A DNA stretch of 64,000 nt. It comes from Thermoanaerobaculia bacterium. Its GTDB lineage: Bacteria > Acidobacteriota > Thermoanaerobaculia > Multivoradales > J023. The translations under genes were made by a program, and so were the position numbers. The DNA lies in NCBI GenBank assembly GCA_028066595.1, contig JALCBJ010000012.1:20633-84632 (forward strand). The letters run 5' to 3'. Numbering within the stretch: the first letter of the stretch is position 1; the number at the start of each line of letters is the position of its first letter. Below are positions 1-64,000 of the stretch, one piece after another. A model generated the notes under the pieces. It ran no database searches. It saw only the letters and a list, made by a program, of their open reading frames with translations, and was not told the origin of the DNA.

Positions 1-1783
1 ACAACGGGCCGAGCTTCTCCAGCAGCTCCTCCAGCCGTGCCGAAATGCGCCGGCGCTCGCCACTGGGAAGCTGCCGGAGCGGTACGTCGACGCCTACTTG
101 TAGGCGGACCTCGGCGAGGTCGGCGCCGAGGTCCAGCATGTCTGCCGCCCAGGCCAGCTCGCGGGCGATTGTGCCGGTACCCGGAGGCCGTAGAGCGGCT
201 AGCCGCTCGCGGGTCGTCGTGAGCCCGCGGGCCGTCATACCGCCAGAACGCCGCTCGGCGAACGATCGGTCGGCGAAAAGGAGCTGAAAGAAGAGGGGTG
301 AGCCATTCAATGATTCGGCCCCTGTCAGACGGTGGACGTCGCCCAGCTCGACGACCGTACCGCCGAGTGGTTCATCGAGAACGTGTAGATCGAGGAATGT
401 CGCCAGGTCGCCGGGCGTGAGTCGATGCTCGACCATGCCGTCGCGCGTCGGTAGGTCCGTGTTCCATGCGGTGTCGGCACCGGCTACGAGACCGGGTAGA
501 CAGACGGGCGGTGGTTGGAGGTGCCCGTGGTCGCCCCAATCGCACAGCAGGTAGCCGTCCGCGCCATGCGACCGGGCCGAAGCTGCTGCGCGGGCAGTAT
601 TGCTCAGCGTGTTGTGGGTACGGCCCGTGAAGCTGTTCCACGACGAAGTACCGGGACATACCCAGAAGTCCAGGCCTGTGCGCGCTTTCGCAGCAGCCAA
701 CTTGCCACAGACGGCATCCCAGTCGTGGTCCGCTTCGTAGCCCCAGGCCAGCGCGACGGCATCGGCCGGAATGTCGGGCAGACACTCCGGTTGCTCCATC
801 ACGACATCGCCCCAGAAAAGAAGGCGCCGCCCGTGCTCGGCGGCCAATCCGTGGACCTGGTTGAGAAAGTCGAGGTAGATGCGTTCCTTGCCGAGCCGCT
901 CGCACGCTTCCCTCGAGCGCCCGAGGCCGAGATCGAGGGTTTCGTCGAAGCCAACGTTGAAGAATGGGCCTTTGGGAAAGCTCGGCAGCAGCTGGCCATA
1001 GAGATCCCGTAGCAAGTCGAGACTGCCGGGGTCGAGCGGGCACAAGCTGAAGGGCTCGGGGTCGGGTGAAAAGGGATGCACGATGCCGTCGGGACACTCC
1101 GCTAGGCGACGATAGGGCTCGTGAATCAGCCAGCGGTGCAGGTGTCCGAAGCTGTTCTGGTTGGGTACCAGCTCGATGTGGCGCTCCGTGCACCACGACG
1201 CCAGGACGCAGATTTCTTCTGGCGTCAACGGATCGAAGCCCTGCCACACCGCCTCGTGGCTTCGGTAGGCGAAGGCGTGTTCCAGGTAGAGCTGGAGTTG
1301 GTTGAATTTGAGCGAGGCCAGCCGTTCTATCAGCTGTTCTAGCTCCTCCATAGAGGGAACGCGGTTGCGACTCACGTCGAGCTGGAAGCCTCGTACAACG
1401 AAGTCGGGACGGTCGTCCACTTCGATACCCGGGACATCTCGTCGTGAGTCGTGGGCGTGGAGCCACTGCGCCAGCGTCGACGCGCCGTGCGCCAGGCCCG
1501 CAGCGGACCGAGCCGCGATGCGGACGCCGCCTTCATCGAGGCGCAAGTGGTAGCTCTCGCTGCAGGTGTCCGCGTTCTCCGTCCGCTCGAAGACGATATC
1601 GGCGTCGGACGCCGATTCCACCTGCTCGATCACACCGAGGGCCCCCGACAGACGCCGCCACGCTGGCTCGCCGGCCTCAGAGCCGCCAGCGATCCTGGCC
1701 TCGTGCTCCAGCCGCCAGGAGACATCGAGCCGCCGAACTGACTTGGGTCTGGGTACGAGAAGTAGGGACGGATCGAAGCACAT
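1..1783 (-). CDS. GH20-type beta-N-acetylhexosaminidase-like protein, partial at left edge
   Basis: Reading the minus strand from an ATG at 1783 gives an open frame to position 1 (about 594 codons); the C-terminus lies outside the window. The start MCFDPSLLLVPRPKSVRRL resembles the N-terminal domain of GH20 enzymes and is not a signal peptide. The catalytic barrel begins near residue 135 (RGFQLDVSRNRVPS) and carries the Asp-Glu pair of the family in NVGFDETLDLG near residue 276; retaining GH20 enzymes use this pair for substrate-assisted hydrolysis of terminal GlcNAc/GalNAc. The frame is intact and compositionally like its neighbours. It is divergent from the E1 gene, with 62 bp between starts. 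The likely role is intracellular hydrolysis of N-acetylhexosaminides from glycans or cell wall. The Shine-Dalgarno is weak (AAGGAAAG, rather far upstream), so the start is less certain than the family. Confidence 0.82.
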   Translation of the reverse strand, partial: MCFDPSLLLVPRPKSVRRLDVSWRLEHEARIAGGSEAGEPAWRRLSGALGVIEQVESASDADIVFERTENADTCSESYHLRLDEGGVRIAARSAAGLAHGASTLAQWLHAHDSRRDVPGIEVDDRPDFVVRGFQLDVSRNRVPSMEELEQLIERLASLKFNQLQLYLEHAFAYRSHEAVWQGFDPLTPEEICVLASWCTERHIELVPNQNSFGHLHRWLIHEPYRRLAECPDGIVHPFSPDPEPFSLCPLDPGSLDLLRDLYGQLLPSFPKGPFFNVGFDETLDLGLGRSREACERLGKERIYLDFLNQVHGLAAEHGRRLLFWGDVVMEQPECLPDIPADAVALAWGYEADHDWDAVCGKLAAAKARTGLDFWVCPGTSSWNSFTGRTHNTLSNTARAAASARSHGADGYLLCDWGDHGHLQPPPVCLPGLVAGADTAWNTDLPTRDGMVEHRLTPGDLATFLDLHVLDEPLGGTVVELGDVHRLTGAESLNGSPLFFQLLFADRSFAERRSGGMTARGLTTTRERLAALRPPGTGTIARELAWAADMLDLGADLAEVRLQVGVDVPLRQLPSGERRRISARLEELLEKLGPL

Positions 1784-1845
1784 GTCTTGTCGGAGTCTTT
1801 CCTTGACAGGGCCCGTCGGGCCGCGGATCATGAGAGGCCGAGCAT

Positions 1846-4407
1846 ATGACGCACCCGAGGAGAGCCGTCTTGACCGATCCTGAAGAGATCCATATCGAAC
1901 TCGAAGACGATGTCTTTGCGTTGCGCTTCAAGACGATTCGTCAGCGCTTCGCGACCTACGTTCTCGAGAGTCATCCGTTCGCGCTGGAGCCTGCGGTCGA
2001 GGCGATCGACGTGGCACAGGAGAAAGCGACGGATCAGCTCCTGATGGAGGGTCTGGTCGACCGGGTGTCCATGATCGAGGCCTTGCGCCTACCGTTTCGC
2101 CAGGCGTTGACCTCGCGGATCGAGCCCGATCAGGTCAAGTATCTCGACGAGACCACGCCAGGTGTAGGACCCGGAACGCGCCTCGGCCAGGAGATATCTC
2201 GCTTGATCGACGACTGTGATGGCTTCTTGCGTCGCGAGTCGTTGACTGCATCACTGAGTCCCGACGAACGACGCGAGCTGTTGGCGGGTATGGTGCTGAC
2301 CCGCGCCGTCGACAACCGACTCAAGCAGCTGTTTCTCGGCGGCGAGGTGCGTTGGGGCAACAAGAGCTTTCAAGGCAAAGGATTCCGGTCACTCGGCCAG
2401 GAGGCGATCTACGGAGCGTGCTTGCGCCTGCGCCGAGGAGACGACTATCGTCTCGACGGTGTTTGGAGCGGGGACATCATTGCGCCGCTGATACGGGACG
2501 TAGGCGCTGCTCTGGCCATGCATCCCGCGCCCGAGATGGTGCGCAACATCCTGTCGGCACAGATGGCCAAGGCCGGCCCGCCGATGGACGGACGGGACTT
2601 CCACATCGGTGACTTGTCCCGAGGTGTCCTGCCTCCGGCTTCGCCGTTGTCGATCTCTTCGCTCAATGTCGCCGGTATCGCGCTCGCGCTGTCGCGAGAG
2701 CCGGCGGCGTCGGACGGAGACGGCCGCGTCGCCGTGGCGTTCATCGGCGAGGGTGGTTCCTCGCTCGGCGAATGGCACGAGGCGATCAATGCCTGTGCAG
2801 CCCGTGCGCTGCCGGCCGTCTTCTGCGTCCAGAACAATCAGACCGCGTTGTCGACGCCGCTGCGCGATCAGACCGCGACTCGTGTCTTTGCTGACAAGGC
2901 ATTGGGTTACGGCATTCCCGGTGTGACCATCGATGGTACCGATCCCGAAGCCGTCACCTCTGCCTTTGCGTGGGCTGCCGAAAGAGCTCGGCGCGGGCTC
3001 GGGCCGGTGCTCATCGAGCTGGTGTGCATGCGTATGTGCGGTCATGCCCACCATGACGACATGCTTTACGTGGGTAAGGAGCCTCCTGCGGGCTGGGACT
3101 ACCCCGAGCTTCAGGAGGGCGGCTATGCCGACGCCGTCGCCTGGGAGTATTGGTCGGATCGCGATCCTCTGAAGCTCTATGCCGACCGGCTGAAGAACGA
3201 GGGCGTCATCTCTTCTACCGACTTCGATGATTGGAAACAGGAGTCGGAACAGTTGGTGGAGCAGGAAGCCAAGAGTGTGATCGGGGCCGACTGGCCCGAC
3301 ACTGCGACTGTAGGCCGACGCGTCTATGTCCATGGGCCGGAGGAGAGTCGCCGTGAGCCCCTCGACCCCCGGCATCTGCTCGAGCCAGGCTTGCCAGAGA
3401 TCGAGGAGTCGCTGCCTTTCGACGCCAACGGCACGACCTTTCTCGAAGCGGTCATGCTGGGTGTGGGAGACGCATTGGAATCCGACGCACGGGTGTTCCT
3501 CTACGGAGAAGACGTAGGCGGCGACTACGGCAATGCGTTTCTCCTCCTGCGTCCGCTGCTGGAGAAGTATCGCGATCGCATTCTCAACTCCACGCTCTCC
3601 GAGGGAGCCACCTTGGGCGTCGCCACAGGAGCGGCTCTGGCCGGCCTACGACCGATCGCCGAGATCCAGTTCAACGACTTCGTGGCCAGTGGTTTCAACC
3701 AGCTGGTCAACAACGCCGCCAAGATCCACTATCGCTGGGGCGGCGAAGTGCCGATCGTGGTGAGGATGCCGTGGGGAGGCTTGCGCTCCGCAGGGCCCTA
3801 TCATTCGCAGAACACAGAGGCGTGGTTCTATCGCACACCCGGATTGAAGATCGTTGCGCCGTCGACGCCTCAGGATGCGCGTGCCTTGCTCGCCACAGGC
3901 ATCGCCGATCCCGACCCGGTTCTCTACTACGAGCACATCGCCCTCTATCGCGAACCGAAGATCAAGCAGCGGTTGCCCGAAGATCCGCCAGGGCCGCTGC
4001 CTCTGGGGCGCGCCGCTTTGCGCCGGGCTGGCGAAGATCTAGCCATCATTTCCTATGGCGCGTACGTCCACCGGGCTCTCGAAGTGGCCGGCAGGCTCGC
4101 GCAGGACGGGATCGAGGCTGCGGTGTTGGATCTTCGTTCCCTCATGCCGCTCGACAAAGAGGCCGTTTTGCGGGTCGCAGCGACCTGCGCTCGCGTCCTC
4201 ATCGTGCACGAAGACACCCGGCGAGGCTCCATCGGCGAGAGCCTGGCGGCGATGATTCAGGAAGAAGCCTTCGAATACCTCGACGCACCTATCCGTGTCG
4301 TCGCCGCCCTCGACACGCCGGTGCCCTACTCCCCTCCACTAGAAGCTGCATTCCTGCCGAGTCTCGAGGACATAGAACGAGCAGCTCGGGCGCTGTTGGA
4401 CTACTGA
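1846..4407 (+). CDS. Fused E1 alpha-beta subunit of 2-oxoisovalerate (branched-chain 2-oxoacid) dehydrogenase
   Basis: This thiamine-diphosphate enzyme decarboxylates branched-chain 2-oxoacids and transfers the acyl group to the lipoyl E2, feeding branched acyl-CoA synthesis or amino-acid catabolism in the cytoplasm. The alpha-type half spans about residues 150-480 and has the ThDP/Mg motif from GEGGSSLGEWHEA to QNNQ (about 302-331). The beta-type half follows from about 525, with GEDVGGDYG, SEGATLGVATGAAL and GPYHSQNTEAW. Separate alpha and beta subunits are about 350-400 and 330 residues; here both are on one 853-residue chain, as in other fused E1 proteins. About 150 N-terminal residues precede the alpha domain and I do not recognise them. 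AGAGG about 9 nt before the ATG supports the start. No E2 or E3 gene is in the window. Confidence 0.9.
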   Translation: MTHPRRAVLTDPEEIHIELEDDVFALRFKTIRQRFATYVLESHPFALEPAVEAIDVAQEKATDQLLMEGLVDRVSMIEALRLPFRQALTSRIEPDQVKYLDETTPGVGPGTRLGQEISRLIDDCDGFLRRESLTASLSPDERRELLAGMVLTRAVDNRLKQLFLGGEVRWGNKSFQGKGFRSLGQEAIYGACLRLRRGDDYRLDGVWSGDIIAPLIRDVGAALAMHPAPEMVRNILSAQMAKAGPPMDGRDFHIGDLSRGVLPPASPLSISSLNVAGIALALSREPAASDGDGRVAVAFIGEGGSSLGEWHEAINACAARALPAVFCVQNNQTALSTPLRDQTATRVFADKALGYGIPGVTIDGTDPEAVTSAFAWAAERARRGLGPVLIELVCMRMCGHAHHDDMLYVGKEPPAGWDYPELQEGGYADAVAWEYWSDRDPLKLYADRLKNEGVISSTDFDDWKQESEQLVEQEAKSVIGADWPDTATVGRRVYVHGPEESRREPLDPRHLLEPGLPEIEESLPFDANGTTFLEAVMLGVGDALESDARVFLYGEDVGGDYGNAFLLLRPLLEKYRDRILNSTLSEGATLGVATGAALAGLRPIAEIQFNDFVASGFNQLVNNAAKIHYRWGGEVPIVVRMPWGGLRSAGPYHSQNTEAWFYRTPGLKIVAPSTPQDARALLATGIADPDPVLYYEHIALYREPKIKQRLPEDPPGPLPLGRAALRRAGEDLAIISYGAYVHRALEVAGRLAQDGIEAAVLDLRSLMPLDKEAVLRVAATCARVLIVHEDTRRGSIGESLAAMIQEEAFEYLDAPIRVVAALDTPVPYSPPLEAAFLPSLEDIERAARALLDY

Positions 4408-4452
4408 GCTCATAACGCGCAGCGAACCACGCGCGATCACGTCGTTCTGTGG

Positions 4453-6266
4453 CTACAGCGTCTTCAAGTACTCGACGAGTGCCCACCGTTCCTCGTCCGA
4501 CAGGTCGGTTCCGTATTCGTGCCCGGCGTTCGACCCACCCGTCGACGAAGCATCGTAGGTGAAGACAGGATCGGAAGTGGTGGTGACGTAGCCGACCCGT
4601 TTCGGATCGTAGGCACGATCTCCGAGCTGGAAGCCGTCGGTTCTTTCGGCCGAAGGCAGCAGCAGGTCGTAGAGGGTGGGACGGAGCCGTTGTGTAGATA
4701 GGGAGCTGTGGACCAGATGCCGTCGAGCTGGCGGGCTTGGTACTCGCCTGTGCCTCTCCAGACCGGATGCGGTACCTCATAGCTATCTCGCTCCTCCTGC
4801 GTCACACCGGCGGCATCGAAGGCGAAGTCCATTAGAGGTACGACCTTTTCGGGGAGGGCGACCCAGAAATCCTGGCCGTCCTGTGGTCGCAGGAAGTTCT
4901 CGGCTCTCGTCGGGTCGGTGGCCACTTCGTCCGTCGGAAAGAGCGTTCCCTCGCGGGCGTGGTGGCAGTGCAGACATTGGGCCTGAAAGAGTGCTTTGCC
5001 TCGCTCGGCTTTCGCGGAGTCGATTTCTCCTAGCTGGTCTTCCGGCCACGGCGGCGCCACGATCTTGTCGAGCAGATCCTCCAGCGCGAAGATGGCACGT
5101 GGATGCAACGACGACACGTTCGTGTCCGGATCGATGTAGGCGCCCAGTGCGAGCGCCTGGGCCACGTTGCGCTGCAGCACAGAGTTCGTATTGCCATCGG
5201 CGTGGTACCACACGAACTCGTCGGCCCAGTAGAGATGCGGAATGCTCGTGGGAGCCGTGAGTGGGGTCGCGGAGAAGAAGACGGTGTTGCGGATGATGCC
5301 CCACGGATCATCGCGCCCTGGACCGGGAGTCGGCGTCTCGGGATTCTCGATCGCGGTGATGGCGAAGAGCGCGAGCTGGATCCGGTTCTCGAGCAACGCG
5401 CGGTAGCGGGCCAGGAACTCGAGGATGCCTTGGATATCGCTCCGTACGGTTTCGGTGGCTTGTAGAGTGCTGGCGACGTCATCGGCGAGATGTTCCACAG
5501 GAGCTCTCTCGCCTTGCCGCAGGATCGGAGCAAACTGGCGGCCCAGGGCGCGGGCCGCTTCATCTCTGGGTTCCTCGACGTCGTTCTTCACGGCATCGGC
5601 GTAGGGACGTAAAAAGTCGCGCATCGATTCGGTGGACATGGTTTCGTCGTCCGTGGACAATGCGGCCATCAGAGAATTGCCCGTAGCTCCGGATGGCTGT
5701 TCGAGACTGAGCAGGCGCCAGACGAACAACAGCGTTTCCACGGGATCTCCGAGCATCGCGATCACCGAGTCCTTCGCGGCTACGGCGAACGCCTCGATGT
5801 CGGCCAGATTGGGCGCGCCGTCGATGCGCAGTGCCACGCGGCTGCCGTCCTCTTGCTCCACCTCGATCTGGCCGGTGTGACACGCTGCGCAGTTGACGCC
5901 TGCGAACTCCGTTTTGAGCAAGGAGAACTGGGGCACTCCCGTTGTCCACCCGACGGGCAGGCCGTATGGATTGTCCGGGCCCGCAGGGCTCGGCAGAAAT
6001 CCATAGGCAGGTAGCGACTTGTCGAAGGTCTCCCCGGTGTTGACGTCCTTGAGCGCTCGTAGGATGGAAACCGGTACGAGGTCGCTGCCCTCCGAGGTGC
6101 GGCGCCAGAGCTTGCGCTCGTCCGGCGTCAGGCCCGTCGCCAGGTCGACGAGCACCATTGGCTGGGCCGGTACCGGACGCGGCGGCAGGTCATCTTCGCG
6201 GCATCCACTGCATGAGGACAGCAAGAAGCCGACTCCGAGGGCAACGAGAAAACACAGAGTACGCAT
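4453..6266 (-). pseudogene. Dihaem c-type cytochrome, RoxA/RoxB-like lipoprotein, frameshifted near C-terminus
   Basis: ATG at 6266 has AGGAG five bases upstream and starts a lipoprotein signal (MRTLCFLVALGVGFLLSSC, lipobox LSSC); a further upstream ATG at 6281 lacks these. Two haem-binding motifs are present, CAACH (about residue 127) and CLHCH (about 430), giving a periplasmic or membrane-anchored dihaem protein related to RoxA/cytochrome c peroxidase-like proteins. After APYLHNGSVP (about residue 530) the frame becomes low-sense. One frame over, it resumes as LYDLLLPSAERTDG and continues to VEYLKTL before a TAG at 4453-4455, matching the usual end of the family. A single missing base near 4670-4682 explains this. 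It is either a real frameshift or a sequencing error in a GC-rich run. Without correction the frame ends at 4464 with an unrelated tail. The substrate cannot be told from sequence. Confidence 0.82.
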
Positions 6267-6348
6267 GGCGACTCCTGACACGTGGGTACAGGCGAGTTGC
6301 AGGCTCTTCGCGGACCTGCGCAGACGAGTTGTGGAAGCTGAGGAGAGT

Positions 6349-6978
6349 CTACACTCGCCCGCTGGCGTGCCGCTTCTCGAGATCCTGGACGGCGAGATCG
6401 AGCCATAGCTCGTACCAGGTCAGAAAGTCCGTACGCTCTTCGCGGTGGAAGAACGGGTCGGGGTAGATTCCGCCATCGTTGCATCGATCGTCGACCCAGA
6501 CATTCCCGTACTCATCGCCGTTTACCACCAGATTCAGCGAGATTCCGCAGCCGTAGTTGGCGATGCGGATCAGTCCGCAGACCCATTTCGGATCGAAGTA
6601 CTCGTCTTCTATCGATTCGTACCGCTCGTCACCTTCGATCTGGAGGTCCATGTTCCATGCTTTCTGATGAGGAAATGGAGCACCGAGATCGATCGGTCCC
6701 GACTTGGAGTCCAGGTCGTCGTAGGTGCCGTTCTCGAGCGGTTCGAGCCCGTACCAGGGACCAGCACCGCCGTTGCCAAGTCGGGTGACGAAGGCACGGT
6801 AGCCCGAGGGCAGGCCAACGCCGTGCGTCGACTCGAACGCTGCGACAGCCTCTTCGCTGGCCACGGGGTTCAAGCGGTAGCTGTGTTTCGCGGCTCCGAA
6901 TCCGGTCAGATCCGGATCGAGGCGGCGAAGCACCGCGAGCTGTTCGTCGATCGTCTTCAGCCTTTCTGAAGTCTCCAT
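6349..6978 (-). CDS. SMI1/KNR4 (SUKH) family protein
   Basis: A 209-residue protein without signal peptide. The SUKH fold is indicated by the segment from about residue 35: an initial helix (ASEEAVAAFESTHGVGLP), SGYRAFVTRLGNGGAGP, then DLGAPFPHQKAWN and an IANYGCGISLNLVVNG strand block. Family members act as immunity proteins to contact-dependent toxins in some bacteria and as general adaptor proteins in others. No toxin, Rhs or polymorphic-toxin gene lies next to it, so immunity is not supported here. It is a single gene between the cytochrome and the serine protease, all on the minus strand, with 82 and 30 bp spacers. The ribosome-binding site is weak. Confidence 0.75.
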   Translation of the reverse strand: METSERLKTIDEQLAVLRRLDPDLTGFGAAKHSYRLNPVASEEAVAAFESTHGVGLPSGYRAFVTRLGNGGAGPWYGLEPLENGTYDDLDSKSGPIDLGAPFPHQKAWNMDLQIEGDERYESIEDEYFDPKWVCGLIRIANYGCGISLNLVVNGDEYGNVWVDDRCNDGGIYPDPFFHREERTDFLTWYELWLDLAVQDLEKRHASGRV

Positions 6979-7008
6979 CGAACCAAGCCTATGAGGTCTC
7001 GAACTCGG

Positions 7009-8394
7009 TTATTGGAGCTGGCCTGGACCGACACTCGACTGCGACCATCCGTCGACCGCCACCATCTCCGTACCTCTAGGGTCCAGCCAGTCGCGCAACC
7101 GATAGCTCGGGCCGCGATGATCATCCCAGGCGTCCGCCAGGCGGCCGAACCAGTCGGGTAGGCGGTTGTCGCAGGCCGCGTGGCCTCCGCGCAGCCAGCC
7201 GCGGACCCTACCGTCCGCATCGAAGAGAGGAGCTCCAGAGGAACCGCCCTCGGTCGTCCCTTCGGACCACGATTCGATGCGCAAGTGATCACCGGCCGGG
7301 TCGTCCGCAGTGGCGAAGTAGTGACTGCGGGCAGCTGTGGTCGCTCGGGCGAAGCTCTGAGGTCCGGCATTGGGGTGGTGGACCGTGATGGCCGTTCCCA
7401 GGGGGTCGTCGGAGCGATCCCAACCAGCCCAGGTGAGGTTCCACTTCGGGTCGGGGCGACGGTTCAGCTCGAGCAATGCGACGTCGGTGCGACGGTTGCT
7501 AGCCAGCAGGGTGGCACCCGATTGGAAGCTCGCGGACGGCGCCGGTGTCGTACCGCCACAGATCTTTCGACGATAGTTCCACAACACCACAACGCTGTCG
7601 GCTGCGCGGTGGTCCAGGCCGCAATGGGCAGCGGTAAGCAGGAGCGGTTGGCCGGATTGCGCCACGTCGGAGACGAGGAAACCGGAGCAGAAACGGACAC
7701 CATCGATGATCAGCAGCGCTACCGAAGTCGCCTGCTGACGAAGTGCTTCGCTCTCCTCCCCGGGCCGAGCGTCGTCGCACCCGACATCCAAACGGCAACC
7801 GGACGCGGTCGATTCCGGGGAGGCGAACCCGGCGTAGCCGTGGTGGATCCGGTCCAGATGGAGATCGATCTGGCCGAGACGGTCGATCGGGACCTTCAGC
7901 TCCAGGTCGACCCGCGAGCCGAGAATTGGAGGAGTCCACAGTTCCGGAGCATCACCTCTGCGGTTGGGCACGGCATCGGCCAGAGTCAACGGACGGGAAG
8001 CGGCGGTGGCGCCGCGCAGCACGAGCTCGGCTCCGTCTGGCAGCTGGAAGCGATCGAAGCGCAGGCTGATAGACGTGGCACCGTCGGCCACGATGCCCAA
8101 AGTCCAACGGGCCGTGGCTCTGGTGGTACTGCTTTCGCTCTTCTGAGCGCGCCAGACACCGAAGCTCCACGGATCGACGTCGACCTGTCGTGGAGCCGCG
8201 AAATGTGCCACACGTCCTCTGGACGCCCGTTGCCGGTCGGCCTGTTCGAGCTCCGCGAGATTCAAAGCCTCGAGGCGCAGTACAGCGCGCCCAGGCTCTG
8301 ATGAATCACCTGGTCGTGGCCAGGCGGACGTGGCGAAGGCGATCGGTAAAAGGAGAAGGGCGCCGAGGCGGGCGAGTTTCGAAGGCTTCAACAC
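7009..8394 (-). CDS. Exported trypsin-fold serine protease, lysyl-endopeptidase-like
   Basis: The product starts at a GTG with the signal peptide MLKPSKLARLGALLLLPIAF and has an N-terminal region of about 200 residues that looks like a beta-rich prodomain. The chymotrypsin-fold catalytic domain follows, with the triad visible as LLTAAHC (His, about residue 253), TDVALLEL (Asp, about 306) and EGGSSGAPLF (Ser, about 382). This order and the cysteine pattern (GCRLDVGC, FCSGF, AACDNR) match lysyl endopeptidase/Achromobacter protease I relatives. It should be secreted or periplasmic and cleave proteins; whether it is Lys-specific cannot be read. The length of 461 residues fits a preproprotease. 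No adjacent inhibitor or secretion gene is seen. Confidence 0.83.
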   Translation of the reverse strand: MLKPSKLARLGALLLLPIAFATSAWPRPGDSSEPGRAVLRLEALNLAELEQADRQRASRGRVAHFAAPRQVDVDPWSFGVWRAQKSESSTTRATARWTLGIVADGATSISLRFDRFQLPDGAELVLRGATAASRPLTLADAVPNRRGDAPELWTPPILGSRVDLELKVPIDRLGQIDLHLDRIHHGYAGFASPESTASGCRLDVGCDDARPGEESEALRQQATSVALLIIDGVRFCSGFLVSDVAQSGQPLLLTAAHCGLDHRAADSVVVLWNYRRKICGGTTPAPSASFQSGATLLASNRRTDVALLELNRRPDPKWNLTWAGWDRSDDPLGTAITVHHPNAGPQSFARATTAARSHYFATADDPAGDHLRIESWSEGTTEGGSSGAPLFDADGRVRGWLRGGHAACDNRLPDWFGRLADAWDDHRGPSYRLRDWLDPRGTEMVAVDGWSQSSVGPGQLQ

Positions 8395-8492
8395 AAAAGC
8401 TGGGTCTGACGAGTTCGAGGATAGCGCGACGACGTGTCAGACACGTCGGATGAACCCAAAATCCTAGCATCCGACGGAGTACCGGTTCGCAG

Positions 8493-10580
8493 CTACTTCG
8501 ACACGATCTGTGTCGAGAAGAGCTGTGTGGCTTCTTCCTGGAGGGTCGTCGGCCGACGAGGCCGCTTGCGACGGACGAGCAGAGACGGATCGGGCCGCCA
8601 GTCGAGGCGAAGCACGTTCATCAGCTCGTCGAGTCTCTCGGACACCGCCCGAGAGGATGTGGGGCGCCTATCGGGATCCTTGTCGATCAAAGCATGGACG
8701 AGATCCGCGAGGTCGGGCTCGATACCCGGAAAGAGCAGATCGAGTGGATCGGGGTCGTAGTGCAGGGTTTGGGAGATGGTGGATCGAAGGTTCCGCCCAC
8801 GAAACGGCTGATGGCCGGAAAGGCATTGATAGAGCACCACGCCGAACGCCCAGAGATCCGCTTCAGGCCCGTACTTGCCGCCGGCAAAGCATTCAGGAGC
8901 TAGATACCCGGGAGTTCCACAGATCACGTCCCGCACCTTGGTCGATGCCGAAATCAGCTGAGACACGCCGAAGTCGGTGAGCTTCACTTCTCCCGCTGCC
9001 CCGAGCAAGATGTTGCCGGGCTTGATGTCATGGTGCACGAGTCCGTGCTCGTGAGCCACTGCCAAGCCCCGAGCGATCTGGGCTGCCAAAGGAATGACCT
9101 CTTCCGGCTCGAGAGCGCCACGCCGATCGAGAAGCGTCTGCAGATCGGCGCCTTCGATGTACTCCATCGCCAGGAAGGCTACGTGCCCTTGCTCCTCGAT
9201 GTCGTAGACCGTGACGATGTTGGGCTGGTGAATGCGAGCGGTGATCGCCGCTTCTTCGCGGAGGTTCTTCAGCAACTTGCGCTGATCGACGGCTTCGGCA
9301 TCGAGGTGGACTGTCTTGAGCGCCACCGGGCGGCGCAGCTTGGCGTCCCAGCCGCGAAACACGGAACCCATGGCCCCCGAGCCCACCAGGTCGGTGACCT
9401 GATAGCGGCCGATGAAAATCTGTCCTAGATCTTCTTTGTCATGAATGCGCTGACGCAGCAGCTCGAAAGTCTGCTCGAGGTCGGCGATCTCCGATCCCGT
9501 CGCGGCGCCGCCGACGAGGTCGCGTTGCGCGTCGGCCAGCCTGCGGATGGGGCGAATCACGGTCGACCAGGCGACCGAGGCCAGCACGAGAGTCAGTCCC
9601 AGCGCCATAGCCCCCGACATCCAGGCGGCACGCTGCAGGCGAAGCCTTGCCTCCTCAGCGATGATCGCCGGTTGACGGGACATCACGAACCATGGTGCAC
9701 CCGCAACCCTCGCATGAGCCACCACGACGTCTTGTGACTGCTCGCCCTGGTTGTCGCGGTAGACGCTACAGCCCGAGCCCACCTTCCCTGAAGCGGCGAT
9801 ATCGACAGCTTCCTGCGGGAAGGCCTGCAGCCCATCGGCTCCACCCACGAGCACGCTGCCCTGTAGGCTCGCCAGAACGAGAATCGCCTGATCACCGAGC
9901 TCGGGAGCCTGTACCGCCGGCTTCAGGGCTTCGGTCGAGGCTACGAGTACGAGTCGAGCTTTCGGAGGGGTTCGGTCGGTCGCGTCCTGGGGTCCGCTGG
10001 ACATGATGGCGACGACCCGTAGCCAAGAGGCCGACGCGCCCTGCACCAGCTCCACATGTGGTCCTGTCCCATCGGTGTCCGGGCTGGAAGCCACTTGCTC
10101 GGAGGGTAGCTCCTCCTCCATTCCCGGCCGGCGAGCCATCAGCACAGTCTCGCCGTCTGCGCTGAACAGCCCGAGAACCGCGACCTCGGAACGGGTAGCC
10201 AGAAGGCCACGCAAGAGCTCCTGAGACGCTTGTGATCTGGGGTCCGCCGCCAGTGCGGGGTGGGACGCCAGAGTGCTCGCCAGATCGAGCCACGGGCGGA
10301 GAAACGCATCGACCCTGGCCGCCGACGAGGTCGCTGCAACGATGTGTGAGCGCTGCACTTGCTCCAGAAGTGCATCTTTCTGAGTGCGCAACTGGAACAG
10401 TCCTACGGCAGTAGGAACGAGGCCGACCAGAACCAGTGCCAGGACGAGGCGAACGAGGAGCGGCAAGTGGAAGCGACCTCCCTGGGGCGACGCCGGAGCC
10501 GGGCCGCGAGATGCCTTGCTGGCAGGGGCCGGTTGGGTTTCGCGGTTGATAGGAACCGCAGGCCCGGAATCGGCCGTCAC
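8493..10580 (-). CDS. Transmembrane sensor Ser/Thr protein kinase with extracytoplasmic CACHE-like domain
   Basis: The layout is a proline-rich cytoplasmic N-terminus, a membrane segment near residues 40-60, an extracytoplasmic sensor of about 250 residues resembling a double CACHE, a second membrane segment near 320-340, a short HAMP-like linker and a C-terminal Hanks-type kinase. Kinase motifs are VGSGAMGSVFRG (P-loop, about residue 405), AMEYIEGADL (hinge), HHDIKPGN (catalytic loop, about 513), TDFGVSQL and GTPGYLAPE. The usual HRD is HHD, so it is a non-RD kinase, though Asp and Asn are kept. Translation starts at a GTG that overlaps the TGA of the FecR/LysM gene (GTGA), so the two are coupled. 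It probably phosphorylates target proteins in response to a periplasmic ligand. Confidence 0.88.
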   Translation of the reverse strand: MTADSGPAVPINRETQPAPASKASRGPAPASPQGGRFHLPLLVRLVLALVLVGLVPTAVGLFQLRTQKDALLEQVQRSHIVAATSSAARVDAFLRPWLDLASTLASHPALAADPRSQASQELLRGLLATRSEVAVLGLFSADGETVLMARRPGMEEELPSEQVASSPDTDGTGPHVELVQGASASWLRVVAIMSSGPQDATDRTPPKARLVLVASTEALKPAVQAPELGDQAILVLASLQGSVLVGGADGLQAFPQEAVDIAASGKVGSGCSVYRDNQGEQSQDVVVAHARVAGAPWFVMSRQPAIIAEEARLRLQRAAWMSGAMALGLTLVLASVAWSTVIRPIRRLADAQRDLVGGAATGSEIADLEQTFELLRQRIHDKEDLGQIFIGRYQVTDLVGSGAMGSVFRGWDAKLRRPVALKTVHLDAEAVDQRKLLKNLREEAAITARIHQPNIVTVYDIEEQGHVAFLAMEYIEGADLQTLLDRRGALEPEEVIPLAAQIARGLAVAHEHGLVHHDIKPGNILLGAAGEVKLTDFGVSQLISASTKVRDVICGTPGYLAPECFAGGKYGPEADLWAFGVVLYQCLSGHQPFRGRNLRSTISQTLHYDPDPLDLLFPGIEPDLADLVHALIDKDPDRRPTSSRAVSERLDELMNVLRLDWRPDPSLLVRRKRPRRPTTLQEEATQLFSTQIVSK

Positions 10581-12499
10581 TTCGGGTCGGCCAGCTGTCG
10601 TCGCGCTTTCCGGCCGGCCTTCGAGGTGACGATTCGAAGCATCGCACCGCCGGAGTTCGTCACTCCGTCCTCTGCTACCAGACCGAGAGTCAACACGCCG
10701 TGCCGGCGCCGTCCGATGCGTTCTTCGGCGATATCGAGCTCGTAGCCGAGCTGGAGGCTAGGGCCACACCCCTCGTCCCTCGCCAGCACCCAGATCCCGC
10801 GGTCCGGGCTCAGGACGACACCCAGGTCATCGTTCGACGGGTTATCCGAGCTGGCGAGAACCTTGACCACTACGGGGCGGCTCGGCGTGATGGTCAGTTG
10901 GTAGCCGTCGTGGCGAACAGTCCAGATCTGCTTCCGCCACCACCAAAAACTATGGGGATCGTCGACCTCGAAGATCTTCTTGGAACGGTCGGGTTCCGGG
11001 TTCGCCAACGTGAGAGAAGCATCGGTCGCGATGTCACCAAGAAAACCGACGCCCTCGACACCCCAGGATAGAGCCGGGGCCTCGACGTCGTAGACGAATG
11101 GAACGCGCAGTGCCTCCGCCCGGTTCCCGGCGCCGTCGACGGCGGTGAGGGTGGCCTCGTGGGCACCAGGCTGCCACGGCCCCGCCCATGCATCCGCGGT
11201 CGCTGGCTCACCGTCGACCGCATACTCGATCTGTTCTACTCCGGTCTGGCTGTCATCCACCAATGCACCGAGGGTGGCTCCGGGCCCGAGGATCCACATC
11301 TCGTTGAGGCCGGTACGTGGCGGCAGGTGCGGTCCGGACGCGCTGACGTCGAGGTTCGGCGGTATCTGATCCTCCGAGTCCGACGCCACGGTGAAGCCCT
11401 CGGTTCCCGACGGATAGCCGTCGAGGCCGGAGGGACTGTAGGCCGTCACCCGCCAGAACAAGTCGGCGACGGGAAGGGCGTCTTCAGAACGCCAGCTGTG
11501 GAGATCACCGGAAGCGACCTTCGCACGGGCGATCAGCTCCGCACAATCTTCGTCGAGACAGATCTCCACGAAATAGCCGGCGGCTCCCTCCACCGGGCGC
11601 CACTCGATTTCGGGCCGCGGCGTCATCAGACGTGCGCCGTCCTCTGGAGCGACTTGCTCAGGGGCTGGCAGGAGCTTCTCCGGAGGTCCCGGCGGCGTGC
11701 CTTCCTTTACCGACGAGCCCATCCCCTGTGGCACGTCGATCTCCACACCTGACGCCGCGAGCGTGCTGCCGCCCTCGTAGGCCATCAGCTGTGCACCACC
11801 CTCCTCTTTGCGCGCTCGCGTCTGTATCTGGCCTGCGTCCGAGGGCCGGGGTAGAGCAACGGCTTCGCCCAAGATCAACTCGATGGCCTCGCCTGCCGAG
11901 TCGACACCGCGGCCGCCGAGGTCGGCTTGACCGACGACGATCTCGATCTGGTCGCGCGAGACGGGAGCCGGCCCCGTCGTGAGCTTGCGATCGAGAAAAA
12001 CCAGTGACTCCTCGGAAACCGTAAGTCGGGTGTCGTCGCCGAAGGTGAGCTCCGCGGACGAGGCCTCGAACGTACGTACGCTGTCCCGGGGCTTCATGAC
12101 GTCGCGCAGTCGCGCCTCCTGCCAGCTGAGCGGAGGCTGCTCGTTCTCCACCCGATTCGACTTCTTGGTCAGCAACGCGCCCTCGTCTGGGATGGACCGC
12201 AGAAGGATACGGAGCCGTTCACCAGGCGTGAGGTTGTGAGGGTTGCGTAGTTGCGGATTCAGACTCCAATTCTCCTCCCAACGCCGATAGTCACCCAGAT
12301 AACGTTGAGTGATCGCCTCCAATGTGTCACCCGGGCGCACCACATACCAAGCCTCGTAGATCACGGATCGATCTACATCCTCCGGGGGCGCCGCGTTCGC
12401 CGGGGCCGGCTGTGCTCCCGACGTCGTCGCGAACAGCCCGGGCAGGGCGACGACGAGTCCTAGGAGGCGAAGCGCGGTGGGCGTCGTACCGATTCTCAT
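10577..12499 (-). CDS. Exported LysM-FecR domain envelope protein
   Basis: I take the ATG at 12499 because it begins a signal peptide (MRIGTTPTALRLLGLVVALPG, processing near TTSGAQP); the upstream extension to 12610 is basic and without signal. A LysM domain follows (WYVVRPGDTLEAITQRYLG, about residues 48-95), then a FecR-like beta region (about 130-230, LTFGDDTRLTVSEESLVFLD), a Pro-rich linker, and a long region with Ig/fibronectin-like repeats (APEDGARLMTPRPEIEWRP). LysM binds peptidoglycan, and the FecR domain is usually a periplasmic sensing or scaffold module. The gene is translationally coupled to the sensor kinase downstream, which suggests that the protein presents an envelope signal to the kinase or is part of the same pathway; this is inference. 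Confidence 0.78.
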   Translation of the reverse strand: MRIGTTPTALRLLGLVVALPGLFATTSGAQPAPANAAPPEDVDRSVIYEAWYVVRPGDTLEAITQRYLGDYRRWEENWSLNPQLRNPHNLTPGERLRILLRSIPDEGALLTKKSNRVENEQPPLSWQEARLRDVMKPRDSVRTFEASSAELTFGDDTRLTVSEESLVFLDRKLTTGPAPVSRDQIEIVVGQADLGGRGVDSAGEAIELILGEAVALPRPSDAGQIQTRARKEEGGAQLMAYEGGSTLAASGVEIDVPQGMGSSVKEGTPPGPPEKLLPAPEQVAPEDGARLMTPRPEIEWRPVEGAAGYFVEICLDEDCAELIARAKVASGDLHSWRSEDALPVADLFWRVTAYSPSGLDGYPSGTEGFTVASDSEDQIPPNLDVSASGPHLPPRTGLNEMWILGPGATLGALVDDSQTGVEQIEYAVDGEPATADAWAGPWQPGAHEATLTAVDGAGNRAEALRVPFVYDVEAPALSWGVEGVGFLGDIATDASLTLANPEPDRSKKIFEVDDPHSFWWWRKQIWTVRHDGYQLTITPSRPVVVKVLASSDNPSNDDLGVVLSPDRGIWVLARDEGCGPSLQLGYELDIAEERIGRRRHGVLTLGLVAEDGVTNSGGAMLRIVTSKAGRKARRQLADPK

Positions 12500-12642
12500 G
12501 GAATTCGTCCCGAAACAGGAGTTCAGTGGAGAGGGAGCGGGCAACAGTGTACGGTACACCTTCGTATCTGACCAGCGTCTGCGGCGCCAGACGCCACGCA
12601 TCCGCCTCATCTATCTACTTCGGATACCGAGAACCTCTTCTG

Positions 12643-14868
12643 ATGCCTGGGACCTCTACCTCATCGCTCCTTCTCTCAAGGATCGCCTGTTGCCTCACGT
12701 TTCTAGCTGTATGGTCGCTCCACGTTGAAGCCGTCCAGGCCGCCGACGGTCCCGTCGATGCGGCCTCGTCGATCGCCGGCCAGGTGGTCTCCGGCCAGGG
12801 AACACCCATCGAGCACGCGGAGGTCCAGGTGGCGGCTTCCGCCGGAGCATCCGGCCACCTGGTTTTCACCGGATCCAGTGGCGAGTTCTCCCTGCAGTGC
12901 CAGTTGCCCTGTACCTTGCTGGTGTCCCATCCGCGCTTCCTGGAGACGGCGTTCGACGTGACCTCCGCGTCGCTCGAGGCGGGTGAGACGCAGATCACGC
13001 TCATGGCCAAACAAGCGGTGTTCGAGCGTATCGACGTTACGGCGGAGCGTAGCCGCAGTGGAGTGCTCCGTGCGCCATCGGTGGCGTCGACGGAAGTACG
13101 TCCAGAGGACAAGGCGGCGTCGCCCACGACCCTGGTCGAGTTGGTGGAGGGCGTGGCAGGTGTTGCCGAGAACGGTCAACCCGGGTTGTTCCAGGTCTAC
13201 TCCATCCGAGGCGTATCGCGACACCGCGTGCTCACGTTCGTCGACGGTATCCAGGTGATGGGCGAGCGACGTGCGGGCGTCGCCACCAGCTTCATGGACC
13301 CGCTCCTGATGGGGGAGGTCGACGTGCTGCGTGGACCCTCGTCGACCTACTACGGTTCGGGAGCTTTGGGAGGGGTGGTGCAGATCTTCCCCCGGTTCTT
13401 CGAGGGACTGACTCTCGAAACGGGCTGGGAGGAGTTCGGCGACGAGACCTGGCAGATGATCGGGTGGGGGAGCGCTGCGTCGGGCGAGAGTCCGCCGGCT
13501 GACGGTTGGTCGGTGGGTATCGTGCGTCGGGAAGCGGACGATGATCGGGTGTCCGATGGAACGATCCAGAATACTCACTTCACTCAGACCTCGGCATCGC
13601 TGCTCAAGACCTGGCGTGAGAACGGTCGCGAATGGGAGATTCTCCTTCTGCCGTCGGTCGGCGACGATCTGGGCAAGCCCAATCTCGACTTTCCGAACGA
13701 CCGAGTAACCAACTATCCCCGTGAAGAGCACCTCCTGGGCAAGATCGCCGTCGCCTCGGATGCGGGCTGGTCCGCTGACTTGTGGATTCATCCCAACAGC
13801 CTCGAGACGGAGGTGTTTCGTCCAGGGCGGAGCCTGGCGTTGGTGGAGAACGAAAGCCTCGATTTGGGCGGCGACGTGCAATGGAATTGGACCGGCCGCG
13901 GTGCGGCCTCAGGACTTGCCGGCACGATCGGCGTCGATTGGTTCGGACGGCGCGGCGTGCGGGCGGACGAACGTGAGGACGACCTGCGCACCGGCGAGCG
14001 CACGACGGTCCGGACGCTCGACGGTGACGAGGACCAGGTCGCGACCTTTGGCTCGGTCCGCTGGAGCTGGGGTCGCACCGAGTTCCAGGCGGGTAGCCGC
14101 CTGACCTGGCTGCGCCAGTCCAATGCCGCTGCCGATACCCTCGACGACACGGCATGGACCGGATTCTTGGGCATGGTCAGGCCCCTCGGCCGGGGATTCG
14201 AATGGGCTGCCAACGTCGGCACGGGTTTGCGTTTCGCCAACCTGTCGGAACGCTTCTTCGTCGGCAGTACCGGCCGGGGGCAGGTGATCGGTAATCCCGA
14301 TCTCGAGCCCGAGGAATCTCTCAACATCGACGTCAGCCTGCGCTTCTACGGTCGGACCACCTTCGTCAGTGCCCAGGCCTTCCAGCTGGAGATCGACGAC
14401 TACATCGAGCGCATCAGTCTCGACGGCGGTGATACCCGAACGTTTGTCAATGTCACCTCGGGAACCCTGGAAGGGTTCGAGATCGAGGGATTCACCCAGT
14501 TGGGGAAGGAATGGCGCATCGATTGGGCCGGTGCGATCATCGACGGCGAGGCCGACGACAACACGCCGCTCTCCGACATCGCGGCCGACCGGATCAGTTT
14601 CGGGTTCTCTTACGAGAGCGAGCGTTGGCGGGCGCGACTGCGCTACCAGCTGCGCGCCGACAAGAACGATCCCGGTCCGGGCGAAGTGGCCATTTCGGGT
14701 GCGGATCTGGTCTCGGCAGCCGTCAGCTACGACGTCACACCCAAACTGCGGGTTACCGTTCGCGGAGAAAATCTCCTCGACGAGGAATACGCGGCGAGCG
14801 CGGACGATCTCTCGTCGCCCGCTCCTGGTCGGTCGGTGGGTCTCGGCCTCACCTGGACCCGTCCGTAG
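12643..14868 (+). CDS. TonB-dependent outer-membrane receptor with N-terminal carboxypeptidase-like domain
   Basis: From ATG 12643 the product has a signal peptide (LLLSRIACCLTFLAVWSLHV), a carboxypeptidase-regulatory-like domain of about 90 residues (SIAGQVVSGQGTPIEHAEVQ), a plug domain (TTLVELVEGVAGV, YSIRGVSRHRVLTFVDGIQV, VDVLRGPSSTYYGSGALGG) and a beta barrel ending in Pro after LGLTWTR. The in-frame stretch from 12322 lies over the divergent gene and lacks signal features. Such receptors import siderophores, cobalamin or glycans using TonB energy; nothing here fixes the substrate. It is divergent from the LysM-FecR gene with about 140 bp between them. No TonB/ExbBD genes are nearby. The start has only a poor ribosome-binding site. 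Confidence 0.88.
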   Translation: MPGTSTSSLLLSRIACCLTFLAVWSLHVEAVQAADGPVDAASSIAGQVVSGQGTPIEHAEVQVAASAGASGHLVFTGSSGEFSLQCQLPCTLLVSHPRFLETAFDVTSASLEAGETQITLMAKQAVFERIDVTAERSRSGVLRAPSVASTEVRPEDKAASPTTLVELVEGVAGVAENGQPGLFQVYSIRGVSRHRVLTFVDGIQVMGERRAGVATSFMDPLLMGEVDVLRGPSSTYYGSGALGGVVQIFPRFFEGLTLETGWEEFGDETWQMIGWGSAASGESPPADGWSVGIVRREADDDRVSDGTIQNTHFTQTSASLLKTWRENGREWEILLLPSVGDDLGKPNLDFPNDRVTNYPREEHLLGKIAVASDAGWSADLWIHPNSLETEVFRPGRSLALVENESLDLGGDVQWNWTGRGAASGLAGTIGVDWFGRRGVRADEREDDLRTGERTTVRTLDGDEDQVATFGSVRWSWGRTEFQAGSRLTWLRQSNAAADTLDDTAWTGFLGMVRPLGRGFEWAANVGTGLRFANLSERFFVGSTGRGQVIGNPDLEPEESLNIDVSLRFYGRTTFVSAQAFQLEIDDYIERISLDGGDTRTFVNVTSGTLEGFEIEGFTQLGKEWRIDWAGAIIDGEADDNTPLSDIAADRISFGFSYESERWRARLRYQLRADKNDPGPGEVAISGADLVSAAVSYDVTPKLRVTVRGENLLDEEYAASADDLSSPAPGRSVGLGLTWTRP

Positions 14869-14894
14869 AATTCAGCTCCGGGCGGCGGCCCTCC

Positions 14895-17681
14895 TCAGCC
14901 CGATCCGCTTCCCCGTCGGCCGGCGGGGCGACGGTACCCGTCGCTTTCGGTTCCGTCCCAGGCCAGGAGATTCATCAGCAGCCGGTACGCGCCTGGCACG
15001 CCGGCCGGTAGCTGGCGGAAGAAAGCTAGACCGGTGTAGACCCAGCGCCCTCGGCCGACCTCGGCCACCAGCAAGCTCCCACGCACCTCGTCGCGACCCG
15101 GGTCCGCCATGGCGAGGAGGGGAGTGTAGGCGTCGTCCCAGGTGCCGGCGAAGTAGAGGCCCCGTTCTTGTACCCAGCCCTGCCAGTCGGCGCTGGTGAT
15201 GCGATGGGGTGACGACAAGATCGGATGGTTGGGCAGCAGCATGCGGACCGACGCGCTCTCGTCGGTTACTCGATCGTGGGGACGCCGGATGTCGAGGGGA
15301 TAGGGCGCGTACCGGCCTCGGACGAACTGATATTGCTGGTACTGCACCACCACGAGACCGCCTTCTTCGGCGTAGCGCAGCAAGTTCCTGTTGGCGCGGC
15401 CCATCGCCGGATCGGCCTCGTAGGCACGGCTGCCCACGACGATGGCATCGAAGTCGGTCAAGTCGCCGGCGGCTGCGAGCTGTTCGGCGGTGAGGATCTC
15501 GAGTGGGAGGCCGAGCTCCCGCAGTAGATCCGGTACGCGATCCGATGCGCCTCGCACGTAGCCGATACGAGATACGTCGGGTAATGCGATGTTGGCCACG
15601 GTGAGCTCGAGAGCCGCTGGCAGCGGACGGACGACGGGTCGGATGTGCTCGTAGTCGATGATCTGGAGGGAACGCTCCATCCGTAGCGTTCCCGGCGTCG
15701 AGTCGCTGCCCAAGAACTCCACCTCGATCCGGTATCGTCCGGTAGCGAGCTGTTCAGGCCTCGGGAGATCGAGGGCCCGCGTGATGGTCGTCGCCGGTTC
15801 CAATCGCACCGGTTCCAGACTGTTGGCAGGCGTCCAGGTCCCTGCCGATTCCAACGGCTGAAAACGGACGAACAGGCCACCGTCGATCGGTTCTCCGAGA
15901 TGTGACGCGAGCGTTACTGTGACATCTCGTTTGGGATCGGCATCCCGATCGGTGGACCAGATCAGCAGATCGTCCGACAGGGCCACCTCCACCGGCGGCA
16001 CGACGCGCAGTGGTCGACGCACCTCGCCCCGAGCCTGATCACGGATGCGGAATACGACTTCCCGTTCCAGCTCGAACGCGACGCCTTGGAGGTTGTATTC
16101 GAAACGTGCGCGCAGCGGCGGCGGGCCGAAGGGCTCGCCGCGCACGGCCTCGGGAACGTCGCTCCAGTCGTAGAGATCACCATCCAGGGGGCGGTGCAGA
16201 AAGTACGGAACGGTGGGCTCGGCGTCAGCCGGAACCCTGAGGCGCAGTACCTGGTCGTCGTCGAGATGGGTGGTGAAGAAGCCCCGGGGCTGCGGTGGCG
16301 GAAGCGTCTGTTCGGGGAGCCACTCGCTGCCGTCTGTAGCTGTCAGGCGGACGGTCTGCAGCTCGGGCACCGGGTCCTGCTCGGCGCGCCCCGACCCCTC
16401 GTGCCACGACTGCGCGCGTACGTCGAATTCCGCTCCCGGTATCAGGACGGCGGGGTCGGACACGTCGAGTTCTATGAAGGCATCAATGGCCAGACCCGCC
16501 GCGGCGGCCAGGGCTTCGTGGGCGATGCGACGTTTCTCTGAGACGATCTGCCGGACCACACGGACCCGGTCGGACGACCCGGACGCGAGCATCGAATCGA
16601 CGGTCGCCAGACGTCCCACGATGCCCGAGAGCGCCGAGACCAAGAAACGCGGATCGTCGGCGAGACGCACCGCCGAAAGATCGGCTCGTGAGGACTCGGC
16701 CGCGGCCTCGACGGCGTCGAGCTCGACGGCGACTCGTCGGCGGAGTTGTTCGTCTTCCAATGGATCTGCGATGGCGGACAGGCTCGTGTCGATACCCTCG
16801 AAGAGTCGACTTGCGGACTCGCCCGCGCCGGCGACCCAAGCCAGGCGCCCTTCAGCATCGCCCAGAGGCTGGAGCAGACCCATGTCTTGGCATCTGTGGC
16901 GACTACGACTCGCCATGGCGAGCTGGAAGATGGTGCGTCCGCTCATCGGCTCAACGGTACCGAGCGGCAGATGGATCGTCGGCGGTTCGTCTCCGCGCAG
17001 GAAAAAGGCGGCGCGGAACAGCGAGGCCGGCTGCCACGGCTCGTTTTCAGCTCGGGCGGCGTCGAAGACGTCCTGCGCCACCACCGCGGATACCTGGTGG
17101 TGTCCGTGTCCCGCACGTTCGTCGGGCGGGAACACAGCCACGATCACCTGTGGCTTGAAGCGGCGAACCACACGCAAAGCGTCGTCCACCAGTATCTCCA
17201 GCGGCCAGCGTCGTAGTGTCTCGTCCGGGGACCGTGTGTAGCCGAAGTCGTAGGCGCGGGCGAAGAACTGGCGTGCACCGTCGACCTGCCGAGCTGCCTG
17301 GAGCTCTCGGGAGCGAAGGAGTCCGAGTCCGATCCCCAGTTCTTCGCCGAGCAAGTTCTGGCCGCCCTCTCCACGGGTCAATGAGAAGTAGGCGGCCTCT
17401 CCGCCGCGTGCGCGCGACACGTGGGTCAGCAGCGTGGTGTCCTCGTCGTCTGGGTGCGCCGCGATCAAGAGCAGCCGCTCATGGGTCGACAAACGCGCCA
17501 GGGAACGGTCGAGAAAGGGCAATCCGCCCGTGGTCGCGGGCTGGAGCGGGTCGACCTCCGCGACGGCCGAACCGGCGGGAGCTTCGGGTGCCGTGGGCAG
17601 GAGGGTCGCGGTCAGGATCACTAGGGCCACGAATCCCAGGGTGAAGCGCCGCCCTTCGGTTTCACGAGGTGGTTGGTGCAT
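14895..17681 (-). CDS. Exported PIG-L/LmbE-family deacetylase with C-terminal extension
   Basis: The start at ATG 17681 gives MHQPPRETEGRRFTLGFVAL, a signal peptide/anchor; the longer frame to 17822 runs into the divergent FHA gene and is rejected. The N-terminal third is a PIG-L deacetylase: AAHPDDED (zinc site, about residue 75), SLTRGEGGQNLLGEELG, and GHGHHQVSA (about 190). This family hydrolyses N-acyl groups from amino sugars. The remaining roughly 600 residues are beta-rich, followed by a class I glutaminase-like or ThuA-like fold near the end (DAIVVGSRAYEADPAMG, GGLVVVQYQQ). The total of 928 residues is typical for the large, exported acidobacterial members. The substrate is unknown. 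The 3' end is convergent with the TonB receptor, 26 bp apart. Confidence 0.83.
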   Translation of the reverse strand: MHQPPRETEGRRFTLGFVALVILTATLLPTAPEAPAGSAVAEVDPLQPATTGGLPFLDRSLARLSTHERLLLIAAHPDDEDTTLLTHVSRARGGEAAYFSLTRGEGGQNLLGEELGIGLGLLRSRELQAARQVDGARQFFARAYDFGYTRSPDETLRRWPLEILVDDALRVVRRFKPQVIVAVFPPDERAGHGHHQVSAVVAQDVFDAARAENEPWQPASLFRAAFFLRGDEPPTIHLPLGTVEPMSGRTIFQLAMASRSRHRCQDMGLLQPLGDAEGRLAWVAGAGESASRLFEGIDTSLSAIADPLEDEQLRRRVAVELDAVEAAAESSRADLSAVRLADDPRFLVSALSGIVGRLATVDSMLASGSSDRVRVVRQIVSEKRRIAHEALAAAAGLAIDAFIELDVSDPAVLIPGAEFDVRAQSWHEGSGRAEQDPVPELQTVRLTATDGSEWLPEQTLPPPQPRGFFTTHLDDDQVLRLRVPADAEPTVPYFLHRPLDGDLYDWSDVPEAVRGEPFGPPPLRARFEYNLQGVAFELEREVVFRIRDQARGEVRRPLRVVPPVEVALSDDLLIWSTDRDADPKRDVTVTLASHLGEPIDGGLFVRFQPLESAGTWTPANSLEPVRLEPATTITRALDLPRPEQLATGRYRIEVEFLGSDSTPGTLRMERSLQIIDYEHIRPVVRPLPAALELTVANIALPDVSRIGYVRGASDRVPDLLRELGLPLEILTAEQLAAAGDLTDFDAIVVGSRAYEADPAMGRANRNLLRYAEEGGLVVVQYQQYQFVRGRYAPYPLDIRRPHDRVTDESASVRMLLPNHPILSSPHRITSADWQGWVQERGLYFAGTWDDAYTPLLAMADPGRDEVRGSLLVAEVGRGRWVYTGLAFFRQLPAGVPGAYRLLMNLLAWDGTESDGYRRPAGRRGSGSG

Positions 17682-17757
17682 GGTGCCAGTGTAACCAGGG
17701 TGCACTCTGGCCGACATCGTGTATCCTGAACTTCGACGCACATTCCCTTCTACGAAA

Positions 17758-18315
17758 ATGACCGACGACGCCCAGTGGTACAGCACCGAAGCCGATGAAC
17801 ACGGCTTCCTGGACTTCGACAAGCTGGCCCGGAAAGCTCGCGCCCTGAGCGAGGACGACTTTGTCGCCGCCTACCCGCGCCCGGCCTTGCGCGTGGTCTA
17901 CCGCGGCGATGGTGTGGCCGACGAGCCCGCTTCGGATCGTTCGGGGGTGCAGCTCTTGACGGTGGCCGTGAAGAGTGTCGGTATTCTGCGCTACCTTTCC
18001 CGGGTTGCGTTCGTCGCGAAACGCCCCGGCGCACCCTTCGCTCACCTCGTCTCCATCGGGCGCTCCAACAACAACGACATCACCATGGCGGTGGAGTCGG
18101 TGTCGAAGGTCCACGGCTATCTGGTTTTGGAAGAAGGCCGTTGCAGATTCACCGACCACGGCTCGACCAACGGTTCCAAGTTGAACGGCGCGCCATTGGA
18201 GAAGAACGAAAAGTACACGCTCGGTGACGGCGACATCCTGCATCTCGGTCTAGAGACGGCGCTCGAGTTCCTGACTCCGATGAGCCTCTACCGAAAGCTG
18301 AGGGCCGGGAGCTAG
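17758..18315 (+). CDS. FHA-domain protein
   Basis: The 185-residue product (ATG 17758; a GTG at 17719 is the only longer alternative and neither has a good ribosome-binding site) contains a C-terminal forkhead-associated domain. Its ligand residues are visible: SIGRSNNNDI, SVSKVHGYLV, DHGSTNGSKLNG. FHA domains bind phosphothreonine peptides, so it is a plausible reader for a Ser/Thr kinase such as the one 7-9 kb to the left. About 90 N-terminal residues do not match a family I know. There is no signal peptide or membrane segment, so it is probably cytoplasmic. It precedes the endonuclease/exonuclease/phosphatase-fold gene on the same strand. Confidence 0.85.
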   Translation: MTDDAQWYSTEADEHGFLDFDKLARKARALSEDDFVAAYPRPALRVVYRGDGVADEPASDRSGVQLLTVAVKSVGILRYLSRVAFVAKRPGAPFAHLVSIGRSNNNDITMAVESVSKVHGYLVLEEGRCRFTDHGSTNGSKLNGAPLEKNEKYTLGDGDILHLGLETALEFLTPMSLYRKLRAGS

Positions 18316-18436
18316 CTCGGAGAAGAGCAATGCGGCCCAGGGCCGCGATGGCCAACCAGCGGAAACGGAACCGCTTGTACTTCAAAGGTCCGGTCGCAGG
18401 GTGGGAATTCGACCGACCGAGCCCAGGTTCTTTAGA

Positions 18437-19312
18437 ATGATGGATCTGGGGATGTTGAGAGGACGCCCACAGCCCGCCCGTAGAGTTCGTAGGTCAGACC
18501 TGGGTGCTGACCACCCATCGCTGTCGTCGAGCGCCCACGTGCCGCCCAAACGGGGGCAATCGTTACGATTGGTGTCGCTGAATCTGGCGCACGGCCGTCG
18601 CGTGTCCGCTCATCAGGCCTTCCTCAAGCGCGGCACGGCAGAGAAGAACGTCGGCCAGGTGGCGAAGCTGCTCCGGCAGCTGGCGCCCGACGTGGTGGCT
18701 CTCCAGGAAGCCGACGGACCCTCGGCTTGGAGCGGCAACTTCGACCACGTGGCCACGCTGGCAGACCGTGCGCGCCTGGGAGATCATTTCCGCGGCAATC
18801 ACAACCCGTTCGGTTCGGATCGCTATCCGTTGGCATCGGGTACGGCCCTGATGGCCGCGATGCCGTTGGAGGATCAGCTGTCGGAGCCCTTCGCCACGAA
18901 CTGGCGCGACACCAAGGGATTCGTGGTCGCTGCCTGCCAGGTACCTCAGTGGACCGATCGGACCATCGATGTCGTGTCGGTCCATCTCGATTTCCTGCGC
19001 CCGGGCATTCGTCGCCAGCAGATTTTGCGGTTGGTGCACGCGTTGATCCACCGCCGCCGTCCCCTGGTGGTCATGGGCGACCTCAATTGTTGTTGGCAGC
19101 GCGAAAGCACGACTCTGGAACTGTTCCGCGAGCACCTCGACCTCCATGCCTACTTGCCCTACGAGTCGGCGCCCACGTTCCCGTCGAGCAAGCCACGCCG
19201 CCGCCTCGACTGGGTTCTGGCCTCGAAGGACCTAGCGTTCGGTGACTACCACACGTTGCGCTCGCCCCTGTCGGATCATCTGGCTATCGTCGCCGACATC
19301 CACCCCGCCTAA
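18437..19312 (+). CDS. Endonuclease/exonuclease/phosphatase-fold family hydrolase
   Basis: The DNase I-like fold is shown by the motif series RLVSLNLAHG (Asn), VVALQEADG (Glu), VDVVSVHLDF, VVMGDLNCCW (Asp, Asn) and SDHLAIVADI (Asp-His dyad). This gives a Mg-dependent phosphoesterase that could act on DNA, phosphoinositides or other phosphodiesters. Several starts are possible: ATG 18437 (used), ATG 18440 or a GTG at 18401. The first conserved strand begins only some 40 residues in, and no signal peptide is present. The sequence RLDWVLASKDL is typical of the endonuclease/exonuclease/phosphatase family. The tRNA-Glu promoter begins right after its stop. Confidence 0.83.
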   Translation: MMDLGMLRGRPQPARRVRRSDLGADHPSLSSSAHVPPKRGQSLRLVSLNLAHGRRVSAHQAFLKRGTAEKNVGQVAKLLRQLAPDVVALQEADGPSAWSGNFDHVATLADRARLGDHFRGNHNPFGSDRYPLASGTALMAAMPLEDQLSEPFATNWRDTKGFVVAACQVPQWTDRTIDVVSVHLDFLRPGIRRQQILRLVHALIHRRRPLVVMGDLNCCWQRESTTLELFREHLDLHAYLPYESAPTFPSSKPRRRLDWVLASKDLAFGDYHTLRSPLSDHLAIVADIHPA

Positions 19313-19330
19313 CTGAAGCCAAGGCGGGAC

Positions 19331-19359
19331 TTGCAACATACGGTAGACTTGCCTACAAT
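19331..19359 (+). promoter_or_regulatory. Sigma70-type promoter of tRNA-Glu
   Basis: TTGCAA at 19331-19336 and TACAAT at 19354-19359 are separated by exactly 17 bp, 62 bp before the mature tRNA 5' end. This is the strongest consensus promoter seen in the window. Confidence 0.7.
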
Positions 19360-19421
19360 ACCGCTCCCCTGCAGGGCTCAGGTGCGTACGCCGGCCTGCA
19401 AAGGGACGCCATGAGCACCGT

Positions 19422-19497
19422 GGCCCGTTCGTCTAGCGGTTCAGGACGCCGGCCTCTCACGCCGGTAACACGGGTTCGAATCCCGTACGGGCTACCA
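19422..19497 (+). tRNA. tRNA-Glu (anticodon CTC), CCA encoded
   Basis: A full cloverleaf folds: a 7-bp acceptor stem (GGCCCGT with ACGGGCT, the first pair a G-U wobble), a D-arm with TCTAGCGGTTCAGGA, an anticodon stem-loop with loop CTCTCAC giving anticodon CTC, a T-arm with loop TTCGAAT, discriminator A and an encoded CCA. It decodes GAG. tRNA 3' ends are common integration sites, and what follows to the right looks accessory. I did not find a second copy of the T-arm/acceptor sequence that would mark a right attachment site. Confidence 0.95.
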
Positions 19498-19675
19498 AGA
19501 CTTGGTGAGGAGGCGCGCGCACTACCGGGGCGGTTGTTGGGATATGCCGACCGCCATAAGACTTCCCATTCGAACTGAAGCAGAGCCTCGTACTGTATTT
19601 GGAGCCAGGGGGCAACATCACTTCAATCTCAAGGAAGCGCCGTCCGCAACTCAAGATCGACTACCGCCTGCCGCA
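19498..19675. other. Intergenic spacer after tRNA-Glu
   Basis: 178 bp between the tRNA 3' end and the stop codon of the convergent exported protein. No gene, terminator hairpin with T-run, or repeat is visible. Confidence 0.5.
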
Positions 19676-21721
19676 TCAGTTGTTGGCGTTCTCTTCGGAT
19701 CTGATGGCGCCGCCTAGCTTTAGGACTCGGCTTCCGATGAAATAGTAGGGTTCGTTGTCGAGAGACACGTCGATCCCGATGCCGAGTTGGAACCAGTCCT
19801 TGGCGAAGCTGATGGTCAGGCCGAGTCCGATCTCCTGTTCACTGTCCTTGTTCAGGTCTAGGGCGACGGCGTGGAATCCGAAGCCAAAGCGTTCGAACCA
19901 CCGAGGGTTCCATTGCGCGGGTCGCTGGAGTTCGGAAGCGTCTCTCCACTTGCGATGGAGAAAAAGCCAGGAGGTGTGGGGAACGAAGGCCTGGGCTTCG
20001 TCGTCGGCTCCTTCCAGGGGATCGAGCGAGCTGAGATAGGCGATGCCGAGGGAGGGCTGGTTATACCAGCCGAACCGGAGGAGGCGGAAGGTCTGCGAGA
20101 CTTCGTCGACGATCCGCGGTTCGTTCTCACCATCGAGGCTGTAGAGCCAGGCGCGTAGGACGAGCAGGTCGTCTTCCCTCCGCGGGTTGATCCTCTGGAG
20201 TTCGAGCTGGGTGGATTTGGCGACAGAGAGCAGGCGGAGGGGAGACGTCTGGGGACGTCCCTCCTTCAGGAGAGACGAAAGCGCTTCGAGAGCGGGCGGG
20301 TGTCCAGGGAAGACTCGGAGCTTTGCGATCAGGGCGCGGGCTTCGTCGGGAAGTTCCTGGATCGCGGTGCCGAGGTCGCGTAGGGGTTGGAGTGCGGGCT
20401 CCCAGATCGGGAGGAGAGATTCGCCGAGCGCGTCGGGAAGTGAGCCGAGGATCTCTTCGAGATCAGTTCGGGTGTCGGCGAGCGACCCGGCCAGATCGGA
20501 CGTCGAGGGCAGGGAGGTGTTTTCGAGGTTCGACAGTGCCTCTAGGATGGACGCGACTCGAAGGAAGAGTTCCAGCCCATCGACTTTCTCCGCGTCCCGC
20601 ACCTGCTCGGCGATGCCCTCTAGGTTCTCGATCAGATCCAACAAAGACGGGCGGGCCAAGGCGACTCGGACCTCCAGCTCGCGGAGCGACTGGCGGGCCT
20701 GATTCCGAACGAGATCCGCCTGGCTCTCCAGAGCGCTTTCGGTCGAGTCCTGGAGTCCGTCCCAGTCCAGGGTGCGGAGTGACTTCACCTGGACTGTGAT
20801 CTCCTCGATCCGGTCTTCGATCGTAGTGATCTCGTCCGCGAGCTCACCCCGGCGGAAGGCTTCCTTCAAGACTTCGCCCACCGACCGACCCGATTGCAGG
20901 GCGGCGTTCCAGGTCTGGGCGATGGCGTCCAATTGCTGACGAGCTTCTTCCATCTTCGCGAGCTGATCTGGTGTGGGGACGATCCGGAGCTTGTCGATCG
21001 GCCGAGGGGCGGGCAGATCGAGGGTGCTGTAGTGGGCGAGACCCTGAGGGGTTCGCCCTCCCTTGGAGGAAAGGTGGTCGACCGCCATCGCCAGGGCGAA
21101 GCCCTCGCCCGAGATGTCCTCAAGTTCGCGGAGCTCTGCCGCGGTTCTCTCCAACTCCCTCGAAACGGCTTCTCCGAACGGTCCCCAGCTCTCACCGACC
21201 AACCAGCGGTCGGCGAGCTGGCGGTCGAGAGCGCCGGTATTGACGGCGGTCAGCAAATGCGCGGAGAGGCGCTGCATTGCCTCCTCGTGATCCGCAGAGA
21301 GGGCTTCGACGTCTTCTCCGCTGTTCTGGTTCTCCAGGGCCCTCGCGACTTTGGTGGTCGCATCGCTCGCGGCGGCGATTCCCTGGACGAGCTCTCTCAG
21401 GAGAGTGGCCCTCGCGTGGAGCAATCGGTGAGCCGGGCTCTGGGAGGTTCCGAGTACCGACTGGCCGCGGAGGTCGACTCGGATCCGAATCGAAGAGTTG
21501 ACGTCGACGTCCTGGGTTTCGACGCCGAGGAGGAGGGGCAGCTCGCCGGAGACCGGTGCCGCGATCGATCGGTTGTACTCGCTCAGAGTCAAGATCGAGT
21601 GGAGCGGGCTCGTCTCGTCGGTCGCTCTACCCGGCGCAGAATCGTCTGCCAACAGCGAGGCCGGGAAGACGCCGAGAGCGAAGGCCGCTCCGAGAGCAAA
21701 GGGTCTTGAGGGCAGCCTCAT
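19676..21721 (-). CDS. Exported coiled-coil protein of the protease operon, function unknown
   Basis: Start ATG 21721 overlaps the TGA of the M15 gene (TGATG) and has GGAGGAG just upstream; the longer frame to 21949 lies inside that gene. The signal peptide is MRLPSRPFALGAAFALGVFP with cleavage after ASLLA. The mature 655 residues have a beta-like first part, a long middle rich in Leu/Glu/Arg with heptad character (about residues 250-450, ITTIEDRIEEITVQVKSL) and a C-terminal part of alternating aromatic/aliphatic strands (FGFGFHAVALDLNKD, IGLGLTISFAKDWFQLGIG). That end could be an outer-membrane beta structure. I do not recognise the family. It is the last gene of the operon and its only product with an export signal. 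Confidence 0.6.
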   Translation of the reverse strand: MRLPSRPFALGAAFALGVFPASLLADDSAPGRATDETSPLHSILTLSEYNRSIAAPVSGELPLLLGVETQDVDVNSSIRIRVDLRGQSVLGTSQSPAHRLLHARATLLRELVQGIAAASDATTKVARALENQNSGEDVEALSADHEEAMQRLSAHLLTAVNTGALDRQLADRWLVGESWGPFGEAVSRELERTAAELRELEDISGEGFALAMAVDHLSSKGGRTPQGLAHYSTLDLPAPRPIDKLRIVPTPDQLAKMEEARQQLDAIAQTWNAALQSGRSVGEVLKEAFRRGELADEITTIEDRIEEITVQVKSLRTLDWDGLQDSTESALESQADLVRNQARQSLRELEVRVALARPSLLDLIENLEGIAEQVRDAEKVDGLELFLRVASILEALSNLENTSLPSTSDLAGSLADTRTDLEEILGSLPDALGESLLPIWEPALQPLRDLGTAIQELPDEARALIAKLRVFPGHPPALEALSSLLKEGRPQTSPLRLLSVAKSTQLELQRINPRREDDLLVLRAWLYSLDGENEPRIVDEVSQTFRLLRFGWYNQPSLGIAYLSSLDPLEGADDEAQAFVPHTSWLFLHRKWRDASELQRPAQWNPRWFERFGFGFHAVALDLNKDSEQEIGLGLTISFAKDWFQLGIGIDVSLDNEPYYFIGSRVLKLGGAIRSEENANN

Positions 21722-22629
21722 CACAGCTCCTCCGGTGGGAAGAACGCAGCGTGGATGTCGAGATTGTCGGCGAGCTCTTCCAGCAAGTAGGAATGGGTCC
21801 GCTGCCGGTCGAGGCCCGTTCCCCGAGAGAGTCGGACGACCGGGACGGGGCCGCCCTGCCAGATAAGGGCCCGAAGCTGTGCGTCGAGGTCCTGCGGAGC
21901 CGTGATGAGGTGGACTCTCGGCCTTCCCGCGTACATCGGAGAGGAGCAAAAGCCCCGAACCCGCTCTAGGGTCTGGTCGAAGGTCGCGGCATCCACGCCG
22001 GGCAGGCGGGTGAAGACAAGGAAGATGGTCCAGGGCGCCGCGAGCGCGCTCCTTAGCGCTGCCGATTCATCGAGCGGCAAGCCGGCCGCTACGATCGCTC
22101 CCGCGTCGTGGTCTCCCGCCGGCGGGCCGTAAGTCTCGTCGATGAGTTCTGAAAGCTCCAAGCCGCTGGTCCACTGGAAGTGGACGTACTCACGAAAGCG
22201 AGCCCACCGTCCCGCCCACTCCAGACCGATCCCCTCACCGATCTCACCGACGCGCCGCCAGAGCTCGCCATCGGCGCCCGTTGTCCTCCAGACGGGCTTG
22301 CCGCCCCGGAGTGGCACGCAATCGTACGCTCTTCCGTGCTGGTGGAGGGATTGACCCGGGCCCGCAAAGGTCCGCTTCGGCTTTGGTCCCGGACCCATCT
22401 CCCGTTGGACCGACCCCAGTGCGGGGTAGCCGAGGGCCTCGAGCTGGCGTGCCTTCCGAAGGATCTGCTCGATCGTTCGACCTCGCGCGTACATCTCGGC
22501 CTGCTCGCGTTCCGACCGGAGGGTGCAGTAGATCAGCAGGTCGATGCCGAGAATCCTGCATCGGTCCTGGTGCTCGAGCGCCATCTCGCGAAGGCGGTCT
22601 CGAAGAAGATCGAGACTTCGGGATGCCAT
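21721..22629 (-). CDS. M15-type peptidase domain protein with unknown C-terminal domain
   Basis: Residues about 20-165 match the M15 fold of D,D/L,D-peptidases and phage L-Ala-D-Glu endolysins: IDLLIYCTLRSEREQ, SLHQHGRAYDCVP (zinc His and Asp, about 96-105) and EYVHFQW (catalytic Glu/His region, about 149). These cleave peptidoglycan cross-links or stem peptides. The last 130 residues (from GDHDAGAIVAAGLP) are not part of that fold and I do not recognise them. There is no signal peptide, so export would need another route such as lysis or a specialised secretion machine. AAAGGAAA precedes the ATG, 13 bp after the stop of the upstream gene; the 3' end overlaps the next start. Confidence 0.75.
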   Translation of the reverse strand: MASRSLDLLRDRLREMALEHQDRCRILGIDLLIYCTLRSEREQAEMYARGRTIEQILRKARQLEALGYPALGSVQREMGPGPKPKRTFAGPGQSLHQHGRAYDCVPLRGGKPVWRTTGADGELWRRVGEIGEGIGLEWAGRWARFREYVHFQWTSGLELSELIDETYGPPAGDHDAGAIVAAGLPLDESAALRSALAAPWTIFLVFTRLPGVDAATFDQTLERVRGFCSSPMYAGRPRVHLITAPQDLDAQLRALIWQGGPVPVVRLSRGTGLDRQRTHSYLLEELADNLDIHAAFFPPEEL

Positions 22630-22642
22630 TCCGTTTCCTTTC

Positions 22643-24976
22643 TCAGCTCAAGGGCTGGATGGACAGGCTCACGGAGCCGGAGTTGTTCCAGTACATGCAG
22701 CTGAGGTCGTTCGCGAAGCAGTAGAGTCGACCCGTCGCGGGGGCGGCGACTTCCTGCCCCGCGGCGATCCGGAAGGCATGTCGGTAGCTCTTGCCGATAC
22801 AGCCGACCAGGGCGAAGAAGGGGACCTTCTCGTCTCCGATCTTCGGTACCCGGAGGCGGGGTTCCAGGGGGCGGAGGTAGGCGAGCTCGTATCCTTCTGG
22901 ACCCGACGGGACGAACCAGTCCTTCCAGTCGTCGTCGGGTCGGAGCTGGAACCGGTAGCGCCGTCCCTGCTGCAGAACGATGCGAGTGTCGTTCCATCGC
23001 CGCCTTGCCCGAACCTCGACCGTCCAGGCTAGGTGTCGATCGTCAACTTCCTCGCCCCGGGGTCGCTCCGAACCAGCAGGCGCGGGAGAGAGCATCACCG
23101 TCGGAACCGGTGTCACGGTCTCTCGCCAACGCGAGATGGATTGGACGACGGATTCCCGGGTCACACGGTCTCTCGAGAAGCCGCCGTGGCGAGCGGCCTG
23201 GGAGAACTGCGAGGAAGACTGCCAAAGTCGCAGCTGCGGTTTTGGGAGCCCCCAGCTCGCTGCTGCAGGGCGCAGGTCCTTCTCCAGGCCCAAGAGCGGC
23301 GCTCCGAGGTTGTCCTCGAACGCATTGGAGACCAGGTAGAGAAGCGATCGGTCGTAGCCGAGGATAGCCCTCGTGGAAGGGTCGGCTCGTTCCTGGGATT
23401 CGGTCAGATTGACCGTTGTGACCTTCCGAACCCGTCCATTACGCAGATGGGGGAGGACCCTCTCTTGGAAGAGATCGAGCCTCGCAGCTCCGGCGAGGAA
23501 GGTCGCCGTCTCGATGACGAATCCGCGGGAGGCCAGGAAGTGGATCAGGTGGCTGTGCACGATGGCCCCCGCCGAGTGGCCGATGAGGTGCAGGCGCAGC
23601 TGGTCACCTCGTCTCCCGGACTCCGCAAACTTGCGGATGAGTAGGCGGAGTCCACTCTCCGAATTCTCCGAGATCCTTCTCGCGTTTTGCTTCATCTCGT
23701 CCCAGAGGACCTTGCCGGGACGGCGCACCGTCTGCTCGATCGCCCGAAGCCGGATCTCGTCTAGAGTCTCCAGGAGCCCGGCTGCCGGCACCCGGTCGAC
23801 GCCAAGGAGATCTCGAACTCTGTTGGTGATCGTGGAGAGGATGTCAGTCTCCCACATCAGGAAGACCGGGAGTATCCGGGCATTGAAGAGTGCCGGGATC
23901 CAGAGTCGGGCAGCCGCTGCGGCAGCCTTCTCGCCGACCAGGCCGCCGTGGGCGTAGATGGCCACATCGATCGGGTCTCCGGTGGTTCCCCAGAGATCCT
24001 GCGCCCGCGGAAGGTGCTTGTGGATGAGGAGGTCGAGGTCGAGGTCGGTAGATCGGAACTGACCCGTCTGGCTCAACCGCCCGTTGTTCTCGACGTTGAC
24101 GATGAAATCGTCGATTTCCTGATTCGCCAGAAGAGTGTCGGAGGAGAGGGAAATCGAGGCGGAGCGAGCAGAGGTAGGTCGCAGAGTGCCCGCCGCGGCG
24201 ACCGAGCGGCGGTCTTCGGTCATGACCCCGAGCTGAGCGACCCAGCAGTCCATGCCGTTGTCGAGCCAGTCGCTGTAGGTGAGGATGGCGAGGCCCTTTG
24301 AACCCCAATCCTCTCCATAGGAGTTCTGGATGATGAACCCCTCCGCGGTGTATCCGATGATCGCGAAGGCGTGGCCCGCCAGGGCATCGCGGCGACGTTG
24401 GGGGATCACCCAAAGCTCATTTGGGACCTGACGCCGTTCGAGGCCTTCGCGCCACCCGTCGTGGTAGAAGATGCTGGCAGCGAGACAACCCACCCTGGCC
24501 AGGGCGACCTGCATGTCGACCACGCTCTTTTTCTCGACGCGGTAGTAGGCCCCCATCGGCCGCTTCGCGGCTTCGAACCACCAGTCGACCTCATCCGCTG
24601 CCGGGCGGGGCATCTTGAGGTCCGGCCAGAGCTCTCGGGCACAGGCGCCATGCTTGTACCAGCCTTTGAGCACACCACGGATACTCGAACCCCGATCGTT
24701 CTCGCCCGCGAACTCGTCGTAGCGCCGGGCCATGTTGTATAGCATGTAGGGGGAGACCGGTCGCTGGTCGTACTCCGGTGCACGCTGCTGCAACACGTGG
24801 ATCGCTGCGGCGAGCGCGAAACCGGTGCAGCCGAACGTATCCCCCTGGTGGAGGATCGCGATCTCGGTCGATGGCTCCAAGGACGGTGGGGGCGCCACGT
24901 CCGGCGGAGGCTGGTAGAGACGATCCCGGAGGTCGATTCGATCGGGGACGACTTTGGTCTTCAGGAAGTCGGTCAT
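22643..24976 (-). CDS. Papain-like (C1) peptidase - alpha/beta hydrolase - lectin-like fusion protein
   Basis: Three parts are visible in 777 residues. First, a C1-type cysteine peptidase: FGCTGFALAAA (nucleophile Cys, about residue 49), AGHAFAIIGY (His, about 202), QNSYGEDWG (Asn, about 219). Second, from about 320, an alpha/beta hydrolase with IDVAIYAHGGLVGEKA and the nucleophile elbow LIGHSAGAIVHSH (Ser, about 467). Third, from about 640, a beta-sandwich-like end (WNDTRIVLQQGRRYRF, ATGRLYCFANDL, WNNSGSVSLSI) that resembles the PA-IL/LecA galactophilic lectin family. No signal peptide is present. Its ATG overlaps the TGA of the subtilase gene (ATGA), so expression is coupled. Targets are unknown: protein plus ester or lipid cleavage with carbohydrate binding is the simplest reading. 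Confidence 0.75.
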   Translation of the reverse strand: MTDFLKTKVVPDRIDLRDRLYQPPPDVAPPPSLEPSTEIAILHQGDTFGCTGFALAAAIHVLQQRAPEYDQRPVSPYMLYNMARRYDEFAGENDRGSSIRGVLKGWYKHGACARELWPDLKMPRPAADEVDWWFEAAKRPMGAYYRVEKKSVVDMQVALARVGCLAASIFYHDGWREGLERRQVPNELWVIPQRRRDALAGHAFAIIGYTAEGFIIQNSYGEDWGSKGLAILTYSDWLDNGMDCWVAQLGVMTEDRRSVAAAGTLRPTSARSASISLSSDTLLANQEIDDFIVNVENNGRLSQTGQFRSTDLDLDLLIHKHLPRAQDLWGTTGDPIDVAIYAHGGLVGEKAAAAAARLWIPALFNARILPVFLMWETDILSTITNRVRDLLGVDRVPAAGLLETLDEIRLRAIEQTVRRPGKVLWDEMKQNARRISENSESGLRLLIRKFAESGRRGDQLRLHLIGHSAGAIVHSHLIHFLASRGFVIETATFLAGAARLDLFQERVLPHLRNGRVRKVTTVNLTESQERADPSTRAILGYDRSLLYLVSNAFEDNLGAPLLGLEKDLRPAAASWGLPKPQLRLWQSSSQFSQAARHGGFSRDRVTRESVVQSISRWRETVTPVPTVMLSPAPAGSERPRGEEVDDRHLAWTVEVRARRRWNDTRIVLQQGRRYRFQLRPDDDWKDWFVPSGPEGYELAYLRPLEPRLRVPKIGDEKVPFFALVGCIGKSYRHAFRIAAGQEVAAPATGRLYCFANDLSCMYWNNSGSVSLSIQPLS

Positions 24977-26922
24977 CGCGAAACCCCCTGGAGCAGGTGA
25001 TCGAGGGTCGGACTGAAGGCGGAGTCCCGCCTGGAGCGCCTCGGGCCGCTCAGGGACCCCGCCTCGACGGGTACTCCCTCGATGCGTCGCGCGAGGCTCT
25101 TCCGAAGTGGCTCATCACAGAGTAGTTGCATCTCGAGCTCGTCCCAGAAGTCCTCGGCGTCCTCGCCCAGGACTTCCCTTAATCGAGAGTCCACCTGCCT
25201 CTGCTCCAGCTCCAGCTCCTCGAAATAGGAGAGCAGGGGGCTGAGGCGCCCTTCGACGAATCCACCCGCCGGAACGATCGGAGCCGCTTCCAGTCCGGCA
25301 GCAACGGCCGAGACGTCCACCTGGAGGACTTTCTTCGCATCGACCAGCCCGGATCCGTACGCGCCTGATTCCCACGGGATCCCGCCGGGCCTTGAGAAAC
25401 CAGTGGTGGCGAGAATGCTCCGGAAGACGGCCGGCACTCGGTCGAGTCCCCCGACCAGCTGACCCAGTGCTTCTCGGCCGCCATGGTGGGCGATCCAGAG
25501 GGCCGCGACTCCTGCCACGTGTGCGACTGCGTAGGACGTTCCGCTACCGCGCTTAACCTTGCGGTACTCCGTGTTCCGGTCGCTTCCCTTGGACTTCGCG
25601 CGCCAGACGTCCTGGCCGGGAGCGGTGATCGAGACCGATTTGCCCCGTGAAGTCGCACTCCAACGTCGATTTCGGGCGTTGCTAGCTGCGACGCCCACCA
25701 CGGTCTTGCATCGGGCCGGGGCGACGACCCAGTACCGTATCTGGTTCCCGGCGGCGGCGCAGACGATGACCCCGCGCTCCTCGGCGAAGCGAAGGGCCTG
25801 GTCCAGGGTCCGATGAGCGCCCGGGCCCCCCATGCTGATCGAGATGACGTCGCATCCTTGGTCGACGGCAGCCCGGATCGCCAGCGCAAGGCGGCGGGTG
25901 TTGAAGAGCACCACGGTCGAAGAGACGCGAAACGGCACGAGTTTCGCGAGGGGCGCCACACCCTGGATCTGGTGCGTCTCTCCACTCATGATCACGCTCG
26001 CCGTGGACGTGCCGTGACCCTCGTTCGGGTTGAAACCGGCCTTGAGTAGGCTCTTCCACCACGGGTCCTTGTCGTCCCACGGATCGTGATCGTCCGCCCA
26101 GAAGTCGAAGCCGCTCTCGACCAGGAGTCGATCACTGTCGAGCTCCCGGTGATGCGTGTATCCGGTGTCGGGATGACCGATGGTCACGCCCTCGCCTCTA
26201 GAAGGACGACCAGCGAGGTCCGAGAGCTGCCAGGCCTCTCTGGCGCGGACCTTTCCCAGGGCCCAGTCCTTGGGTTCGCTCTCGGGGAGGGGGTGCGAGG
26301 ACCCGCCTCCGGCTGGCACGGCGGTCACCGAGCCCAGCGGGACCTCTAGGTCGGGCGCGATCCCCGTGGCGCTCTCCCAACCCGACGGAAGGTTGAACGA
26401 GGCCTCGGCCCAGCTGACGCCCGGGATCGCTCGAAGCCTGTGGGCCAGCTCGAACGCTTCCGGGAAGCTCAACTGTTGGAGATCCGGCGTCTTGAGAAAG
26501 ATCGGTCCCGGCGCTTCGAGGTCCACGCGCAATCTCGTGGAGAGCACCGCCTCGGACTCGGAGACGATCTCCTTGAGGGCCTGGTCTGCCGAGACGTCAA
26601 GGAGGAATCCCTCGAGGCCGTATCGGAGCAGCTCAAGTCCCAGACCTGCCATCAGGCGTTCCTCAGATCGCCGGGCCGAAAAGCCAGTGACCTCGAGAAG
26701 CAGGTCGAGCTGGGCTCGAGCCAAATGCACTCGATCGGCCTGGGAGACTGCACGCCCCCAGGCGTACCGAAGGAAGATCTCGGCCGCCACTCGAGCCGCT
26801 AGCTCGTTCTTCTCGTCGGCTGCGGGAGGGTCGGCTCTCGTGCCCAGTGATTCGAGGAGAACCTCCCGGACCTGCGCAAGGAATCGATCGGCGATCAGAA
26901 GACGTACTGCGAGATGACTCAT
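24973..26922 (-). CDS. Subtilisin-family (S8) serine protease, first gene of operon
   Basis: The S8 catalytic triad is intact: IGHPDTGYTHH (Asp, about residue 251), NEGHGTSTASVI (His, about 304) and GSGTSYAVAHVAG (Ser, about 463); the oxyanion Asn lies in CAAAGNQIR. The 230-residue N-terminal region is mostly helical and ends in a segment resembling an I9-like propeptide (IPGVSWAEASFNLP). The C-terminal 130 residues are charged and helical. There is no signal peptide, unlike most bacterial subtilases, so it is predicted cytoplasmic or released otherwise. GGGAGG a few bases before the ATG is a strong ribosome-binding site. It leads an operon with three more genes and could process them or their targets. 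Confidence 0.85.
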   Translation of the reverse strand: MSHLAVRLLIADRFLAQVREVLLESLGTRADPPAADEKNELAARVAAEIFLRYAWGRAVSQADRVHLARAQLDLLLEVTGFSARRSEERLMAGLGLELLRYGLEGFLLDVSADQALKEIVSESEAVLSTRLRVDLEAPGPIFLKTPDLQQLSFPEAFELAHRLRAIPGVSWAEASFNLPSGWESATGIAPDLEVPLGSVTAVPAGGGSSHPLPESEPKDWALGKVRAREAWQLSDLAGRPSRGEGVTIGHPDTGYTHHRELDSDRLLVESGFDFWADDHDPWDDKDPWWKSLLKAGFNPNEGHGTSTASVIMSGETHQIQGVAPLAKLVPFRVSSTVVLFNTRRLALAIRAAVDQGCDVISISMGGPGAHRTLDQALRFAEERGVIVCAAAGNQIRYWVVAPARCKTVVGVAASNARNRRWSATSRGKSVSITAPGQDVWRAKSKGSDRNTEYRKVKRGSGTSYAVAHVAGVAALWIAHHGGREALGQLVGGLDRVPAVFRSILATTGFSRPGGIPWESGAYGSGLVDAKKVLQVDVSAVAAGLEAAPIVPAGGFVEGRLSPLLSYFEELELEQRQVDSRLREVLGEDAEDFWDELEMQLLCDEPLRKSLARRIEGVPVEAGSLSGPRRSRRDSAFSPTLDHLLQGVSR

Positions 26923-27034
26923 GATCCTCCCTGCTCTGGAGTGAGGTTGGAACGCGGGGCAGCGGTGGGCTCTTGGGCCCTAGTAGGATTAGACGGACAC
27001 AGTTCACAGTTTCCGGTCTCGACAACCGTTGACA

Positions 27035-27052
27035 TCACATCTCGCGATGTGA
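27035..27052. promoter_or_regulatory. Inverted repeat upstream of the protease operon
   Basis: TCACATC and GATGTGA flank a 4-base spacer TCGC. The site lies 113 bp before the subtilase start and just before the ParB-like remnant, so it could be an operator for either. No clear -10/-35 pair for the protease operon was found. Confidence 0.3.
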
Positions 27053-27059
27053 CTAGGGT

Positions 27060-27260
27060 CAGATCTCACTGGACTGGCTGCCCATGTCGACGATCCTCGA
27101 TAGCGTGGCCGTTTAGGACAGCGAGGACGTCGCCGGCAACATTGTGGCCATTGGCATCCACAATCCGATCCACGTCCGGCCCGATGCCGAGGGGGCTACA
27201 TCATCGTCTCGGGCGAGCGACGCAGGCCCAACAGGAGAAGCTCCTCCCCATGCCCGGAAT
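27060..27260 (+). pseudogene. ParB-like nuclease-domain remnant
   Basis: One frame reads DSEDVAGNIVAIGIHNPIHV followed by RPDAEG, and after a one-base shift at the G-run near 27190 continues GYIIVSGERRRRAQQE in a neighbouring frame. This is the ParB N-terminal pattern (a 'Gi..Pi.VRp' strand followed by 'y.ii.GeRR.rA'). There is an in-frame TAG just before the match (about 27114) and no start or downstream helix-turn-helix can be found. It is a decayed fragment of a ParB-family gene of the type carried by plasmids and genomic islands. Confidence 0.6.
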
Positions 27261-27636
27261 GAGGACACTCCTGTCAGCCACGCGGAGGTCGCTAGGCCGA
27301 CAAGAGGCGGCAGTACGACGAGGACGCCCTCGTCGACTGTCTCCTCGCTTTCCTGACCCGACGCCGATCCCGTCTAGTCCACCCCCGTTCTCAGCGCTGG
27401 TCCCTCGCTCCCGGGCGGCGTCGTTTCCATCGACGTGACCTTCGACTTCGTTGCTCGCGCCTCGCAGGGCCGAGCTCTCTATGCGTGGCCTGCGGCCAGC
27501 CTTGTTGCGCCTCTGCTCGGCTCCGTTTCGCCTAGGCATGCGCCGAACGACGCCCACCGCGAGGGCAAGGAGCCCAAGATGCAGAGCGAGCTGGCTTCGC
27601 CGAGACCGATCCGGCGTTCGAGCCCGAGACGATCGT
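27261..27636. other. Decayed intergenic DNA between ParB-like and RadC-like remnants
   Basis: About 375 bp with no intact gene. Short open stretches exist on both strands but none has a recognisable motif, a ribosome-binding site or coding-like composition. It probably holds the lost parts of the two pseudogenes that flank it. Confidence 0.5.
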
Positions 27637-27948
27637 CGATACCATGTCGCCCTCGTCCGAGAACAGTCCACCCACGACGCCCCAGAAACCTGTGGCGATC
27701 CCCAGTCTGTCGCCCGCTTCGTCCGCCAGATCCTCTCCGCCTGGGACCGTGAGGTCATCGGAGCGACCTACTTCGACATCCGCAGCCGAGCCATCGGCCA
27801 CTAGCTGGCCAACATCGGGACCCTGACCCGCACCGCCATCGAGCCCCGCGACATCCCCACCAACGCCCTCCTGGCCAACGCCGTGAGCATCCTTCTCTCT
27901 ACAACCACCCTGGCGCGGTGAACCCTGCTCCCACGATGATGGTGGGCA
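27637..27948 (+). pseudogene. RadC-like JAB/MPN domain remnant
   Basis: The frame reads RYHVALVREQS, then FVRQILSAWDREVIGATYFD, then after an in-frame TAG continues LANIGTLTRTAIEPRDIPTN and ALLANAVSILL. A frameshift then leads into YNHPGAVNPAP. These are the landmarks of the RadC/JAB domain (D.E, 'GtL..s.v.pRe', 'al..nA..iil' and the metal-binding 'HNHPsG..PS'), with the first His of the metal motif replaced by Tyr. Stop, frameshift and missing motif show it is non-functional. RadC-like genes commonly travel on integrative elements and plasmids. Confidence 0.65.
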
Positions 27949-28058
27949 CCTGGCGACGGCGAGGAGCGTCCCTCTCGAAGATCCCTCCCTTGGCTCAGTT
28001 GATGCTGCGTTGAACGAAGTCCAAGGGATTCTCTCCTTGTGATTTCGAAGGTCGAAAG

Positions 28059-28958
28059 CTAGATCAGACCGACCTGCGACATGCTGAGATTCCAGACCTT
28101 TTCGACAAGCTCGTCGTCGAGAGCTTCGGGGTTGGGTTGCTTGACGTAGTCCTCGTAGATGAACTCGCCGGAGACGCCCTCGTACTGCGGCGCGATGGAC
28201 ATCGTAACGATGCGATCCGCGCCTACCTCACGCGGGTGCCCGAAGATCGTCGTGAGAATCCCGCCGATGATCTTCCTCCATCCTTTGATATCCCGCCCAT
28301 AGGCCACCTCGGTCTTGATCCATCCGGGGTTGAGAGCGTTCACCGTGACGCCCGTGCCTTCGAGCTCCCGGGCCATCTTCCGGGTGCACATGTTCAGGGC
28401 GAGCTTGGCCTGGGCGTAGGACCTCAAGGTCGCCCAGTTGCGCTCGAGCGATAGGTCGTCGAGGTGTATGTGCCCGTACTTCTCCGTGGCCGAGGATAGG
28501 TGGACGATCCGAGAGGGCGCAGACTCCTTCAGCCGATCGAGGAGCAGGTGCGTGAGCAGGAACCCGCCCAGGTGGTTGACCGCCCAGGCGACCTCCATCC
28601 CGTCCTCGGTCATCCTTCGTTCCGCAAAATTGGCTCCGGCGCAGTTCACGAGGACATGGATCTCCGGGCAGCGCTGTAGCACCTCGTCGGCGCAACGCCG
28701 GACGCTGGCCTGGCTGGCCAGATCGCAATGCACGTACTGCGCACGACCGGGTTCCGTCGCCTGGTTGATCGCGTCCACGACGGCCTTGGACTTGCTCTCG
28801 CTGCGCCCCAACACGACGAGTCCCGCGCCCATCTTGGCGAGCTTCTCTACCGCGACCCGCCCCATGCCATCGGTGCCGCCGGTGAAGACCACGGTCTTTC
28901 CGGTCAGGTCCTGATTCTCGAGCGGTACATCCTGCAGTCGAATGATGTTCTTCTTCAT
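28059..28958 (-). CDS. Short-chain dehydrogenase/reductase
   Basis: The start at 28958 has GGAGG before the ATG (the frame extends to 29003 without such a site). The Rossmann motif is TGGTDGMGR (about residues 26-34), then NCAGAN, the catalytic Ser in VHLSSAT and the YAQAK Tyr/Lys pair (about 178). PGWIKTEV follows. This is a classical SDR similar to retinol dehydrogenase-like or WWOX-like NAD(P)-dependent oxidoreductases. The substrate is unknown. A palindrome over the -10 box of its promoter matches one over the tetR promoter, so the upstream TetR protein probably represses it. Confidence 0.88.
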   Translation of the reverse strand: MKKNIIRLQDVPLENQDLTGKTVVFTGGTDGMGRVAVEKLAKMGAGLVVLGRSESKSKAVVDAINQATEPGRAQYVHCDLASQASVRRCADEVLQRCPEIHVLVNCAGANFAERRMTEDGMEVAWAVNHLGGFLLTHLLLDRLKESAPSRIVHLSSATEKYGHIHLDDLSLERNWATLRSYAQAKLALNMCTRKMARELEGTGVTVNALNPGWIKTEVAYGRDIKGWRKIIGGILTTIFGHPREVGADRIVTMSIAPQYEGVSGEFIYEDYVKQPNPEALDDELVEKVWNLSMSQVGLI

Positions 28959-29035
28959 GACTGCCTCCTTTTCGCCTGAAAGTCTTGATATCGCGCTGCC
29001 CATGCCTCAACGACCTGGGGTGTCGGCAATCTAAT

Positions 29036-29051
29036 TACACTGTACAGTGTA
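29036..29051. promoter_or_regulatory. TetR operator 1, overlapping SDR promoter
   Basis: TACACTGTACAGTGTA is a perfect 16-bp palindrome. It overlaps the -10 hexamer of the SDR promoter and shares 14 of 16 bases with the site upstream of tetR. Confidence 0.75.
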
Positions 29052-29073
29052 GTGCATTGAATCTCAGTGTCAA
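29046..29073 (-). promoter_or_regulatory. Promoter of SDR gene
   Basis: On the minus strand TTGACA (29073-29068) and TACACT (29051-29046) are 16 bp apart. The -10 hexamer is the left end of operator 1, so bound repressor would block RNA polymerase. Confidence 0.6.
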
Positions 29074-29152
29074 CCATAAACTGCACGGGTCGGTGCATTT
29101 TATGGGCGACTCGGATCCCGCCGAGGGGCACCGATTGGGACAGGAGGAGCGA

Positions 29153-29755
29153 TCAGGCGCGGTGGCGGCTGAGAAAGGTCTCGATCAGCTCCTTCCGCAG
29201 CGCCTTGACCTGGCGCGGAGGCATGGGACCTGCGATGAGCTGTGGCCACGACAGCGCTCCCCCCACCATGGACCAGAACAGCGTCGCGGACAGCTTGACG
29301 TTGGAGGTCTGCAGCCGACCGTCTGCCTTCGCCGCTTTCAGCCAGGTCACCAGGGAGTTGTCGCCCGCTTCGTATCGCGCGAATGACTCACGGGCGAGCT
29401 CGGTGTCGCGGATGATCATTCCCAGCGCCATCCGCGACAGCCCGTACCAGGATGGGTTCTCGATGACCGCGAGCTTGGCGTCGACGAAGTCCGAAAGCTG
29501 ATCGGCGAGGCTACGGTCCGGATCGTAGGGGATGGCCTTCAGGGCTTGGGAATCCTGCAGGAACCGGTCGAGCACCGCCTGGTACAGCTGCTCCTTGCTG
29601 GGAAAGTGGTTGTACACGGTGCGCTTGGAGGCCACGGCGATCTCCGCGATCCGGTCCATGCTCGTGTTGTCGTACCCCTCCTGCACGAAGGCCTGCACGG
29701 CCGCGTCCAGGATGGATTCCCGTTTCTTGCTCGTATCTCGTTTCTTGCGCGCCAT
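29153..29755 (-). CDS. TetR-family transcriptional repressor
   Basis: A 200-residue TetR protein. The N-terminal DNA-binding domain is clear: RESILDAAVQAFVQEGYDNT, then TSMDRIAEIAVASKRTVYNH and FPSKEQLYQAVL. The C-terminal ligand-binding part resembles the AcrR/TetR C-terminal class. GGAG is 8-9 bases before the ATG. Two near-identical palindromes, one over its own promoter and one over the downstream SDR promoter, imply autorepression and control of the SDR gene. The inducer is unknown, but a lipophilic substrate of the SDR would fit. It lies between the NmrA-like gene and the SDR gene, all on the minus strand. Confidence 0.92.
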   Translation of the reverse strand: MARKKRDTSKKRESILDAAVQAFVQEGYDNTSMDRIAEIAVASKRTVYNHFPSKEQLYQAVLDRFLQDSQALKAIPYDPDRSLADQLSDFVDAKLAVIENPSWYGLSRMALGMIIRDTELARESFARYEAGDNSLVTWLKAAKADGRLQTSNVKLSATLFWSMVGGALSWPQLIAGPMPPRQVKALRKELIETFLSRHRA

Positions 29756-29770
29756 CTAGATATCTCCAGC

Positions 29771-29790
29771 ACACTACACTGTGTAGTGTA
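29771..29790. promoter_or_regulatory. TetR operator 2, overlapping tetR promoter
   Basis: ACACTACAC and GTGTAGTGT flank a single T (29771-29789). The inner 16-mer TACACTGTGTAGTGTA (29775-29790) matches operator 1 except for two central bases. Confidence 0.72.
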
Positions 29791-29814
29791 GAAACACGCT
29801 CGGACACCGTGCAA
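29785..29814 (-). promoter_or_regulatory. Promoter of tetR gene
   Basis: On the minus strand TTGCAC (29814-29809) and TACACT (29790-29785) are 18 bp apart. The -10 is embedded in operator 2, the same arrangement as at the SDR promoter. Confidence 0.5.
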
Positions 29815-29960
29815 GTGTCCGATACTGGGGCTCCCGTTTCTCGGTGTTTCTATAGTGGACCCCCCAACGAGGTCCCCTTCTCGCCCAAGGCTTGCCCTAC
29901 AGGTGAATCACCAGGACTCATGTGGAAAAGGACAATCTCATATGGAGCTCTGGCTCACCG
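29815..29960. other. Spacer between tetR promoter and NmrA-like gene
   Basis: About 150 bp without a gene; the short open frames over it have no motif or ribosome-binding site. The NmrA-like gene ends at 29961. Confidence 0.4.
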
Positions 29961-30614
29961 TCAGAGCCGCGCTGCAATGGAGTTGATCTCGCCCGAGTCG
30001 AGGGTCTCACCATCCATCCCTTCGCGCGCTGCGACGATCATCGCGCGACCGATCTCAGCGTTCGAAGTCGCTCCGCCGAAGAGTCGAATCAAGGGCGTTA
30101 GCGGGGTGAACAAGGCATAGGCAAACTTGTAGAGCGCCCCACGGAGTTGCGCCCCGTGAAGCCCGCGGATGAACGCGGGCCGAAACACGACGACGCTAGC
30201 CAACCCCAACGCTCCCAACTCGTCCTCGGTGCGTTTCTTCACTTGCGCCCACATCGCCTTGCCGTCCGCGCCCGAGCCCGAGAGAAAGCAGAACTGCGCG
30301 TTGGGGTTCTGCTCGAGCAGCGTGCGCGCCGCGTGCATCGCCAAGGTGTAGGTGATGTGAGTGTAGGTTGCCTCGTCGAGGCCGCCCGACGAGATACCGA
30401 GGCACCAGAAGCACACGTCGACCTTTGCCAGTTGGTCGGCGATGCCCGACAGGTCGGCCATGTCGCCGACGACCAGCTCGGTCAGCTTGGAGTGCTCGAC
30501 GCCGGTGGGGCGCCTCCCCAGTACGGTCACAGCCGTCACGTCGGGGGCGCTCAGGGCCTCCGCCAACACGCCGATACCCACGAAGCCGGTCGCGCCGCTG
30601 ATCAGTACGTGCAT
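29961..30614 (-). CDS. NAD(P)-binding NmrA/epimerase-like protein
   Basis: The start ATG 30614 has AGGAGAT at proper spacing; the frame extends to 30668 without support. The product is MHVLISGATGFVGIGVLAEA, giving the dinucleotide-binding GATGFVG motif at residues 7-13, then VTVLGRRPTG and VDVCFWCLGIS. The later part (FCFLSGSGADGK, VVFRPAFIRG) resembles the atypical SDRs of the NmrA/YbjT/HTATIP2 type, which often lack the full catalytic Tyr-Lys motif. Length 217 residues fits that class. A redox or regulatory role is possible. It lies upstream of tetR on the same strand, but no copy of the TetR operator was found at its start. Confidence 0.8.
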   Translation of the reverse strand: MHVLISGATGFVGIGVLAEALSAPDVTAVTVLGRRPTGVEHSKLTELVVGDMADLSGIADQLAKVDVCFWCLGISSGGLDEATYTHITYTLAMHAARTLLEQNPNAQFCFLSGSGADGKAMWAQVKKRTEDELGALGLASVVVFRPAFIRGLHGAQLRGALYKFAYALFTPLTPLIRLFGGATSNAEIGRAMIVAAREGMDGETLDSGEINSIAARL

Positions 30615-30704
30615 GAATCCAATCTCCTTACCTGGGTGTCGGGGTACGGTCAGGTCCATCTTCGCCAATGCAAGGGCGACGTCGGCGTCGACCTCGTACC
30701 GTAC

Positions 30705-30800
30705 CTAGAAGTTGGTTCCCGAGAGCTGATCCGAGAGATCCCAGAGGCGGGCAGCTTCCTCCGCGTCAAACGCGTAGGGGCGTATCCGCCTTGCATGACG
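30705..30800 (-). pseudogene. C-terminal fragment of an SDR gene
   Basis: A short minus-strand frame ends RRIRPYAFDAEEAARLWDLS, then DQLSGTNF and a TAG. This resembles the extreme C-terminus of retinol-dehydrogenase-like SDR proteins ('A.d.e.a..LW.lSe.l.G'). No upstream part of the gene is present, because the frame runs into the aspartyl protease gene. It looks like the end of an SDR gene left by a rearrangement. Confidence 0.45.
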
Positions 30801-30856
30801 TTGTCGCTCTCTGCTGGTTTCGAAACCTGCCAGAGCCCGTTTCTGTTGAACAGAGC

Positions 30857-32047
30857 CTATTCCTGTAGAAGATGGAAATCTCGAACCAGATGGACCGAGC
30901 CGCCTTCCCATTCCAACTCGATGTCCTGGCCTGACATGGCTTCGACGGCTCTCTGAATTCCCTCACTGGAGAGCTCGGTGGCGGTTCCGTTGATCGAGGT
31001 CAGATGAATCCCCGGTTCGAGCCCCGCCTTGTGTGCGGGCGAATCGTCCCAGACCAGTGCGACCGAGATCTTCCCGTCGAAGGCCAGCGTGAACCCGAAG
31101 GATGGCCGGACAAACGGACCGTCGGAGTACTTCGCGAAGTAGGCAGCTCCGGATCTCGCATCGAACGTGACGATGAAGTGCTCGAGCATTGCCGCACCGA
31201 TGAGACTCGGTGACGAATCTCGCCGGATCGCACCGACGCGGCCGAGCTTCAAGTTGTCTATCGACAGCGTTTTCAGTTCGGCTTGCAGTTGATCGCTGTC
31301 GGGTGCTTGACCGCCGAGGGAGCCGCCCGCGGATCCGAAGCCAGCCCGGGATGTTCCGATGCCGCCACCCTGTTCGGCCCCCGCGAAATCGGCTTTCGAG
31401 ATCGCAAAGTAACCTGGAGAACCCGTATCGAACATGGCTTTGCTTCGGGCCCGCTTCGCGAACTGGACGTCGAGGATCGGCGCGTGAGGATAGCCGAAGC
31501 CATGGAGTGGAACCTTGGTGGCGTTGCCGACGGAAGGTAACTTCTGGGCGTCCGTATCGAAACGCAGAACGGAATTCTGTAGGTCGATCTGCCACGCGCC
31601 CAACGGAAGGAGCTCCGAACCGAAAAGGCCGTCTCCGAGAAAGAACTTCGTGGTTTCCGAAGTCGAGAAATCCGCAGAGAACATCGGCACCTTGTGAAAC
31701 GTGACCCCGCCCAACTTTAGTGTCGCCTGCACGATGTCGCTTTCGATGACGACTCCGTGGGAGTCTCTGCCTTGGCTCTTGCCTACGACCTCCAGGCCCA
31801 GTTCCTTCGCGAGTGCCGTGTCGATCATCGACGGAGACCCCGTGTCGACGACGAAGCGCCTCGTCTGCCCGCCGATCTCGACTTCGACGTGGAGCTTGGT
31901 GGCCATGGTCCGCAGTGGAACCTCGGTCGAGGTGGAGCCCTCTCCGAGGTAGGGTCCCTCGATGATCCACTCGGGAGGCTGATCCTGCGCAGCTGCTGCA
32001 GCACAGAAAACCAAAAGCCCGAGTAGACATCCAATGCGATTCTTCAT
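30857..32047 (-). CDS. Exported retropepsin-like aspartyl protease with PDZ domain
   Basis: Signal peptide MKNRIGCLLGLLVFCAAAAA. Two Asp-Thr-Gly motifs, RRFVVDTGSPSM (about residue 67) and KAMFDTGSPGYF (about 205), show a two-lobed pepsin-like arrangement built of retropepsin-type repeats. A C-terminal PDZ domain follows (about 310-385: PSFGFTLAFDGK, AHKAGLEPGIHLTSINGTAT). Such proteins are periplasmic peptidases of unknown role in Acidobacteria and Bacteroidetes. The start has only a weak ribosome-binding site. The gene follows the winged-helix/propeller gene on the same strand after 79 bp and may be cotranscribed. Confidence 0.85.
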   Translation of the reverse strand: MKNRIGCLLGLLVFCAAAAAQDQPPEWIIEGPYLGEGSTSTEVPLRTMATKLHVEVEIGGQTRRFVVDTGSPSMIDTALAKELGLEVVGKSQGRDSHGVVIESDIVQATLKLGGVTFHKVPMFSADFSTSETTKFFLGDGLFGSELLPLGAWQIDLQNSVLRFDTDAQKLPSVGNATKVPLHGFGYPHAPILDVQFAKRARSKAMFDTGSPGYFAISKADFAGAEQGGGIGTSRAGFGSAGGSLGGQAPDSDQLQAELKTLSIDNLKLGRVGAIRRDSSPSLIGAAMLEHFIVTFDARSGAAYFAKYSDGPFVRPSFGFTLAFDGKISVALVWDDSPAHKAGLEPGIHLTSINGTATELSSEGIQRAVEAMSGQDIELEWEGGSVHLVRDFHLLQE

Positions 32048-32126
32048 CGACGTGTATCTCTGTGAAACGTCGTGTCGAGCACGAACATTGTGGCTATCTC
32101 ACTTTGGGGGATCGTCGAGGCGTTGC

Positions 32127-34373
32127 CTACGATGTCCGCCACCGGCGGGAGCGAGGTCGCGGACAGTGCCGACGAGCGTGAAGAGCCGAGAAGCGTGGTC
32201 GAGCTACGGTACAGCAGGGTCCGCCCGCCCACGCCGAGCGTTCCAGGAGGACGACGTCGCTCTCGCTTCGTTCGACCTGAACGAAGACGAGAGTCGTGCC
32301 GTCGGGTGAGGCAGCCAGTGTATTCGGTGTATACGGAACAGGTTTTTCCGGTCGGTAGCGGGTGGTGATGCTCTCGGCCTCGAAATCGTAGAACGCAAGG
32401 CCGGCATCGGCTCCCCGTCTCACGAACCAGATGCCGTTCTGGGTCACCGTCCAATGGCCGAATTCAGAAAGAACCATCTCGTCGAGCAGGATGGTGTCGG
32501 GGCCACCGGTGAGCGGAACTTGCCAGATCCCCGGTTCGTCGTGTTTGAAGAAGATCAAGCGCTGTCCGGAGGGATCTTCCATTCCTCGAAATCCACCGTC
32601 ACGGGTGATCTGCTGGACCCTCTCACCGTCGATCTGCATTCTCCAGATCTGCCAATCCCCCGAACGGTCGGAGGCGAAGTAGATCCACTGTCCGTCGTTG
32701 GAAAAGGATGCGTTCAGCTCGTTCGCTCGGCCGTCGGTCAACCGTTCGGGGCGCCTTTCCTCGCCTGCGACGGTGTAGAGATCGGCACCGGTTTCACCGT
32801 GGGCATGGAAAGCCAGGGAGCGGCCGTCCGGGGACCAGGACGGCATGGCGACGATCTTCCCTCGGAAGTCGGTGTGCTGTCGGACGCCGGTTCCGTCTCG
32901 GTGGCTCGTGTAGATCTCGAAGAAACCAGAGCGGTTCGACACGAAGGCCAGCCTCTCTCCGTCCGGAGAAACGTGCGGCTGCAGCTCCTGCCTCGTAGAA
33001 CCGGCGGCGAGTCTCGGTAGGGGCGGACCGTCGCTCCCGCCATCTTCTAGATCGACCGTGTAGATGTTGGTGTCGTCGTCGTAGCGGCTGAAGACGAGGC
33101 GGTCGTCGGCCCGCGACAGGCTGGGCCAGTAGACGAGATGGTCAGACCGGCGGACGGGTGTAGGTCGGCCACCGATCGCGGGCAGGCTCCAGAGGGCCGG
33201 GATTCCGCCATAGCTCGCGGAATAGACCAGACGGTTGCCGTCCGACGTCCAGTCCAGGCCCATGACGATTCTGTTCTCCGAGGAGAGCCGTCGCGGCTCA
33301 CCTCCGCCTACGGAAATCACGTACACATCGCCGCGGCCATCGGGGAAGGCCCGGGTGAATGCGACCTGAGCGCCGTCGGGCGAAAACATCGGATACTGGT
33401 CGCCCCGTGCTCCGCTTGGCGGATTCGTCAGGAACTGCCGGTCACCGCTGGCGATCTCCGTCAGGATCACCCGCCGTGGCGAGTCGGGCGACGTCGATTC
33501 CGACGAGGCCAGCCACTCCCCGTCGGGGCTCCAGGCCAGCCGGCCCATGATGCGTTGCCAGCACGGGGAGATGAGATCCGGCGTTCCCCCGGTCGCGGGC
33601 GCAACGTAGAGCCCGCAGCCTTCATCCGACCTGCGGTACCAGGCGAGCCGTTCGCCGCCCGGGGACCAGGTCGGCCCGCCATCCGCGCCGTGCTCGTGGG
33701 TCAGTCGAACGACTTCTTCGGAACCGATGTCTTTGACGAAAATGTCCCAGCTGGCCGAGGAGTGGAGGTCTCCGTCGGTGTCGACAGGGTGAACGAACGC
33801 CACGCGAGTGCCGTCGGGTGAGATGGCGGGGTACATCTCCCGCCCGGGGAGAGTGGTCACAGGGACCGAGAGGGGTGTCGTCCCGGCGGCGCGCAGCGTT
33901 GGGACGCGGTCGCTTCTACCGTCTGCCATGACCAAGACGACGGCGGCCCCCAGGATGCCGGTGGCAGCCAAGGCTCTTCGCCGAAGCAGGCGGCGTCGGT
34001 CGACTGCCTGCGCTACCGCTCGGGTGGCAGGCGACGTGTCGGTGTCGACCGGGCGCACCTCGGCGACCATGCGATATCCCGACTTGCTGACGGTCTGGAT
34101 GTAGGTCGGGCGACGCCAGTCGTCTTCGAGTACCTTCCTCAAGGAGGCGACAGCTCTCGCAACGACGTTCTCGGTGACGGTGACGTCGGCCCAGATCGTT
34201 TGCAGGAGCTCGTCGCGGCTGACCACCTGTCCCTGTCGGGTCGACAGCATCTCGAGCACTGCCATGACCTTGGGCTCGAGCCGGTGGGTCAGGCCGTCTC
34301 GGCTGATCTGGTGGAGGCGTGGCTCGACAGTCCAGGGCCCGATCGTGAAGACCTGCCAGCGTGATCTGTCCAT
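32127..34373 (-). CDS. Membrane-anchored winged-helix regulator with TolB-like propeller
   Basis: Residues 1-105 form an OmpR/CadC-type winged helix (RDELLQTIWADVTVTENVVA, YIQTVSKSGYRMVAEV). A basic stretch and a membrane segment (about 133-150, LAATGILGAAVVLVMA) follow, then from about 170 a long beta-propeller of PD40/TolB repeats in the periplasm (SPDGTRVAFV, WSPDGEWLASSES, FSPDGAQVAFTR, SPDGRSLAFHAHGE). This resembles CadC-like one-component sensors that bind DNA directly from the membrane. After the last repeat (SPDGTTLVFVQVERSESDVV), about 35 Arg/Cys-rich residues are unlike the propeller, so the end may be disturbed. Target genes are not known; the aspartyl protease is next door. Confidence 0.82.
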   Translation of the reverse strand: MDRSRWQVFTIGPWTVEPRLHQISRDGLTHRLEPKVMAVLEMLSTRQGQVVSRDELLQTIWADVTVTENVVARAVASLRKVLEDDWRRPTYIQTVSKSGYRMVAEVRPVDTDTSPATRAVAQAVDRRRLLRRRALAATGILGAAVVLVMADGRSDRVPTLRAAGTTPLSVPVTTLPGREMYPAISPDGTRVAFVHPVDTDGDLHSSASWDIFVKDIGSEEVVRLTHEHGADGGPTWSPGGERLAWYRRSDEGCGLYVAPATGGTPDLISPCWQRIMGRLAWSPDGEWLASSESTSPDSPRRVILTEIASGDRQFLTNPPSGARGDQYPMFSPDGAQVAFTRAFPDGRGDVYVISVGGGEPRRLSSENRIVMGLDWTSDGNRLVYSASYGGIPALWSLPAIGGRPTPVRRSDHLVYWPSLSRADDRLVFSRYDDDTNIYTVDLEDGGSDGPPLPRLAAGSTRQELQPHVSPDGERLAFVSNRSGFFEIYTSHRDGTGVRQHTDFRGKIVAMPSWSPDGRSLAFHAHGETGADLYTVAGEERRPERLTDGRANELNASFSNDGQWIYFASDRSGDWQIWRMQIDGERVQQITRDGGFRGMEDPSGQRLIFFKHDEPGIWQVPLTGGPDTILLDEMVLSEFGHWTVTQNGIWFVRRGADAGLAFYDFEAESITTRYRPEKPVPYTPNTLAASPDGTTLVFVQVERSESDVVLLERSAWAGGPCCTVARPRFSALHARRHCPRPRSRRWRTS

Positions 34374-34586
34374 GGTGCAGATTCTCCCTCGGGTTTCCTA
34401 CGACGTGCGACGCCGGAGAGTTAACTCGGGACCGGTCTTGCTCGATGGATGAGACCGTGCAATTTCATCAACATAGGTTCAAGCATTTCATCTCTGTCCT
34501 CGCCTACCGTCGCGGTAGGTCGCACGCGCCTGGCCGCGCTGGCTCTGGCTGAAACCACAGATCTATCGACAGGATGGAGAATCGCG

Positions 34587-35432
34587 ATGAAGAGAACGAT
34601 CGGACGCACGACGAGCAAGACGATCCGCACGGTGACGATGCTCGTGGCGATTGCACTGACATTCCAGACTACCGCTTCGTGCCAGCAGGACATCCCCGAA
34701 TCGGCGAAGAAGATCATGGCCATCTTCCAGGAAGCGGAAAGCTGGCCAGCGTATGGCCCGGGCGAGATCGGCAACCGTCCCGGCAAGTTCAAGCCCGTCC
34801 GCTCGGTCTTCGCTCGGGAGACCAACTTGTCCTCTGGGCAACCCACGAGCGTCCGCGCGGTCTGGGAGGTCGACCAGATAGCTTGGGAAGGCCGTCCCGT
34901 GACGATGATCAGCTGGTTCAGTGGCGGACAGGTGGCACCGCGTTCCAGCGTCGGATACGTGAGTCCGGAAACGGGAGCGCTCTTGTATCGGGAGATCTCG
35001 TCGACGACGAAGATCACGATGACCCTCGTCGAGCCGAAACGATTCATCGATCAGGCGATCGATCGCGAGGGCAAGGTCGAATCCGAGACCGTCGACCATC
35101 AGGAACCGGCGTTCGATCGTTGGGCGCTCGGTCAGATGATGGCCGGGATGGAACTGAAGGAAGGTCTGAAATTCAAGATGAAGGGGCTCTATCCCGGAGT
35201 GAAGGAAGCGCTCGAGTATCTCGTCTATGTGGGTACGCGCACCACGATCCAGGACACGCAAGGCAACGACCTGGAAGTGTGGCCCGTACTGCATCCGTTG
35301 GGAGGATCGAACATCGGGACGTACTACGTGGACTCTCGCGAACCCTACATGTTCGGCTTCGAAATGCGCGACATCGTGACCGACCAGGTCGGCATGCGCA
35401 TCACGCTGAGTCACTACCAGTTGTTGGACTGA
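34587..35432 (+). CDS. Exported protein of unknown function
   Basis: ATG 34587 with GGAGAA ten bases upstream; the longer frame from 34449 has no signal. A signal peptide (MLVAIALTFQTTASC, preceded by a basic N-terminus) suggests export; the Cys is not in a clear lipobox. The mature part of about 250 residues has strands such as PVTMISWFSGGQVAP, MTLVEPKRFIDQ and LEYLVYVGTRTTIQD, reminiscent of DUF3108-like beta-rich proteins, but I cannot confirm that. It is followed by an exported hydrolase gene after about 115 bp. A 14-bp palindrome CTTCGCCGGCGAAG just after the stop has no T-run. Confidence 0.6.
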   Translation: MKRTIGRTTSKTIRTVTMLVAIALTFQTTASCQQDIPESAKKIMAIFQEAESWPAYGPGEIGNRPGKFKPVRSVFARETNLSSGQPTSVRAVWEVDQIAWEGRPVTMISWFSGGQVAPRSSVGYVSPETGALLYREISSTTKITMTLVEPKRFIDQAIDREGKVESETVDHQEPAFDRWALGQMMAGMELKEGLKFKMKGLYPGVKEALEYLVYVGTRTTIQDTQGNDLEVWPVLHPLGGSNIGTYYVDSREPYMFGFEMRDIVTDQVGMRITLSHYQLLD

Positions 35433-35549
35433 GCAGAGCCTCTTCGCCGGCGAAGGGGCGTGCCCGATGGGCCGCCTTCACTTTCTCGTCAGGACTCGGT
35501 CATGACTTTCCGAGGCATCTCGTCGAGTCTGGCCTCGAAGGAGGTCCCT

Positions 35550-37067
35550 ATGTTCAGAACGTTTTGCAGAATCCTCGTAGTACTTTTTCTTTGCGGCGGC
35601 GCCGGCTGTGCTCAGGCTCCGACGGGCCTCGCTGCCGACTTTCGGACAGGAGACTGGTGGGGTGGATTCGGGTTGATCGACGGTGATCGGCTCCATTGGA
35701 CTCACTTCATCGCGACCCTGCGAGCCAAAGGCCCTGGCATCACCGGCGAGGGGATGTACATCACCGGACCGGACCAGGGTCGGATTTCGGACAAGGCCAT
35801 CGACATTTCGGGTGCGTTTCGTGGAGAGACGCTACGGCTTCGTCTGTCCTTTGACGGGCGGAAAGTCGATTGTGACCTCGATCTCGAGGCTGAGCATGCG
35901 GCAGGGGCCTGCGTTGCTGACGGAGAATCGCTGACTCTGCGGATGGTGCGCGTCGCTTCGTTCGATCCGGCGGAGGCTTCGGAGATCCAATCCGTCTACG
36001 GGTTCGACGAAGGCCGGCGAATCTTGGTGGGTCAGATCGGACCGGTGCCGATGATGCTCGATCTCCCTTCGGGGCAAATGCGGGTGCTGTTTCCCAAAGG
36101 CGATGGTGCCTGGACTGCGGGGCCGCGGATGCTCGTAGGCCATCCGGAGGAGTGGCGCCTCGTGTTCGAGAAAGACGAGCTGAGGGTCGAGCGCGACGGC
36201 GAGGCCCTTCGGCGAGGCAAGCGCCGGCCGGAGCCGACGACGGAGGAGTTCTCCTTCACCAGTGAGCGCGACGGAGTCACGCTGCGCGGCACGCTGACTC
36301 TGCCGCAGGGTTCGGGCCCTCATCCAGGAGTCGTCTGGGTACACGGCTCTGGGCGTACCCCACGGAGTGAGGCCATGTTCTTTCCGCGGTACATGGCAGA
36401 TCTGGGATTCGCCCTGCTGGCGTTCGACAAGCGTGGAGTCGGAGAGTCCGGGGGTAAGTATGCGATGCCAGACGGCTCGACCTTCAACGTGTCCTTCCTA
36501 CGTCGTCGGGGTGCAGACGTCGCGTCGGCGATGAATGCACTGCGTCGTCACCCGCGGATCGCGGACCGACCGGTCGGGTTGATGGGCATCAGCCAGGCGG
36601 GTTGGGTCCTGCCCGTGGCGGCCTCCTCCACGGAATGTGCATTCACCATCTCGATGAGCGGCGGGGCCACCCGGTTGAGTCAGGAAGCGCACTTCAGCGA
36701 GCTGACCGACGAGCTGCGATCGGATGCTGCCGCGCGCTCGATCGAAGACGCGCTGGCCAAGGTCCGCGCGCGCAAGCCTCGAGGCCACGACTGGAGCAGC
36801 GACTTTGCTTCCCAGAGCTGTCCCGGTTTGTGGCTCTATGGATTGAACGATCGCATCAACCCTTCGCAGCTTGCGGTCGAGGTCTTGGAAGCGGTGAAGG
36901 CCGAGCATGGAAAGGACTTCACGATCGTGACGTTCCCCGAGGGCAACCATCCATTGATGCAGAGTCGGCTTGGCGGTCGAGCAGAGTCGGTGGTGCTCAC
37001 CGGTTTCGTGGCTGGGAAGTTCCCGACCATCGAGGGTTGGCTCGAGGAGAGAGGTTTCATGCCCTGA
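35550..37067 (+). CDS. Exported alpha/beta hydrolase (dienelactone hydrolase/acyl-peptidase type)
   Basis: AAGGAGGT precedes ATG 35550, which starts a lipoprotein-like signal (MFRTFCRILVVLFLCGGAGC). The 505-residue product has an N-terminal beta-rich region (about 25-230) and a C-terminal alpha/beta hydrolase with VVWVHGSGRT (oxyanion HG), the nucleophile LMGISQAGW (Ser, about 347), the acid in LWLYGLNDRINP (about 431) and the His in FPEGNHPLM (about 467). Similar proteins hydrolyse esters or peptides in the periplasm. The frame extends upstream to 35460 but without support. It is in the same direction as the preceding unknown exported protein. Confidence 0.85.
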   Translation: MFRTFCRILVVLFLCGGAGCAQAPTGLAADFRTGDWWGGFGLIDGDRLHWTHFIATLRAKGPGITGEGMYITGPDQGRISDKAIDISGAFRGETLRLRLSFDGRKVDCDLDLEAEHAAGACVADGESLTLRMVRVASFDPAEASEIQSVYGFDEGRRILVGQIGPVPMMLDLPSGQMRVLFPKGDGAWTAGPRMLVGHPEEWRLVFEKDELRVERDGEALRRGKRRPEPTTEEFSFTSERDGVTLRGTLTLPQGSGPHPGVVWVHGSGRTPRSEAMFFPRYMADLGFALLAFDKRGVGESGGKYAMPDGSTFNVSFLRRRGADVASAMNALRRHPRIADRPVGLMGISQAGWVLPVAASSTECAFTISMSGGATRLSQEAHFSELTDELRSDAAARSIEDALAKVRARKPRGHDWSSDFASQSCPGLWLYGLNDRINPSQLAVEVLEAVKAEHGKDFTIVTFPEGNHPLMQSRLGGRAESVVLTGFVAGKFPTIEGWLEERGFMP

Positions 37068-37112
37068 GTGGCCGCTCCGACCCTGGAGGCCGGAGCTCAG
37101 ACGTGACCGGCG

Positions 37113-37571
37113 TCACACCGAGCCGGACGGTGGCGGAGCGAAGTCGATGAGATCTTTGCCGTGCCACCACGGAAGCACCTGCACTTCCAACCGGCCCGCT
37201 TTCACGGCAGGGTCGGCTTCGGCAAGCGCCCGCACTTCCGCTGCACTGAGATCGCCGCGGAAGAGGACCATGCCGCGCATTCGCTCGTCTTTGGGCACCT
37301 CGAAGGGGCCGGCGATCAAGGCGTCGCCCTCCACCCAGAGCTTGTGTAGGTGACCCAGGTGGGCGCTTTGGATCTTCGCGGACTCTTCGTCGCTGAAGGT
37401 CGGTGGATTCTCCGGGCGGATCAACAGCACCAGGTAGTGCTTCTCGAACTCGCTCGGAGCAACCTCTTCGTCTTCCGCGGCAGTCGCTGGCTCCGTCGCG
37501 GCGAGCGGCGACGAAAGCAGAGACAGGGCAAGCAGGAAGAAGATAAACGCGGTGCGGCCGGTATGATGCAT
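37113..37571 (-). CDS. Exported YCII-related protein
   Basis: Start ATG 37571 with GGAGA upstream gives a signal peptide (MHHTGRTAFIFFLLALSLL, cleavage near PLAATEP). The mature 125 residues resemble the YCII dimeric ferredoxin-like fold: HYLVLLIRPENPPTFSDEE, HLGHLHKLWVEGDALIAGPF, RGMVLFRGDLSAAEVRALAE, DPAVKAGRLEVQVLPWW. YCII proteins are usually cytoplasmic; exported members exist in environmental bacteria. The function is not established. It is convergent with the hydrolase gene. Confidence 0.75.
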   Translation of the reverse strand: MHHTGRTAFIFFLLALSLLSSPLAATEPATAAEDEEVAPSEFEKHYLVLLIRPENPPTFSDEESAKIQSAHLGHLHKLWVEGDALIAGPFEVPKDERMRGMVLFRGDLSAAEVRALAEADPAVKAGRLEVQVLPWWHGKDLIDFAPPPSGSV

Positions 37572-37837
37572 CTCGGTCTCCAGAGAAGGGCAAAGAAACG
37601 GTTCGGGATACGCCAGATCATCCCGGTGTATGCGGTGTATGACGGCGACTCGGATGAACGTGCGACGAAACCGCGCAGACACCTCAACGGGCCGTCACAG
37701 GTCGGACGCAGCCCGCCCCTGACATGACAGACGTCTCGTACCTTCTCGTCATATGATTCCGCCACTCAGAATACGCAAGAGGTCTCCCTGCCCAGGGAAC
37801 GACCCGATTCAGTCCGCTCATAGCGAAGGAGATACGG

Positions 37838-40186
37838 GTGACTCCCGACCGATCCAACCACGTCTGTGGCATCCTGACCGGATGCCTTCTAGCCGCGTCG
37901 TTCGCTTCCTCGGCTCGTTCGCAGACCTTGGAAGGCGACTGGCAACCCATGGGGCCGGGTCCGGCGACGAACGGACAGGTCGAGAATGTCGGCATCGACG
38001 ATGAGGTCTCTGGAGGAATCCACACCGTCGCAGCCCATCCTACGGATGCCGACGTCCTGTACGTTGGTGGTACCAACGCCGGTATCTGGAAGACCACGAA
38101 TGCCACCGCCGCCAGCCCCCTTTGGACCCGACTGACCGACGGCCAGGAGTCACTCTCGATCGGTGCGCTGGAGTTCGACCCTACGGACGCGACCCATCAG
38201 ACTCTCGTGGCCGGGGTAGGAAGGTACTCGAGCCTCGGACGACGAGGCGGCGCCCGGACCGGGCTGCTGCGCACCACCGACGGCGGAGCGTCCTGGACGC
38301 CTCTGGACGGAGGTCTGGCCGGCAAGAACATCTCCGGAGTAGCGGCTCGCGGTTCGACCTTGGTCGTCTCGGTGAATACGGCCGATTCCTTTACCTTCGA
38401 CATGATCGGGATCTGGCGTTCGACGAACGGTGGTTCGACGTTCACTCAAGTCTCGACCATCGGAGGCGCCGGCAGTGGAATCGCCCGCGGCGTGAACTTC
38501 GACCTGGTGGGCGATCCGAACAGCAACTCGACGCTATACACCTCTGTGTCGTTCGCGGAGTCGGACGGCGGTGTCAACGGCATCTACAAGAGCACCGATA
38601 CCGGGGCGACCTGGATCAAAGTCTCGGACGCCGCGATCGACGCAGAGATGGCGGACAGCTCGGCCCTCACCAACGCTGAGATTGCCGTCGGAACGAGCGA
38701 CAACGTATACGTGGCGATTGCCAATAGCGGACGTCTCTCCTCAGTTTTCCGCTCTGGCAACGGTGGGGCCAGCTGGTCCTCGATGGGTGTCCCCACGACC
38801 ATCGAGGACGGCTTTCCGATCGGCATCCACCCCGGGGGCCAGGCCTCGATCCACCTCTCGATCGTGGCCGATCCGGTGGACGCTGGCATCGTCTACATCG
38901 GTGGCGACCGGCAGCCCTATTTCAGCGAAGCGTCCGGCGGCCAGACCTTCTTCCCCAACTCCCTCGGGGCCTTCGACTATTCGGGTCGGCTCTTCCGAGG
39001 TGACGCGTCCAAGGGCACCACATGGACGCCGTTGACTCATACCGGTACCGCTAGCTCGTCTTCGCCTCATGCCGATTCGCGCGAGATGACGTTCGACGCC
39101 GCAGGCTTGCTGATCGAGACCGACGATGGCGGTATCTACAAACGGACGAGCCCGCAATCCGCAGCCGGCGATTGGGTGTCGCTGATCGGGAACCTGCAGT
39201 CGACGGAGTATCACGGCCTGGCCTACGATGCCGTCTCGGACATCGTGATCGGTGGGGCCCAGGACACCGGAACCACCGAGCAGGTGGTCCCAGGAATGCC
39301 GACGTTCTTCAGCGTGCAGACCGCAGACGGTGGCGACACGGCGGTCGACGCCATCTCTACGCCGGGGTTTTCGACTCGCTTTCAGAGCTTCCAGTTCATG
39401 GGCGGATTTCGGCGGCGGGTCTACGACGCCACCAATACTCTCCAGTCGTTGGCTGGGGTCCCGCTCACGGTGTTGGGAGGAGGTGAGCCGGTGGACCCGT
39501 GGTTCTACACGCCGATCGGCGTCAACGAGGTCGATGGCAATCGCCTTCTGATCGGTGCGGAGAACTCGGTCTACGAGTCGATGGATCACGGCGACACGGT
39601 GACGGAGATCGCCCCGTCGCTTGCGGTGAATCCCTTCGTCGGGGACCCGATTCTCTACGGAGTTCCTGGCAATGCCGACATGCTGCACGTCGCGGTCGGC
39701 GCTGATGTCTATCGGCGTACGGCCGCTCATCCAGCGCCTCTTACGGCCGTCACTCAACCCAATGGCGACACGATCATGGACATCTCCATCGACCCCGGGG
39801 ATCCGAGTCGACTCTTCGCTACCAGCTCGTCGGATGTCCGCTATTCGGACGATGCGGGGGCGTCGTGGAGCCCGATCAACGACAATCTGGCAGCTCTTGG
39901 CGCCGTAGGTTTCCGCACCCTGGAATTCGTACCGGGTGCCGACGACGCGTTGGTGTTGGGGACCGACCAGGGGATTTTCGTCGCCTACGAGAGCTCGGGC
40001 TTCGACTGGCAGGACTTGGGCCAGGCACCGAACGCACCGGTCTACGAGCTGATCTATGACGAGACCGACTCCGTTCTCGTTGCGGCTTTGCTCGGCCGCG
40101 GGGCCTGGAAACTCGTACCGAGCCTGCTTTTCGCCGACGGCTTCGAGTCCGGAAATACGACCGCCTGGTCGACCACCGTTCCGTAA
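37838..40186 (+). CDS. Exported sialidase/sortilin-like beta-propeller protein with DGFESG C-terminal tag
   Basis: Translation starts at a GTG preceded by AAGGAGAT at ideal spacing. After a signal peptide ending near ASSARSQ, the protein is built of BNR/Asp-box and VPS10-type propeller repeats (TTDGGASWTPLDGG, RSTNGGSTFTQV, KSTDTGATWIKVSD, YSDDAGASWSPIND). These usually bind glycans or proteins on the cell surface. No catalytic sialidase residues can be identified. The last residues FADGFESGNTTAWSTTVP form a compact tail that looks like a sorting or anchoring tag. It is followed 60 bp later by another exported protein. Confidence 0.8.
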   Translation: MTPDRSNHVCGILTGCLLAASFASSARSQTLEGDWQPMGPGPATNGQVENVGIDDEVSGGIHTVAAHPTDADVLYVGGTNAGIWKTTNATAASPLWTRLTDGQESLSIGALEFDPTDATHQTLVAGVGRYSSLGRRGGARTGLLRTTDGGASWTPLDGGLAGKNISGVAARGSTLVVSVNTADSFTFDMIGIWRSTNGGSTFTQVSTIGGAGSGIARGVNFDLVGDPNSNSTLYTSVSFAESDGGVNGIYKSTDTGATWIKVSDAAIDAEMADSSALTNAEIAVGTSDNVYVAIANSGRLSSVFRSGNGGASWSSMGVPTTIEDGFPIGIHPGGQASIHLSIVADPVDAGIVYIGGDRQPYFSEASGGQTFFPNSLGAFDYSGRLFRGDASKGTTWTPLTHTGTASSSSPHADSREMTFDAAGLLIETDDGGIYKRTSPQSAAGDWVSLIGNLQSTEYHGLAYDAVSDIVIGGAQDTGTTEQVVPGMPTFFSVQTADGGDTAVDAISTPGFSTRFQSFQFMGGFRRRVYDATNTLQSLAGVPLTVLGGGEPVDPWFYTPIGVNEVDGNRLLIGAENSVYESMDHGDTVTEIAPSLAVNPFVGDPILYGVPGNADMLHVAVGADVYRRTAAHPAPLTAVTQPNGDTIMDISIDPGDPSRLFATSSSDVRYSDDAGASWSPINDNLAALGAVGFRTLEFVPGADDALVLGTDQGIFVAYESSGFDWQDLGQAPNAPVYELIYDETDSVLVAALLGRGAWKLVPSLLFADGFESGNTTAWSTTVP

Positions 40187-40246
40187 CCCAATCGAGATAT
40201 TACGATGTCGCCGAACCACGGAAATCCCTTCGAAGAGGACCGATCC

Positions 40247-41227
40247 ATGTGCACTAGCGTTTCTACGGTCGTTCGTCGCACGCTCGCCTGTGCGTTGGCC
40301 TTCGTCGCCTCTGGAGCGCTTGCGGCCGACGGCTACCTGCTGCAGCGGGGCACCCTTGTCGATGCAACCGACGCCGTGCTCTATTCGATGGAACCGGAAG
40401 GAGCCATCGTCGCGCGCCACGTCACGTCCGGCAACGTGATCTGGGCCAGCCCGATTCAGGGAGAGCCCTTGGGCCTCGTGGGCGATCGACTGGTTGCACT
40501 GGCCGAGCCCACGGACCCGAGGCGCGCCGAGGTGATCTTCCTGAACGCCGAGAGTGGAACCGCTGAGTCTACGATCGGCTTCGAGCTTCCGGTCGGAGCC
40601 ACTGTTTCCATCGACGACCTGCCTCATCGCCGGTTCCGCGCCGCTATCGCAGCTGCGGCGCCCGCAACCGATGTCTACCTGCACTGGTCGTTCTCCGCGA
40701 GTCCTTTGCGCGGCGCGTTGCTCGAGGAGGAAGCGTCAGCACAACCACGAAAGTCGAGCTCGGTCCAGCTCCAGGGAGTCCTGCGCCTGGACCCGATGAC
40801 GGGTAGTGCCGTTGTCGTCGAAAGCCGACACGCCCAGCAGCTGCCGGCAGCCTTCGTGCCGGACTTGCGTGATAACGAACGGATCCCGCAGCTCGCCGGT
40901 CGCCAGTTCCGATCGGTGGACGATCGGTTCGTGTTGGCCAGCCGTCGGGTCGGCGACGTGAGGACATGGGAACGCTACCGTTGGACGGTGGCCGACCGGG
41001 AGACCGGCCAGCGGATCGGAGCCGTCCTCAGGCCGACCTCCATGGCCTCGTTCTTCGTTGCCGATTCCACAATGCTCCAGGTCTCCCAGCCTCAACTACG
41101 GAGGTTGCCTTCGGGTGAGCTCGAGGCGAAGGGGCTGCGCTTGGAGGCGTTCGATCTACGGAGTGGCTCTAGGCAGTGGACGGCGGATCTTCGCGATACC
41201 GCCTTTCGAGGCGCGATGCCGCCCTGA
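40247..41227 (+). CDS. Exported protein of unknown function, propeller-like
   Basis: Start ATG 40247 (GAAGAGGA upstream) begins a signal peptide MCTSVSTVVRRTLACALAF with cleavage near ALAADG. The 326-residue protein has strand repeats with PQQ/quinoprotein-like phrases (GNVIWASPIQGEPLGLVGDR, LRSGSRQWTADLRD) but not enough of them for a confident eight-bladed propeller. It follows the propeller/DGFESG gene in the same direction with a 60-bp gap, so both may be expressed together. Function is unknown. It is convergent with the acyl-CoA synthetase, 4 bp apart. Confidence 0.6.
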   Translation: MCTSVSTVVRRTLACALAFVASGALAADGYLLQRGTLVDATDAVLYSMEPEGAIVARHVTSGNVIWASPIQGEPLGLVGDRLVALAEPTDPRRAEVIFLNAESGTAESTIGFELPVGATVSIDDLPHRRFRAAIAAAAPATDVYLHWSFSASPLRGALLEEEASAQPRKSSSVQLQGVLRLDPMTGSAVVVESRHAQQLPAAFVPDLRDNERIPQLAGRQFRSVDDRFVLASRRVGDVRTWERYRWTVADRETGQRIGAVLRPTSMASFFVADSTMLQVSQPQLRRLPSGELEAKGLRLEAFDLRSGSRQWTADLRDTAFRGAMPP

Positions 41228-41231
41228 CCTC

Positions 41232-43328
41232 TCAGGATGGGCCGGCTGGCTCGGCGTCGATTCCGAAGTCCGGGTCGTCGTAGACCCGATCGAAGTGGTG
41301 GGCATACTTCTCTTCGATGGCCCTGCGCTTCATCTTCATGGTCGGCGTCATTTCCCCGCCTTCCTGGGACAGATCTCGATCCAAGACGAAGTAGCGACGG
41401 ACCTTCTCCACACGGGCTAGATGCCGGTTGCCTTCACGGATCGCCTCCCGGAACTGCTCGCGGAACCTGCGATCAGCCACGACCTTGGCCATCGATTCTG
41501 CCAATGACTCTGAGCGGGATGCCGGATCAGCAAGCAGCTCGGCCTTGCGTTCCGCGACTTCCTCCGCAGAGACGAGCCCGCGCGCTTCTCCCCATCCCAA
41601 CGTTTCGAGGGGGCTGGGTGCGATCAGGGCGCAGATATACGGACGGCGATCACCATGGGCGTGGACTTGACTGATTATCGGGCTCTGCATCTTGATCGCG
41701 CATTCGATGTTGGCAGGCGCCACGTTCTTTCCACCGGCTGTGATGATGAGGTGTTTCTTGCGATCGGTGATTCGCAGGAACCCATCTTCGTCCACCACGC
41801 CGATGTCACCCGAGTAGAGCTTGCCACCTCTCACCGCTTCGGCGGTGGCCTCTGGGTTCTTGAGATATCCCTGGAATACGAGCGGCCCCTGGAGAACGAT
41901 CTCGCCGTCGTCTGCGATCTCACAGGTTATGTTCGGGATCACCTGTCCGACAGTGCCGAGTCGAGGATCTTCCAACCGATTGATATGGGTCAGGACCGTC
42001 GCTTCGGTCATGCCGTAGGCTTCCAGGACCGGCAGCCCGATGGCCCACAGGAACTCTAGGATGTCCATGGCGATGGGCGCCGCGCCGGTGATACACAGGC
42101 GCACCCTGCCGCCGAGCGCTGCCCGGATCTTCCTGAAGACCAGCCGGTCGGCCACTGTGTTCTGCACCACGAGCCAAGGGCCGATGGGGTCGTCCGCCAG
42201 CACGCGGCGTATGCGGCGTCGACCCGCCTCCTCGGCCCAGCGAAAAATGGCGCGGCGGATGGCTGATCCCCGGGCTGCCTCTCCCTGCACCCGGGCGTAG
42301 AGTTTCTCGAAGATGCGCGGGACCGATCCGAAGATCGTCGGTCGGATCTCCGGCAACTCCTCGATCACTAGGCCCACGCTCGTGGCGTAGGCAGCGGGTA
42401 CGCCGGTCGCGATGCGGCCGTAGAAAGCCAGAACGCGTTCGGTCACATGCGCCATGGGCAGAAAGGAGACGATCAGGTCGTCTTCGTAGAAGCGGATGAT
42501 CTGGTCGTAGTTCTGGAGCAGCGCCAGGATGTTGCCGTGGCTGATCATGGCTCCCTTGGGCGGACCGGTCGTCCCCGAGGTGTACACCAGCACGGCAGTG
42601 GAGTCCTGTGTCAGGGCGTCCTGGCGACGGTGCAGCTCGGAGGCGTCCAAGGGCTCGCTGGCAAATCTCGCCGGGGAGATGATTCGAGAATCACGCTCGC
42701 TGACCTCATCGAACAATTCTTCGGTCCACGGCACGATGGCCTGCACCGAGTCGAGATCTCGGCAGGACTCCAGCAACGTCTCCATCTCTTCGCGATCGGA
42801 CACGAAGACCACTCGGCTGTCGCTGTGCTCGAGGAGGTATCGATACTGTTCCGTAGACTGCTTGGGATAGATGCCGACAGTGGCGAGGCCCGCCAGCAGG
42901 CCGCCCAGGTCATAGACCGCCCATTGGATCCAGGTCGGTCCGAGGATTGCGACCCGATCACCAACGTCCAGCCCGAGCCGGGCCAGGCCGCCGGCGACCC
43001 GGAGGCACCTGTCCCGGTACTCGGCCCAGGTGATGCCAAGCCAACGTCCGGCTGCTTTCTGAGCGCAGGCCAGGCGGTCGCCGCTGGTGTCAGCCCGCCG
43101 CAGGAGCACCTCCCCGACGGCCCGGGCGTTTTCGGTGGAGAGTCGGATCGGTCGATGGAGACCGAGGTGGAGAAACGGGTCTTCGTGGACGTCGTGCAGG
43201 ATCGTCTCCCGAGCAAGGCGGGTCGCCGATTTCCGAGGGTCGACCCGCAAACCTAGGTCGACCCGTAACTCTATCGCCCCGCTCCGGACGGTCTCGAGCC
43301 CGCCGGCTTCACGCAGGGCCCGGCCCAC
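41232..43328 (-). CDS. Long-chain fatty acid-CoA ligase (AMP-forming)
   Basis: The adenylate-forming motifs are present: VYTSGTTGPPKGAMISHGN (P-loop, about residue 245), EAYGMTEAT (about 440), GELKLYSGDIG-like region and DRKKHLIITAGGKNVAP (about 525). These enzymes activate fatty acids to acyl-AMP and acyl-CoA. The closest type is the large bacterial/eukaryotic long-chain ligases with an N-terminal domain of about 60 residues. The start is a GTG at 43328 with no clear ribosome-binding site and no good alternative; the real N-terminus may differ slightly. It is divergent from the first GWxTD-VWFA gene with 82 bp between. Confidence 0.9.
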   Translation of the reverse strand: MGRALREAGGLETVRSGAIELRVDLGLRVDPRKSATRLARETILHDVHEDPFLHLGLHRPIRLSTENARAVGEVLLRRADTSGDRLACAQKAAGRWLGITWAEYRDRCLRVAGGLARLGLDVGDRVAILGPTWIQWAVYDLGGLLAGLATVGIYPKQSTEQYRYLLEHSDSRVVFVSDREEMETLLESCRDLDSVQAIVPWTEELFDEVSERDSRIISPARFASEPLDASELHRRQDALTQDSTAVLVYTSGTTGPPKGAMISHGNILALLQNYDQIIRFYEDDLIVSFLPMAHVTERVLAFYGRIATGVPAAYATSVGLVIEELPEIRPTIFGSVPRIFEKLYARVQGEAARGSAIRRAIFRWAEEAGRRRIRRVLADDPIGPWLVVQNTVADRLVFRKIRAALGGRVRLCITGAAPIAMDILEFLWAIGLPVLEAYGMTEATVLTHINRLEDPRLGTVGQVIPNITCEIADDGEIVLQGPLVFQGYLKNPEATAEAVRGGKLYSGDIGVVDEDGFLRITDRKKHLIITAGGKNVAPANIECAIKMQSPIISQVHAHGDRRPYICALIAPSPLETLGWGEARGLVSAEEVAERKAELLADPASRSESLAESMAKVVADRRFREQFREAIREGNRHLARVEKVRRYFVLDRDLSQEGGEMTPTMKMKRRAIEEKYAHHFDRVYDDPDFGIDAEPAGPS

Positions 43329-43410
43329 CTCGAACGCGGTTCCCCGTCGCTGTGAAGCGGCTCGTCACCTGTCTCTCGCAGCGACTCGGTGACTCTCATA
43401 GGATGCGACC

Positions 43411-46011
43411 ATGGACCGTTCCGTTTCGCGTGGTCGTGTGGCCTTCGTCACGCTCGTCGTCCTGGCACTTCAGATGGTTCTCGCTGCGCAAGTGCCGGGC
43501 AAGAAGAAGGATGACGACGAGCTCAGTCGTAAGGAGCGCAAGCAGCTGACGGAAGCCCTGCCGCAGCGATATCAGGACTGGTTGCAGGACGTCGACTGGC
43601 TGCTGTCAGATGCCGAGCGCGATGCTTTCCTGCAACTCCAGAAGGACTATCTTCGCGATGCCTTCATCGAGGAGTTCTGGACGGTCCGCGACCCCTATCC
43701 GGACACCGGGCGCAACGAATTCAGGGACGACTATCAGAACAGGCTCGAGACAGTTCGCCAGAGCTTCGGCCGATTCGACGATCGAGCGAAAGTGCTGCTG
43801 TCCAACGGCTGGCCGGCACAGCGGATCGAAGTGAAGTGCAGCCCGCACTTCGTACCCATGGAAGTCTGGCACTACGACGGCTCCGAAAATGTGCACTTCG
43901 AGTTTCTGTTGCTCTTCTTCAAGAAGTGGGGCGTCAAAGACTATCGGCTGTGGGACCAGTCCATCGGTTTCGCGGAGCTCTCGGATGATGGGACGCCGTT
44001 CTCTTCGGACAACCTCCGCACTTCGTGTCCGCAGAGCGCCGATGCGGTGCTGGCAGCCCTCAGCTTTCTCAACAGCCAGGGTCAGATGGGCTCGATGATG
44101 ATTCTCGCGGACATCCTGTCGCCGCAGAAAGAACCGCCGGCGCAGGAATGGGTGGCAACGTTCAACTCCTACACCTCCGAGCTTCCGGAGGGCGCTCTGA
44201 CGTTCGAGGCGGACCTGGATGTCAGTTATCCGGGCCGCCGGCAGAGCCGCACGATTCTCCAGGGCAACCTGGTCGTTACAACGGCGAACATCGCTGCTGT
44301 CAATTTGACGGGCGGTGGAGCCGACACAGCCGATGCCGCAGCGGCTCTGGGACTGGCACCTACCTACAATCTGTCGTTGACAGGCGAGATCTTGCGTGAA
44401 GGCAAGCTGTTCGACAATTTCCGCTACGAGTACGACTTCCCGGTCGCCGACTTCGAAGGCGTTGCCGATGCCAAGTTGCCTTTGGTCTTTCAGCGCTATC
44501 TGCGGCCCGGCGACTACACCTTGATGGTGAAAGTGGAAGATCTGGGCACCGGCAAGTTTCACCGGACGGAGCAAGCCATCGATGTGCCCAGCGTCGATCA
44601 CCCACCGCAGACGGAGCCAGCGGACCCCGAGACGGCGCGCATCCTCGAGGAGGCCAACCGGGCCATCCGTAGTGGTGAGACGACGGTGCAGATTCCACCC
44701 CTCTTCGGGGAGTGGCAGACAGGGTTGGTGCGCATCGAAGCCGTGATCACCGGGGACGTGGATCACGTCACGTTCCTGCTCGACGATCGACCGATCCTGA
44801 CGAAGAAGCGACCGCCCTTCAACGTCGAGCTCGACCTCGGCGACGTGCCCAGGCCGCGGGTACTGCGGGTGGAAGCAAAAGCGGAAGACGGTACTGAGCT
44901 GGCGGCCGACGAGCGCATGCTCAACACCGGGACCCACCGCTTTGCCGTGCGCCTCGAAGAGCCGCGCTCCGATCGCCGTTACCGTCGTAGCTTGCGCGCC
45001 GAGGCCGATGTGGTGGTGCCGAAGAGCGAAGTGGTGGAGCGGGTGGAGTTCTACATGAACGAGACCAAGGTCTCGACGCTCTACCAGGAACCCTGGATCC
45101 AGCCCGTCTTGCTACCTCAGGGCGAGTCCATTTCCTACGTGCGCGCCGTGGCCTTCACCCCGGATGGCCGAACCGCCGAAGATACGGTGTTCGTCAATGC
45201 GCCCGACAACTTCGAATACATCGACGTCGATTTCGTGGAGCTCTATACCCTGGTGCTCGACAAAGAGAATCGACCGATGCAGGGTCTCCAGCTCACGGAT
45301 TTCTCAGTACTCGAAGACGGCGTAGCTCAAGACGTAGTGCGATTCGAGAAGGTGGAGAACCTTCCCATCCATGCCGCCATCCTGCTGGACGTGTCGGCCA
45401 GCATGGAGAACAAATTGAAGGCGGCGCAGGAAGCGGCGCTGCACTTTTTCCGCCAGGCGATCACGCCCAAGGACCGCGCCACCACGATCACCTTCAATGA
45501 CCACCCCAACCTCACGGTCGACTTCACCAACGATATCGAGCAGTTGGCTGGCGGCCTCGCGGGAGTCAAGGCCGAACGTGGTACGGCGCTCTACGACAGC
45601 TTGATCTTCGCCCTCTACTACTTCAACGGCCTATCGGGGCAACGTGCCATCCTGCTGCTGTCCGACGGGCAGGACGAATCGAGTAAGTTCGAGTTCGACG
45701 ATGTGCTGGAGTACGCGCAGCGCTCCGGTGTGTCGATCTACTCCGTCGGTCTGCAGCTCGATCGCGGCGAAGGAGGCGCCAAGAGGAAGCTGGAGCGTCT
45801 GTCCGACGAGACCGGTGGGAGAGCGTTCTTCATCGAGGATCCGGCCCAGCTGTCGGCGGTGTACGACACGATCCAGATGGAGCTGCGTTCACGGTACCTG
45901 CTCGCCTATCAGTCGTCCAACACCAGCGATCGCGACGTGTTTCGGTCCATCCAGGTCGTCATGGGCGGTGACGACCTCGAAGCCAAGACGCTGCGAGGGT
46001 ACTATCCCTGA
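43411..46011 (+). CDS. Exported GWxTD - VWFA-related domain protein (paralogue 1)
   Basis: AGGA before the ATG; signal peptide ending near LAAQVPG. The first third is a GWxTD region (LLSDAERDAFLQLQKD, FIEEFWTVRDPYPDTGRNEF, LLSNGWPAQRIEV). Ig-like repeats follow, then from about 610 the VWFA-related acidobacterial domain: FSVLEDGVAQDVVRFEK, the MIDAS LLDVSASM, and TALYDSLIFALYYF, ILLLSDGQDESSKFEF. VWA domains bind metal and protein ligands; the GWxTD module is common in secreted proteins of Acidobacteria and Bacteroidetes with no settled function. A paralogue follows directly in the same direction. The pair probably arose by tandem duplication. Confidence 0.85.
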   Translation: MDRSVSRGRVAFVTLVVLALQMVLAAQVPGKKKDDDELSRKERKQLTEALPQRYQDWLQDVDWLLSDAERDAFLQLQKDYLRDAFIEEFWTVRDPYPDTGRNEFRDDYQNRLETVRQSFGRFDDRAKVLLSNGWPAQRIEVKCSPHFVPMEVWHYDGSENVHFEFLLLFFKKWGVKDYRLWDQSIGFAELSDDGTPFSSDNLRTSCPQSADAVLAALSFLNSQGQMGSMMILADILSPQKEPPAQEWVATFNSYTSELPEGALTFEADLDVSYPGRRQSRTILQGNLVVTTANIAAVNLTGGGADTADAAAALGLAPTYNLSLTGEILREGKLFDNFRYEYDFPVADFEGVADAKLPLVFQRYLRPGDYTLMVKVEDLGTGKFHRTEQAIDVPSVDHPPQTEPADPETARILEEANRAIRSGETTVQIPPLFGEWQTGLVRIEAVITGDVDHVTFLLDDRPILTKKRPPFNVELDLGDVPRPRVLRVEAKAEDGTELAADERMLNTGTHRFAVRLEEPRSDRRYRRSLRAEADVVVPKSEVVERVEFYMNETKVSTLYQEPWIQPVLLPQGESISYVRAVAFTPDGRTAEDTVFVNAPDNFEYIDVDFVELYTLVLDKENRPMQGLQLTDFSVLEDGVAQDVVRFEKVENLPIHAAILLDVSASMENKLKAAQEAALHFFRQAITPKDRATTITFNDHPNLTVDFTNDIEQLAGGLAGVKAERGTALYDSLIFALYYFNGLSGQRAILLLSDGQDESSKFEFDDVLEYAQRSGVSIYSVGLQLDRGEGGAKRKLERLSDETGGRAFFIEDPAQLSAVYDTIQMELRSRYLLAYQSSNTSDRDVFRSIQVVMGGDDLEAKTLRGYYP

Positions 46012-46127
46012 CGTGCGACCAGATTCCTCTCGGTCATGATCCAGAGCGACTCCTCTTCGAGACCGCGCCTGGCTCCGTACCTCCTTCCTCGGACAGATCT
46101 GGATCCGTGGCTGTTGGGGTGCGGACG

Positions 46128-48845
46128 ATGAGCTCGTGTCGACGGATGGGTGGTGCAGACGCACGCCTCGAGGTGCTGTGGCGGATCTTCTCGTTCGGTC
46201 TGCTGTTGGCCGCCCTGTTGCCGGGCCCATCACTCGTGTCGGCGCAAGACACCCGGGAGGCCTCCCGTACCGAGTCCGGCGAGACCCTGTCGGAAGACGA
46301 TCCTCTAGCATTCGCCAGTGCTCGGCACCGCCAGTGGCTCGAAGACGTGTCGATGCTGATCACGGATACCGAGCGCAGGGTCTTTCTGGAGCTGAGCCAG
46401 ACCTATCAGCGCGACGCCTTCATCGATCGTTTCTGGAAGGTGCGCGATCCTTATCCACAGACCGTGCGCAACGAATTCCGCGACCTCTGGATGGAGCGTG
46501 TCGCCGAAGCGCGCGAGCACTACGACCATCTCGAAGGGGAAGCGCAACGTATGGCGCTCCTCTTCGGGATTCCGACTCGGCGCACGACCATCACCTGCCA
46601 CGTCTTGCGCCAGCCGGTAGAGATCTGGCACTACCACGATGGCTCCGACGTGGTGCGTGGCTACTTCACCTTGGTTTTCCAGGGTCTCAGTCTGCGTGGA
46701 GGAAGTCTCGCCCGTACCTGGAGCCCGTTCGACGGACTGGCGATGCTGGTCGCTCCGGAGGGCAGCCGTGGTCTACTCTCCGACGCCCGGCTGGGTCAAT
46801 TGGTGGCGAGAGAGTGCACCGAGGGGCCGAGCCTGTTGGAAGGCCTCGCCCTGGCCCTCCACGTAGAGGACGTCCTCGAGAAGACGAACCTCCTACCGGA
46901 AGTGAACGACGAGTGGGTGCTGACGTTTCGCGCCCGGTCCACGGAGGTGCCCGAAGATGCGCCTCGCCTGTCGGGCACCGTGGCGGTGAGCTACCCTGGC
47001 CGGCATCAAAGCCGAACCGTGGTCCAGGCGCTCGTGGCGCTGGTGGAGAACGAGGTGAAGGTAGCGGAGCTGGGCCCTCACCGTGGCTATCACTTCTTGG
47101 TGGACGGCGAAGTCCTGCGCCAGGGAGAGCTCTTCGAGCAGTTCCGCTATCGGTTCGACTTGCCCGTGCAGCCGGAAGACGCAACCAGAGGCGGGGCCGA
47201 TGAACCGTCCCAGCTGCCTCTGGTGGTGCAGCGCTACCTGCGTCCGGGCAGCTACACCCTGGTCCTCAAGGTGGAGGACACCGAAGGCAAGAGCTTCTTC
47301 CGCGACGAACGAGAGATTCTCGTGCCGAAGGTAGAGCCGCGCCGCAGGCCGGTAGCGGTAGCCGCCGACGGTACCGTGCGCGAGCTGACCGATGCAGAGC
47401 TGGTGTCGGTGAACGAGTCGGCCCTCGCGGGCCTCGACGACCCGGTCCAGTCCGTGGCGGTGGCACAGGCGCAGCTGATGGAGGCCAACGCTTCTATTTC
47501 CACGGGAGATCACGCGGTAAAGATCCGACCGATTCCCGCGGAGCTGCTCACCGGGCCTTTACGGGTAGAGGCCACGGTCCGGGGCACCGGTGTGAACAAG
47601 GTGACCTTTCTGCTCAACGATCGGCCGGTGATGAGCAAGCGGTCGGCGCCGTATTCGGTGGAGCTGAACCTGGGTGCGGCGCCACGTATTCACACACTGC
47701 GTGCCGTCGCACTGGACGAGGCTGGAGAGTATCTCGCCGCCGACGAGGTGTTGGTCAATGCTGGACCACACCGGTTCGACGTCCGTCTGGTGGAACCCCA
47801 GCGAGGCAAGCGATACAGCAGCAGTGTGCGTGCCCATGCCGAGGTCGAGGTTCCCGAGGGTGAGATCCTCGACCGAGTGGAGATCTTCTTGGACGAGACG
47901 CGGGTCGCGACGCTCTACCAGCCGCCTTTCGAGCAACCGATCCTCTTACCCGAGGACCTCGGTCTGGCATACGTACGAGCCGTGGCGTATCTGGTGGACG
48001 GCAGCGCCACCGAAGCCGTGCAGTTCATCAACGCGCCCGATTTCGTCGATGAGCTGAAGGTCAACTTCGTCGAGCTCTACACGTCGGTGCTCGACAAGAA
48101 GGGCAGTTTCGCCCGAGGTCTGACCGTGGATGACTTCGAGGTCGTAGAGGAAGGCGAGAAACAGGTGATCCGCCGATTCGAGACTATGGACGATCTGCCG
48201 ATCCGAGCTGGCTTGGTGCTCGACACATCGCTGTCCATGGAAAGCGAGCTCGACGAGGTGGAAAAGGCCGCTTATCGTTTCTTCGAGACCGTGCTCCAGC
48301 CGCGCGATCGCGCCTGCCTCTTCACATTCGCCGACGAGCCGCAGCTCACGGTCCGGTTCACCAACGATACGTCGATCCTCGCGGGTGGGCTGGCGAACCT
48401 GGTGGCGGAAGGAGAGACGGCGCTCTACGACTCCATCATCTTTGCGCTCCACTACTTCGCCGGCCTCAAGGGCAAGCGCGCGATCATCGTCCTCACCGAC
48501 GGTGAAGACTCGATGAGTCAGTACAGCTACGAGGAAGCGGTGGAATTCGCCCGCCGAACCGGTGCGTCGATCTACGTCATCGGGCTCGGCCTTTCTTCGA
48601 GCTCCGCCGACATCCGTGCCAAGCTCTCGGGCATTACCCAGGAGACCGGCGGCGAGCTCTTCTACATCGACTCGGCGCGCAATCTCGGCCGGGTCTACGA
48701 GACCATCCAACAAGATCTGCGTTCTCAGTACCTGCTGGCCTATCAGAGCTCGGGCGCAACGTCCGCCGACGAGTATCGGCGGGTGGAGATCAAGGTCAAA
48801 CAGAAGGGACTGGAAGCGAAGAGTTTGCGCGGCTACTATCCCTGA
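46128..48845 (+). CDS. Exported GWxTD - VWFA-related domain protein (paralogue 2)
   Basis: Start ATG 46128 gives a basic N-terminus and signal peptide (WRIFSFGLLLAALLPGPS, cleavage near VSAQD). Domain order equals paralogue 1: GWxTD region (LITDTERRVFLELSQTYQRD, FIDRFWKVRDPYPQTVRNEF), Ig-like modules, then the VWFA-related domain with LVLDTSLSMESELDEVEKAA (MIDAS DxSxS) and IIVLTDGEDSMSQY. Both end in LRGYYP, a shared C-terminal motif. The MIDAS residues are kept in both copies. Similarity is strong across the whole length, which supports a tandem duplication. The function is unknown; ligand binding at the cell surface or in the periplasm is likely. Confidence 0.85.
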   Translation: MSSCRRMGGADARLEVLWRIFSFGLLLAALLPGPSLVSAQDTREASRTESGETLSEDDPLAFASARHRQWLEDVSMLITDTERRVFLELSQTYQRDAFIDRFWKVRDPYPQTVRNEFRDLWMERVAEAREHYDHLEGEAQRMALLFGIPTRRTTITCHVLRQPVEIWHYHDGSDVVRGYFTLVFQGLSLRGGSLARTWSPFDGLAMLVAPEGSRGLLSDARLGQLVARECTEGPSLLEGLALALHVEDVLEKTNLLPEVNDEWVLTFRARSTEVPEDAPRLSGTVAVSYPGRHQSRTVVQALVALVENEVKVAELGPHRGYHFLVDGEVLRQGELFEQFRYRFDLPVQPEDATRGGADEPSQLPLVVQRYLRPGSYTLVLKVEDTEGKSFFRDEREILVPKVEPRRRPVAVAADGTVRELTDAELVSVNESALAGLDDPVQSVAVAQAQLMEANASISTGDHAVKIRPIPAELLTGPLRVEATVRGTGVNKVTFLLNDRPVMSKRSAPYSVELNLGAAPRIHTLRAVALDEAGEYLAADEVLVNAGPHRFDVRLVEPQRGKRYSSSVRAHAEVEVPEGEILDRVEIFLDETRVATLYQPPFEQPILLPEDLGLAYVRAVAYLVDGSATEAVQFINAPDFVDELKVNFVELYTSVLDKKGSFARGLTVDDFEVVEEGEKQVIRRFETMDDLPIRAGLVLDTSLSMESELDEVEKAAYRFFETVLQPRDRACLFTFADEPQLTVRFTNDTSILAGGLANLVAEGETALYDSIIFALHYFAGLKGKRAIIVLTDGEDSMSQYSYEEAVEFARRTGASIYVIGLGLSSSSADIRAKLSGITQETGGELFYIDSARNLGRVYETIQQDLRSQYLLAYQSSGATSADEYRRVEIKVKQKGLEAKSLRGYYP

Positions 48846-48919
48846 TTCCGACGTCGCGCTGTTGCGGTGCCCCTGAAAGCGAGGCAACGCGGACTGCACG
48901 GTATGAGAGTCTCGGCCGT

Positions 48920-49507
48920 ATGAGCTCCCTCCACCTCGTCCTCGCCTCCGGATCCCCCAGACGACGAGAGATCCTCGCCGGCCTCGGTGTCGAGCCGACG
49001 GTGCGGCCGGTGGATATCGACGAGACACCGCGGGAAGGCGAGTCAGCTGCGTCGTATGTCCTGCGCCTCGCTTCCGAGAAGGCGAGGGAGTGCGCTGAGG
49101 ACGGGGAGCTGATCCTCGCTGCCGACACCGTGGTGACGATCGATGGCGGTCTCCTGGGCAAACCGGCAGACGAGGAGGATGCGAAAGACATGCTGCATCG
49201 TCTCGCGGGCCGCACCCACCAGGTGCTGACGGGTGTCGCGGTCTACGATCCGGGCCGGGGGTTCGAAGACTCTGAGGCGGTGGCCACGGACGTCATTTTC
49301 GGGCGCCTGAGCGAACGCGACATCGCCTGGTACGTCGGCACGGGAGAACCCATGGACAAAGCGGGGGCCTACGCAATCCAGGGATTGGGTGCGCTCTTCG
49401 TCGAGCGGATCATGGGCAACTACTCCAATGTCGTCGGGCTACCCGTGCCGACCGTCAGGGCGCTTTTGGGCCGGATGGGGTATCAGATTCTCGGAGATCG
49501 ATCTTAG
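48920..49507 (+). CDS. maf: Maf-family nucleoside triphosphate pyrophosphatase
   Basis: Maf proteins hydrolyse nucleoside triphosphates, including modified ones, to monophosphates and affect septation. The family landmarks are present: LASGSPRRREIL (residues about 8-19), ASEKA, AADTVV (about 70), KPADEEDA and GAYAIQGLGALFVERI (about 152-168). The length of 195 residues is usual. The cytoplasmic product is preceded by a poor ribosome-binding site; the ATG at 48920 agrees with the family start. It is followed by lon in the same direction. Confidence 0.92.
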   Translation: MSSLHLVLASGSPRRREILAGLGVEPTVRPVDIDETPREGESAASYVLRLASEKARECAEDGELILAADTVVTIDGGLLGKPADEEDAKDMLHRLAGRTHQVLTGVAVYDPGRGFEDSEAVATDVIFGRLSERDIAWYVGTGEPMDKAGAYAIQGLGALFVERIMGNYSNVVGLPVPTVRALLGRMGYQILGDRS

Positions 49508-49633
49508 ATCTGACAATTCTCCACTCAGATTTCGAAATGGAGCGGAATAGATCGTGCCCTGACCTGGTTGCACCCGATATGGACCTCGGGGGGAGGTTCG
49601 ACGCTACGACGACTTCAAGGCAACTCGGGACAC

Positions 49634-52189
49634 ATGACACAGCACGATTCGCTTCTTTCTGACGACGCCCAACTCGAAGACAAGCCCACCATGTTGAGCC
49701 TGCCGGTAGTACCGCTCCGCGAGCTGGTGCTGTTTCCCGGCATCACGATGCCCATTGCGGTAGGACGGCCCGGAACACTGAAGGCGATCGAAGCCGCTAA
49801 GGCCGGCAAGTCGCCCTGGGTCTTTGCCGTCACCCAGCGGGAGAATCTCACCGAGGTGGAGGCCGACAACCTCTACACCGTCGGTACCGTCGCGCGTATC
49901 GATCAAGTCCAGCGAGGACTCGGCGGAGTCCAGGTGTTGCTCCACGCCGATCGGCGTGGAGCTGCTGTGCGTTACCTGTCATCGCCTGACGGCTACCTGC
50001 GCGCGGTCGTCCGCGACGTCGAGGAGATGGGGCCTCAGGACGAAAACGACGCCACCTTCCTCGCCCTCTATCGGGAGATGCGCGAGCGAGCCGCCGAGTT
50101 GGGGAAAAAGGCCGGCCTGCCGGAAGAGTCGGTCAAGCAGGTATTGGCGGGAGTCGACGAACCCGGACGCTTGGCCGACCTGGTCGCGGGGTACCTCGAC
50201 CTACCCTCGGCCGAGCGCCAGAACCTCCTCGAGAGCCAGAACGTGGAGGAACGGCTACGCCGGATCCTGGTGCACGTACAACGTCAACTGGCGGTGCTCT
50301 CTGCGCAGCAAGACCTACAGTCGAAGATCCAAGAGGAGCTCGGAGACCGTCAGAAAGAGATGTTCCTACGAGAACAGCTCAAGACGATCCAGAAAGAACT
50401 GGGCGATGACGACGACAGCGGCGATCTGGAAGAGCTGAAAGAGAAGCTCGACGCTTTGGAGCTGTCGGAGGAGGCTCGAAAGGAAGTAGATCGGGAATGG
50501 GGACGCTTGAGCCGCATCGGCCGCGAAGCCATGGAGGCGCAGGTCATCCGAACCTATCTCGAGACCATGACCGAGCTGCCGTGGTCGGATCGGAGCGAAG
50601 AGAGCCTGGATCTCGACCGTGCGCAGGACGTCCTGGATGCCGACCACTACGGCCTCGAGGAGGTCAAGGATCGGATCCTCGAGTTCCTCGCTGTCCGAAA
50701 GCTCCACATGGATCGGGAGGCCGCCGAGTCAGACTCCGTGACCACGGCTTCGGACGGAGACGCCGAGGAGCAAGACACGGCAGAGGTCGAGGCGTCGGCG
50801 GACGAGTCGACGGATGCCGAGGACAACTTCAAGGCACCGATCCTCCTGTTCGCGGGACCGCCGGGCGTCGGCAAGACTTCCCTCGCCAAGTCCATCGCCC
50901 GCGCGATGGGGCGAGAGTACGTGAGGATTTCTCTCGGCGGCGCACGAGACGAGGCGGACATTCGCGGCCACCGGCGAACCTACGTCGGTGCCATGCCGGG
51001 GCGCATCCTCAAGGGGATGAAAGATGCCGGTACCAAGAATCCGGTCTTCCTCCTCGACGAGATCGACAAGCTCGGAACGTCGTTCCATGGCGATCCCGCG
51101 TCGGCGCTGCTCGAGGTGCTCGATCCGGCGCAGAACGACACCTTCGTCGATCACTATCTGGGTGTGCCGTTCGACCTCTCGGAAGTGCTCTTCGTCTGCA
51201 CGGCGAACTTCCTTCAGAGCATCCCAGCGCCGCTGCTGGACCGCATGGAGCTGGTGGAATTCTCCGGCTACACGGAGAAGGAGAAGCTGGCTATCGCGGG
51301 TCAGTATCTGGTGCCGCGCCAGCTCAAGCGCGCCGGTCTCACCAACGAGACGATCGCGCTCCGCGATGAGGCGGTACAGCGGTTGATTTCCGAGTACACC
51401 CGGGAGGCAGGTGTGCGGCAGCTGGAGCGCGAGATCGGTCGCGTTGCACGCAAGGTCGCGCGCAAGATCGCGACGCGTGAGAGCGAGCGCATCGACGTGG
51501 ATGCCGACTCCGTCACCGAGCTTCTCGGACGGCCCAAGGTCCATCCGGAGAAAAAGGCTGAACGGGATCAGGTCGGAGTGGCGACCGCCATGTACTACAC
51601 GCCGGTGGGCGGCGACATCATGTTCGTCGAAGCCACCGCCATGGCGGGCAAGGGCGAGCTGGTGCTGACGGGCCAGCTGGGCGACGTGATGAAGGAGTCG
51701 GCGCGCGCCGCGCTGTCCTATGCCAAGGCCCACTCCGATGCGCTGCACATTCCGGAGGAAGGCTTCCACCAAGATGTGCATGTCCACGTTCCAGCTGGCG
51801 CCGTGCCCAAGGACGGACCGTCGGCCGGCGTCACGATGGCCACGGCTCTGGTGTCCACGTTGTCGAAGCGCCCGGTGCGACACGACATCGCGATGACGGG
51901 TGAGATCACTCTGAATGGGCGCGTCCTTCCCATCGGCGGCGTCAAGGAGAAGATCCTCGGCGGCGTGCGGGCCGGCATCCGCAAGTTCGTCCTCCCGAAG
52001 GAGAACGAACCGGACCTCGTCGACCTGCCGCAGGAAGTGCTGGACCAGATCGAAGTGGTCTGCGTCACCGAGCTCGGAGAGGTCCTCGCTTTGGCGCTAC
52101 GCGACGCATCGTTCCAGGAGGGCCGGCTCCTGTTCCCCGACCTCCGTCCGGAAGACGTCACGCCGCTGTCGCAGAACTATCCCCATTGA
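49634..52189 (+). CDS. lon: ATP-dependent Lon protease with acidic insertion
   Basis: Lon degrades damaged and regulatory proteins. All domains are present: the N-terminal LON substrate-binding domain (LPVVPLRELVLFPG from about residue 26), the coiled region, AAA+ with GPPGVGKTSLAKS (Walker A, about 408) and FLLDEIDKLG (Walker B), and the serine protease with KDGPSAGV (Ser, about 728) and GGVKEKILGG (Lys, about 770). Between the AVRKLHMDREAAES helix and the Walker A strand lies an acidic insertion of about 35 residues (about 361-397, rich in Asp/Glu/Ser) that normal Lon proteins lack. The start ATG 49634 is chosen because the extension to 49568 has no support. Confidence 0.93.
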   Translation: MTQHDSLLSDDAQLEDKPTMLSLPVVPLRELVLFPGITMPIAVGRPGTLKAIEAAKAGKSPWVFAVTQRENLTEVEADNLYTVGTVARIDQVQRGLGGVQVLLHADRRGAAVRYLSSPDGYLRAVVRDVEEMGPQDENDATFLALYREMRERAAELGKKAGLPEESVKQVLAGVDEPGRLADLVAGYLDLPSAERQNLLESQNVEERLRRILVHVQRQLAVLSAQQDLQSKIQEELGDRQKEMFLREQLKTIQKELGDDDDSGDLEELKEKLDALELSEEARKEVDREWGRLSRIGREAMEAQVIRTYLETMTELPWSDRSEESLDLDRAQDVLDADHYGLEEVKDRILEFLAVRKLHMDREAAESDSVTTASDGDAEEQDTAEVEASADESTDAEDNFKAPILLFAGPPGVGKTSLAKSIARAMGREYVRISLGGARDEADIRGHRRTYVGAMPGRILKGMKDAGTKNPVFLLDEIDKLGTSFHGDPASALLEVLDPAQNDTFVDHYLGVPFDLSEVLFVCTANFLQSIPAPLLDRMELVEFSGYTEKEKLAIAGQYLVPRQLKRAGLTNETIALRDEAVQRLISEYTREAGVRQLEREIGRVARKVARKIATRESERIDVDADSVTELLGRPKVHPEKKAERDQVGVATAMYYTPVGGDIMFVEATAMAGKGELVLTGQLGDVMKESARAALSYAKAHSDALHIPEEGFHQDVHVHVPAGAVPKDGPSAGVTMATALVSTLSKRPVRHDIAMTGEITLNGRVLPIGGVKEKILGGVRAGIRKFVLPKENEPDLVDLPQEVLDQIEVVCVTELGEVLALALRDASFQEGRLLFPDLRPEDVTPLSQNYPH

Positions 52190-52544
52190 AGGTTTGAACC
52201 TCGGCTCGGCACCGGCGCACACACTAGGTACCGGAAGGCGTGGGGTGGAGGCCCAGGGTTGGGATCTCACGGCCTCTTCCCCATGACTACCAGCCTCGGG
52301 CGGCCGACTGGCGACAGCGACCGGGAACCGCAACTCGGAATGACATCTCGATCCCGGACGCGACGGACCTCGTCGGCCTCTCTCCTCCTTACCGACCGGA
52401 CGGCCGGTCGGTTTTTTCTGCCCATCATTCTCCGATCCGGGATTCGAACAGTCCAAACTCGGGGCATGTGTTCGCCCAGGTTTGGCGTGCTCCGGTGAGC
52501 TCCAAACTCTCCCGCCCTCGTTTTCCGCAGCAGTCGAGCGAGCG
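52190..52544. other. Intergenic region between lon and vanZ-like gene
   Basis: 355 bp containing the terminator at 52391-52417. I see no gene in it; the short open frames across it have no motif or ribosome-binding site. Confidence 0.6.
52391..52417 (+). terminator. Rho-independent terminator after lon
   Basis: A stem of nine pairs (ACCGACCGG against CCGGTCGGT) closes a 4-base ACGG loop and is followed by a run of six T. It lies about 200 bp past the lon stop and can end the maf-lon transcripts. Confidence 0.8.
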
Positions 52545-52931
52545 ATGAAACTCTTCGCCCTCTTCATGGTCGCTGCCGTGGTGGTCATCACGGTGATCGC
52601 CAATGTCGGACTCGGCGCGACGGCATTCGCCTTTGTGCACGACGTGCCGGGCGCCGACCTGACACTTCATTTCGGTCTCTATGCTTTGCTGGGTCTCGCG
52701 GTGGTCGCCTGGATCTGGGAACGCGTTCTTCACCCGGGCTGGCGCCTTCTCTGTGTTTCGGTCCTCGTCCTCCTCGTCGCGGTGGAAGAGCTGAGCCAGA
52801 ACTTCCTGGCTTCCCGTAATTTCTCGTGGTTGGATCTCGGCTCGTCCCTGGCGGGCCTGCTGACGGGCGTCTTGATCTCGGCTTGGTGGGTGTCGCGGCG
52901 GTCCGACTCCGGGCTCGACCTTCGGGCCTGA
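52545..52931 (+). CDS. VanZ-family membrane protein
   Basis: The 128-residue product starts at ATG 52545 (the frame extends to 52482 without support). Four membrane segments are visible: FALFMVAAVVVITVIAN, LTLHFGLYALLGLAVVAW, LLCVSVLVLLVAVEEL and SLAGLLTGVLISAWW. The VanZ pattern 'D..lHF..Y', 'EelsQ......R.fswlDl..s..G...G' is present. VanZ proteins are small inner-membrane proteins, linked to teicoplanin resistance in one case but of unknown role in most. The ribosome-binding site is weak. The ABC-F gene follows after 38 bp. Confidence 0.8.
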   Translation: MKLFALFMVAAVVVITVIANVGLGATAFAFVHDVPGADLTLHFGLYALLGLAVVAWIWERVLHPGWRLLCVSVLVLLVAVEELSQNFLASRNFSWLDLGSSLAGLLTGVLISAWWVSRRSDSGLDLRA

Positions 52932-52969
52932 ACCACTCACGACGGGACGATCTAGCTATCATCGCCGGT

Positions 52970-54826
52970 ATGGCGAACGATGTCCTTCTCACCTGCGAAG
53001 GCCTGGCCAAGGCTTACGGTGCCGAGCCTCTCTTCGAAGGGCTGAGCTTCACGCTCTTCGGCGGCGACCATGCAGGCCTCGTGGGGCCGAACGGTGCCGG
53101 CAAATCGACTCTGATGAAGATCCTTGCCGGCCTGGAGACCTCAGACTCGGGCACCCTGGCAGTGCGTAAGGGAGTACGGGTGGGCTATGTGCCCCAGGAT
53201 CCGAGCTTCCCGGCCGGATTGACGGCCGAGGAAGCGCTGCTGCATTCGCTGGACGACACCGAAGGGCTGGAGGAGTACGAACGCTTCCACCGTGTGGCCG
53301 TGGCTCTCGCCAAGGCGGGCTTCGAGGACCGGCAAGTGTCCGTCGACATTCTGTCGGGCGGTTGGCGCAAACGCCTGTCCATAGCCCGCGAGCTGGCCCG
53401 GGAGCCGGATGTCCTGCTCCTCGACGAGCCTACGAATCACCTAGACGTGGAGTCGACCCTCTGGCTCGAAGAGCTGTTGCAGGGTGAATCCGAGGCCTTC
53501 GTCGTCGTCAGCCACGATCGCTACTTCCTGGACAATGTCTGCCGTCGCATGCTCGAGATCGATCGTGTGTATCCGGAGGGCATTCTGGCGGTCGACGGTA
53601 GCTATGCCGACTTCCTGGAACGACGTGACGAGCTGTTGCAGCATCAGAAGCGCTATCAGGAGACCTTGGCCAACCTGGTACGCCGCGAGGTTGAATGGCT
53701 GCGCCGGGGGCCCAAGGCGCGGACCTCGAAGTCCAGCTCGCGCATCCAGCAGGCGGAGGGATTGATCGACGCACTGGCGGAATCGAAATCGCGCCTCGGC
53801 TCGGCGGGTGACGGCCGTGGCCGGTCTGCGGGAATCGACTTCGACGCTTCGGAGCGCAGGAGCAAGCGGCTCTGGGAGTGTAAGGGTCTTTCGAAGTCCT
53901 TGGGAACCGAGGAGACCGGGATCCTGAGGATCGTCCGAGACCTGGACTTGCTGCTCTCCCCCGGGCATCGACTAGGAATCCTAGGACCCAACGGCTCCGG
54001 CAAGACGACGCTGTTGCGCCTCATCGTAGCCGAGTTGGAGCCCGATGCCGGCAGCGTGCGTACGGCTCCTGGGCTACGCGTCGCCTACTTCGAACAGAAT
54101 CGCGAGAGTCTCGACCCAGACCTCACACTACGTCGTGCCTTGGCTCCCCGGGGCGACTCCCTGATCTACCGCGACCGCGTCATCCACGTCGCCAGCTGGG
54201 CCCGGCGCTTCCTGTTCCAGCCGGAGCAACTCGACATGCCTGTGAGCGGCCTTTCGGGTGGCGAGCGAGCGCGTATCGTCCTCTCGCGCCTCATGCTTCA
54301 GCCGGCCGATCTGCTGGTGCTCGACGAGCCGACCAACGACCTCGACATTCCCACCCTCGACGTGCTCGAAGAGGCTCTTCTGGAGTTCCCCGGCGCCATC
54401 GTGTTGGTCACCCACGACCGCTATCTCCTCGACCGGATCTCGACTCGTATTCTCGCGCTCGAGGGTGACGGCCGCACGCAGTTCTACGCCGACGTGGCGC
54501 AGTGGCAAGATCATCGCGAGGAGCGCCGGACGGCGGAGCGCCGTGCACGGCAGAGACAGGCGCGGGATCAGGCAGAGAAGTCCAAGCCGGCCGCGCCCAA
54601 GCGCAAACGTCTGAGCTACAAGGACAAGCTGGAGTTCGAGTCGATGGAGGAACGGGTGCTGGAAGCAGAGGAGCGTGCCGCGGCCGCCCAAGCGGCAACC
54701 GAGGATCCGGCTGTCGCCACCGACGCCGCGGCTCTGCACGAGCGCTTTCAGGAGCTCGCCACGGCGCAGCAAGAGGTGGAGCGGCTCTATGCGCGGTGGG
54801 CCGAGCTAGAGGAGATGGCAGGATGA
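52970..54826 (+). CDS. ABC-F family ATPase, Uup-like
   Basis: The start ATG 52970 gives the standard ABC-F beginning (MANDVLLTCEGLAKAYG); the upstream extension to 52826 is in the VanZ gene. Two ATPase domains without membrane segments: GPNGAGKST (about residue 40), LSGGWRKRLSIA, DEPTNHLD; and GPNGSGKTT (about 341), LSGGERARIVLS, DEPTNDLD. An interdomain helical linker and a basic C-terminal tail with heptad character (about 530-618, KRLSYKDKLEFE) match the Uup subfamily. These proteins act on ribosomes or on nascent chains and some confer antibiotic protection. Its TGA overlaps the next ATG (ATGA). Confidence 0.9.
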   Translation: MANDVLLTCEGLAKAYGAEPLFEGLSFTLFGGDHAGLVGPNGAGKSTLMKILAGLETSDSGTLAVRKGVRVGYVPQDPSFPAGLTAEEALLHSLDDTEGLEEYERFHRVAVALAKAGFEDRQVSVDILSGGWRKRLSIARELAREPDVLLLDEPTNHLDVESTLWLEELLQGESEAFVVVSHDRYFLDNVCRRMLEIDRVYPEGILAVDGSYADFLERRDELLQHQKRYQETLANLVRREVEWLRRGPKARTSKSSSRIQQAEGLIDALAESKSRLGSAGDGRGRSAGIDFDASERRSKRLWECKGLSKSLGTEETGILRIVRDLDLLLSPGHRLGILGPNGSGKTTLLRLIVAELEPDAGSVRTAPGLRVAYFEQNRESLDPDLTLRRALAPRGDSLIYRDRVIHVASWARRFLFQPEQLDMPVSGLSGGERARIVLSRLMLQPADLLVLDEPTNDLDIPTLDVLEEALLEFPGAIVLVTHDRYLLDRISTRILALEGDGRTQFYADVAQWQDHREERRTAERRARQRQARDQAEKSKPAAPKRKRLSYKDKLEFESMEERVLEAEERAAAAQAATEDPAVATDAAALHERFQELATAQQEVERLYARWAELEEMAG

Positions 54827-56019
54827 AAGGTAGTTTGAAGTCGAAAGCCCATACTCGCCGCTTGCTTTTCTCGCTGGTTGCGCTCGCCGTAGTCGCTGCT
54901 GTGGCCTACGCCGCCGGCCGCCCTGCGCTCCTCGCCGAGGTGGAGAGTCGCTTCAACCACACCCTCACCCCGGGATCCATCGCGGTCTCCGACACGGCGC
55001 AGCGCCTGCACGAAGAAGCCTTGATCGTCGACCTTCACGCCGACTCGCTGCTCTGGGGCCGCGATCTACTCGAGCGGTCAGAGCAGGGTCACGTCGACGT
55101 CCCGCGCCTGAGAAGGGGTGGGGTGGCACTCCAGGTCTTCGGTCTGGTGACCCAATCGCCCGACGGACAGAACTACGATCGAAATGCCGCCGATTCTGAC
55201 CGTATCCGAATGTTGGTGATGGCCACCGGCTGGCCGCCGTGGACCTGGAATAACTACCATCGGCGAGCTCTTCATCAACTGGGCCGACTGGCGGAAACAG
55301 TGAAAAATTCCGACGGCGCGCTGCGCTGGATCGAAAGCCGCCGCGATCTGCAGGAGCTGGTCGCCGCCCGGCGTGCCGGTGCCGCTGAGATCGGGGTTTT
55401 CGGCGGTCTAGAAGGCGCCCATGCCGCCGCGAACGTGAAGGAACTGAAAGAGCTGCATTCGGCCGGACTGCGAATGCTCGGTCTCGCCCACTTCATCGAC
55501 AATCCGCTGGCGGGCTCCGCCCATGGCGTCGACAAATACGGCCTGACCGAGGAAGGGAGGGTCGTGGTGCGGGAAGCGCAGCGGTTGGGCATCGTCGTCG
55601 ACCTGGCCCACGCATCGAAGCGGACCGTCCGTGACGTGCTGGAACTGGCAACCCGGCCCGTGGTGGTTTCCCACGGGGGTGTCCGGGGAACTTGCCCGGG
55701 TTCGCGCACCCTGAGTGACTCTCAGTTGCGGGGCATCGCAGCCACTGGTGGCGTGGTCGGGATCGGCTTCTTCGAGGGCGCCGTGTGCGGCTCGGATGTA
55801 CCGAGCATCGTACGTGCGATCCGGTACGCGATCCGGGTGGCCGGTGCCGATCACGTGGCCCTCGGCTCCGACTTCGATGGCTCCGTGACCACACCGTTCG
55901 ATGCGTCGGGCTTGCCGGTACTTACCGAAGCTCTGCTCGAATCCGGTCTGCCTGCGGAAACGGTCCGGAAGGTGCTCGGCGAGAACGCACTTCGCGTCTT
56001 CTCGGAAGCATTGCCCTGA
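54823..56019 (+). CDS. Membrane dipeptidase (M19) with N-terminal anchor
   Basis: The start ATG 54823 overlaps the ABC-F stop and has GAGGAG nearby. An N-terminal membrane segment (LLFSLVALAVVAAVAYAAG) anchors or exports the protein. Zinc-ligand motifs of the renal dipeptidase family are present: VDLHADSL (His, Asp), GGLEGAHAA (Glu), VVDLAHAS (His), VVVSHGG (His), ALGSDFDG (Asp). The enzyme cleaves dipeptides, including some with D-residues, in a metal-dependent way. The length of 398 residues fits. The C-terminus is intact (EALP). Coupling to the ABC-F gene is likely but no shared pathway is obvious. Confidence 0.9.
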   Translation: MKGSLKSKAHTRRLLFSLVALAVVAAVAYAAGRPALLAEVESRFNHTLTPGSIAVSDTAQRLHEEALIVDLHADSLLWGRDLLERSEQGHVDVPRLRRGGVALQVFGLVTQSPDGQNYDRNAADSDRIRMLVMATGWPPWTWNNYHRRALHQLGRLAETVKNSDGALRWIESRRDLQELVAARRAGAAEIGVFGGLEGAHAAANVKELKELHSAGLRMLGLAHFIDNPLAGSAHGVDKYGLTEEGRVVVREAQRLGIVVDLAHASKRTVRDVLELATRPVVVSHGGVRGTCPGSRTLSDSQLRGIAATGGVVGIGFFEGAVCGSDVPSIVRAIRYAIRVAGADHVALGSDFDGSVTTPFDASGLPVLTEALLESGLPAETVRKVLGENALRVFSEALP

Positions 56020-56051
56020 CGCCGCCGCTGCGAGCCGGACTCGCTTCGTCG

Positions 56052-57914
56052 TCAGGATTCGCTGACCGGCTCGTCGCTGCCTCCGATGGATCGATCGGGC
56101 ACGAGATCCACCTGGTACCCTCGCTCGCGCAGGAATTCGAGGAGCCGTTCGCGGACCTCGCGGCCCGTGGGCAGATCCGTTTCGTCGCACGGTGCCGAGT
56201 GATCCACCAGGTCCGCGATCTCGAGGTGGCCTGACATCAAGTCCAGCTCCCAGCGCCGCTGGCAGACCATGGCCATCACTCGGGTCGGGCCGCCTACGGA
56301 CACTCCGAGGATCGGAAGGCCCTCGTCGAGGTCCCTCGAACCGACAATGACGATGGGGCGTAGCTTGGAACGTGATCGCAGCAACGAGGTTCCTTCCATC
56401 CACTCCGGCACCTCCACTCCCAGGGCGTCGAGGACGGTCGGAGGAATGTCGAGGTTCTGCGCGTTCCGGCGCAGCTCCAGGCTGCCGGCGTCGACGTCGG
56501 ATCCTTCCGGAAGACGCAAGATCAGCGGCAGGCGCCGTCGCGCGTCGTGATCCGGACCGTGGTCCGACCAAAAAACCACGAGAGCATCGCGGGGTTCGGC
56601 ATTCACTCCTTGGCGTAGCCCGAGCAAGTACCGTAGATAGTTGTCGAGCACTGCCGGGTCACCCCGCAGATGGGCCATGACGAAAACCGGTGCGTCCGAC
56701 TCCCGAAGCAGATCGAGGACGCCGCCGAACAGCTCCTCGTCTCGCTCCGACACGTCGGGAGTCGCGGGTAGCTCCACCAGGTCTCCGCCTAAGGAGTGGA
56801 GCACACGGTCGTGAAGCCGGTGCCACATGAGCTCGAGGAAGAAGGCCGTCCAATCGAGCCTGCCGTCGGCGCTTTCCAGCAGGGCGTCGAGGCGGCCGGG
56901 TCTGCCGGGTCGGTCGTTGTGGACGTCGAAGCCGCCTCGCAGGTTCCATTCCGCCGGATCGACGTGGAAGTTGGGGCCCTTGAGATACGTGCGGTAGCCC
57001 AACTGTTTGAGGATGGCGGGAAGGTGTCGGTAGCTGTCGGCGCCGCGCAGGGAATGTCTACCGTTCAGCTTGCGACTACTGAGGGGATGGCGGCCCGTGG
57101 CAACCGAGGGGACGGATCCTGCCGTACGGTCCGCGTTGGCGAAGACGTTCTCGAATACGGCACCTTCGTTCGCGAGGCGGCTCAGCGTCGGCTCGCCACC
57201 CGGATTCTCCTCATGGGAGTCCAAGTAGAGCTGAAACGCTTCGGCAGGCAAGGCCTCGGCACTGACGACGAAGACGTCCGGCAGTTCGCTTGACCGCTGC
57301 ACACTGGCCCAGTCGGAGGGATCGAGCGAATAGCCGTCTTTCCATGGCAGGAGAAGCCACGCGAGCGCTGACAGTCCCAACAAAAAGCCCGCGGCCCTTG
57401 TAAGGGTTGGGAGACGGCGGGTGCGCGAAAGGGCATCGATCCAGTCGGAGACCCGCAGCAGAACGAACCCCAGCGCACAATAGAGCAGCACGCCGTAGAT
57501 CCACCGCTCGGGTCCGCGTTGGGTGAGGGCACCGAAGCCGAAGAGCGTGACGGTGAAGTTGTCCACCAGCAGGAATACCGTCGCCGTCAGCAGCATTGCT
57601 GGGAGTGAAGCCAGCGGGAGCCGCGCCAGGGGGCGCAACAGCCTCTCCAACAGATCGAGCCCCCTCGCCTGCGCCCAGGCGAAGAGCGCCGCCGGAAGTG
57701 CCGCCGGGATCGTCAACAGCCAGCCTGCCAGCACCAGCGGTAGCGGCGCCAGGGCCAGAACCCAGAGCCGCTCGAGCGCACCGAGATAGGAGAGGAACGA
57801 GATCTTCGTGACTTGGAACAGCCACTCCAGGCCGACGTGCGCGAAGACGAGGACAGCCCAGAGAAGCGCCGTCGCTCTGATCCAGCTACGCGACCTGTCC
57901 ATCGGCCGCGTCAT
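56052..57914 (-). CDS. LtaS/sulfatase-like membrane hydrolase
   Basis: Five or so membrane segments in the first 200 residues (LLWAVLVFAHVGLEWLF, LWVLALAPLPLVLAGWLL, LASLPAMLLTATVFLLVDN, GVLLYCALGFVLLRV, AAGFLLGLSALAWLLLPW) are followed by an alkaline-phosphatase-superfamily domain. The metal-binding motifs are VFVVSAEALP (Glu, about 245), the nucleophile region ADRTAGSVPSVATG (Thr, about 275) and FWSDHGPDHD (about 450). This layout resembles lipoteichoic-acid synthase or phosphoglycerol/phosphoethanolamine transferases of the cell envelope. ATG 57914 is chosen; the frame extends to 58016 over the DJ-1 gene. It is separated by 38 bp from the upstream DJ-1 gene. Confidence 0.8.
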   Translation of the reverse strand: MTRPMDRSRSWIRATALLWAVLVFAHVGLEWLFQVTKISFLSYLGALERLWVLALAPLPLVLAGWLLTIPAALPAALFAWAQARGLDLLERLLRPLARLPLASLPAMLLTATVFLLVDNFTVTLFGFGALTQRGPERWIYGVLLYCALGFVLLRVSDWIDALSRTRRLPTLTRAAGFLLGLSALAWLLLPWKDGYSLDPSDWASVQRSSELPDVFVVSAEALPAEAFQLYLDSHEENPGGEPTLSRLANEGAVFENVFANADRTAGSVPSVATGRHPLSSRKLNGRHSLRGADSYRHLPAILKQLGYRTYLKGPNFHVDPAEWNLRGGFDVHNDRPGRPGRLDALLESADGRLDWTAFFLELMWHRLHDRVLHSLGGDLVELPATPDVSERDEELFGGVLDLLRESDAPVFVMAHLRGDPAVLDNYLRYLLGLRQGVNAEPRDALVVFWSDHGPDHDARRRLPLILRLPEGSDVDAGSLELRRNAQNLDIPPTVLDALGVEVPEWMEGTSLLRSRSKLRPIVIVGSRDLDEGLPILGVSVGGPTRVMAMVCQRRWELDLMSGHLEIADLVDHSAPCDETDLPTGREVRERLLEFLRERGYQVDLVPDRSIGGSDEPVSES

Positions 57915-57952
57915 TTCCAGGCGGCTCTGTTCACGCGATGCGGATCGAACGA

Positions 57953-58705
57953 TCAGTTGTCTGCTTCGGAGCGATCCACCACGAGGTGTGGAAGGGTGGA
58001 CAGGTCCCAAGGCCAAACCAGTCCGCGGGCCGAGTCCCTGGCGTGCTCGACTCCGTAGATGTGCTCGACGAGCCAGAACGCGGGCTCGTAGCTCATGCCA
58101 CCCCCGACGGAGGTGACGTACTTTCCGTCGACCACCATGCGGACATCGTCACGCACGTCGACTTTCGGAAACATCTCGGCAAGCTGCTCTCGATCACCCG
58201 GATAGGTGGTGGCCACGCGACCGTCGAGAACACCGGTCGCCGCCAAGGGGAAGGCGCCGTCACAGACCGTGATCACCCATTCGGCTTCGGCCACCGCTTT
58301 CTTGACCCAACCCATGTAGACCTTGTCTTCGAGGTCGCGATCGAGGGAGCCATCGGTCGAAGGGATGATCAGAATGTCGACCTCCGGCGCCGTCGCAAAG
58401 CTGTAGTGGGCGTCGACCACCAACCCCTCGAACGTGGTGACAGGCTCGCCGTCCGGCGACACGACCGCTGTCGCTACGTAGTCGGATTCGTCGCGAAAGA
58501 TGGAGTGCTGTAGCACGTCATAGGGCGCCATCAGCTCCGAGTTGTAGACGCCATCGACCACCACGAAGAGGGCGTTGCGAATCTTCTTGCCCTCAGCATC
58601 CTTGCTGGTCGGAATCTGCGCCGTTGCGCCGACGGGGGCCAAGACCGCGAGCAGGGTGGGTAGCAAGACCGCCGACCACCGACTCTTGCTCACCCTGGTG
58701 GTCAT
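57953..58705 (-). CDS. Exported DJ-1/PfpI-family protein
   Basis: ATG 58705 overlaps the TGA of the S1-domain gene; a GTG three bases earlier could also serve. A signal peptide (WSAVLLPTLLAVLAPVGATA) is followed by a DJ-1/PfpI fold: ALFVVVDGVYNSELMAPYDV, DILIIPSTDG, and the nucleophile elbow WVITVCDGAFPLAATG (Cys, about residue 147). The acidic residue (ELMAPYD) that often activates the Cys is present. Family roles include glyoxalase, deglycase, protease or chaperone; the export signal argues for a periplasmic function. It is coupled to the cytoplasmic S1-domain protein gene. Confidence 0.83.
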   Translation of the reverse strand: MTTRVSKSRWSAVLLPTLLAVLAPVGATAQIPTSKDAEGKKIRNALFVVVDGVYNSELMAPYDVLQHSIFRDESDYVATAVVSPDGEPVTTFEGLVVDAHYSFATAPEVDILIIPSTDGSLDRDLEDKVYMGWVKKAVAEAEWVITVCDGAFPLAATGVLDGRVATTYPGDREQLAEMFPKVDVRDDVRMVVDGKYVTSVGGGMSYEPAFWLVEHIYGVEHARDSARGLVWPWDLSTLPHLVVDRSEADN

Positions 58706-60459
58706 CACGCGGTGGGGATCTGATCTTTGATCTTTGCGAGGGCGGCAGCCATGGCGTTCAGACCCGAGGGCGCTTCCCTTTGCTGCTTCTTGTATTCCTT
58801 GTAGTCGACGTTGCTTCCTTCAGCAGTCGACTGCTCGGTGCCCAAGGAGATCCGCTTTCGGCCCGTATCGATGGCCAGTACTTTGACGCTGACTTCCTTG
58901 CCCGCGTGGTACTGGCGCTTGGGGTTGCCGACTCCACCGAGCATCGAGAAAGGCAGCAGGCCTGTGAGGCCGGGCTCCAGCTCGATGAAGGCGCCGAAAT
59001 CCGCGACACGCTCGACCGTGCCGGTGACCAGCTCGCCCTCGGGATACCGGTCGGTGATGCCTTGCCAGGGATTACCTTCGGCCACTGGGCGCATCGACAA
59101 AGACAAGCGTCGCCGTTTGCGATCCACCTCGTGGACCCAACCTTCGACTTCGAGACCTTCGGATACCTCGTCGGATTCGAGGGACTTGCCGTACGGAAGA
59201 CGCGAAACGTGGATCAGCCCTTCGAGACCCGGTTCGACCTCGACGAATACTCCGAATTCGGCCTTGCGCACGACGATGCCCTTGAACTCTTGGCCCTTCT
59301 CGAAGCGTTCCGCGACACTTTCCCATGGGTCGTCTTCCAGGCGTTTCATCGACAGAGAGATGCGTTTGCCGCCCTTCTCTACCTTGAGTACCTGGACTTC
59401 CACTTCCTGGCCCTTCTTCACCACTTCGTCGGCACGGTCAACCCGTTTGCGACTGAGCTCAGAGATGTGAACGAGGCCCTCGATGCGGCCGCCGAGATCG
59501 ACGAAGGCGCCGAACTCGGTGATGGAGCTCACGCGCCCTTTCATGACCTTCCCCGGGGACAGCAACTCCTTGATCTTCGCGGCTTGGGCAGCGCGGTCGG
59601 CTTTGATCGCAGCTGCGCGGGAGACGACGATGCGCTTGCCGTCTTCCTGCACCTCGATGACGCGGAAAGGGAACGTCTTGTCGACGTAGTTCTTGGGATT
59701 GCGGGGATTGCCGATCTCGATCATGGAGACCGGACAGAACGCGGCGACGCGTCCGAGGGCAACGTGGTAGCCGCCTTTGTTCCAACCGATCACCTTGCCG
59801 TCGACACTGATCTGAGCCTCCAGGGCAGCGCGCAACTCGGCCAGCTCGGCTTCGTGCTGAGGATCCATCGGCGGCGCGGGCTTCTTGGCTCTCGCCTCTT
59901 CTGCCTTGGCCTCTTCAGCAGGCGCGTCCTCAGCCTTGGCTTCCTCGGTTGTTACCTCTTCTGCCTTGGCCTCTTCAACAGGCGTGTCCTCAGCCTTGGC
60001 TTCCTCGGTTGTTACCTCTTCTGCCTTGGCCTCTTCGGCAGGCGCGTCCTCAGCCTTGGCTTCCTCGGCTGCTGCCTCTTCTGCCTCGGCCGCTTCCGCC
60101 GGTGCTTCCTCGGCAGTTGCGTCCTCCACTTTGGCTTCCTCGGCTATCGCTTCTTCCTCGACCGAGGTCGTCTCGTCGCTAGTCGGCGTTTCCTCGGGAG
60201 CCGATTCGGCCTGTGCCAGTGCCGTGGGTTCTTCGGCCGTGGACTGAGCCACCGTCTCTTCGGCCGGCGGAGCCGAGTCTTCCTCTGGCACTGCCTCCGG
60301 CTCGTTGCTCTCGGCCGAGGCCGCTTCTTCTGTCAGCGCTTCTTCGGCTGCAGGCTCTGCGGTCTCTTCGTCCGACGCCGTGGCAGGCTGGGGATCGGCC
60401 TGCTGTGCGGCGTCTTCGTTCTGAATTTCGTTGGACTCGGTGGTGGTGGAGTCGGACAT
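58705..60459 (-). CDS. RNA-binding protein with four S1 domains and Glu/Ala-rich N-terminal repeats
   Basis: The ATG at 60459 has GAGGACAG before it. The first about 205 residues are extremely rich in Glu and Ala with an internal repeat of 20 residues (EEAKAEDAPAEEAKAEEVTT). Four S1 domains follow from about 216: a degenerate first one (ISVDGKVIGWNKGGYHVALG), then KGRVSSITEFGAFVDLG, KGIVVRKAEFGVFVEVE and TGTVERVADFGAFIELE. This is the layout of ribosomal protein S1-like translation factors, but with fewer S1 domains than the six of E. coli S1 and with an acidic tail at the wrong end. It probably acts in the cytoplasm on mRNA or ribosomes. The frame extends upstream to 60897 without support. 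Confidence 0.85.
   Translation of the reverse strand: MSDSTTTESNEIQNEDAAQQADPQPATASDEETAEPAAEEALTEEAASAESNEPEAVPEEDSAPPAEETVAQSTAEEPTALAQAESAPEETPTSDETTSVEEEAIAEEAKVEDATAEEAPAEAAEAEEAAAEEAKAEDAPAEEAKAEEVTTEEAKAEDTPVEEAKAEEVTTEEAKAEDAPAEEAKAEEARAKKPAPPMDPQHEAELAELRAALEAQISVDGKVIGWNKGGYHVALGRVAAFCPVSMIEIGNPRNPKNYVDKTFPFRVIEVQEDGKRIVVSRAAAIKADRAAQAAKIKELLSPGKVMKGRVSSITEFGAFVDLGGRIEGLVHISELSRKRVDRADEVVKKGQEVEVQVLKVEKGGKRISLSMKRLEDDPWESVAERFEKGQEFKGIVVRKAEFGVFVEVEPGLEGLIHVSRLPYGKSLESDEVSEGLEVEGWVHEVDRKRRRLSLSMRPVAEGNPWQGITDRYPEGELVTGTVERVADFGAFIELEPGLTGLLPFSMLGGVGNPKRQYHAGKEVSVKVLAIDTGRKRISLGTEQSTAEGSNVDYKEYKKQQREAPSGLNAMAAALAKIKDQIPTA
59893..60087 (-). repeat. Tandem 60-bp repeat in S1-domain gene
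   Basis: About 3.2 copies of a 60-bp unit encode 20 residues each (EEAKAEDAPAEEAKAEEVTT with slight variation). The first two copies differ by only a few bases. This type of repeat can change length by slippage. Confidence 0.85.
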
Positions 60460-60643
60460 GGCTGTCCTCGAGGGTCTGCTGGCGGAGGGAGGAAAGGAGA
60501 TGGAGCGGCGGCGGTTCCGCCGACTCGGCGTCACTCGGATTGCGCTGGGGGGGAGCGTGCGGGGCAGGTGCCAGGGTGCGCACCTCATCGTAGGGGGAAG
60601 GTGTCGTCGGACGAGACGCGTCGAAGACCCGCAGCGGGGCGAA

Positions 60644-60673
60644 GAGTATAGCGAAAGCGGTAGAGATTGTCCC
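60644..60673 (-). promoter_or_regulatory. Possible promoter of S1-domain gene
   Basis: On the minus strand GGGACA (60673-60668) and TATACT (60649-60644) are 18 bp apart, about 185 bp before the ATG. The -10 is good, the -35 moderate. Confidence 0.35.
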
Positions 60674-60722
60674 GGGCGACATGCGTCGCAGGGAGGTCGG
60701 AACAGCCTCGGAGTAGACCGCT

Positions 60723-63059
60723 TCAGCCCGCGGGAATGCGTGGACGTGGAGGCACTGGCTTGAGCCGGCCTAAACGGATGCCGGTGTAGTAGTGCTCGAG
60801 GATCTCGCGATAGCTCGAACCGCGGACGGCCATGCCGAATGCGCCGGCCTGACTCATGCCGACTCCGTGACCCCAGCCGCGGCCGCGGAACACCCATCCG
60901 TGGCTTCCCGGGCGATCGACGCGCTCGACATGAAACCAGGTGTCGGGTACGTCGAGCGTCCAGCGTACCGCCAAGCCTTCGACCTCGATGCGGCGGCCTC
61001 CTTCACCGAGCAGAGCCAGCTTGCCGACCCTGCCGGAGACTCCTCGTTCCAGCACTTGGAATCCGCGGAACGGGAACCCAGGGTAGCGAGTTTGTACTGC
61101 CCGCCGCACGTCGTCGTCGCTCTTCCACAGTGTCCAGCTTTGACGCGGTGCGCGCCGACCCAGCTCCACCGGAGGTGCATCCACGGGCTGCACCAGGGAC
61201 ACGATCTCGCCGCCGGAACGGTAGATGAGTAATGGGTCACCCGCCATCAGCTCGAGCGCCTCCGGCAGAAGTCGTTCACCACGGCGGCGGAATGTGGAGA
61301 ATGCCGAGTGCAGCGCATAGGCCGGCCTGACACCGTTGTCGCGCACGTGAAGCCTGTTGTCGCGTAGCTGGAGGAAATATGCGTTCTCTTCCTCCAGGAC
61401 GCCGAGGTAGAGCCCGAGCTCGAAGAGGAGTTGTGCCGTCTCTTCCTCGCCCATCGAGGCTTCGTCTCCCGGTGCCGGTGTCTCGAGAAGAGCGCTGTTG
61501 ATCAGGTATCGGCCGAATCGCCGCTCTCTCGGACCCCAATCGTCCGGTGGTTGGTCGAGGCGGACTCGCACCTGAGTCGCGGATTCCATCAGTCTGCGAT
61601 CGATGGCGACGTCGTAGAGTGACGCCACGTAGCGCATCACCTCAGGCCGGCGTAGGGAGCCCAGACGGCGGCTGGGTGGCGGTAGATCTGCCAGGAGCGC
61701 GAGCTGCTCCAATCGCGCCGAGAGGAGAGCGGGCGGATCGCCGGTGGCGGGCGGAAAGATCTGATCGACCAGTCCGCGGGGAAAATCGCGGCCCGCGACC
61801 TCGTCGCCCTGGACGGCCGTGGAACCCGATTCCAGGCACGGTACGCCACGGAGGTACTCACCTCGTTTGAGTGGGAAGACCACCTCTACGTTCTCTGTGT
61901 GACCACCACAGGTGGCACTGTAGAAGGTTTCCGCAGGCCGGCCATCGTACAGAACGACCTGACCGTTGGTCTGACGGATGGCCTGGTCGGTGACCGGGTG
62001 CTCCACTCCCATGCCGCCGTAGACCTGACAGCGCGGTGTAGAGCAGATGTCGTAGCCCTCGGCGGCGAATTCGCCCAGGTTCCGCAGCGTGTAGGTGCGT
62101 GCCGCGACAGATTGAGCCTTCAGAGCCTCGAGCTCGTTGTACAGCTCCGGCCCCATCTCCTTGGGGACCACGCCGCGCAGGTACTCCTCCAGTGGCAACT
62201 CGTTGATGACATTGAGCAGGCCCCGGTCGTTGAGGAAGAACAGCAGTCGGCCACGGTAGCGGTGGCGATCGAACGGCAGGCCCTCGTCAGCGCTTTCGGA
62301 GAACAGGTCGAGCCAACGCCCCTCCCAGCGCGACTCCTCCGTGGCACCTGCAGCCGTCGTGCGACGGACCAGAAACGCCGCGTTCTCCAGATCACCACCC
62401 TCGGACACTACCCAGCTTTGAGTGACACCGAGCCCTGCCAGACCGCCCTGGGCCGTCTCGGCTTCTTCCCGGGTGGCGAAGCGACCGACCCGCACGCGGT
62501 AGAGGTCAGTGTCGGCGTCGAATACCGACTCTGCCGGGTAGTCAGTCTCCGCGTTCAGGTAGTCGGCGATCCCTTGAGCTTGCCGCTCGTCTTTGAGAGC
62601 AGCCACCTGGAGCCGATAGATAGCGGTATGGCTGATGCCGGCGGCGGGCAAGACAACGGTGCGCCGGTCGAGTCTCAGAGTTGTGTCGCCGAAATGTAGC
62701 TGGACGTCAGGATTGCAGCACGGCAGATCGACGCGCTCGAGGTCTGTCGCCAGGCCTACGCGGAGGATCAAGGGGCCCAGCACCGGCGCAGCCTCGGCCT
62801 CGGTCTCGTCGTCGATCGGCTTGACGACGGCCTTCGAGACGACTCCCGACAGCTCCAAACCCTCGTCGGTCGTCTGGGTTACGGTCGGCCGGTCGACCGG
62901 AGTGTCGGGTCGTTGCGGGCGAACCCTCGGGGCCGGTCCGGTGCAGGCGAGCCCGAGAGACAGGAGCAACAGGGCGGTCGCATAGGCCTTGGGACGCAGC
63001 ATCGAGCCGACGGCACGCCCCCGGGTGAGGAGTCGCCGCCCTCGGCGGCGCGGTGTCAT
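60723..63059 (-). CDS. SpoIID/LytB-type protein with SPOR-like domain
   Basis: The C-terminal half is a SpoIID/LytB amidase-enhancer domain: GRLLFFLNDRGLLNVINELP, LEEYLRGVVPKEMG, ALKAQSVAARTYTL, FYSATCGGHTENVEVVF and GRGWGHGVGMSQAGAFGMA. Before it lies a SPOR-like segment (IYRLQVAALKDERQAQGIAD, YRVRVGRFATREEAETAQ), which binds denuded glycan strands. This suggests a peptidoglycan-associated protein in the periplasm. The start is unsure: ATG 63059 is used, ATG 63002 would place a short lipoprotein-like signal (MLRPKAYATALLLLSLGLAC) at the N-terminus, and a GTG at 63155 overlaps the upstream gene. Length 778 residues. Confidence 0.85.
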   Translation of the reverse strand: MTPRRRGRRLLTRGRAVGSMLRPKAYATALLLLSLGLACTGPAPRVRPQRPDTPVDRPTVTQTTDEGLELSGVVSKAVVKPIDDETEAEAAPVLGPLILRVGLATDLERVDLPCCNPDVQLHFGDTTLRLDRRTVVLPAAGISHTAIYRLQVAALKDERQAQGIADYLNAETDYPAESVFDADTDLYRVRVGRFATREEAETAQGGLAGLGVTQSWVVSEGGDLENAAFLVRRTTAAGATEESRWEGRWLDLFSESADEGLPFDRHRYRGRLLFFLNDRGLLNVINELPLEEYLRGVVPKEMGPELYNELEALKAQSVAARTYTLRNLGEFAAEGYDICSTPRCQVYGGMGVEHPVTDQAIRQTNGQVVLYDGRPAETFYSATCGGHTENVEVVFPLKRGEYLRGVPCLESGSTAVQGDEVAGRDFPRGLVDQIFPPATGDPPALLSARLEQLALLADLPPPSRRLGSLRRPEVMRYVASLYDVAIDRRLMESATQVRVRLDQPPDDWGPRERRFGRYLINSALLETPAPGDEASMGEEETAQLLFELGLYLGVLEEENAYFLQLRDNRLHVRDNGVRPAYALHSAFSTFRRRGERLLPEALELMAGDPLLIYRSGGEIVSLVQPVDAPPVELGRRAPRQSWTLWKSDDDVRRAVQTRYPGFPFRGFQVLERGVSGRVGKLALLGEGGRRIEVEGLAVRWTLDVPDTWFHVERVDRPGSHGWVFRGRGWGHGVGMSQAGAFGMAVRGSSYREILEHYYTGIRLGRLKPVPPRPRIPAG

Positions 63060-63147
63060 GGCGACCCGATCGAGGTCTCGACGCCGCTTCGCGGCGTCCC
63101 TAGCTGAGCGGCTCGAGCCCGTGGCGCGCCCGTCGTCCACGTCGTCC

Positions 63148-63978
63148 TCAGCCACCGATCCGGTGGGCGTGGCGCTTGACCTCGCTTCGGTAGTCGACGC
63201 CCGCCAAGACCACCTCCTGCGCCATCTCGTAGAGTCGGCTCAAAAGCTGCGCCGAGATGCGGGTTTCGAGGAGCGACGAGCGGCTTTGACCCGCTTCCAG
63301 CTCGAGCCGGTAGTTGGTGGTGAAGATGGTCGGTCGGCGCTGGTTGTAGCGGCTGTTCATGATCAGGTAGAGCTGATCCATGACCCATTCGGTGGGTTTC
63401 TGTGCGCCCAACTCGTCGAGCACCAGGACTTCGGCCTCGATCACTTCCTGCAGAATCGACGTGCGGGTATCTTCCGAGCCGCCGTCGAAGGTCGACTGCA
63501 CGCGGTGGATCAACGAGCTGAAGTCGACGAAATGGCCGCGTACTTGATAGGCGCGGATCAGCTCTCGCAAGACGGCTACTGCCAGGTGAGTCTTGCCGAC
63601 GCCCGGAGGACCGATCAACAGCAGGCCGGTAGACCGGAAGCGTTGCCGGGTCGGGTCGTAGAAGGACTCCACGTAGCTCTCACAAAGACGCAGTCCACGG
63701 CGCAGCTGGTCCGCCACGTTCTGATCGCGGTTCGCTGTGTTGAACTGAGAGAAGGTGCAATGCCGGTAGTTGTGCGGAATACCAGCGGCACGGAGCAGAA
63801 GCTCGCCACGCTTCTCGCCCTGGCATTCACAACGCACCGCCCGGCCTGCACCGCCATCGGGCTCCACTCGCCAGCCTCGATCGCGGCACTTCGGACACGC
63901 GGGCTCGGGAAGGTTCACTGCGTGCGCTCCGGCGGCCTTGCGGCGTGTTTCCCGAAGCGTCTCCGACAGCTCGCGCAT
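63148..63978 (-). CDS. DnaC/IstB-like AAA+ ATPase with zinc-finger N-terminus
   Basis: A 276-residue AAA+ protein of the DnaC/IstB type: Walker A LIGPPGVGKTHLAVA (about residue 122), Walker B EVLVLDELGAQ, sensor 1 TIFTTNYRLE (about 215) and an Arg-finger-like RISAQLLSRL. The N-terminal PACPKCRDRGWRVEPDG and VRCECQGEK segments hold four Cys, a likely zinc finger as in Bacillus DnaI-like loaders. It may load the replicative helicase, although genome context is not decisive here. It overlaps the longest possible start of the SpoIID gene; both are in the same direction. No transposase is adjacent, so it is not an IS21 helper. Confidence 0.85.
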   Translation of the reverse strand: MRELSETLRETRRKAAGAHAVNLPEPACPKCRDRGWRVEPDGGAGRAVRCECQGEKRGELLLRAAGIPHNYRHCTFSQFNTANRDQNVADQLRRGLRLCESYVESFYDPTRQRFRSTGLLLIGPPGVGKTHLAVAVLRELIRAYQVRGHFVDFSSLIHRVQSTFDGGSEDTRTSILQEVIEAEVLVLDELGAQKPTEWVMDQLYLIMNSRYNQRRPTIFTTNYRLELEAGQSRSSLLETRISAQLLSRLYEMAQEVVLAGVDYRSEVKRHAHRIGG

Positions 63979-64000
63979 GGCCGAAGACTACCAGCTGTGG

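Follow-up and report, generated by a model that had tools for sequence, protein, structure and literature searches.

Within the window (the whole 64,000-nucleotide stretch of DNA that was analysed), four co-directional genes form a compact run on the minus strand between positions 19676 and 26922. Read in the direction of the genes, these encode an S8 subtilase (24973–26922; 649 aa), a fusion of a papain-fold C1 domain with an alpha/beta hydrolase (ABH) and a lectin-like C-terminus, hereafter the ‘hub’ (22643–24976; 777 aa), an M15 peptidase (21721–22629; 302 aa) and an exported protein, P4 (19676–21721; 681 aa counted from the ATG at 21721, which we took as its start, the mechanical open reading frame extending back to 21949). 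The coordinates bear out the overlapping or 13-bp junctions described in the first-pass annotation: subtilase and hub share an ATGA at 24976–24973 (a 4-bp overlap), the hub and M15 genes are separated by 13 bp (22643 to 22629), and M15 and P4 meet in a TGATG at 21723–21719 (a 1-bp overlap). A GGAGG is present upstream of both the S8 and P4 starts, with AAAGGAAA found upstream of that of M15; no promoter or terminator at the run rose above shuffled controls. Judged by inspection, P4 alone has a signal peptide and the S8, hub and M15 products have none, again as first annotated.

Outside the run lie a convergent EEP nuclease gene (18401–19312, plus strand) and, 1.1 kb upstream, an SDR gene (28059–29003, minus strand); within its own genome, the 1.1-kb upstream gap matches only itself. 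Pfam showed no NTPase domain in the run or in three genes beside it, and no sensor, immunity or secretion gene was recognised in the run.

Predicted activities of the four products

The N-terminal part of the hub (residues 10–250; 24227–24949, minus strand) is predicted to be a C1A peptidase of the xylellain type: the structure model places a papain fold here, the catalytic residues Q44, C50, H202 and N218 can be read from the sequence, and the region matches xylellain of Xylella fastidiosa (PDB: 3ois) at 1e-12, its Pfam score of 14.2 bits falling under the cut-off. Xylellain is likewise a C1A peptidase, but in the hub the C1 part precedes two further domains. The first of these (residues 285–620; 23117–24124, minus strand; placed by alignment A2 and Foldseek) is a predicted lipase-like ABH, having a GxSxG elbow (GHSAG), a conserved histidine and acid (S468, D532, H597) and a lipase-like fold in the model; Foldseek matches it to lipase/esterase and DDHD-domain structures, its sole Pfam match being a sub-threshold one to Peptidase_S51. 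The second, at the C-terminus (residues 650–777; 22646–23029, minus strand), appears by Foldseek to adopt a PllA/LecA-like lectin fold (6ygq, a PllA-like lectin: probability 1.00, E 1.5e-3, 18% identity; the match came without a range and was placed on these residues as the other domains were already accounted for). A sequence search with this region gave no match at E 1; the predicted fold backs the ‘lectin-like end’ proposed earlier.

The subtilase scores 116 bits against Pfam PF00082 (Peptidase_S8), over the cut-off, with D252, H303 and S463 read as its catalytic motifs. Its catalytic domain occupies residues 243–478; the preceding ~240 residues match no known family and, at the sensitivity of the search tool, a query with residues 1–240 against 5.8 billion proteins retrieved nothing but the query itself. 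The M15 protein (PF13539, Peptidase_M15_4; 43.9 bits, cut-off 25) carries the motifs HQHGRAYD (96–103) and REYVHF (146–151) and matches the phage endolysins Ply500 (2vo9; 1.2e-6) and LysB4 (6akv; 3e-4). Family motifs and profile together point to an endolysin-type peptidase, probably similar to an L-Ala-D-Glu endopeptidase. It has the M15 zinc peptidase core in common with both endolysins but, unlike them, continues into a C-terminus without an assigned domain (residues ~160–302), and no holin was recognised in the run. With motifs read for the S8, C1, ABH and M15 domains, the claim that all catalytic residues are present holds good.

For P4, only the protein itself was recovered among 5.8 billion proteins (at the search tool's sensitivity) and no family match is believable, a weak sequence match to TrwJ (E 0.025) being rejected. 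Structure prediction, put forward in the first-pass annotation as a check, returned a model with a pLDDT of 41 that is not usable; helices and C-terminal strands appear in this low-confidence model only. PADLOC called no defence system: its single subtilase model matches the S8 protein, and the hub, M15 and P4 are without any match.

Conservation and genomic company of the hub

The expectation that unrelated species would carry the same four genes in a shared order is not borne out. No other genome searched has the full set; by tblastn, S8, M15 and P4 had no locus outside their own genome among 103 (including 80 genome and one viral hub loci), P4 and the S8 N-terminus are orphans, and the hub is absent from the six other genomes of the same family. 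We therefore reject a conserved four-gene system on the basis of these searches. A phage origin is not supported: 50,697 phage records yielded a single distant match, and of 21 pattern matches in viral contigs one was a relative. The neighbouring EEP nuclease gene is retained in 6/6 other family genomes; around it, in the five of these genomes that were compared, no further called gene is shared with window positions 8–40 kb, so that no empty site can be defined for a recent insertion, a reading that was set aside.

The hub itself has thousands of relatives, spread over several phyla. Across 104 ABH loci (42 clusters at 70% identity, such that kinship inflates the counts) gene order is not conserved, but in 33 loci, or 20 of the 42 clusters, the domain is fused to a peptidase or a peptidoglycan hydrolase or has one at most two genes away; the remaining 71 loci have no such partner within this range, three of them having one at place three. 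That a third of the loci pair the hub with the same kinds of partner speaks against the refuting case named at the outset, in which the genes would belong to separate known pathways.

Fusions come in two distinct builds. In one, the ABH is joined to a caspase (L107–L109, L149, L152), preceded in four cases by an Amidase_2 domain (L108, L109, L149, L152); in the other, a muramidase is joined to C1-ABH (seven Lysobacterales loci plus L150 and L151). Domains were scanned with Pfam in L108, L149 and L150, the amidase of L149 falling under the cut-off. Among separate genes within two places of the hub, and leaving the window aside, the peptidoglycan hydrolases comprise GH19 (L029, L045), Amidase_2 (L073, L087), GH108 (L025, where a holin match below threshold also occurs), CHAP/PG_binding (L070, and on the opposite strand L042) and a muramidase (L082, opposite strand). 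The peptidase neighbours are caspases (L043, L062, L156 and L160, the last by phmmer and without a Pfam match), CHAT proteins (L071, L073, L077, L087), metzincins (L104, L105, L148) and a subtilase (L106), along with HExxH proteins beside the amidase-caspase fusions (L108, L109, L149, L152) which gave no Pfam match (two scanned) and no PDB sequence match (one searched). An S8-type gene lies near only two other hubs (L106, L166), and no other hub among the loci examined has an M15 gene beside it.

These partners are concentrated close to the hub. Peptidoglycan hydrolases make up 9/380 genes within two places against 2/803 at places 3–8 (Fisher p 0.001; 8/376, p 0.002, with the window left out) and peptidases 17/380 against 2/803 (p 3e-7; 12/376, p 5e-5, leaving out the window and the HExxH genes picked by eye), where the counts cover seed families only and the seeds, being partners first noticed near the hub, are counted as near. 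Leaving out all seed genes, the peptidase excess persists (9/376, p 0.0009; 6/376, p 0.015, if the HExxH genes are also removed) and that of the peptidoglycan hydrolases is no longer significant (4/376 versus 2/803, p 0.09); the case for the latter therefore rests on the fusions. These figures bear directly on the view that unrelated hydrolases have gathered by chance around a stand-alone hub gene: the uniqueness of the set, the 71 of 104 loci lacking a partner and the loss of the hydrolase excess all count towards it, but the overlapping junctions of the run, the existence of two separate fusion builds and the seed-free peptidase excess do not sit well with it, and we think it rather unlikely.

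The same survey touches upon delivery. A contractile injection system or T6SS could carry the signal-less hydrolases as antibacterial cargo, with the lectin-like tail binding cargo or target. Contractile sheath genes directly adjoin two hub loci (L024, L045), one of which also has a gp19 tube gene; the hub's C-terminal domain also terminates a Tle1-like phospholipase protein (L110); and the window's own genome holds a contractile injection-type locus. This locus is, however, on a different contig from the run, a sheath gene is nearby in only 2 of the 104 loci, no VgrG, PAAR or Hcp gene was recognised in the run, and Pfam, applied to the run and three adjoining genes, found neither a link to such an apparatus nor a delivery domain; we consider delivery of this kind unlikely.

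A candidate cell-dismantling effector set

Two published pairings resemble what we see. In NTP-dependent conflict systems (VMAP, GAP1-N1), an ABH is paired with a caspase (Kaur et al. 2020, PMC7159879); compared by domain type, the ABH there adjoins a cysteine or serine peptidase as in our run, and relatives of the window's ABH adjoin or are fused to caspases. The run differs in having papain-like C1 and S8 peptidases in place of a C14 caspase, an additional M15 peptidoglycan peptidase, and no MoxR, vWA, VMAP or GTPase domain that Pfam could recognise in it or in three neighbouring genes. Also described are metacaspases carrying a fused Amidase_2, in one case with a GDSL lipase as well (Asplund-Samuelsson et al. 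2012, PMC3501461); protease, lipase and peptidoglycan hydrolase are brought together there as in the run, but the latter does so with separate genes and with C1/S8 for the caspase, M15 for the amidase and ABH for the GDSL lipase. ABH-caspase pairs and amidase-caspase fusions are thus already published; for a papain-ABH hub or module we found no description in the accessible literature.

We tentatively favour a reading of the operon-like run as a cell-dismantling effector set, acting inside its own cell (suicide or defence) or inside a neighbour whose envelope has been breached; gene order, junctions, domain identities and the partners of the hub in a third of its loci are observed, whereas activities, substrates, joint action, trigger and self or non-self target are what we infer. 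The lipase-like domain of the hub would damage the inner membrane, through which the signal-less M15 could then reach and cut peptidoglycan; the C1 and S8 peptidases would break down proteins, and exported P4 may serve as a brake or helper, either within the periplasm or at the outer membrane. The breakdown of a cell, suggested in the first-pass annotation, is supported as a theme by the hub's partners. Counting for this reading are the tight junctions, the fusions, the neighbouring peptidoglycan hydrolases and peptidases and the published pairings; counting against it are the partnerless majority of loci, the seeds, kinship, the sparse company of M15, P4 and S8, and the missing NTPase, sensor, immunity or secretion gene.

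The breadth of the hydrolase mix, and the presence in the same genome of 11 subtilase matches that exceed the Pfam cut-off, would also suit a scavenging or predatory digestive set for dead or lysed bacteria, freed by lysis or in vesicles. Unlike the usual secreted digestive enzymes, three of the four products have no signal peptide, and the amidase-caspase fusion in relatives fits regulated killing better; such a role seems to us unlikely.

A bolder version of the cell-dismantling reading, and one we regard as a long shot, is a non-phage bacterial lysis cassette without a holin: the ABH would open the inner membrane from inside the cell, M15, lacking a signal peptide, would then cut the wall, P4 would serve a spanin-like role at the outer membrane and the two proteases would destroy the proteome. 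The run would then represent one version of a widely distributed kit joining the ABH to swappable peptidases (papain, caspase, subtilase, CHAT, metzincin) and equally swappable peptidoglycan hydrolases (M15, amidase, muramidase, GH19, GH108, CHAP).

If the cell-dismantling reading is right, ABH-caspase immunity pairs and the scattered amidase-caspase fusions would be parts of a single larger and modular kit for taking cells apart, in which papain-like peptidases often replace caspases, something for which the accessible literature yielded no description.

The C1-ABH gene would also offer a handle in genetically tractable bacteria such as Sinorhizobium and Rhizobium. S. meliloti proved a weaker case when checked: a profile detects an ABH-like part in its C1 gene (44 bits), but the serine motif is absent, as in Palleronia; elsewhere in Sinorhizobium and Rhizobium, C1-ABH genes with the serine motif stand divergent from a peptidoglycan-binding/CHAP-like or trypsin-like gene.

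Organisation and conservation of the four-gene run

Working along the minus strand from position 26922 to 19676, gene calls bear out the first-pass annotation's picture of four co-directional, tightly joined genes: a subtilase (S8), a C1 peptidase-alpha/beta hydrolase fusion (C1-ABH, the 'hub'), an endolysin-like peptidase (M15) and an exported protein (P4), in that order. The first two genes overlap by 4 bp, the next pair lies 13 bp apart, and the last two overlap by 1 bp. G+C content is 63–66% per gene, against 64% for the 64-kb window; the contig is 107.9 kb long, in a draft genome of 7.5 Mb and 228 contigs. An SDR gene 1.1 kb upstream and a convergent EEP nuclease gene downstream both lie outside the run, the latter being present in 7/7 genomes of the family, this one included. 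Together with an FHA-domain gene (17719–18315, plus strand), the EEP gene (18401–19312, plus strand) converges on the operon.

S8 is a clear subtilase with its catalytic triad present; its top NCBIfam match, mycosin, scores 133 bits, far under the cut-off of 279, and residues 1–240 recovered no relatives beyond themselves in a protein search. The closest solved structures to M15 are the endolysins Ply500 and LysB4, and P4 is an orphan for which profile and sequence searches recovered neither a believable family nor a relative.

The expectation that the same four genes would be found together in other genomes failed, both by tblastn and in the genomes of relatives. Searched against 103 loci (80 genome and one viral hub loci included), S8, M15 and P4 gave matches only in loci of their own genome. 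Across 98 relatives' genomes, own genome included, some part of the hub was matched in 12 (several matches weak), M15 in five and P4 in two: its own and one where the frame is interrupted by stops. M15 reached 1e-6 in 3 of 72 genomes of the order, and ABH 1e-10 in at least 16 of 396 phylum genomes, own included, with five candidates scored per genome. The hub is thus a patchy, accessory gene, and the set of four is private within these searches.

Domains and relatives of the hub

The C1 part matches xylellain (3ois) in sequence at 1e-12, its papain identity being seen also by fold, whilst the ABH part is identified by motif and fold, its structural matches being lipase/esterase and DDHD-domain structures. 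The proposed lectin-like end finds support in the predicted fold, which resembles a PllA-like lectin (6ygq), in a model of mean pLDDT 70.8 with 175 of 777 residues below 50. Relatives are numerous (3,876 of 7,993 scored candidates pass 1e-3), coverage being 77–100% for the best 120 of the 3,876. In an alignment of 22 proteins, the window's hub included, the C1 and ABH active-site residues are invariant or nearly so, and the lectin-like end is carried only by the window's hub and one relative (P0002). This end recurs in three order-level genomes; in the sole case of the three scanned with Pfam (L110), it belongs to a Tle1-like phospholipase protein.

The company kept by the hub

Genes were called in 104 ABH loci (81, another 22 from further genomes, and that of the window; one and the same contig underlies L049 and L143). 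Pfam on 30 chosen proteins gave the partner families, whose members were then sought by phmmer with those proteins as seeds: Amidase_2, Muramidase, GH19, GH108, PG_binding and CHAP on the peptidoglycan side, together with caspase, CHAT, matrixin/astacin, trypsin, S8, sheath and tube. GTA holin, GDSL lipase and some CHAP matches fell below Pfam cut-offs, and at E 0.01 seven of the 30 proteins matched no family. Peptidases account for 17/380 near genes (one or two places away) versus 2/803 far genes (three to eight), and peptidoglycan hydrolases for 9/380 versus 2/803; on top of these come fusions to ABH, five with a peptidase and, at 13 loci, with a peptidoglycan hydrolase. At least one such partner is near or fused in 33/104 loci, which fall in 20 of the 42 clusters formed at 70% identity, leaving 71 loci with none fused or within two places; a contractile sheath gene adjoins the hub in two loci.

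Seeds were drawn from near partners and themselves counted as near, and the reduced-set Fisher tests keep the far total at 803 (792 without the window). Omitting the window leaves peptidases at 16/376 near genes (p 7e-7) and peptidoglycan hydrolases at 8/376 (p 0.002); omitting also four HExxH genes recognised by eye gives peptidases 12/376 (p 5e-5). With every seed gene removed, peptidases stand at 9/376 (p 0.0009), or 6/376 (p 0.015) once the HExxH genes go too, so that the peptidase company of the hub is supported. Peptidoglycan hydrolases fall to 4/376 (p 0.09): adjacency alone is not significant, and their argument therefore rests on two fusion kinds. The operon, then, is private, and at its core stands a hydrolase hub that is widespread and has been recombined repeatedly.

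Published systems and other hub arrangements

Two published accounts offer comparisons: in VMAP systems an ABH gene is reported always to be adjacent to the caspase (Kaur et al. 2020, PMC7159879), and four Amidase_2-metacaspases are described, one with a GDSL lipase (Asplund-Samuelsson et al. 2012, PMC3501461). Unlike these, the operon has neither NTPase core nor caspase, by Pfam on its four genes and three flanking ones, and so we do not class it as a member; it may work in a like manner. Our literature search, which covered sources in part, found no published account of a papain-ABH hub. The likeliest reading, tentatively held and at somewhat less than even odds, is that the four genes form a putative cell-dismantling effector set; the operon may serve in killing its own cell, in killing a neighbour, or in mere digestion.

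Elsewhere, Amidase_2-ABH-caspase proteins of 886–985 aa (L108, L109, L149, L152) are each followed by a related HExxH protein of ~600 aa, two of which were scanned and matched no Pfam family. Muramidase-C1-ABH genes (L150; Pseudoxanthomonas L089, L090, L094, L097, L098) lie next to a gene whose product reaches ~1070 aa; between L150 and L089, which come from different phyla, this product aligns at 27% identity over 400 residues, and in L150 it has no Pfam match. In two genomes of the phylum (L156, L160), an ABH gene and a caspase-like gene share a run with a third, uncharacterised gene, and in Achromobacter (L071, L073, L077, L087) C1-ABH is followed by a large protein, PAS/GAF-like by eye, and a CHAT protein.

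Annotated plasmids, kept out of the 104-locus count, gave 21 records with a match, ten of which were examined; four had no such partner gene and two bore no annotation. In R. leguminosarum a trypsin-like gene is divergent from C1-ABH, with a caspase gene further away, and in S. fredii the divergent gene is PG_binding/CHAP-like. On the S. meliloti plasmid (L170) a CHAP gene, a C1 gene and a caspase gene are consecutive, and on that of Palleronia (L166) the second gene upstream is an S8 gene; in the C1 proteins of both the ABH-like part is without the HSxG serine motif, so that they are perhaps a catalytically dead branch. Finally, contig C183 of the window's own genome carries a contractile injection-type locus unlinked to the window (L123, L124), with a sheath by Pfam and tube-like, spike-like and baseplate-like genes by eye.
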